28,670 nucleotides of DNA, from positions 1 to 28,670 of IMG/VR virus record IMGVR_UViG_3300025127_000188, one strand, 5' to 3'. Positions 1 through 28,670 of the stretch are shown piece by piece. The position numbers and the translations under genes are program-made. How positions within the stretch are numbered: the stretch's first letter is position 1; each line of letters opens with the position of its first letter. Below the pieces are notes generated by a model. It made no database searches. It was not told the origin of the DNA and saw only the letters and a program-made list of their open reading frames with translations. The DNA comes from a virus.

Positions 1-35
1 AGTGCACCATTCTTTTTTTCTGTTACTTGGTTCAT
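1..35 (-). CDS. 5' end of an unidentified phage gene, cut by window edge
   Basis: An ATG at 35-33 opens a frame reading MNQVTEKKNGA and then runs off the left edge. A purine-rich AAGGAA element lies about nine bases upstream, inside the last codons of the neighbouring gene, as expected for a downstream cistron of the same operon. Only eleven residues are visible, so I cannot name it. The reading frame, ribosome binding site and spacing (one base after the preceding stop) are the whole evidence. Confidence 0.6.
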   Translation of the reverse strand, partial: MNQVTEKKNGA

Positions 36-36
36 G

Positions 37-588
37 TTACTTGTTCCTTTTTATTGTTGTTTTATTCTCCGAGAACACCCCGAAGATTTCCGTTGGCATT
101 TCTTTACCTGCCTCAATACGCTCACGGACTAACGCTTTCAGAGTCATGGGCTCAACCTTCATCTTTTGTGTTGGTTGAAACCCACTACTCTTTGCAAGTT
201 CGGCATAATCAGCCGCCTTGTTATCTTCGTTGCGACCAAAGGATACGGATATCTCGTTTTTGATTATATCCCCTAGTCCATTATCACGAAGCCAGTTAAA
301 CGCCGCTTCTTTGTTTGCCTCTGTAATAGTAGCACGGTACGACGTTGAAACTTTCAGATGTGATCCATCATGAAGTTTTAATTCTGCTAAACCCATTTCA
401 GACATCATAGTTGGTATGACCTCTCCTGAAATGTGATCTCTCTTTTTTTTCATCATCTTCAAATCGTTTTCTATATCTGCAATACGATCATCACATAACT
501 CTAATCTTTCAACTTGATCTGCAAGAGACTGAATACCTTCAGTTTTTTTCATTGCATCTTGTTGGTCTTTTTCAAAATCAATTGTCAT
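37..588 (-). CDS. Conserved phage protein with N-terminal coiled coil, function unknown
   Basis: The product has 183 residues. Roughly residues 15-60 are charged and heptad-like and probably form a coiled coil (LADQVERLELCDDRIADIEN followed by a lysine cluster). The C-terminal third has a pattern I associate with a conserved marine phage family: a TLKALVRERIEAG stretch followed by P..IFGVF and a basic end (TTIKRNK). No catalytic motif is visible. The start has a clear AAGGAG Shine-Dalgarno sequence. It overlaps the end of the upstream gene by 11 bases and is followed one base later by the next gene, so it is part of a leftward operon starting at the divergent promoter region near 950. Its position among genes outside the virion block suggests a role in DNA metabolism or early takeover, but that is only context. 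Confidence 0.8.
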   Translation of the reverse strand: MTIDFEKDQQDAMKKTEGIQSLADQVERLELCDDRIADIENDLKMMKKKRDHISGEVIPTMMSEMGLAELKLHDGSHLKVSTSYRATITEANKEAAFNWLRDNGLGDIIKNEISVSFGRNEDNKAADYAELAKSSGFQPTQKMKVEPMTLKALVRERIEAGKEMPTEIFGVFSENKTTIKRNK

Positions 589-937
589 CTATTTCTCCTT
601 TCTCGTATAGATTAATTTCAATAGGATAATATTTTCTTTCTTGTTTATCCCACTTTAACAAATTGTATTTGCCATTTGTAATGTCAGATACTATAGAACA
701 TGCAACACCTATAAGTGCAGGATCGCCTGTAAGTAATAAATGATCGTTTTCATTAAAATCTTTTAAACCTTGTCTTAACTTATATACAAGTGGACCAGGA
801 GAAAAAATCATTTGCGAAAACTCTGGTAATAAAAATTTAAACTTACCGTATTTTTGTGCACCTATAATATTTATTTTAGGATTACCTGCTTGTGTTCCAG
901 CAATATGTTGTATTACGTAAACTATTCTTTCTGACAT
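578..937 (-). CDS. Conserved small phage protein, first gene of the leftward early operon
   Basis: The product has 119 residues from the start MSERIVYVIQ. A longer version from an ATG at 955 adds six residues (MVILSS), but neither start has a good Shine-Dalgarno sequence. I prefer 937 because MSERIVYV begins the compact conserved-looking part and because a promoter-like -10 element at 950-945 would place the transcript start almost on this ATG. A central YLLLTGDP-type segment (here DHLLLTGDPALIGVACSIVS) and a C-terminal WDKQERKYYPIEINL segment match my memory of a widespread conserved family in marine phages without a known function. No enzymatic motif is obvious. It overlaps the next gene by 11 bases, which suggests coupled translation. 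Confidence 0.78.
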   Translation of the reverse strand: MSERIVYVIQHIAGTQAGNPKINIIGAQKYGKFKFLLPEFSQMIFSPGPLVYKLRQGLKDFNENDHLLLTGDPALIGVACSIVSDITNGKYNLLKWDKQERKYYPIEINLYEKGEIDDN

Positions 938-939
938 GC

Positions 940-972
940 TTGACAATATAACCATCCTATATTATATGTCAA
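940..972. promoter_or_regulatory. Divergent promoter region with two inverted TTGACA boxes
   Basis: A perfect TTGACA lies on the plus strand at 940-945 and a second perfect TTGACA on the minus strand at 972-967, facing each other across 21 bases. On the minus strand TTGACA is followed after 16 bases by TATATT (950-945), a good sigma-70-type -35/-10 pair for the leftward operon. On the plus strand the -35 box is followed after 17 bases by TATATG (963-968), a poorer -10 for the helicase gene at 984. The boxes form an inverted repeat, so the same site could instead, or also, bind a dimeric repressor. The region lies exactly between the only divergent gene pair in the window. Confidence 0.55.
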
Positions 973-983
973 GTTAGAAAGTT

Positions 984-2414
984 ATGAATTATAAATTTAA
1001 ATTAAAACCATATAAGCATCAATTGACTGCTTTAGAAAAGTCATGGAATAAAGAAACCTATGCATATTTTATGGAGATGGGTACAGGTAAAACAAAAGTA
1101 TTGATAGATAATATGTCTATGCTTTACGATAAAGGTAAGATAGATGGTGCATTAATAATAGCACCAAAAGGTGTTGTTAAAACTTGGTACGAACAAGAGT
1201 TGCCAGCTCATTTACCAAACCATATAGAGAATGTGACTGTATTGTGGCAATCAAATATTACAAAAACACAACAAGAAAAATTAGAAACTCTATTTGAAAT
1301 AGAGACAGCTTTACATATTTTAGTTATGAATGTTGAGGCTTTGTCTACAGAGAAAGGTGTAAAATTTGCAACTAAATTTTTAAATTCACATAAAACTTTA
1401 ATGGCTATTGATGAGTCCACTACAATTAAAACACCTGCAGCTAAAAGAACAAAAAACATTATAGCACTTGGTCAAACAGCAAAATACAAAAGAATAATGA
1501 CTGGGTCGCCTGTCACTAAAAATCCACTTGATTTGTATAGTCAATGTGAATTTCTTGATCCATACTTGTTAGATTCATCTTCTTATTATGCTTTTAGAAA
1601 TAGATATGCTGTTATGAAAACTATGCATGTTAGAGGTAGATCAATACAGGTTGTTGACTATTTTCAAAACATGGCCGAGTTATCTGAAAAATTAAAAAAT
1701 TTTTCTTATAGAGTTTTAAAAGAAGATTGTTTAGATTTACCACCAAAAAACTGGACTAAAAGATATATAAATTTAAGTAAAGAACAACAAAAAGTTTATG
1801 ATCAAATGAAGAAGACTGCTCTTGCTACTTTAAATGGCAAAGTTACTTCTACTATGACTGTGATTACTCAGTTAATGAGATTACAACAAATAACTTGTGG
1901 CCATTTTGTTGCTGATGATGGAAGCACACAAGAAATAAAAAATAATAGAATTATAGAACTAATGGATGTGTTAAGTGAAATAGAGGGTAAAGCAATTATA
2001 TGGGGCCACTGGCAAAAAGATATACAAAACATTGTAGATAAAATAGAAAAGATCCATGGTCCGGGGTCAGTGGTTAGTTATTATGGACTCACACCACAAG
2101 ACGAAAGACAAGATAATATACGTAAATTTCAGTCCGACCCTAGATGCCGGTTTATGGTAGGAACGCCGTCTACGGGCGGCTATGGCATTACTTTGACGGC
2201 TGCAAACACCGTAATTTACTATTCTAACGGATATGACCTAGAGAAGCGTTTACAGTCAGAGGACCGTGCTCACCGTATAGGGCAGAAAAAAAACGTAACT
2301 TACATAGATATTATTGCAGAAGATACTGTTGATGAAAAGATAGTAAAATCATTACGTAAAAAAATTAATATTGCTTCTGAAGTGTTAGGCGAAGAATTAA
2401 GAGATTGGATCTAA
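984..2414 (+). CDS. SNF2-family superfamily 2 helicase/ATPase
   Basis: The product has 476 residues and is a DNA-dependent ATPase or helicase, probably used in phage DNA replication or recombination. Visible motifs in order: Walker A MGTGKT (residues 32-37), motif II DEST (143-146, where many relatives have DEAH or DEAD), motif III MTGSP (172-176), a GTPSTGGYGITL segment (about 393-404), and motif VI QSEDRAHRIGQ (424-434). The last is the signature of SNF2 proteins. The C-terminal IDIIAEDTVDEKIVKSLRKK is also typical. It is the only plus-strand gene. It starts 11 bases after the divergent promoter boxes with only a weak AGAAAG binding site. Its stop overlaps the stop of the convergent endolysin gene. 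The base composition is mosaic: very AT-rich up to about 2090, then much richer in G+C through motif VI. Confidence 0.93.
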   Translation: MNYKFKLKPYKHQLTALEKSWNKETYAYFMEMGTGKTKVLIDNMSMLYDKGKIDGALIIAPKGVVKTWYEQELPAHLPNHIENVTVLWQSNITKTQQEKLETLFEIETALHILVMNVEALSTEKGVKFATKFLNSHKTLMAIDESTTIKTPAAKRTKNIIALGQTAKYKRIMTGSPVTKNPLDLYSQCEFLDPYLLDSSSYYAFRNRYAVMKTMHVRGRSIQVVDYFQNMAELSEKLKNFSYRVLKEDCLDLPPKNWTKRYINLSKEQQKVYDQMKKTALATLNGKVTSTMTVITQLMRLQQITCGHFVADDGSTQEIKNNRIIELMDVLSEIEGKAIIWGHWQKDIQNIVDKIEKIHGPGSVVSYYGLTPQDERQDNIRKFQSDPRCRFMVGTPSTGGYGITLTAANTVIYYSNGYDLEKRLQSEDRAHRIGQKKNVTYIDIIAEDTVDEKIVKSLRKKINIASEVLGEELRDWI

Positions 2415-2890
2415 ACAAATAAATCTTTTGCGTTACCTATAATAGGTTTGTATTTTGTTTTACCCTCTGATCTAAATGCGTGTAAAAAACTAGCTCGTGG
2501 TGTTCCTTCTGTATAGCTGCAATGAATCCATCCGCTGTTTGGTTCACCCGGAGTATAGAACTCGAGGATGAGCTGGTCATATGGGAGCTCCCTTTTAATC
2601 CAGTCAGCAAGATCACAGTTGTCGACGCCCACAACTTCGAAGTCCGCCGCCTCCGCACGCGCGTGCTGCGAATTTAAACTGCTACCTATAGCAACACATA
2701 ACTCAGGGCTGCGATAGCCCGACGTTATTTTTACTCTGCCGAAATGGTCACGCACTGGCTGTAAAATTTTTTCACACAGTGTTTTTAATTTTTCTACTTG
2801 TTCCGCACTAGGATTATTATTTATGCCCCTACGTATCGCGGTGTCGCTTTTAGTAAGTTCTGAAAGAGTGAAGTTCCGTGTAAGATTCAT
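2411..2890 (-). CDS. M15-family zinc peptidase, probable endolysin
   Basis: The product has 159 residues. It should cleave the peptide part of cell-wall peptidoglycan (L-Ala-D-Glu or D-Ala-D-Ala type bonds) to lyse the host. M15 zinc ligands are visible: H76 and D83 in SLNSQHARAEAADFEV, and H123 in GWIHCSY. E110 is the likely catalytic base. SGYRSPELC (57-65) is the usual preceding strand and loop. The length fits single-domain phage M15 enzymes without a wall-binding domain, and there is no signal peptide, so it needs a holin to reach the wall. Its ATG overlaps the stop of the 59-residue holin-like gene as ATGA, with no Shine-Dalgarno sequence of its own, so translation is probably coupled. 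A tail-associated peptidase is possible but less likely given the partner gene. Confidence 0.88.
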   Translation of the reverse strand: MNLTRNFTLSELTKSDTAIRRGINNNPSAEQVEKLKTLCEKILQPVRDHFGRVKITSGYRSPELCVAIGSSLNSQHARAEAADFEVVGVDNCDLADWIKRELPYDQLILEFYTPGEPNSGWIHCSYTEGTPRASFLHAFRSEGKTKYKPIIGNAKDLFV

Positions 2891-3066
2891 TGTGTCATGT
2901 CCATAAGTAGAGCGAGTATTATAGCTCCGCCTCCACCCATGATCATTCTCTCCATCCTTGTTACACGTTCTTTGATTTCTTTTATTTGTTCAAAGGTTTG
3001 CTTTTGCATTATTCTGCAAAGCTTCTCGTGATCTTCAATTTTTTGTAATGCCGATTTTTTCGCCAT
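2887..3066 (-). CDS. Small holin-like (XhlA-type) lysis protein
   Basis: This 59-residue frame fills the gap between the giant virion protein and the endolysin. The first 40 residues are charged and helical (EDHEKLCRIMQKQTFEQIKE, then IKERVTRMER). They are followed by a Gly-rich hydrophobic stretch GGGGAIILALLMDM at the C-terminus, long enough for about one membrane helix. That coiled coil plus C-terminal membrane segment is the layout of haemolysin XhlA-type and small holin-like phage proteins. Its ATG shares bases with the upstream TAA (TAATG), and its TGA shares bases with the endolysin ATG (ATGA), so all three cistrons are translationally linked. The membrane segment is short, so it could be a holin accessory rather than the pore former. 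I see no spanin genes. Confidence 0.72.
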   Translation of the reverse strand: MAKKSALQKIEDHEKLCRIMQKQTFEQIKEIKERVTRMERMIMGGGGAIILALLMDMTQ

Positions 3067-6000
3067 TATGTTGTTCTCCTCAATCTTTGTCTAATAATTT
3101 TTTCGTCAGGTGATAGTACTGCCTCTTCTGTTGATGTCAATAATGTATTTGGATCAACATTTACTGCTCTATCTGGTGCTTTTACAGCAATTGGTTCTGG
3201 CATTTGAGGTAAGTTTGGTGCACCTATTCCTGTATCAGGTAAAAGATAATCATTTAAATTTATATCAAATGTGTCATCTAAACTTAAAAATTGCATTTCT
3301 TTTTTCATCGCTTTTATTGTAGGTAAAACTAATTTATAAACATCAAAAGTTCCAAGATCTTTTGCTATCTCTTTAAACCTATCTTTAATATCAGCAGATG
3401 GAAAATATGGTTCATATTTACCTTTTCTTAAATTATTAAAAGTTAAAACAGATAATTGTCTATCTCTAAATTCTTTTCTTAGTGAGGATGTAGACGTTCC
3501 TAATATTTCCGCTGCATTAATATTTTTAAACATTTCTTTTTGAACATTAAATCTTGCTTTATTAGACTCATAAAATCTACTAATGATGTCATCAGCTTTT
3601 ATTGGGCCACCTCTTAACAATCCAAAATAACCACCAGTAAATTCTCTTCGTGCGTTTCTTATTCCCGCTTGATACTCTGCAATTTTAAAACCCATAGCTC
3701 TTAATGGATCTACTTTAATTGGTCTGAATCCAGCAAGACCAGCTATTTGATCACTAAGGTCTAAAGTCTCACCAGTTTTTGTAGGTCTTTTCGTTGCTGC
3801 TAATCCAACTCTTATGTATTGTTTGTATGAAGGTAATAATGCTTCCATTAAATGTCTAAATTTAATTGCCATTCTATCACCTATAGGTGTTTGATCAGTA
3901 TATAAAACTCTACCCTCTCTAGTTCTACCGCCTCTACCTGGAAGTAAAGGATATAAACTAATATCAGCCGATGCCTCAGTCCAAATAGATTCATCTATAA
4001 ACGGTGCCGCTACTTCTGTTACAGCTTCTTCAACACCATCTATAAAACCTTTTAATATAGTGTCACCATCTTTTGTAGCTGATGCAATTTCATTAGCCAT
4101 AGTTCTAAACGGTCTTGCAATTAAATCATAAGCATTGCTGTGACTAAAATCTATATATTTTAATTCACCTGTTTTTTCATCTCTAATAGGTATTAATGTA
4201 GAGTTTCTTGACCAATCAGGAACAAACTGACGTAACGCTTGTAATTCATCCTCAGTTACATTGTATAATGATTTTGTTCCTTCTACTAACATTGTTGGAA
4301 AAGCAGTTAAATAAAACGCCATACCTGCTGCTCTTGTTGCACCAATTCTATATAATGGGTTGTCGTTTTTAACCATTCTACCTGTAGCTTTTTCAATAAC
4401 AAATGGAGCTATATTACTTCCTATTGTTTCTTTAGAGTGTCTCATTTCTTTCATCGCTTGACCACCAATATTTGTAGTTGTTCTAATCATTTCAGATGGA
4501 AACGACATAAAGTTACCAACCGGTAATAATCTTGCAGTTCTTACAACATCACCAACAAAAGCGTAATTAGGAACTGTATTTTTAACTATATCAGCTGCCT
4601 CTTGTTTTAATTCTTTTACAGATTTTTTTACTCCTGCATTTGCATATGCATCACTTCTTCTACTTAACTCTACAAAATAATTTGTAATTTTCCAAAAGTC
4701 ATCTTCAGCTACATATTTGCCCTGTAAATACTCTGGTATTTTTTTAAGTTTAGATAATAAAGGATTTACAACAGCATCTAAATCTGTAATTTTATCTCCA
4801 AAATTTATATCAGATAAAAGACTTCTAAGATCTCCTATTTGCACTTGTGAGTTTACGACACCTAATTCTAATAATTCTCTGTATGCTTCTTCAAATTCTT
4901 TTGTTTTAAATCTAGTGTCTTTTAAATTACCAACTCCAGATATGCTCCAACCTTTTCTAAACGACTGTCCTAATAGTTTTGGATTTACAAAACCTTCAAA
5001 TAGTATACCGTTTGCAGCAGCAAAACCTGCAGCACTAATTATATTTCTTAAGTGTGTTGGTATTGAAAATACTGTTTTAGCTAGCTGTGCTGTGGCTTTT
5101 GGAAACAATAATAAATTTCTATATAAAAAAGATGCGCCTCGTTCTGCAGCTGTTGCACCCTCTCTACCTCTAACAGCAGCAGTCATATAGCCTTCTGTAA
5201 TACCATTTGCTCTTTTTAAAGCATCTGCTATTGGTTTTGTCGTATACATTGCTCCTGCAGGATTACTAAGTCTACCTGCTTTAAAGTTTGCAAGAGCAGC
5301 TAATTCATTGTCAACTTTTACTATTTTTACAACGTTGTTTGTAGCAGCTTCAGCTGCTGCTTTTGTATTCCAAAAAGCTCCTTTCTCTCCTGCTGCTTGT
5401 GCAGCGTTACTTGATTCTAACATTTCTTTAAACATAGCACTCATTCTTGCCATGCCTGACAATTCTGTTATTGCATTAAATATACCATACCTAGGGTCCG
5501 ATATTTCACCCATTAAATCTCTAATAACTTTTGGTGGTGCACCAGTTCTTTCTATGATTTCATTTATAAATTTTTCACCAGGTAAATCAGTAATTGTTTT
5601 TTTAACATAATTTGGATCTGCTAAACCTCTTTTTGATTTTCTAGCTTTTAATCCATCAGATATTATTTTATCAACTATATTTTTAGCATCTTCATAATAT
5701 TTAAGACTGTTTGGATCAAATGTAATATCTTTATTAGCTTCTGCAATTTGTTTTCTAAAAAAATCTATGGCATTATTCATAGATTCATCTGTAGGTTTAT
5801 ATCTACCTATAACTCCTAATACTGGAGTATTTTCAAATATTTTGTATGTTGATTTAGTTAAAGTTTTTATTCTATCTTGTAATATATTTTTTAATTCTTT
5901 TGAGTTTAAATTACCTGTAGATTCTATTAGTCCACCTATTTTAACTCTTGATTCATCTATTGTATCTATAATATTTTTTACAACTTTTTCATCTACACCT

Positions 6001-7004
6001 TTTTTTGTAAGATCTTTTATAAAAGCGTTTGTTTTTGCCGGATTAGATAATTTAGTTAAATCACCATCAAATAACAAATCATTTAATTGTTTATAAAATA
6101 ATTCTTTTTCTTCAACTGTTAGTGATCTATCTAACGCTGCTTGCATTTGTGGAAATGCTTTTGATACACCTCTATCTAAATCTTTTATTAATTCTCTTGC
6201 TTTATTTAAATCTTTAGCTTTAAAACCCTCCATTACTTTTTGTGATCCAAATAAAGATTTTGTTAAATCACCCTCTGGAGTAAATGAAGATGCAATTTTT
6301 GCAATGAATCTTTCAAACCTAGAATTACTGTAAGCTAATTCTTGTCCTCTAGTTGCTAAAGCCTTTGCTCCCTTACCTACACCAGCTACAAATGGAGTTA
6401 AAAATATAGACTCACTACCAAATTTAAATCTATTCATTAACTTTCTAGAGGCATCTTCTCGACCACCTTCTAGAGCATATACATCTAGTTGTGTGGGCCC
6501 TCTATCAAACATATCACCAAAACTTCCAATCTCTTCAACGTCCGCAACAAAAGCTTCTCCTGCTGCTCCACCAACAGCACCTACACCAAATTTTGCATAA
6601 CCTGCTTTTTTATTTAATTCATCAGCTATTTGTCTTTGTTTAGTTAAATTTTTAGATCCAGCGCTTACTAATTTTCCTGCTTTTTTTGCATCAAAATATC
6701 TTTGTGTTAATCGACTAGCTAATTTAAAACCTGCAGTCCCTGGCACACCTATTTGCACTAATGTTTGCACCAATCTACCCACACCGTTTTGTTCTGCAAT
6801 TTCTTCAAACGGATTTAATTTATCAAAAAACATTTCTACTGATGCAGCTGTATTTGTATCTAAACCTAAATCAATTAATTCTGCACCTAGTGAGAAAGCC
6901 CCTTCAACAACTTTAATACCACCAGATACAATACCTGCTAGTCCTGATGTATACCAGGATGCTTCATTATTTTGTTCTGCTGGAATGAGCGGTTGTAATG
7001 CCAT
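3066..7004 (-). CDS. Giant 1312-residue protein, candidate DNA-ejection (internal virion) protein
   Basis: This is the largest gene of the window. The protein is lysine-rich, has many alternating helical and Gly/Ala-rich hydrophobic stretches, and lacks a signal peptide. Residues about 15-110 contain GLAGIVSGGIKVVEGAF and similar amphipathic or membrane-active segments; about 140-215 another Gly-rich stretch (GAVGGAAGEAFV, FVAGVGKGAKALA). The middle and C-terminal parts are long mixed helices with no catalytic motif I can name; I looked for a lytic transglycosylase motif and did not recognise one. Its size and its position after three other candidate internal proteins and just before lysis genes parallel the large ejection proteins of T7 (gp16) and P22 (gp16). 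That role is inferred from context. A good GGAGA binding site lies upstream of ATG 7004. Confidence 0.82.
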   Translation of the reverse strand: MALQPLIPAEQNNEASWYTSGLAGIVSGGIKVVEGAFSLGAELIDLGLDTNTAASVEMFFDKLNPFEEIAEQNGVGRLVQTLVQIGVPGTAGFKLASRLTQRYFDAKKAGKLVSAGSKNLTKQRQIADELNKKAGYAKFGVGAVGGAAGEAFVADVEEIGSFGDMFDRGPTQLDVYALEGGREDASRKLMNRFKFGSESIFLTPFVAGVGKGAKALATRGQELAYSNSRFERFIAKIASSFTPEGDLTKSLFGSQKVMEGFKAKDLNKARELIKDLDRGVSKAFPQMQAALDRSLTVEEKELFYKQLNDLLFDGDLTKLSNPAKTNAFIKDLTKKGVDEKVVKNIIDTIDESRVKIGGLIESTGNLNSKELKNILQDRIKTLTKSTYKIFENTPVLGVIGRYKPTDESMNNAIDFFRKQIAEANKDITFDPNSLKYYEDAKNIVDKIISDGLKARKSKRGLADPNYVKKTITDLPGEKFINEIIERTGAPPKVIRDLMGEISDPRYGIFNAITELSGMARMSAMFKEMLESSNAAQAAGEKGAFWNTKAAAEAATNNVVKIVKVDNELAALANFKAGRLSNPAGAMYTTKPIADALKRANGITEGYMTAAVRGREGATAAERGASFLYRNLLLFPKATAQLAKTVFSIPTHLRNIISAAGFAAANGILFEGFVNPKLLGQSFRKGWSISGVGNLKDTRFKTKEFEEAYRELLELGVVNSQVQIGDLRSLLSDINFGDKITDLDAVVNPLLSKLKKIPEYLQGKYVAEDDFWKITNYFVELSRRSDAYANAGVKKSVKELKQEAADIVKNTVPNYAFVGDVVRTARLLPVGNFMSFPSEMIRTTTNIGGQAMKEMRHSKETIGSNIAPFVIEKATGRMVKNDNPLYRIGATRAAGMAFYLTAFPTMLVEGTKSLYNVTEDELQALRQFVPDWSRNSTLIPIRDEKTGELKYIDFSHSNAYDLIARPFRTMANEIASATKDGDTILKGFIDGVEEAVTEVAAPFIDESIWTEASADISLYPLLPGRGGRTREGRVLYTDQTPIGDRMAIKFRHLMEALLPSYKQYIRVGLAATKRPTKTGETLDLSDQIAGLAGFRPIKVDPLRAMGFKIAEYQAGIRNARREFTGGYFGLLRGGPIKADDIISRFYESNKARFNVQKEMFKNINAAEILGTSTSSLRKEFRDRQLSVLTFNNLRKGKYEPYFPSADIKDRFKEIAKDLGTFDVYKLVLPTIKAMKKEMQFLSLDDTFDINLNDYLLPDTGIGAPNLPQMPEPIAVKAPDRAVNVDPNTLLTSTEEAVLSPDEKIIRQRLRRTT

Positions 7005-7012
7005 TTATTCTC

Positions 7013-7813
7013 CTATGCACTAGCGTCTTCTATTTCAGGAGAAAACACGTCTGTTGGAGTACTATCTTTTTCATCTTTTTCACCAAAAGTTTTTACTTCT
7101 GGTAATTTTATTTCAGCTATTGTTTTAAATTCATCAAAATAAAACTCACCGTTTATTACTGATATGTATTTGTAGTTGTCATCGTAAGGATCATATACAA
7201 ATTTACCATTTAATTTATTTAATATTTTTTTACCAGCAGATGAATTTACTAAATCTGCATCTCTAACATCTATGGTTAATACACCACCATATCTTGCACC
7301 ACTAACTTGATTTCTTAAATTATCAGAATCTGTTACTTCAAATTTACCGGCTCTTTCTGCAACTAAAGGTGGTAAGTCTGCTTCTATAAATGAACTAATA
7401 GAAAGATTTAAAAGATCATCGTCTGATTTCATACCTGCTATTTTTTCTCTAGATGCTATTTCTGCTTCTGATAATTCTTTTTTAAACTCTTGGCCTTTTT
7501 CTCTTTCACTTGTTATAAAAGCTCTTTCAGCTGCTGTTTTTGCTCTTTCCATTTGTCCTGCTTGTAAAATATTAAATGGATCTTTTGCAGCTGTTGCAGC
7601 TGTTTGAAATATATTACCTGTTGGTGGTGTAGATAAAAGGTTTAAACCAAAACTAGTTAAAAAACCAGGTAAAGTTCCAGGCATAAAATTACCCGTAACG
7701 TATGGATTAGTTCCTTCTTGATATTGTTTTCTTGGTTGATCTAGCCCTGATGTGATACCAGTGCCTGCTGATCCACCTATTCTAAACATTGGTCTTTTTA
7801 ATACTCTGTTCAT
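7013..7813 (-). CDS. Candidate internal virion protein, 266 residues
   Basis: The N-terminus carries PMFRIGGSAGTGITSGLD followed by a Pro/Gly-rich region (to about residue 70). Then come a charged helical segment with AERAFITSEREKGQEFKKEL (about 92-125) and a C-terminal beta-rich half (GKFVYDPYDDNYKYISV). A short R-I-G plus Gly-rich signature also occurs near the N-terminus of the 584-residue protein two genes upstream (GGRIGFQGGG), suggesting a common binding or packaging motif. The function is not known to me. It is coupled to the preceding gene by a TAATG overlap, with AAGGAA just upstream, and lies between other candidate ejection proteins. Confidence 0.78.
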   Translation of the reverse strand: MNRVLKRPMFRIGGSAGTGITSGLDQPRKQYQEGTNPYVTGNFMPGTLPGFLTSFGLNLLSTPPTGNIFQTAATAAKDPFNILQAGQMERAKTAAERAFITSEREKGQEFKKELSEAEIASREKIAGMKSDDDLLNLSISSFIEADLPPLVAERAGKFEVTDSDNLRNQVSGARYGGVLTIDVRDADLVNSSAGKKILNKLNGKFVYDPYDDNYKYISVINGEFYFDEFKTIAEIKLPEVKTFGEKDEKDSTPTDVFSPEIEDASA

Positions 7814-8841
7814 TATTTTGTTCCTTGAAAAGGTGTTGTAAATTTACCTGTTAATCCTCCATAAATACCTGCAAGTGTTGTACCAACCCCTAACGCAGTT
7901 TGTAATGGTGTAGGATTAGGTACGTTTGTAGATGAGAATTGTGCAGGGTATCCGCCCATAATTCCTGTTACCTGTCCAGCATATCTATCTAACTGTTCTT
8001 GTGGCATAAACGTTGCTTGTCTTGCTGCTTCTCTTTGTGCATCAAGAGTTGCTTGTTGTTGCGCTTGGTTCAGTGCGCCCAACTGACCTAAACGTGAAAT
8101 ATTTGTTCCTGCTATGCCTGCAGCTGTTTGACCTAAACCTGTTTGAAAAGCTCCTAGCTGTTGTTGTTGAGTTGCTAACGCACCTCTGTTTGCAATGTCC
8201 TGTTGCCTTGCGGCCATTGCTTGTCCGAATCCTTGTTGCAAGAGACCGGCTTGTAATAAAGCTCGTTCTCTCGCAGCCCCTGTGCCAAACTCTGCGAGTT
8301 GCACTCCCGCTCGACCACTGCCGAGCGCACCCAAAGCTGCTTGTTGGTCTCGTATCTGCTGTTCTTGTATTTGCCTATTACGATCAAATTCTGAAAGTGT
8401 TGCATCAATAACTTGTGCTTGATACGGGGACATAAATTGTTGTATTTGTGCCGTGGTCGGTGCTCCAAGTTGAACACCACCTAACGCTGTTCCAGCTGCT
8501 GTTCCAGCTGCTTGTCCTTGAGTTAAGAATGGTTGAAATGCTGCAAGTCCTGTTGTTCCTGCTTGTGTTTCTGCTATTGTTTGTGCTCTTTGTTGTAATG
8601 CATCTTGTGCAGCAACTTGTGGTGCAAGTCCTGCTAAACTTTGTTGTCTTACCGTAAATGCTTGGGCTGCTTCTTGTCTTGCTTTAAAAGCGTCTGCTGT
8701 TTCACCAGGTTGTTGTGATATACCTGCAATACCAGTTGATACTACTGGTATACCTGTTTGTTTTACTACCTGTGCTGCTAAATCTTTACCTAGATCTTCA
8801 ACAAATTGTGCGGGTAATGTTCTTGTAGTTGTAACAGCCAT
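7813..8841 (-). CDS. Gln/Ala-rich candidate internal virion (ejection) protein
   Basis: The 342-residue product is unusually rich in Gln, Ala and Gly. A long central region (about 125-265) is predicted by eye to be almost entirely helical: FMSPYQAQVIDATLSEFDRN, then runs such as RQIQEQQIRDQQAALGALG. The C-terminus is Gly/Pro/Thr-rich (TPLQTALGVGTTLAGIYGG). Such low-complexity helical proteins are typical of podovirus ejection proteins (T7 gp14, P22 gp7/gp20), which form a conduit through the envelope, but no family is certain here. It starts at a TAATG junction with the upstream stop, behind AGAGGA. The stretch around 8281-8340 is strongly G+C-rich (38 of 60 bases), unlike its neighbours. Confidence 0.8.
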   Translation of the reverse strand: MAVTTTRTLPAQFVEDLGKDLAAQVVKQTGIPVVSTGIAGISQQPGETADAFKARQEAAQAFTVRQQSLAGLAPQVAAQDALQQRAQTIAETQAGTTGLAAFQPFLTQGQAAGTAAGTALGGVQLGAPTTAQIQQFMSPYQAQVIDATLSEFDRNRQIQEQQIRDQQAALGALGSGRAGVQLAEFGTGAARERALLQAGLLQQGFGQAMAARQQDIANRGALATQQQQLGAFQTGLGQTAAGIAGTNISRLGQLGALNQAQQQATLDAQREAARQATFMPQEQLDRYAGQVTGIMGGYPAQFSSTNVPNPTPLQTALGVGTTLAGIYGGLTGKFTTPFQGTK

Positions 8842-10595
8842 TATAATACTTCCTCTAGTCTTTGTGATGTTTGAAACATTTTACGTGCGCCTTCTAATCC
8901 TTGCGATTCTTTTGATACGTCACCTCCGGATTCGAGGTTCTTCATCATGTTATACATAACTTCTGCCCCTTTGTCCACATCTCCATCGCCTGCATTTCTA
9001 ACAGCATCTGCTGTAAATACAAACTCATTCTTTGATAATCTTGCAGGGACATCATCTGCTTTTTCCATACGTCCTATAGGCACAAAACCACCTTCAGCTC
9101 TTAAATCCATTTCTTGTCCACCCATGTCTAACAATGGCATAGTTTTTTTAGCTACTGGTTCTTTAGAACCTTCTGCTTCTTTAGTTTTGTCTCTTTCATA
9201 AAAATTTAAATATTCTTGGTGTTTGTCGTTCATAGCTGCGATATCAGGGTTTTTTTCATATAATTTAACCCACCCTTTATAGTTTGGATCTTTTGATAAA
9301 TCTCCAGATCCTCCGTCTGAGAATCTTTGTATTCCATAAGGTCTTAATTGTGAAAAGTCTAAACCTTCACCTCTGTAAGTATCTTCATCATCCTCTTCAT
9401 CCTCTGTTTTTGGTGTCATTAATCCTGCTAGCGCTGATGCTGCAAATATACCTGACATTGGTCCTAATTTAGATAATGGTCCTACTCTTTCAGCATAACC
9501 TGGAAATTGAGTTTTCATAAGACCTATTTTTTTAAGAGCAGACACAGGTCCGTAAGTTCCAAATAAACCTTTTGCTGCACCACCAAAACTAGCTCTACCT
9601 AATAAACCACCAAAACTAGTTCCGGGTATACCAAAACCAACAGCACCTAATATTGCAGCTTTACCTATTGGTGACTTTGCAATTTTTTTAACTGTTCTTC
9701 CAACTTTCTTAACTAGTTTACCCAGACCATACATTTGTCTTGCTGATTCAAAATCAAACTCTCCACCTACAACTGTATCTGCTATACCACCTTTATTATA
9801 AAATCTATATGCTTCTCTATTTAAAAAAGGATTACCTCCTACGTCTGCATAATAATCTTCTTCAGCGGCACCTGATCCTCCTCCACCTGCATTTGGTATT
9901 ATAGGTATTATTGGTTGAGGTCCATCTCCATCTGGTTGAGGTTTTGGACCAGGATATAATTCTTCGAAACGATCTTGAGTCATACCTGAATTTAATAGTT
10001 CCTCTCTATTTTCAAGGTTGCTTCTAAGATTTCCTAATGCGGAAGCTTGCGAAGCGCTTATACCTTCTGGTGTTGTTGTGCTTAATACACTTGCAATTTC
10101 TCTAACACTGTCCACATCATATGCATCAACACTTGGTCCACCAATGCTATAAGCTGTTTCTGCTATGATGCCAGCACTTGTAGGAATTCCAAGGGGGACT
10201 TCATCTGTAGCAAAACCACTTCTATATAAATCTTTTCTAATGCTTCTATCTATAAATCCTTTTATTCTTTTTTCTCTAAAATTTAAATTATCAACTCTTG
10301 CTTTTTCTGCAGCTGCTAAACGTTGTTTTCTTTCTCTTTCTTTTTTAGCTATCGCATCTTTTTCTGCTTGTGTTCTATTTGCAATTTGTGTTCTAACTTC
10401 TTGTGCAGATCTAAAATCTCCTCCAGGTTGTTCACTTTGAAAACCGAATTGTGACCCAACTTTATCAGCATAACTTTGACCACCAATGGATTGTGCAAAA
10501 GACTCTGTAGCGGCATCTCTACCACCACCTTGAAATCCTATACGTCCTCCATCTTGTAACATCTGTTTCGCTTGTTGTGCTCTTGTTATGGCCAT
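8841..10595 (-). CDS. 584-residue virion protein with cationic amphipathic segment
   Basis: The N-terminal part (about 1-120) is Gln- and Arg/Lys-rich with GGRIGFQGGG and a charged helix (AIAKKERERKQRLAAAEKAR, 81-100). A Pro/Gly linker (215-245) leads to residues about 290-345, where LGKLVKKVGRTVKKIAKSP is followed by AAILGAVGFGIPG. This is a cationic amphipathic helix followed by a hydrophobic Gly-rich stretch that looks membrane-active. An acidic run (DEEDDED) and a conserved-looking C-terminus follow (about 510-584, with DDVPARLSKNEFVFTADAVR), which I recall from many marine phage virion proteins. I infer a role in DNA ejection or membrane penetration; no enzymatic motif is seen. The binding site is weak and the start lies nine bases after the preceding small gene. 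Confidence 0.8.
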   Translation of the reverse strand: MAITRAQQAKQMLQDGGRIGFQGGGRDAATESFAQSIGGQSYADKVGSQFGFQSEQPGGDFRSAQEVRTQIANRTQAEKDAIAKKERERKQRLAAAEKARVDNLNFREKRIKGFIDRSIRKDLYRSGFATDEVPLGIPTSAGIIAETAYSIGGPSVDAYDVDSVREIASVLSTTTPEGISASQASALGNLRSNLENREELLNSGMTQDRFEELYPGPKPQPDGDGPQPIIPIIPNAGGGGSGAAEEDYYADVGGNPFLNREAYRFYNKGGIADTVVGGEFDFESARQMYGLGKLVKKVGRTVKKIAKSPIGKAAILGAVGFGIPGTSFGGLLGRASFGGAAKGLFGTYGPVSALKKIGLMKTQFPGYAERVGPLSKLGPMSGIFAASALAGLMTPKTEDEEDDEDTYRGEGLDFSQLRPYGIQRFSDGGSGDLSKDPNYKGWVKLYEKNPDIAAMNDKHQEYLNFYERDKTKEAEGSKEPVAKKTMPLLDMGGQEMDLRAEGGFVPIGRMEKADDVPARLSKNEFVFTADAVRNAGDGDVDKGAEVMYNMMKNLESGGDVSKESQGLEGARKMFQTSQRLEEVL

Positions 10596-10604
10596 TTGTC
10601 TATC

Positions 10605-10775
10605 TTATTTTGTTTTAGGAAAAATATCAAGGCTTGGCATTATCACTCTTACATCTTTTCTTATCTCTGATTCAGGGATGCCTTTTGCTTTCCATTCTTC
10701 GTCGTTTTTATATTTTTCACCTGTTCTAAGGTTATAAATTTCTTCTATTATTTCTTTTGGTTTTAATACTTGCAT
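10605..10775 (-). CDS. Small 56-residue phage protein
   Basis: The frame starts at an ATG sharing bases with the upstream TAA (TAATG). It encodes a mostly charged protein beginning MQVLKPKEIIEEIYNLRTGE, with a C-terminal DVRVIMPSLDIFPKTK. It has no cysteines or membrane segment. It is supported by continuous coding-type codon use, its exact fit between flanking genes, and the coupling pattern shared with the two preceding small genes. I do not recognise it. Its position between nozzle and ejection-protein genes suggests a small virion or assembly factor. Confidence 0.65.
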   Translation of the reverse strand: MQVLKPKEIIEEIYNLRTGEKYKNDEEWKAKGIPESEIRKDVRVIMPSLDIFPKTK

Positions 10776-11116
10776 TATGTTGTTACCTCTCTTGGCTGTA
10801 TTTCTAATATGGAGGCTATGACGTGCAGCTCGTTCGCGTCAGCAGCTTGTACTTTTAATACCTCACTTTCCTCCATTACAAGAGGTTGAGTTAAAAGTTC
10901 TGTTGATGCCTTAGATCCTATGGCTTTGTCTTTAAACAAATTAAATATAGTTCCACTAGAATTAACTAATGTTATAGTTATGGTGCTCCCTGATCCGGCG
11001 TCCTCTGTTACTAATAGTGATTTAACAACAGCCGATTTGAAACTAGGCACTGTATACAGTGTTGTTAGATCTGTTGTAGTTAAATCTACTTTTTTATTTA
11101 TAAAACTATTTGCCAT
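10775..11116 (-). CDS. Small beta-rich virion-associated protein
   Basis: The 113-residue product has alternating beta strands (AVVKSLLVTEDAGSGSTITI, then LVMEESEVLKVQAADANELH) and resembles a small beta-sandwich. It looks distantly similar to the 118-residue product at 22295-22651: both have a central strand pattern, an acidic E-E near residues 80-95 (MEES, LEET), and a final ..AS..E. strand. They may be paralogues. I infer a decoration, tail or neck-associated protein. It is linked to both neighbours by TAATG junctions. Confidence 0.75.
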   Translation of the reverse strand: MANSFINKKVDLTTTDLTTLYTVPSFKSAVVKSLLVTEDAGSGSTITITLVNSSGTIFNLFKDKAIGSKASTELLTQPLVMEESEVLKVQAADANELHVIASILEIQPREVTT

Positions 11117-11280
11117 TAATTTATAAAGAAGTTAAATGCTTCTACCTCATCTTTTAATTCTTCTTGAAACGTTGTGTTTAATTTTTCTACAATTGCATCA
11201 AGATCTCTAACTTGTGCTTCTGCTGTAGGCAAGTCATATTCTTTACTTGGTCTTGTTAATACTTGTACTATTTTTGCCAT
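11116..11280 (-). CDS. Small 54-residue phage protein
   Basis: The frame begins MAKIVQVLTRPSKEYDLPTA and continues as an acidic helix (AEAQVRDLDAIVEKLNTTF) ending EAFNFFIN. Start and stop both overlap the neighbouring genes as TAATG, so it is one link of a coupled chain nozzle protein - this gene - 113-residue protein - 56-residue protein. The regular helical pattern suggests a small coiled-coil or assembly protein. I know no family for it. Confidence 0.65.
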   Translation of the reverse strand: MAKIVQVLTRPSKEYDLPTAEAQVRDLDAIVEKLNTTFQEELKDEVEAFNFFIN

Positions 11281-13463
11281 TATCTACGTCCATCCGGTTG
11301 TATGTCTAATCTAAAAGTTCCTAGTTTCCAACTTTGATTAGTTGTTGTGTTTTCTATTTTTAATGCAATAGCTCTTCCTCTTGCACGTGTGTCTACTTTT
11401 TGTGTTGATGAAGTTATATCAAAAGGTCCAAGTGATGAACTAGCAGCTGTATCATTTGGAAAATTTCTTAAATTTAATGTAACTCTAGTTGTGCCTGTTT
11501 GAGATATAAAGTCAGGTATAAATCTTCTTATCTTCATTATAAATTCACCGTCCCCTCTAAGATCTGCTACACCTGTTGATTGCCCTGTAATACCTCTTCT
11601 TTGACTTATGTCAAAATCTCCAGATGTAATGTTTGCAGTAATAGCTGTTGCAGCTCCACCTTTAATTTGATCGGTTCCTGTTTCGTGTTGATAGTATGTT
11701 GTTCTACCTTCAGTGTTGCCTACAACATCAAAAGATGTATCTGTAGCTGCATCATACTCTAATGCATGTGGTGATCCAAATACTGCAGAATCTTCCCACA
11801 TAGTTCTAGCTAAAGTCCCATTTGTCCACACAGGTCTTTGTGGTGACGAATCAAAATAATTATACGCAACCATTCGATTTACAACAGATGATCCTGATGT
11901 TGGATAAAACCATATAACTTCACCAAACAAATTATTTAATCCTGCTGATACCATTTGATTACCAGACTCTAAATTTATATTATCGTAAACATGGTCCTCT
12001 ACCAAACAAGGTAAAGATTCTAGTTTACCAGCGTATCTAAAAAAACCATTCTCAGACATCCAATAAGCAGCACCATCAACTTCTACACATGCATTCTGTC
12101 CAACAAGTCCACAGTTAGTTCCAACTTGTGCAAACGCAAACGTAAATGGTTGACCAACAAAACGTTGTGTAAATAACGCCGTATCGGTCCAAACATAAAT
12201 TGCATCTCTACCACGAATTGCTCCTCTGATCTGTGATCCATCAGCCAGTCTTTGTGTACCAGCTGTATTAGTTGCTGTAGGTACATATGTGTTTATGTCT
12301 TCTTGATCCGAGAATCTTACAAACATATCATCTTGTGTAGATGTATCTCCGATGGTTGTTTCTGTTCCAAAAAATACTAAGTGTCGATCTGGTGTAGATA
12401 CTAACATATGTCTTGATGCAGTTGGTGCACCTGTTATAATTGTTGCTCTTGTTTCTGTTGCTGCACTAGCTGCAGAATTCCATTCAAATACAGCACTGTC
12501 GTGTATTAAACAAATTGCTTTGTCACCAAAGTTATCTAACGACCACATACCTGGTTCAAGAACCAAGTCTCCTGATGCGGCTTCGCCCCACGCTACATAA
12601 TTTGCCGTGCTGGTAACCGTATCTCCAGCACCATGAGACGCAGCTGTCGTTCCTCTTACTTCTCTTGTTACACCTGTCAATTCGTTAGACGCATTAATAC
12701 CTGTATAAGATATTTCTTCTGTTCCTATTAATATAAAGTTTGTACCAGAATCTGGAAACTGTGATGGATCTGCTAATACAATACCTGTCGTAACCGAAGA
12801 GTTTATTGCATTAGATAAAGTTGTGGTAAATGCTCCAGCTTCTTCTCCACCCCAAGAACCTAATGACCAACCAAAACCTTTCGCTTGTACTGCTGGTCCT
12901 ACAGGATAGTAATGTTGTACTCTAATACCTCCTGATGTTGTGGCACCAGATCCAGACTCATTTGATGGCATAGTTATTGTAAGTGTTGTTCCCGTGGGCA
13001 CGGTTGTTACCATAAATTTTTTATCATCAAAATCTGCTGCTGCAAAGTTAGAATTAGTTATGCTAGAAAAATTATCTAATAATATTATATCTCCCGCTGA
13101 TATGTTGTGATCTGATGAAAAAGTTAATGTAACTGTGGGAGAGCCGTTAGTCGTGCTAAATGCACTTGTTAATGTAGTTGTTGTTTTAATAGGGTGTATG
13201 TCATAAAATACTCCACCAGAAAAAGCATATAAAATTCTATTTGTGCCAATAATAGCGTATTTTCTACCTAAACTATTAACAAAATGATGAAGTCCTCGGC
13301 CTGCACCTGTTAAATTACTTTCTCCTAATTGTTTCCAACCACCTATTTTTTCAGGCGTGCCATATCTAAACCTAACATTATCGCAGTCGATCCATTGACC
13401 TTCAGCGGTTGTGGCTGTAACTTGTTTATTAATACCTGGTTGAAACCCTATTTTTTGTAGCAT
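11280..13463 (-). CDS. Tail nozzle / packaged-DNA stabilisation protein (P22 gp10 / T7 gp12 type)
   Basis: The product has 727 residues. The N-terminus has a signature I associate with the podovirus tail nozzle family: FQPGINKQVTATTAEGQWID followed by CDNVRFRYGTPEKIGGWKQL. This is succeeded by strands typical of a propeller (RGLHHFVNSLGRKYAIIGTN). Residues about 95-180 hold an inserted beta domain (AFSTTNGSPTVTLTF..GDIILLDN..) that looks like the domain in the 164-residue protein at 25946-26440. Later parts contain further propeller strands and a SENGFFRYAGKLESLPC segment. The protein would close the portal channel and guide DNA out of the particle. The start has a GAGGTTAT site. The gene is separated from the adaptor genes by about 11.5 kb, an unusual distance. 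Confidence 0.75.
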   Translation of the reverse strand: MLQKIGFQPGINKQVTATTAEGQWIDCDNVRFRYGTPEKIGGWKQLGESNLTGAGRGLHHFVNSLGRKYAIIGTNRILYAFSGGVFYDIHPIKTTTTLTSAFSTTNGSPTVTLTFSSDHNISAGDIILLDNFSSITNSNFAAADFDDKKFMVTTVPTGTTLTITMPSNESGSGATTSGGIRVQHYYPVGPAVQAKGFGWSLGSWGGEEAGAFTTTLSNAINSSVTTGIVLADPSQFPDSGTNFILIGTEEISYTGINASNELTGVTREVRGTTAASHGAGDTVTSTANYVAWGEAASGDLVLEPGMWSLDNFGDKAICLIHDSAVFEWNSAASAATETRATIITGAPTASRHMLVSTPDRHLVFFGTETTIGDTSTQDDMFVRFSDQEDINTYVPTATNTAGTQRLADGSQIRGAIRGRDAIYVWTDTALFTQRFVGQPFTFAFAQVGTNCGLVGQNACVEVDGAAYWMSENGFFRYAGKLESLPCLVEDHVYDNINLESGNQMVSAGLNNLFGEVIWFYPTSGSSVVNRMVAYNYFDSSPQRPVWTNGTLARTMWEDSAVFGSPHALEYDAATDTSFDVVGNTEGRTTYYQHETGTDQIKGGAATAITANITSGDFDISQRRGITGQSTGVADLRGDGEFIMKIRRFIPDFISQTGTTRVTLNLRNFPNDTAASSSLGPFDITSSTQKVDTRARGRAIALKIENTTTNQSWKLGTFRLDIQPDGRR

Positions 13464-13479
13464 ATAACCTCATTATATA

Positions 13480-14046
13480 TTAAAAGGCCCAGCTTACAAA
13501 TGAGTAACGAGTGCCTTTTGTAGTCTCTCTAACCTCATGTGGGTACATAAAGTTAGATGGAAATAACAGTATATCTCCCGTTTTTAACTCAATTTTCTCT
13601 CCTCTGCAATAGAATTCAGAACCCTCATAGTCTTCGTTTAGGTTGGCTACAATAGATATTAAGGGCACTCCTTTCATATTACCATCAAATATACTGTGTA
13701 TATGATCGTAATGTTCTCTCATCATAGTACCTACAGGATATCTATTAAAACGTATAGGACTAAATTTAGTGAGCCATGGTGCTTGAGTCTTTTGCCCCGG
13801 TACACTATGCTTTTCTTGATATTCGTTTAATGCTTTAATTAAGTATGGTGTTAGCTTTGTTTGTTGTTCTTTAGTACAACTCATAACATCTAATTCTTTT
13901 GTAGCTTCAGAGTGATATGTACCCTCAGAATAATTATTCCATCTATGTTTTTCCCAAATTCTAGTATTACATTCTTTTATTAATGCTTCACATACTTCTT
14001 TTGGTATATGATTCTTTACGTATATATAACTTTTAATTGTGCTCAT
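13480..14046 (-). CDS. 2-oxoglutarate/Fe(II)-dependent oxygenase, prolyl-4-hydroxylase-like
   Basis: The product has 188 residues. The iron triad is visible as H112-x-D114 (in REHYDHIHS) and H170 (YPHEV), with R180 (GTRYSFVSW) as the 2-oxoglutarate-binding arginine. The spacing is right for the P4H/PiuC-like branch. It should hydroxylate an unknown substrate using oxygen, 2-oxoglutarate and iron, and lacks a signal peptide, so it acts in the cytoplasm. AAGGAGG at 14054-14060 sits seven bases before the ATG. It overlaps the end of the preceding oxygenase gene by 14 bases, so the two are co-translated. The substrate could be a virion protein from the adjoining fibre genes or a host molecule; the sequence does not decide. 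Confidence 0.87.
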   Translation of the reverse strand: MSTIKSYIYVKNHIPKEVCEALIKECNTRIWEKHRWNNYSEGTYHSEATKELDVMSCTKEQQTKLTPYLIKALNEYQEKHSVPGQKTQAPWLTKFSPIRFNRYPVGTMMREHYDHIHSIFDGNMKGVPLISIVANLNEDYEGSEFYCRGEKIELKTGDILLFPSNFMYPHEVRETTKGTRYSFVSWAF

Positions 14047-14659
14047 TCATCAACCTCCTTATATCTAAATGAGTTAGTGATTGTTCTGATCCAATAATAT
14101 CAATACAAAATGTATTAAAAGATACGCTTATTCTTTCTTCTTCACTTTGATTTGTTGGTACGCTATGTTTTAGAGAAGAAGGGAACATTATTAATTCACC
14201 AGGTTTACATGGTAACATAAATGTTTCCGAATTGTAATTATTATATTTTATAGGATCTAATTTTATACCATCTTGCCTTTCTTTTGAAAACTGTATTGGT
14301 GGTGATTTTTCATTTATTTGAAAATACATAACCCCGGATATAATAGAATTAGGATGCACATGTTCATGATGATTAGATCCTTTTGGATTTCTATTAGCCC
14401 AACACTGTGTAATAACTAATCTTTGATCAGAGTTTAAAATACCTTTTGTATATTTTTGTACCGACTCTCCTAAAAAATTTTTAATGTTTTTAAATTCTTC
14501 CTTACGTAATAAGTATGAATCATCGGACCTATAGTTACCATTTTGTTTTTGTTCTCGATAACTAATAGTTTTTAAAAAAGCTAATTCTTTATCAATTGGT
14601 TGTTCGTATGGCACGATTAACAAAGGTATTGAAAATAATTGTAACAATTCTTCTTTCAT
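14033..14659 (-). CDS. Second 2OG-Fe(II) oxygenase, TIGR02466-like family
   Basis: From ATG 14659 the product has 208 residues. A three-codon upstream TTG start exists but is rejected, because the ATG overlaps the sulfotransferase stop exactly as ATGA. The family pattern is visible: a His-rich strand HHEHVHPNSIISGVMYF (about residues 97-113), a PGELIMFPSSLKHSVP segment with the distal iron-binding His, and an Arg in EERISVSFN that would hold 2-oxoglutarate. This belongs to a different branch from the neighbouring P4H-like enzyme, so the pair is not a simple duplication. Putative phage oxygenases of this kind are common in marine phages, with largely unknown substrates. Its coding sequence is AT-rich, like the sulfotransferase. 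Confidence 0.82.
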   Translation of the reverse strand: MKEELLQLFSIPLLIVPYEQPIDKELAFLKTISYREQKQNGNYRSDDSYLLRKEEFKNIKNFLGESVQKYTKGILNSDQRLVITQCWANRNPKGSNHHEHVHPNSIISGVMYFQINEKSPPIQFSKERQDGIKLDPIKYNNYNSETFMLPCKPGELIMFPSSLKHSVPTNQSEEERISVSFNTFCIDIIGSEQSLTHLDIRRLMNEHN

Positions 14660-15447
14660 TTTATCCAAAAATTACATTCTTTATAAGCATCTATAATACT
14701 TTTTGGTACTACATCATAAGCATCATAGTCTTTTTTATAATCACTTATAGCCCCTTCTTTTAAAGTATGCAACCCCTTTCCCATTATAGTGTCATCATAA
14801 TTCATATTGTTTACTGTAAATTGTTTTATATTATTAAAATTATGTTTGTATTTTGGTATGCCTAAAAAATTATACACACCATCAATAGTTTGATCTGTAT
14901 TTTTTACTAGATCGTTAAAATCTACAATATGATACATTTCTTTTGGTTGATAATTTAATAAATGTTTAACACCTATTAACTCTTTGACTAACTGACCATC
15001 TTTATTCATTATCATATGACATTTTTCTTCTCTTGTTTTTGCTGCATATTGATTAACAAAAGAAGATGGTTCTCTTTCTGACCAAGCTAAGAAAGATCCT
15101 AATACCTCTATTACGTCTCTTACTAAAATAATAATTTTTATATCTTGTTTAATTGTTTTTAAAAATTGAAGATTAATAGGAAACCCCCAAGGAGATCTAT
15201 CTATAATATATTTTTTGTTCCAATCTTTATAGTAATTATTAAAAACATTTTTAATTATATTTTCTAAAGAACTATGATCTGGAAAATTTTGAAAAATATC
15301 TAATTTTTTTAAAGAATATAATTGACCTACAATATCTGCACAAATACTGTTAGCAGTTACAGCTACATCTTTGTTTTGATTCATGATAGAACCAAACAAT
15401 GTGTTGCCAGCACGTGGTAATCCATGTAGGAAAAATATATCTTTCAT
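14656..15447 (-). CDS. Sulfotransferase (PAPS-dependent)
   Basis: The product has 263 residues. It should transfer sulfate from PAPS to a carbohydrate or protein hydroxyl or tyrosine. The N-terminal 5'-phosphosulfate loop is GLPRAGNTLF (9-18), directly after the first beta strand. The 3'-phosphate site is IILVRDVIEVLGSFL with R110 and S118. The length and the C-terminal FLGIP segment (a YNFLGIP motif of the family) fit a complete single-domain enzyme. No membrane anchor is seen, so it is cytoplasmic, unlike Golgi relatives. Coding DNA is extremely AT-rich (15121-15180 has only 8 G/C of 60), suggesting separate acquisition. It starts 20 bases after the fibre-like gene C with no evident Shine-Dalgarno sequence and is coupled to the following oxygenase by ATGA. 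Confidence 0.87.
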   Translation of the reverse strand: MKDIFFLHGLPRAGNTLFGSIMNQNKDVAVTANSICADIVGQLYSLKKLDIFQNFPDHSSLENIIKNVFNNYYKDWNKKYIIDRSPWGFPINLQFLKTIKQDIKIIILVRDVIEVLGSFLAWSEREPSSFVNQYAAKTREEKCHMIMNKDGQLVKELIGVKHLLNYQPKEMYHIVDFNDLVKNTDQTIDGVYNFLGIPKYKHNFNNIKQFTVNNMNYDDTIMGKGLHTLKEGAISDYKKDYDAYDVVPKSIIDAYKECNFWIK

Positions 15448-15467
15448 TTATAGGATAATACTATATT

Positions 15468-17345
15468 TTACGAACTTTGTAAACCCCCGTGTCCGTCTGA
15501 AGAAGATCCCATATATTTATTAGCTGCAGGTAAATCTCCAAAATCTGAAGCGTTACCTGTAGTAGCTATGGTTACAAAATCCATAACATCTAGCGGATTA
15601 GTACTAGGATTTTGCCCTCCTTGTTTAATTGCTCTAGTGTTGTTACAAATTCCACTTGTTTTATACGCTGTAACAGTTAAGTCTCCAAAATCTTGTTCAT
15701 TACCAGTTGATGCTATTGTAATATAACCAATTGTATTTACTTCAGTAGATGTATATCCACCCATGTTTAAACCTCTTACGCTTGAAGATGCGCCTCCTTG
15801 TCCGTATCTAGCAGCAATTAAATCTCCAAAATCTTGAGCATCACCTGTTGATGCTGTTGTAACATATTCTATAACATTTGTAGATGCAGGAGCAAGATAA
15901 CCACCTCCAAAAATACTTCTTACAGGAGAATTTATTTGTCCAACATTCATAATATAGTTTGCTCCCGTTAAATCTCCAAAGTCGGTAGCATTTCCAAAAG
16001 TTGCAAAAGCAGCATAGTCTATAACATTACTCAGTGATGGCGTATATCCTCCAGCTGTTAAAAATCTTGAAGAATTACTGGCGCAAGAAACGTGTCCTCT
16101 TGTGGCAGTTAAATCTCCAAAATCAGCTGCACGACCAACTGAACTATGTTGAAATTGTTCAATCGTGTTTGTTTTGTCTGGGGCATTACCTCCAGAACTT
16201 ATTGTTCTTGTAACGTTTCCAGCTCCAGCATTATTTTGAACAGCAGTAATTAAATCACCAAAATCTTGTGTAGCACCTAGTGAAGGTATATTTGTCATGT
16301 TAATTTGTGTTACAGCACTGCCTGTTGATCCTCCTAAAGTAAAACCTCTCCCCGATCCAGGCACAGAATTTACTGATGGTCTTAACTCACTAGGCAATCC
16401 TGAGTGTCCGTTTGTATAAAAATTACCACTACCAGAATTTGTGGATAAAATTCCAAATTCAGTTGCATTACCTAAAGAAGCTATATTAACTTTATCTATT
16501 TTATTGTCTATGGTTGGAGTATATCCTGCACCAAAAAATGCAGTAACCTTATTATCACAACCACTTGCATAACCAACATTTCTAGTAAGATCACCAAAAT
16601 CTGTTGCGTTCCCTGTCGAGGCAATAGTTATAAATTCAATTACATTAAAATATGCAGCTGAAGGGGTATCTGTGTAGCCACCTGCTATCAACGCTCTTGT
16701 TTTACTTCCAGCAGCCGCTGCTTGTCTTTTACTTGCTGTTAAATCCCCAAAGTCTGAGTAATTTCCAAAACTAGCTAAATTAACAAAATCTATTTGGTCG
16801 TTTTGTGCTCCAGGTATTGATCCACCAAAAGTAAAACCTCTTTCATTATTACTGGTTCCACATAATCTGTATCGAGCACCGGCAATATCTCCTCCAAAAT
16901 CTATTCCATTTCCTTGAGATGCAATATTTACATATTCTATATTAGCTGTTCTACCACCTAATTTATAAGCTCTTATACTATTTCCTGCACCTGCACCACC
17001 TGATGTTGTGCTAACTTGTGTGTCACCAAAGTCGGTAAAATTACCTGTGGTTGCCATTTCATTAAAATCAATTGTGTTTACAATCGTTGGAGTTCTGCCA
17101 CCATACATAATACCTCTTGTATTATTTGAAGTATTACCTCTGGTAATTTCTCCTCTTGCTTGAGTTAGATCTCCATAGTCTGCTGCAGTTCCACCCGCAG
17201 CAAGATTAACTTGTTCAACTGTATTTACAATTGTTGGAGTATAACCAAGAGCATAAATTCCTCTTGTAGCATCTCTGTAATTTACATTAGCTTGAGATAA
17301 CTGATTTATATTTTTTAGTTTCCAAACTTTTCCTGAATTAGCCAT
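15468..17345 (-). CDS. Kelch-like repeat fibre protein C (6+6 repeats)
   Basis: From ATG 17345 the product has 625 residues. An in-frame upstream ATG at 17381 is rejected because GGAGGA (17354-17359) sits eight bases before 17345. Residues 1-26 hold the head motif GKVWKLKNI, shared in form with paralogues A and B. Six repeats of about 47 residues follow, each with a TRxxxxGG strand, an N.ID.V..AS/T strand and a TGNATDFGDL turn. Then come a linker (NGHSGLPSELRP...), six more repeats and a cap SDGHGGLQSS. The repeats look like kelch or galactose-oxidase-type propeller blades, but I see no catalytic residues. The likely role is host recognition or an adhesin on the tail; that is inference. The final gene of the fibre cluster, it is followed by the sulfotransferase. 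Confidence 0.85.
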   Translation of the reverse strand: MANSGKVWKLKNINQLSQANVNYRDATRGIYALGYTPTIVNTVEQVNLAAGGTAADYGDLTQARGEITRGNTSNNTRGIMYGGRTPTIVNTIDFNEMATTGNFTDFGDTQVSTTSGGAGAGNSIRAYKLGGRTANIEYVNIASQGNGIDFGGDIAGARYRLCGTSNNERGFTFGGSIPGAQNDQIDFVNLASFGNYSDFGDLTASKRQAAAAGSKTRALIAGGYTDTPSAAYFNVIEFITIASTGNATDFGDLTRNVGYASGCDNKVTAFFGAGYTPTIDNKIDKVNIASLGNATEFGILSTNSGSGNFYTNGHSGLPSELRPSVNSVPGSGRGFTLGGSTGSAVTQINMTNIPSLGATQDFGDLITAVQNNAGAGNVTRTISSGGNAPDKTNTIEQFQHSSVGRAADFGDLTATRGHVSCASNSSRFLTAGGYTPSLSNVIDYAAFATFGNATDFGDLTGANYIMNVGQINSPVRSIFGGGYLAPASTNVIEYVTTASTGDAQDFGDLIAARYGQGGASSSVRGLNMGGYTSTEVNTIGYITIASTGNEQDFGDLTVTAYKTSGICNNTRAIKQGGQNPSTNPLDVMDFVTIATTGNASDFGDLPAANKYMGSSSDGHGGLQSS

Positions 17346-17347
17346 AA

Positions 17348-19222
17348 TTATATTCCTCCATGTGCATCGGACACTGTGCAATCATAAGCCCAATTTCGTG
17401 ATAAGTCACCAAAATCTTGTGAGTTACCTGTTGATGCAATGGTTATAAATTGAATTACGTTTTGAACTGAAGGTGCATAACCACCAGTAAACACTCCTCT
17501 AATTTTATTAGATGTGCCTCCCATACCTGAACTATTTGCAAGTAAGTCACCAAAGTCTTGAGCGTTTCCTGTTGATGCTATTGTTACATAATCTATTACG
17601 TTTGTATAAGGTGTGTATCCTCCACCAAAAACAGCTCTTGTAGGACTAGAGCATCCAGCTGGTGCTGCTCTTGCTACACTTAGATCTCCAAAATCCGTTG
17701 CATCGCTGGCAGAGGCAAAAGTAATATAATCTATAACGTTAAATGTTCCTGGTGTTCCTCCTGCTACAAGTCCTCTTGTATCACTACCTGTAGCTCCCGC
17801 TGTTCTTCTAGCTTGAGTTAAATTTCCAAAATCAGAAAAATTTCCCATAGTGGCAATTGTAGCAAATTGTATAACATCTGTAGGGTTTGCACTTGGAGCT
17901 GTTCCTCCTGCATTTACGCCTCTAGTGCCATTTGATATACCAATATTTAATCTTGTGGCTACATCTAAATTTCCAAAATCACAACAATTACCTAATGTAT
18001 GTATTTCGGTAGCATCAACTTGATCACTAGCGGCAGGTGCTGATATCTCACCACCCATCATTAACGCTCTTGTTCCACTAGAACAAGCTGCTCCTTGATC
18101 TCTACCTGTTATTAAATCTCCAAAAAAAGTTCCGTTTCCTAATGTATTAATATTAAAAGTATCCATGCCTGTAGTTTTTGGACTGCTACCACCCATAAGT
18201 AAAGCTCTTCCTGATCCAATTGGCGGAGGTCTTGTGCCTAAATAACCATCACATAAACCACCATGTGAATCAGAAACCTGAGCAGTTTTAGAACCTCTGA
18301 CTGCTGTCATATCTCCAAAATCTGTAAACGTTCCACCTGTTGTAATTATACCAAAATCAATTGTGTTAACAGCACTACCACTAGTATTTTGACCACCCAT
18401 CATAACAGCCCTAACACTGTTTCCTGTGCCGCCAGTGCCTATTCTTGTTACACTTAAATCTCCATAATTAGCTGCGTTACCTTGTGTAGCAATTGTAATA
18501 AAATCAACTACTCCTGTTTGAGTTCCAGGTGAATCATAAGCACCCATAGTAATACCCCTTGTTGAAGAAGAAGTAGATGCTTGAGTTGTTCTAGTTGAAA
18601 CACAGTCACCAAAATCTGTAGCATTACCTGTTGTTGAAATTTCTACAAAGTCTATTGTGTTTACTTCACTAGGTGTTCCACCTCCTGCAAAACAAGCTCT
18701 TGTAGGTGAAGCCAATCCTGCAAGTTGCATTCGTGCTTGTGTAAGATCTCCAAAATCTGTAGCGTTACCTACTGACGCCATTGTAACATACTGAATAACA
18801 TTTGACATTGATGGTGTTCTACCACCCGCAGTTAAACCTCTTATAGAGTTAGAAGTTCCTGCAGCTAAATCAACACTCGTTGCAAGATCTCCAAAGTCTG
18901 CAGCGTTACCTCTAGCTGCAATAGTAACATATTCTATTCCGTTTTGACTACCTGCTGGAGTGCCTCCAGTAAACATTCCTCTTACAAAAGAACTATAACC
19001 ATTTCTCCCTGCATTGGCAACAGCACAATCTCCAAAATCTACTGCGTTACCCGCAGACGATATAGTTATTTCATCAATTTGTGTTATGTCTGATGGTGAA
19101 CCACCACCTTGTGATAAACCTCTAGATGCATGATTAGGCCAATACCCTCCCACAACCGCATCGTAAATTTCTTGCAGTTTCCAAACGCCTTTAGCGTTAT
19201 CGAGTTGCGGGTAGTTAGCCAT
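17348..19222 (-). CDS. Kelch-like repeat fibre protein B (6+6 repeats)
   Basis: The product has 624 residues. The head (1-32) carries YPQLDNAKGVWKLQEIYDAV, closest to paralogue A (YPRRDQARGIWKINDI), so both probably attach to the virion in the same way. Six repeats (about 33-315) end in SDSHGGLCDGY and a Pro-rich linker (TRPPPIGSG). Six further repeats end at SDAHGGI and the stop. Repeats follow the rule TRxxFxGGxTP...NVIDYVTIAS, then TGNAxDFGDL. Two cysteines (NCCDFGN) occur in repeat eight. The last codons HGGI contain the GGAGGA that serves as the ribosome binding site of gene C. The start site is weak (TAGG). No enzymatic motif; the function is likely receptor binding or tail decoration (inferred). 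Confidence 0.85.
   Translation of the reverse strand: MANYPQLDNAKGVWKLQEIYDAVVGGYWPNHASRGLSQGGGSPSDITQIDEITISSAGNAVDFGDCAVANAGRNGYSSFVRGMFTGGTPAGSQNGIEYVTIAARGNAADFGDLATSVDLAAGTSNSIRGLTAGGRTPSMSNVIQYVTMASVGNATDFGDLTQARMQLAGLASPTRACFAGGGTPSEVNTIDFVEISTTGNATDFGDCVSTRTTQASTSSSTRGITMGAYDSPGTQTGVVDFITIATQGNAANYGDLSVTRIGTGGTGNSVRAVMMGGQNTSGSAVNTIDFGIITTGGTFTDFGDMTAVRGSKTAQVSDSHGGLCDGYLGTRPPPIGSGRALLMGGSSPKTTGMDTFNINTLGNGTFFGDLITGRDQGAACSSGTRALMMGGEISAPAASDQVDATEIHTLGNCCDFGNLDVATRLNIGISNGTRGVNAGGTAPSANPTDVIQFATIATMGNFSDFGNLTQARRTAGATGSDTRGLVAGGTPGTFNVIDYITFASASDATDFGDLSVARAAPAGCSSPTRAVFGGGYTPYTNVIDYVTIASTGNAQDFGDLLANSSGMGGTSNKIRGVFTGGYAPSVQNVIQFITIASTGNSQDFGDLSRNWAYDCTVSDAHGGI
17354..17359 (-). promoter_or_regulatory. 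Ribosome binding site of gene C, inside the end of gene B
   Basis: GGAGGA on the minus strand lies eight bases upstream of ATG 17345. It is formed by the Gly-Gly codons of the C-terminal cap of gene B. It decides the start of gene C and keeps the downstream start tied to passage of the ribosome to the end of gene B. Confidence 0.75.
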
Positions 19223-19225
19223 TTA

Positions 19226-19516
19226 CTAACCTACTTTTTTAGACCAGATATATGTGGCTGCTTGTGCTTGATCAAACGGTACAGTTTCATCTGGGTTACC
19301 AGCTTCAGTTGGTTCAGTCCAATCAGATGTATAACTATCTAAATAAGTTTTTACAGCTGCTTCATCTGCTAACTCTCCAAGTCCAGTTTCATCTGAACCA
19401 TCAACCGTTGCACCAATCATAACTTCATCGGATGTTGGATAGTATCCGCCATCTTCAATCCATGAAGGAATTGTAGTGCCACCGTCTAATTTATATTTGA
19501 CTATCTTGTTTGCCAT
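19226..19516 (-). CDS. Small acidic phage protein upstream of fibre gene B
   Basis: The product has 96 residues and starts MANKIVKYKLDGGTTIPSWI, with a Gly/Tyr patch (DGGYYPTSDEV) and an acidic, Pro-containing C-terminal half (DWTEPTEAGNPDETVPF) ending AATYIWSKKVG. It is acidic overall and has no cysteine. A 26-base overlap with the preceding coiled-coil gene and a three-base gap to gene B show it is in the same operon. I recall similar small proteins next to fibre genes in marine phages, without a known role; a fibre accessory or chaperone is possible. Confidence 0.72.
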   Translation of the reverse strand: MANKIVKYKLDGGTTIPSWIEDGGYYPTSDEVMIGATVDGSDETGLGELADEAAVKTYLDSYTSDWTEPTEAGNPDETVPFDQAQAATYIWSKKVG

Positions 19517-20348
19517 TTGGTTTCTCCTTGTTATCTAACAGTTTAGTATTGAGCGACTCTTCATCGTACAGCTTAAATCCTCTACGCTCTGCAAATTTCT
19601 CTGCATCTCCTGAAAATTTATCAGCGCACGCTTCTAACCATTGCATGGTCATTTCGTGAGTTGGCGCTTTGCCTTGACCCATCATATCATTTTCCATTTT
19701 AAGATATGCATAGATTTCAGCTTGTGCCTGAGCACTGTTTATACCCATATCAAAGAGATAAATCAAGTTTCCTTCGTCAATGACTCCACCTCTTGCACGA
19801 GCAGCATTTAGAGCCTGTTTCATACACGTCATAACGTGATATCTGGACTCTTCCTTTTCATACTCTTCTTCAGTGATATCATCTTTACCCAGTTTCTTCA
19901 ATATGCTTTTATACTGATTAGTAAAGAAGTTCATCTTTCTAATGGCCCCAGACACTGAATTTTGTATGTTAGCCATGTTTACCTTAACCTCTAAAATCTC
20001 TGTTTCTAACAATTCTCTTTCTAACTCATCTTTGTAATCTCCATCTTCAAGTCTTTTTTCTTTTTGACGAAGCTCAATATCTTTTTTCATCATTTTAAGT
20101 TGAGCTTCTTCTAAAGCCATTCTAGTTTTATCTAGTTCAGCTAATGTGTGTTTGACTGATCTAATAGGTGTAATTGCTGTAACATCTAACATGACACCCA
20201 TAAACTGTGAGTGTGATTTATAGAAGTTTGAGCTTGATTGTTTGATTGCAGGTAAATTGGTATTAATATTGGTTAACATTTGTTTATACTCTTTTTTAAC
20301 CAGTGGTGAGTTTGATAGTTTTTGTATAACTAGATCTTTAGATGACAT
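19491..20348 (-). CDS. Coiled-coil phage protein between the fibre genes
   Basis: The 285-residue product is strongly charged and helical. About residues 60-145 form a long coiled coil (ALEEAQLKMMKKDIELRQKE, KRLEDGDYKDELERELLETE). A conserved-looking helical domain follows (ALNAARARGGVIDEGNLIYL, FDMGINSAQAQAEIYAYL). The C-terminus is lysine-rich and disordered-looking. It has no beta-helix or repeat character, unlike the adjacent fibre proteins, so it could be an assembly factor or chaperone for A and B rather than a fibre itself. This is inference. The start has AAGGAG seven bases upstream and follows a 65-base spacer, the longest gene-free gap within the fibre block. Confidence 0.78.
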   Translation of the reverse strand: MSSKDLVIQKLSNSPLVKKEYKQMLTNINTNLPAIKQSSSNFYKSHSQFMGVMLDVTAITPIRSVKHTLAELDKTRMALEEAQLKMMKKDIELRQKEKRLEDGDYKDELERELLETEILEVKVNMANIQNSVSGAIRKMNFFTNQYKSILKKLGKDDITEEEYEKEESRYHVMTCMKQALNAARARGGVIDEGNLIYLFDMGINSAQAQAEIYAYLKMENDMMGQGKAPTHEMTMQWLEACADKFSGDAEKFAERRGFKLYDEESLNTKLLDNKEKPNGKQDSQI

Positions 20349-20413
20349 ATTTTTCTCCTTTATAATTTAGCATGTATATGATCATGTTGTGGTTTTTATA
20401 CTATATAATATTA
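20349..20413 (-). other. AT-rich spacer, possible promoter or processing site
   Basis: In a cluster where genes otherwise overlap or lie within about 20 bases, this 65-base gap is exceptional. On the minus strand it contains an AT-rich run with a palindromic ATAATATTAT and TATAAA-like words, then ATGATCAT, then the AAGGAG of the next gene. I see no TTGACA-type -35 box and no GC-rich hairpin, so a promoter, an attenuator or merely a recombination seam remain possible. Confidence 0.25.
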
Positions 20414-22282
20414 TTAAAGTCCACCATGTCCGTTTGAAGAGGCAGCCATATATCCAGAAGCAGTATCAAGATCTCCAAAATCCTGAGCATTTCCTGTAGA
20501 CGCTATTGTAATATAATCAATAACATTAGAAACTGAAGGTGTTACACCTCCAACAAATAATCCTCTAGTTCCATTAGATGAATCTCCTCTACCAGCACCC
20601 GCTCTTGCAGCACTCAAATCTCCAAAATCCGTAGCATTACTTGTCGAAGCTATGGTTATATATTCCATAGTGTTTACTATAGAAGGTTCTTCTCCCCCTG
20701 CAAATACACCTCTTGTTCCGTTACTTACACCTGCAGAAGCTTTTCTAGCGGCACTTAAATCTCCAAAATCTGTATAATTACTAGTAGAACCTATTGTAGC
20801 ATAGTCTATAACATTTGTGTTTGAAGGTGTAGAACCTCCTGCACGAATCGCTCTTGTTGAACTTGCTGCACCTCCCCCTGCACAAACTGTTTCAGTTAAA
20901 TTTCCAAAATCTGTTGCGTTACCAACTGAAGCAATGGTTACATAATCGACTGTGTCGCTTCTTGATGGAGTACATCCCCCTTGAAATAGCCCTCTAGTTG
21001 AATTAGAAGCTGGAGTTAAACCAAATTCACTTCTAGTTAAATTACCAAAATCAGCTGAGTTTCCTTTTGTAGAAAATTCTACATAATCTATTTGATTTAA
21101 AGCAGGGCTCAATTCATAACCAGCTATGACTGATCTAGTAGCACTTGATAATGAAACTACTCCTCCTGCTCTTGATAACGTTCCAAAATCTTGTGAATTA
21201 CCTAATGTTGATATTTGTACAAAATCAACTCTATCCATATTTGAAGGAGAGGTTCCTCCAGCAATAACAGAAATATCTCCCGATAAAGGTCTACCTGTTG
21301 GTGAATAAAGTTCCGGGGCTCTTGGATTAAATTCTTGTAAGCCACCATGATTGTTTGCATTACCACTACTTTGAGAGCAAGAAGTACAATCTCCAAAATC
21401 TGTAGCATTACCAGCATGTGCAATTGTAATAAATTCAATAACCGCTGTTCCAGGATTACCACCTGCAAATACTCCTCTTACTTTACTACTCATTCCGTTT
21501 GGATGTTGATTTTCAGCTGTAAAATCTCCAAAATCTGTAGCATTGCTTTTACTTCCTATTTCAACAGAATTTATTACATTACCAACAGGAGATATACCAC
21601 CTGCAAATATACCTCTTGTAGAAGAACACGCTCCTCCTGGTTGACTTGTTGCAACAGTTAAATCTCCAAAATCAACAGCATTAGCTTTAGTAGAAAATTC
21701 TACAAAATCAATTTGATTAGAATTTGCAGGAGAAGTATTAAACCCTGCAAATAATCCTCTAGTTTCAGAATTTACCTGTGAGTTTTGAAGTCCTGCTTGA
21801 GATGCAGTTAAATCTCCAAAATCTATTGCGTTACCTAAAGTAGCGTAAGTTATAAAATCAATAACATTTGTATTAGGAACACCTCCTCCTACTAAACCTA
21901 CTATTCTATTTCCTGCAGAACCCAATAATCTTCTTGCAACAGTTAAATCTCCAAAATCTGCATAATTACCTTGATTAACAAAATGAATATAATCTATGGT
22001 ATTATTTACACCTGGATTAGCACCACCTAAAAAAACACTTCTAATAAAACTTCCTAGACCAGCATTCATGTTTCTTCCAACAGTTAAATCTCCAAAGTCA
22101 GTTGAATTACCTGTGGTTTCTACAGTTATTTGTTCAACTGCATTAGAATTACTTGATCCAATATTAAATAATCCTCTAGTAGAACCTTGAGGATAAGTTC
22201 CCTCTCCTTTTATATTTTTGGTAATATCATTGATCTTCCAAATCCCTCGGGCTTGGTCTCGTCTAGGATAACTACTTGCCAT
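20414..22282 (-). CDS. Kelch-like repeat fibre protein A (6+6 repeats)
   Basis: The product has 622 residues. Head residues 1-33 contain YPRRDQARGIWKINDI. Repeats one to six run at about 34-77, 78-124, 125-171, 172-219, 220-265 and 266-315, the last ending NNHGGL. A linker (316-338, with RAPELYSPTGRP) leads to six more repeats and the cap SSNGHGGL. Each repeat is 44-50 residues with a TRGxFxGG strand and a GNATDFGDL turn. The layout is identical to B and C, so the three genes derive from one ancestor. The role is most likely host receptor recognition or tail decoration. AGGAGG overlaps the stop of the preceding gene and precedes the ATG by about eight bases. Confidence 0.86.
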   Translation of the reverse strand: MASSYPRRDQARGIWKINDITKNIKGEGTYPQGSTRGLFNIGSSNSNAVEQITVETTGNSTDFGDLTVGRNMNAGLGSFIRSVFLGGANPGVNNTIDYIHFVNQGNYADFGDLTVARRLLGSAGNRIVGLVGGGVPNTNVIDFITYATLGNAIDFGDLTASQAGLQNSQVNSETRGLFAGFNTSPANSNQIDFVEFSTKANAVDFGDLTVATSQPGGACSSTRGIFAGGISPVGNVINSVEIGSKSNATDFGDFTAENQHPNGMSSKVRGVFAGGNPGTAVIEFITIAHAGNATDFGDCTSCSQSSGNANNHGGLQEFNPRAPELYSPTGRPLSGDISVIAGGTSPSNMDRVDFVQISTLGNSQDFGTLSRAGGVVSLSSATRSVIAGYELSPALNQIDYVEFSTKGNSADFGNLTRSEFGLTPASNSTRGLFQGGCTPSRSDTVDYVTIASVGNATDFGNLTETVCAGGGAASSTRAIRAGGSTPSNTNVIDYATIGSTSNYTDFGDLSAARKASAGVSNGTRGVFAGGEEPSIVNTMEYITIASTSNATDFGDLSAARAGAGRGDSSNGTRGLFVGGVTPSVSNVIDYITIASTGNAQDFGDLDTASGYMAASSNGHGGL

Positions 22283-22294
22283 AGTTTAATCCTC

Positions 22295-22651
22295 CTAATC
22301 TGCCAGTGCTTCGTATGAAAATGCGAATTCGATTGTAGAGGCTGCAGAAGCTCCACCTCTAATAAGATCAGTTTCTTCTAAATAAAAAGAATTAGTTTTA
22401 TCTATAATATCTACAGATGAGTTAGCAGGAACAGTTAATTCATTACAAATTTTTTTGTGTGTTCCACCTTTTTCAATATCTGCTGTTACTGTTGCATCAT
22501 TGTCAGTTACGTTTGTAACTCTAAATACATTTATTTTATAAACATGTTCTGATTCACCAGTTAATAAAGTTGTGGTTAAAGTTGTTCCTAAATCACCAAC
22601 TACTGTTTCTGCATGAATTGTTGCTACGTTTACTATATTAGGTATTGTCAT
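22295..22651 (-). CDS. Small beta-rich structural protein
   Basis: The 118-residue product has strands such as SEHVYKINVFRVTNVTDNDA and ends with an acidic IEFAFSYEALAD. Its strand pattern resembles the 113-residue protein at 10775-11116, and I suspect a common beta-sandwich fold. AAGGAG precedes the ATG. Its stop codon overlaps the ribosome binding site of fibre gene A, so the two are likely co-expressed. A decoration or fibre-base role is inferred. Confidence 0.76.
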   Translation of the reverse strand: MTIPNIVNVATIHAETVVGDLGTTLTTTLLTGESEHVYKINVFRVTNVTDNDATVTADIEKGGTHKKICNELTVPANSSVDIIDKTNSFYLEETDLIRGGASAASTIEFAFSYEALAD

Positions 22652-22663
22652 AATTTACTCCTT

Positions 22664-23608
22664 TTATCCGAAAACTAATGCCATTGCAATGGCTTTTCCT
22701 GTTGATATACCACTAACTTCTGCAAAAGACAATTGTCCTACAGCCGTTGTACCAGATCCTGTAATACTGTCTACTTTTAAAAAAGTGCCTGCAGTCACAT
22801 TTCCTGTAGGAAATTTAAGTTCATAAGACTGAGAAGCGCTATGTGCAGGTGAAGTAAGTTTTATACCATGAGAGTTTTGTTCACAGTTAAGTTGAATTGA
22901 CCCTGGGTTATCAGCACCCATAGCTTCAATGACACCAGTTCCTTTTGGTCTTAAACGTAAATTAAGATTTGAATCATCTCCAACTGCACCGATTTGTGCA
23001 CCAGAACCAGTTGCAGCATTTGTAATATCAATATGATTAACTGCAGAACTTGTTGTTTCAAAAATTAATTGTTCTGCCCCATTTTCATCTCTGATACCAT
23101 GAGCATCATCAAAATCTATCATGAAAGAGTTTGTATCTAAATTACCGCCTAATTGTGGTGATGTATCATCGACAACATCTCCGCCAAATGCTTGAAGTGT
23201 TATGTTTGGATTAGAAGCCTCACCTTGAGCAAGCGCTAAAACAACTTTTCCATTAGGAACTGTTGCACTTGTTCCTGTGCCACTAGCGTATTTAAATACT
23301 ACGTTTTGTGATCCTGAAGTTGAATTTTTTAATATGTAAAAATTTTGTACGTCAGTTGGAATTGTAACATTTCTTGAAGCTGTAAGAGATCCTGTAAATT
23401 CTATAACTCTATGTGCAAGAGTTGCACCAGTAGATCCATCATTAACTGACAATGTTGTGTCAGCACCATCAGTTACAGCTTGTTGTGTAAAACCACCAGC
23501 TATTTGCTCAATGATTTGTAAATTAGTATTAGTTTTTGTTCCCCATGTACCGGCATTTTCACCAGTTGCTTGAAGTTCTACACCTAATGGTGTGTATGTT
23601 GATGCCAT
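22664..23608 (-). CDS. Tail-fibre-like protein
   Basis: The product has 314 residues. The N-terminus MASTYTPLGVELQATGENAG and WGTKTNTNLQIIEQIAGG is a common opening of tail fibre proteins in marine phages and cyanophages. A beta-rich middle follows (ASRNVTIPTDVQNFYILKNS). Then come the segment DTSPQLGGNLDTNSF, typical of fibre shafts, and LRLRPKGTGVIEAMGAD, a beta-strand repeat element seen in fibres. The C-terminus is hydrophobic (GKAIAMALVFG). No enzymatic domain. The start has GGAGA. The likely role is a trimeric fibre or short tail spike. Confidence 0.78.
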   Translation of the reverse strand: MASTYTPLGVELQATGENAGTWGTKTNTNLQIIEQIAGGFTQQAVTDGADTTLSVNDGSTGATLAHRVIEFTGSLTASRNVTIPTDVQNFYILKNSTSGSQNVVFKYASGTGTSATVPNGKVVLALAQGEASNPNITLQAFGGDVVDDTSPQLGGNLDTNSFMIDFDDAHGIRDENGAEQLIFETTSSAVNHIDITNAATGSGAQIGAVGDDSNLNLRLRPKGTGVIEAMGADNPGSIQLNCEQNSHGIKLTSPAHSASQSYELKFPTGNVTAGTFLKVDSITGSGTTAVGQLSFAEVSGISTGKAIAMALVFG

Positions 23609-23617
23609 ATTTTTCTC

Positions 23618-24553
23618 CTATGCTGCTACATCAGTATAACTGTTATTTGATCCTGTTGCAACATTTGAATAACTTCCGTTTGATCCTGTCGCTATATCAG
23701 AATAACTGTTATTTTGTCCAGTGTCAATATCTCCATATGCAAAAATATTAACGCTTCCTACACTAAATGATGCAGATAGCCCTGTCAATCCTACCTGCAT
23801 ATCCACAACAGATATTGAACCTACACTAGCGCTAAACGATTGTCCTGTTAATCCTAAACCTTCTTCTACTGTTAAAGAGCCAACACTAGAAGTCATACTT
23901 AAACTTGATGGTTGAGCTATAGCACTACCTAACCCAATAATAGTTCCTTGACTGAATGTAGCTTCTAATCCCGATGGTTGAACTGTATCATTTGGTATTA
24001 TTAAAGATCCAACGCTAGCTGTAAACTCTATTCCTGTTAACTGTGCTTCTTGTGAAGAAATACCCTGCGCAGTCCCTTGTTCAGATGTAATTTCTAAACC
24101 AGATAAAATAGCTGTTTCGTTTGGTGCTTTTGCAGTTCCTTGACTTAAAGTTAAATCTTGACCAGTTAATCCAATGGTCATGTCATTAACTGTAACGGAT
24201 CCAATAGCAAAAGTTGATGATAAGCCACTCAAACCAACTTGCATATCAACCACGGATACTGAACCAATAGAAGATGTAATAGATAATGTATCGTCTATAA
24301 CAACAGGAACAAAAGCTTCTCCTTGAGAAGATGTAATTTCTTGACCTGTTAATGAAAGAACAACATCAGGAACATCTACAGATCCAATAGAAGATGTAAT
24401 TGATAAACCAGTTGGAAATATTGTTTGATCTTTAAGTTCACCCCACTCACCATCGTTCCAAGCTTGTGCACCCCAACCTGTTTTAAGAGTTGTGCTTTCG
24501 CTCCAATACGCTTGGCCCCAGGTAAACCTGCCCCATCCTGAAGTAGTCGACAT
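23618..24553 (-). CDS. Repeat protein with eleven 21-residue and three 11-residue units
   Basis: The product has 311 residues. The first 42 are Trp/Gly-rich (GWGRFTWGQAYW, GWGAQAWNDGEWG). From about residue 44 to 272 run eleven degenerate units of about 21 residues, typified by VGLTGLSASFSVGSV and LSITSSIGSVSVVDMQ. The last 36 residues are three 11-residue units (IATGSNGSYSN type) plus VAA. Such short, Ser/Thr/Gly-rich repeats suggest a beta-solenoid or extended fibre shaft; I infer an elongated tail appendage. AGGAGG lies seven to eight bases before the ATG. Confidence 0.8.
   Translation of the reverse strand: MSTTSGWGRFTWGQAYWSESTTLKTGWGAQAWNDGEWGELKDQTIFPTGLSITSSIGSVDVPDVVLSLTGQEITSSQGEAFVPVVIDDTLSITSSIGSVSVVDMQVGLSGLSSTFAIGSVTVNDMTIGLTGQDLTLSQGTAKAPNETAILSGLEITSEQGTAQGISSQEAQLTGIEFTASVGSLIIPNDTVQPSGLEATFSQGTIIGLGSAIAQPSSLSMTSSVGSLTVEEGLGLTGQSFSASVGSISVVDMQVGLTGLSASFSVGSVNIFAYGDIDTGQNNSYSDIATGSNGSYSNVATGSNNSYTDVAA
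23621..24424 (-). repeat. Tandem coding repeats within the 311-residue gene
   Basis: About eleven 63-base units lie at roughly 23738-24424, and three 33-base units at 23621-23728. Both families are in frame. The 33-base copies are close to each other in DNA sequence (ATTTGAATAACT / TATCAGAATAACT words on the plus strand), so slippage could change their number. Confidence 0.75.
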
Positions 24554-24563
24554 GGTCGACCTC

Positions 24564-25016
24564 CTATGCTAGTCTGATTATTGCTGCTGTCGCGTCGTTT
24601 GTAGGAAACTCAATTTTAAAAGTTCCATTACTTGCAGTCTTGTCACCACCAAAAGCTATAACTGCAACAGCGTCCGTTGTTGACGAACCACCAGCTGTTG
24701 TGGTGTTATAAATTAAAGCTCCGTTTGCTGTGAAAGATGCAGATGTATATGTTACGTCACCAAAATCTGTAAATGCAGTTGTACTTGTTAAACCAACTCC
24801 AGTGTTAGTTAAAGTTGCACCACCCGCAGTATAAGCAGTACCTGATGTGTTTGTAATTTCATTTGAAGTTGAATAGTCAGTAGTAGATGCACCTAAAGAC
24901 GCAGAGCTAGTAAATAAAGCTAATTTAAAAGTGTGTCCACCAGATGAACTAAAATTGTGTTTACCTTGTAAAAGTTCTTGTTTAAAACTTGAACATATTG
25001 CTGATGTTATTGCCAT
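24564..25016 (-). CDS. Small beta-rich phage structural protein
   Basis: The product has 150 residues: SSGGHTFKLALFTSSASLGA near the N-terminus, then Thr/Gly-rich strands (GTAYTAGGATLTNTGVGL) and a C-terminal FKIEFPTNDATAAIIRLA. The style is that of tail or head-tail joining proteins I have seen in many phages, but no specific family is assured. It contains TAFTDFGDVTY, which by chance or by descent resembles the DFGDLT turn of the kelch-like proteins. The binding site AGGAGA overlaps the preceding stop codon. Confidence 0.75.
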   Translation of the reverse strand: MAITSAICSSFKQELLQGKHNFSSSGGHTFKLALFTSSASLGASTTDYSTSNEITNTSGTAYTAGGATLTNTGVGLTSTTAFTDFGDVTYTSASFTANGALIYNTTTAGGSSTTDAVAVIAFGGDKTASNGTFKIEFPTNDATAAIIRLA

Positions 25017-25026
25017 AATTTATCTC

Positions 25027-25734
25027 CTATGGGTTTACTGACCTTACCGGTATTCGAACAGTGCCGTCTGTATAGTCATCTCTTCGTCTTCTACCGACTT
25101 GCTCGTTAGCAAACTTCTGTACCTCTTGTTTATATTTATTTTCGTAAAGTGTCAACATATCTATTGGACCTTTTAAAAAGCCATAAGCCTCTGAAAGACA
25201 ACAATATAATAGCCCATTTGGAAAATTAAGACTAATATAATTAGTATCATTATTTTCTAAAAGATCAGGTGCTTTGTTAAAATGTATTCTAGCTAGATAA
25301 TTTGTGTTCGGTGTAGGAGAAAAAAATATACGACCAGATGTAGTATCAGACTCCCCAGTTGCTCCGCCAAACATAGCATAATATTTTGGTTTACCTTGTG
25401 CTGCGGCTGTTCCTGTTACATCTTGATATTCTTGTAAATAACTTAAATCTTTTTTTTCTAAAAAAGTATTTGGACCCGTTAAAACAGAACTAGAATCATA
25501 AACTTGAATAGCTCTTACAAATACACAACCAGCAGGGGCATTGATAGTTTCTTGACCTGGAACTAAATTTATAGATTGTTGTTTTCTGTCAGCGTCAATA
25601 GGAACTTCTCTAAATATTCTATACTGTGCATTTAAAATTATATTTTCTAAAACAGCGTCTGTTAAAACATTTGAGTCTGTTTCAGTATAACTTCTAATTT
25701 GAGTTTTTAATCCTGATGCACTTAATCCTGCCAT
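25027..25734 (-). CDS. Candidate head-tail adaptor protein
   Basis: The product has 235 residues. A helical N-terminus (TDAVLENIILNAQYRIFREV) precedes a beta region (QSINLVPGQETINAPAGCVF). A RIFFSPTPNTNYLARIHF strand, a helix around LLYCCLSEAYGFLKGP and a final YENKYKQEVQKFANEQVG helix with a basic RRRRDDY patch complete it. This fits phage adaptor (gp4/gp11-type) proteins that sit under the portal and bind the nozzle. It lies in a TAATG-coupled set with the 71- and 164-residue genes and close to a second candidate adaptor. The exact family is my judgement from pattern only. Confidence 0.72.
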   Translation of the reverse strand: MAGLSASGLKTQIRSYTETDSNVLTDAVLENIILNAQYRIFREVPIDADRKQQSINLVPGQETINAPAGCVFVRAIQVYDSSSVLTGPNTFLEKKDLSYLQEYQDVTGTAAAQGKPKYYAMFGGATGESDTTSGRIFFSPTPNTNYLARIHFNKAPDLLENNDTNYISLNFPNGLLYCCLSEAYGFLKGPIDMLTLYENKYKQEVQKFANEQVGRRRRDDYTDGTVRIPVRSVNP

Positions 25735-25949
25735 TATGCTATCCCTGCTACCTCTCTACAAATAGAACAACTTTTTTTGTATCTATTATGTGTTCCACAT
25801 TTTACTGCTTTACCATCAACATCCGTGTATAACGGAACTTCTGGTTCTTTTGGATAAAGCATTTCTTCATGTGGATCCATGTCTTCTGGACACTCGCATT
25901 GTTTAACACCAATTATTTTACAAAATAAATTTTTAATCCATTTAATCAT
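25734..25949 (-). CDS. Small Cys-rich protein with zinc-knuckle-like motif
   Basis: The product has 71 residues. An N-terminal amphipathic segment (MIKWIKNLFCKIIGVKQCEC) is followed by an acidic stretch, then CGTHNRYKKSCSIC. The C-x2-H-x6-C-x2-C spacing could bind one zinc. Its ATG overlaps the preceding stop as ATGA, and its stop overlaps the next ATG as TAATG, so it is made with the adaptor proteins. Function unknown; a redox- or zinc-stabilised assembly factor or membrane-associated peptide is conceivable. Confidence 0.72.
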   Translation of the reverse strand: MIKWIKNLFCKIIGVKQCECPEDMDPHEEMLYPKEPEVPLYTDVDGKAVKCGTHNRYKKSCSICREVAGIA

Positions 25950-26440
25950 GCTGTTACTGTTACCGGTCCTGCTGATGCAAAACCGCCTCCTCCTGTTTCA
26001 GTTATACTAGATGTTGTACCTGTTGCAAAGGTATAATTATCATCATCTACTTTAGTAATTGTATATCCTGCAGCTAAATTTATTGTTGCTGCTGCAACTC
26101 CACCAACAACCTCTGCGTTTCTAAATCTTACTGTATCAGATGTTGATCTACCGTGATTTGGTTCATTAACTGATATTGTTGCAGATCCATTTGTTGTTGT
26201 AAAAGCATTTAAAGGTAAAATATTAGGGACAGCTGTTTCTGTTCTATCCGGTCTTACATTACGTAAAGAAATAGAATCACCATTCATTGGTTTTGGTTCT
26301 AATTGTGGTTGCTTTGGCTCAAACTCCGACACATGCACAAATGATCCGTTCCATTCTCTAACCATTTCTTTATATGGAAACTCCATACCAGATCTATCTG
26401 ATATTGCTTTTGCGTATTTTCCTGTTGCGTACTTTGCCAT
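25946..26440 (-). CDS. Structural protein with C-terminal beta domain shared with the nozzle protein
   Basis: The product has 164 residues. The N-terminus has a motif I recall from marine phage virion proteins (AKAISDRSGMEFPYKEMVRE, WNGSFVHVSEFEPKQPQLEP). Residues about 78-160 form a beta domain (NAFTTTNGSATISVNEPNHG, TVRFRNAEVVGG, YTITKVDDDNYTF) that resembles an E1 FCCH-like module found in phage proteins and matches the insert near residues 95-180 of the 727-residue nozzle protein (AFSTTNGSPTVTLTF). A neck or adaptor-associated role is inferred. It is coupled to the upstream adaptor gene by TAATG and to the downstream gene by ATGA. Confidence 0.76.
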   Translation of the reverse strand: MAKYATGKYAKAISDRSGMEFPYKEMVREWNGSFVHVSEFEPKQPQLEPKPMNGDSISLRNVRPDRTETAVPNILPLNAFTTTNGSATISVNEPNHGRSTSDTVRFRNAEVVGGVAAATINLAAGYTITKVDDDNYTFATGTTSSITETGGGGFASAGPVTVTA

Positions 26441-27189
26441 TATGATCCTGGGTAATATGCTTTAGGAGTAATGTGTGTGCTAGATGCAGAACCATCCTCT
26501 GCTAAAGCTCTTGCAAACTCATCTTCATAAGCAAGTTTTGTTGTTTGAACCATTTGTGGCATATATTTCATTGATAAATAATATGCTAATCCAGACACCA
26601 TACAAGGAACAAATCTAAATGGTACGTCTGTTGCATTTGTATAATCTCCTACATCTTGAATTCTTTTAATATAATAAAAATGCATATCTTTAGATGCATT
26701 TGTTGAGTCTGGTGTTGGATAGATATGTATTCTAACTTTATCAATAAATCTCTCTACCCAATATTGGTTAGGTGTGCCTTTTGATAATTTATTTGAGAAT
26801 CCTGCATATGTAGATCTATCTACTTTTGTCATCGGACTATCTGATTGTGTTGTCTGAGTTCTGTTGGATCTTAATTGCGCCTCAAGGACATCGGACATTC
26901 CAAATACATTTGCTGGCGTAGATACGGCACTTGTGCCATCATCACTAGATCTAAAAAAATCATAGTCCGACTGACCTTCAATTAGATCCATATTAAGTTC
27001 ATCTACTTCCCAATAGTGAATTCCTCTATTGCCCCATTCTTGAAACAATATGTTTAATGTTCTTCTCGCGTTTTTTAGTTGATAACCTGCAACATTTTGT
27101 TGACCAATACGTTCAAAAGCTTCTTCTATTATTTCATCAATAGCAAAAGTTTTATCAAATGTTGCTGTTCCCGAGGTAGTATTCGCCAT
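26440..27189 (-). CDS. P22 gp4-type tail adaptor (candidate)
   Basis: The product has 249 residues. A helical opening (FAIDEIIEEAFERIGQQNVA, GYQLKNARRTLNILFQEW) and then WEVDELNMDLIEGQSDYDF resemble the gp4 family of P22-like phages, which binds below the portal and closes it after packaging. Later come an RIHIYPTPDS strand and a Tyr/Met-rich helix (YYLSMKYMPQMVQTTKLAYE). No lytic-enzyme motif is evident, although P22 gp4 is itself muralytic. AGGAGG precedes the ATG; the stop overlaps the next start as TAATG. Confidence 0.72.
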   Translation of the reverse strand: MANTTSGTATFDKTFAIDEIIEEAFERIGQQNVAGYQLKNARRTLNILFQEWGNRGIHYWEVDELNMDLIEGQSDYDFFRSSDDGTSAVSTPANVFGMSDVLEAQLRSNRTQTTQSDSPMTKVDRSTYAGFSNKLSKGTPNQYWVERFIDKVRIHIYPTPDSTNASKDMHFYYIKRIQDVGDYTNATDVPFRFVPCMVSGLAYYLSMKYMPQMVQTTKLAYEDEFARALAEDGSASSTHITPKAYYPGS

Positions 27190-27197
27190 CTAACCTC

Positions 27198-27821
27198 CTA
27201 TCCATCAAAGAATGTCGTAACACTCACTGCTGTTCCTGCTGGAATGTCTATATAAGCTCCCGCATCAAATAATACTCCATCATCTGGGATATAAGGATCG
27301 ATATAATCTTTTGTAGTTGTTGCAACTTGAAAAGAAAATAAAGAAGTTCCTGATATAGGTGATGTATTAAAATAAGATATATTTCCTACAGTTCCACCAG
27401 TTGTAATATGCATACCTCTAACTCTTGTTCTACCAGCAGTTAATACAGCTTGTCCACCTGTAGTTCCTGCAGCGTTTCCAACTGAAGTATTTGTTCCAAC
27501 TGTGCCACTAGCAGCTATTTGAGTAACTGTGTTAAAAAATTTACTACCTGTTACTGTAGTTGCATTTGGTCCAGTTATTGCTTCAGATAAATCATTACCC
27601 GCAATGTCTGTTCCAGTTACAGTAAAAGTAACTCCACTCATATCTGCTCCGCAAGTTATAGTCAGTAAACATGCTTGGTCTGTTTGATGAAACGCACCTG
27701 TCCCAGCTGCTGCAGCTAAACTTAAATTTGCAGCTCCACTTGTAGTTTGTAGTGCAGCTACTGATGCTGTTGCAGCAGATAAACTGTTTAAGAATGTTTT
27801 ACTCTTTACGTCTGTTGACAT
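27198..27821 (-). CDS. Gly/Ala/Thr-rich virion protein
   Basis: The 207-residue product is rich in Thr, Ala and Gly with repeated short beta strands (GADMSGVTFTVTGTDIAGND) and a C-terminal YIDIPAGTAVSVTTFFDG. It resembles phage head decoration or neck-associated beta proteins. I know no exact family. It lies immediately downstream of the UUCG hairpin and has AGGAG before its ATG, so its message may begin or be stabilised after that hairpin. Confidence 0.76.
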   Translation of the reverse strand: MSTDVKSKTFLNSLSAATASVAALQTTSGAANLSLAAAAGTGAFHQTDQACLLTITCGADMSGVTFTVTGTDIAGNDLSEAITGPNATTVTGSKFFNTVTQIAASGTVGTNTSVGNAAGTTGGQAVLTAGRTRVRGMHITTGGTVGNISYFNTSPISGTSLFSFQVATTTKDYIDPYIPDDGVLFDAGAYIDIPAGTAVSVTTFFDG

Positions 27822-27840
27822 TTGTTTCTCCTAAAAGTTT

Positions 27841-27860
27841 GTGTGGGCCGAAGCCCACAC
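27841..27860 (-). terminator. Stable UUCG-tetraloop hairpin between two late genes
   Basis: On the minus strand GTGTGGGC, TTCG and GCCCACAC form a perfect 8-bp, mostly G-C stem closed by C(UUCG)G, one of the most stable RNA tetraloops. It lies nine bases after the stop of the decoration-like gene and 19 bases before the next ATG. The bases after the stem (AAACTTTTAGG) give only a short U run, so it is more likely an attenuator, partial terminator, or mRNA end-protecting or processing element than a complete terminator. The same inverted repeat reads as a CGAA loop on the plus strand. Confidence 0.75.
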
Positions 27861-27869
27861 TATTACTTA

Positions 27870-28598
27870 TTAAAGTTCAGTGTTAGCTGTTCTCTCTTTT
27901 CCTGCTGAAATGTAATCCATAGTCATTACTTTCGCAGCAGCTGCACCGTTTTGAATTCCAAATGAAACAGCCAGATCTTCGTCATCTGGAGCATTTGTAT
28001 TTACACCGGAACCAACTTTTACGTTATCTTTGTAGACATGAAACTTTCTGTCTTTTGGATCATAGTAAAATCCTAAAGTCATAAAAGTATCATCAGCTGC
28101 AGTTCCGCAAGAAATAGTTGTTTCTGTACTGTTTTTTTCTATGACTAATTCCATAGAAGTAGAACCATCAGCTTTTCTAAAAAAGATACCATCAGTTGTA
28201 CCATCAATAAACGCTGTGTCAGTGATGATTAAACCAACCGCAAAGTCAGATTGAGTTGCGTCATTTACTTTAAATCTAGTTTTAAAGTATAGACCTTTTG
28301 CAGCTTCGTATTTGAAAGATTCAATTACTCCGCCTGAACCGCCAGCCCATTGAAACTCATCAGAATCATCGTCTGCCGCATCGTTTGTTACAACTAATAA
28401 ACCGCCGTCCCCATCTCCTAAAGCTTCTGTCGCGTCTCCGCCACCAGCTTCAGTTGTAGTGATAACCCAGTCACTAGCTGTGTATTTGTCGAAGTCCTCA
28501 TGATAAACGTGGTACTTAATTGGATCTGGTTGTTTTAGTTTTTCACCAGTTCCTCCTGTCACTACGTTTGTGACTCCTGAAGTAAAGTGTGTTGTCAT
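27870..28598 (-). CDS. Jelly-roll-like head decoration or head-fibre protein (candidate)
   Basis: The product has 242 residues. After a short Gly-rich head, residues about 30-235 read like a concanavalin/LamG-type jelly roll: FKYEAAKGLYFKTRFKVND, DFAVGLIITDTAF, GIFFRKADGSTSMELVIEK, LGFYYDPKDRKFHVYKDNVK and a closing TMDYISAGK. Proteins of this form often follow the capsid gene in marine phages and decorate the head. A strong AGGAGG lies about ten bases before the ATG. It is followed by the UUCG hairpin and is probably preceded, outside the window, by capsid genes. Confidence 0.78.
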   Translation of the reverse strand: MTTHFTSGVTNVVTGGTGEKLKQPDPIKYHVYHEDFDKYTASDWVITTTEAGGGDATEALGDGDGGLLVVTNDAADDDSDEFQWAGGSGGVIESFKYEAAKGLYFKTRFKVNDATQSDFAVGLIITDTAFIDGTTDGIFFRKADGSTSMELVIEKNSTETTISCGTAADDTFMTLGFYYDPKDRKFHVYKDNVKVGSGVNTNAPDDEDLAVSFGIQNGAAAAKVMTMDYISAGKERTANTEL

Positions 28599-28670
28599 AA
28601 TATCAGCGCCTCCTATACGCCAGTTATTTTTTGATAACCAATTTATTTAATAAATATATATACTAGTTTT
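28599..28670 (-). other. Upstream region of the decoration gene, window edge
   Basis: Apart from the AGGAGG near 28612 the 72 bases hold no frame that I can support. The minus strand shows an AT-rich run (TATATATATTTATTAAATAAA) that could contain a promoter, then a weak five-pair inverted repeat GTTAT/ATAAC. The evidence is too thin to call either a promoter or a terminator. Confidence 0.3.

Follow-up and report, generated by a model that had tools for sequence, protein, structure and literature searches.

The window, by which we mean the whole 28.7 kb virus record that was analysed, carries three minus-strand genes, transcribed in the order C, B, A, that encode the paralogous repeat proteins considered here. 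They do not form an unbroken run, since ORF285 and ORF96 separate C from B. The features of the region and the parts of each protein are as follows.

11280-13463: largest identifiable virion gene of the window (phrog_3287, virion structural protein)
13480..14046, minus strand: second 2OG-Fe(II) oxygenase
14033..14668, minus strand: 2OG-Fe(II) oxygenase
14656..15447, minus strand: sulfotransferase (PF13469/PF00685, phrog_27463), downstream of A
15468..17345, minus strand: protein A, 625 aa from the ATG, 6 + 6 repeats (segmentation, repeat HMM)
15492..16352, minus strand: A, predicted propeller 2, residues 332-618 (segmentation)
16353..16406, minus strand: A, HSGL and linker, residues 314-331 (segmentation)
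16407..17267, minus strand: A, predicted propeller 1, residues 27-313 (segmentation)
17268..17345, minus strand: A, anchor, residues 1-26; slot A family MSNSGK[IV]W[DK]
17348..19222, minus strand: protein B, 624 aa, 6 + 6 repeats (segmentation, repeat HMM)
17363..18211, minus strand: B, predicted propeller 2, residues 338-620 (segmentation)
18212..18265, minus strand: B, HGGL and linker, residues 320-337 (segmentation)
18266..19126, minus strand: B, predicted propeller 1, residues 33-319 (segmentation)
19127..19222, minus strand: B, anchor, residues 1-32; slot B consensus MANYPQLDNA.GVW.LREVYDAVMGGYWP
19226..19516, minus strand: ORF96, small conserved gene in the ORF285-B interval, 61-77% identical in synteny
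19491..20348, minus strand: ORF285, all-helical, phrog_1409, conserved partner gene
20414..22282, minus strand: protein C, 622 aa, anchor and two six-repeat blocks (segmentation, AlphaFold2, Foldseek)
20414..20428, minus strand: C, terminal HGGL cap and stop (segmentation)
20429..21277, minus strand: C, predicted propeller 2, residues 336-618, six repeats (segmentation, AlphaFold2 strands)
21278..21349, minus strand: C, HGGL and linker, residues 312-335 (segmentation; low pLDDT at 318-333)
21350..22180, minus strand: C, predicted propeller 1, residues 35-311, six repeats (segmentation, AlphaFold2 strands)
22181..22282, minus strand: C, anchor, residues 1-34; slot C consensus M..SYPRRDQARG[IL]WKINDITKNIK..GTYP

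The TTG start listed for A, at 17381, falls within the end of B and is probably wrong, since the ATG at 17345 yields MANSGKVWKL, in agreement with the slot-A family.

A, B and C are flanked by tail genes on one side and on the other by the phrog_3287 virion gene, the product of which is closest to those of the Pelagibacter phages HTVC027P and HTVC023P and of phage 023Pt_psg01 (44-48% identity); some relatives of this gene are annotated as 'stabilization protein'. The nearest cultured relatives found are HTVC023P-type pelagiphages, which are described as widely distributed and as belonging to the most abundant marine phages (PMC9599517); kelch proteins, tail fibres and sulfotransferases are not mentioned in that account. 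In the corresponding region, HTVC027P encodes a tail-collar protein and 023Pt_psg01, like the window, three tandem paralogues, but the latter are unrelated Gly-rich proteins with a conserved GGSGIVIIRY[KR]FQ end and are not propellers.

A more distant family is that of Synechococcus phage S-SKS1 and its relatives (phrog_19111), the propeller genes of which, like those of the window, occur as several paralogues of six repeats, a linker and six repeats, and adjoin an ORF285-family gene, a sulfotransferase and a 2OG oxygenase. Proteins of this type differ from those of the window by their low identity (about 28%), their different anchors and the absence of an HGG cap. The sulfotransferase family was found in 37 of 150 propeller loci, from both families and including S-SKS1, and, of 87 ORF285-family genes, 84 adjoin a propeller gene (60/62 and 24/25), phrog_1409 being assigned to the ORF285 versions of both the window and S-SKS1. 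Neither ORF285 nor ORF96 matched named phage records, and the all-helical fold of ORF285 had no significant match in the PDB; from its linkage, ORF285 is a candidate assembly factor or chaperone.

Repeat architecture and predicted fold

Using a segmentation anchored at the strand-B motif, we found that A, B and C each consist of six repeats, a His-Gly linker (NGHSGL in A, SDSHGGL in B and NNHGGL in C), six further repeats and a cap (HGGL in A and C, HGGI in B). The total of 36 repeats and the 6 + 6 layout proposed in the initial annotation are thereby confirmed, with repeat lengths of 44-51 aa, 47 being the commonest, and an HMM built from the repeats finds 12 domains per protein, the sixth being followed by a wider gap than the others. 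The linkers had been described as completely different; they share the His-Gly start and differ in the rest. B and A are 46% and 40% identical to C over the whole protein. The first halves of the three proteins are no closer to one another than to the second halves (34-49%), and repeats of the same rank are barely more alike than others (41 vs 38% identity), values that allow no claim as to the order in which the two halves were duplicated.

AlphaFold2 modelling of C, with 93 homologues, gave twelve repeats of four strands each at a pLDDT of 88.7, the mutual arrangement of the two propellers not being fixed by the model (pTM 0.55). Compared with the PDB by Foldseek, this model matched kelch domains nearly throughout, each spanning about 290 residues, that is, half of C, among them the six-bladed kelch domains of KLHL12, Keap1 and the designed SAKe6 (TMt 0.8-0.91, E about 1e-17). 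A, B and C are thus predicted, with very little doubt, to share a tandem six-bladed kelch-type propeller fold, as the initial annotation had suggested. The known domains resemble the window proteins in their six four-stranded blades, repeats of about 47 residues and Gly-Gly after strand B (in the window proteins G at 86% and 92% at repeat positions 7-8). They differ in that the window proteins are only 10-15% identical to them, lack a Pfam kelch match, have two tandem rings with an HGG cap and a short virion-type anchor in place of the BTB domain, and carry the Phe of DFGD at the kelch Trp position. Of the two aromatic positions of the kelch signature, Tyr in strand C and Trp in strand D, the first (position 19) is Y/F in 75% of repeats, and the second (position 31) is F in 95% and W in about none.

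The designation 'kelch-like' therefore stands by fold and, for the S-SKS1-type relatives, which reach or exceed the cut-off of Pfam kelch models, also by family; no Pfam kelch model matches A, B or C themselves, A and B being without any above-threshold family and C having weak unrelated matches only. In sequence, it is the S-SKS1-type family that links the window proteins to kelch. Searches of PDB sequences with a single protein and with a 93-sequence profile returned no match. RCC1 and galactose oxidase were considered and set aside, as neither family matched A, B or C and RCC1 has seven blades as against six here. Unlike most tailed-phage fibres, the three proteins show neither a trimeric stalk nor a coiled coil.

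The strand order seen in the model is B (RGvFaGG), C (IDYiTIA), D (DFGDL) and A (aagcSN), each six-repeat block opening on strand B and finishing on strand A, and closure of the ring is inferred from the global match to closed six-bladed kelch domains. Such a ring would be shut by a 3+1 velcro closure, its final strand A pairing with the opening B-C-D, and the HGG motif lies directly behind that strand A. Both the window family and the S-SKS1-type family terminate just past strand A, as this closure predicts. The HGG cap, which in one of the two alternatives of the initial annotation closed the propellers, is absent from S-SKS1-type relatives (0/57), most of which stop at ...SN right after the ring-closing strand, and the cap is therefore not needed for closing the ring.

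Repeat counts among homologues

We surveyed 150 loci with repeat ORFs, containing 270 ORFs closed at both ends, of which 245 have exactly 6, 12 or 18 repeats (12 in 178, 6 in 63, 18 in 4 and other counts in 25); the loci were picked by similarity to a 12-repeat query, a choice that biases the sample toward long proteins without any bias toward multiples of six. The 25 ORFs with other counts were judged by block spacing, supplemented by a full reading of eleven ORFs. Most of these other counts reflect one missed repeat, with a gap of about one repeat, or the pieces of a frameshifted gene, as in S-SKS1, which reads across frames as 6 + SGGASERIKGSR + 6 repeats. The exceptions are a clean seven-repeat protein (locus L142) and a 4 + 6 protein with a frameshift (L134), the count of which could be explained by short-read assembly collapse of near-identical repeats. 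Representatives of 40%-identity clusters, pre-selected for 6, 11, 12 or 18 repeats, comprise nine proteins with 6, seven with 12 and one with 18. Elsewhere, family proteins carry one, two or three blocks behind other N-terminal parts, including one with a weak fibronectin-III match.

The repeat number thus does not vary freely. The initial annotation had taken the differing linkers as proof of selection on the count, which is a weak argument; stronger evidence is that changes in count come nearly always in steps of six.

Slots, anchors and variable faces

Many phages share the gene order C-ORF285-ORF96-B-(D)-A, D being a fourth slot, present in many relatives, with one six-repeat block. In a body-only tree, from which the anchors had been removed (a quick tree with SH-aLRT support only), all A proteins (support 99) and all C proteins (96) each fall on one side of a branch and B needs two changes, so that the three slots total two changes compared with 30 in shuffles. 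On this quick tree, movement of propellers from one slot to another is rejected, and A, B and C are old, non-interchangeable slots.

Within each slot, a conserved anchor is followed by a variable body, conservation stopping at the start of the first repeat. Mean pairwise identities of anchor and body are 86% vs 45% in slot C (18 phages), 90% vs 46% in slot B (29 phages) and 67% vs 43% in slot A (19 phages), figures in which divergence through allele exchange is counted along with that built up under selection. In syntenic loci the propeller proteins are 39-52% identical to the window versions and the flanking genes mostly 80-98%: 81-87% for 2OGa (64% in L039), 77-90% for 2OGb, 80-85% for tail235 and, in most relatives compared, 87-98% for ORF285 (mostly 93-98%, 87% in L039). 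One locus, L010, has a C that is 94% identical to that of the window but a B and an A that are 50% and 41% identical, which indicates that the slots change independently.

The variation is concentrated in particular loops. Mean entropy is 2.80 bits for the B-C and D-A loops and 1.46 for the A-B and C-D loops; every one of the 12 blades shows a difference in this direction (Wilcoxon p 0.0005), and indels hardly occur outside the B-C and D-A loops. By propeller geometry, these two sets of loops are on opposite faces. The Nrf2 site of Keap1 lies on the B-C/D-A loop side, the same face that is most variable in the window proteins.

Possible function and alternative readings

Given the anatomy, repeat counts, predicted fold, site of variation, slot structure and locus context described above, A, B and C are probably tail-associated receptor-binding proteins, each composed of a slot anchor and two tandem six-bladed propellers. 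They lie in the tail/adhesin region and combine a conserved anchor with a variable distal part, both of which are used to recognise receptor-binding proteins of tailed phages, and a receptor-binding role is likely. On the likeliest reading, fixed virion anchors carry putative receptor-binding heads that would be exchangeable. The anchors would fix A, B and C to distinct sites on a short tail, with ORF285 possibly helping assembly or attachment; the nearly invariant face formed by the A-B and C-D loops would point to the virion or to adjacent subunits, and the B-C/D-A face, which tolerates substitutions and indels, would bind host surface structures. Heads would be exchanged within a slot while the anchor and the blade number stay fixed.

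The presence of three near-equal paralogues had been taken to suggest parallel receptor specificities, and the data fit this proposal, but ancient non-interchangeable slots equally allow A, B and C, joined by D in the phages that have it, to form one hetero-oligomeric tail device, of which one slot or the whole assembly contacts the receptor. This is the main rival, a reading we hold to be somewhat doubtful although well worth weighing, and it overlaps with the preferred one, as it is compatible with a receptor-binding role. The ancient orthologous groups without propeller exchange, the conserved anchor proper to every slot and the gene order kept across many phages all speak for a single device, whereas the similar hypervariability of all three slots (bodies 43-46% identical), their independent change at L010 and the dispensability of D speak against it; the present data fit both arrangements alike.

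A second possibility is that the proteins decorate the virion or form whiskers, binding particles or polysaccharides loosely without determining specificity. Kelch propellers bind many types of ligand, the neighbouring sulfotransferase and oxygenase genes are suggestive of glycan chemistry, and one of the three kelch proteins of phage CBB was detected in the virion, without a known function (PMC5259590). Hypervariability beside conserved neighbours, together with variation on one face, suggests an arms race with a specific partner instead, and we regard mere decoration as unlikely.

The kelch proteins of the large phages CBB, PhiPA3 and BcepSaruman, phages that were represented among the matches found, share the kelch propeller with the window proteins but belong to large genomes, and the portions of their descriptions available to us report neither slot-specific anchors nor a six/twelve/eighteen family. 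Host-surface binding has been proposed for two baseplate beta-propeller proteins, the receptor-binding protein of Staphylococcus phage phi11 and PhiKZ gp131C (PMC4901313), which differ from those of the window in being five- and seven-bladed with one propeller per chain and, for phi11, in having a trimeric helical stem.

It is also improbable that the fixed count represents historical inertia, the mere copying of a 12-repeat ancestor: slippage may be rare between repeats only about 38-41% identical to one another, and most loci come from related phages, but counts do shift, nearly always by whole blocks, and block counts persist at identities as low as about 26-28% and behind N-terminal domains that do not resemble one another. 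Kelch proteins of cells and poxviruses commonly serve as adaptors, and poxvirus proteins were among the matches found, but an intracellular adaptor that rewires the host, and is no part of the virion, is very improbable for proteins that lie among tail and structural genes, in a region where relatives have tail-collar or Gly-rich tail proteins.

Phage kelch propellers, one of them in a virion, and propeller receptor-binding proteins with five and seven blades are already known, and our literature search on phage kelch receptor-binding proteins, which covered work outside subscription journals, found no account of the present family. We tentatively propose, as a real possibility short of a firm conclusion, that the window proteins represent an undescribed and widespread class of marine phage adhesin, in which the kelch ring is an indivisible unit present in one to three copies, borne on slot anchors, with an invariant and a hypervariable face in an antibody-like display, and in which the slots diversify independently. 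If the receptor-binding reading is true, the three or four hypervariable propeller genes would constitute the host-specificity cassette of HTVC023P-type phages, with the residues that govern host range expected in the B-C and D-A loops of the 12 blades and the anchors serving as fixed joints. The family also provides a plain natural example of the gain and loss of propellers by entire rings.

Repeat counts and gene models

L142:101-1234, seven-repeat protein
L134:2923-4459, 4 + 6 protein
L162:1577-4171, 12-repeat protein with C-terminal extension
L008:1663-6195, two 6 + 6 propeller genes of Synechococcus phage S-SKS1

Departures from six repeats are rare among the related loci, being represented by an intact protein with seven repeats (L142) and by a 4 + 6 arrangement that also carries a frameshift (L134). 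The L162 protein bears a 224-residue extension after its 12 repeats. In the GenBank annotation of S-SKS1, both propeller genes are broken by frameshifts, after which each continues in another frame.

Genes accompanying the propellers

Window 14656-15447, sulfotransferase
L008:3512-4342, S-SKS1 sulfotransferase
Window 19491-20348, minus strand, ORF285 (all-helical product)

The window and S-SKS1 each have a sulfotransferase gene next to their propeller genes, as do roughly one in four propeller loci; the substrate of the enzyme may be a host glycan or the adhesin itself. ORF285, for which neither a named relative nor a PDB fold match was found, ranks with the best-conserved members of the cassette, and its family occurs alongside two propeller families that are distant relatives of each other.

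The N-terminal domain of slot D

L014:7895-9115, slot D protein
L016:12964-14211, slot D protein
L019:8244-9515, slot D protein
L167:8539-9771, slot D protein

Slot D, the fourth propeller-gene position of many relatives, is missing in the window and in L010. Its proteins match tail-fibre PHROGs, and in their N-terminal domain a conserved His (within GHPLRF or THNLAF) is followed downstream by YYYC and then [NQS]HSGM. As read from these motifs, the His-Cys-His-Met set is that of a type 1 copper site, and Pfam Copper-bind matches the domain weakly (E 0.023). The slot D proteins may each join a cupredoxin to a phage adhesin.
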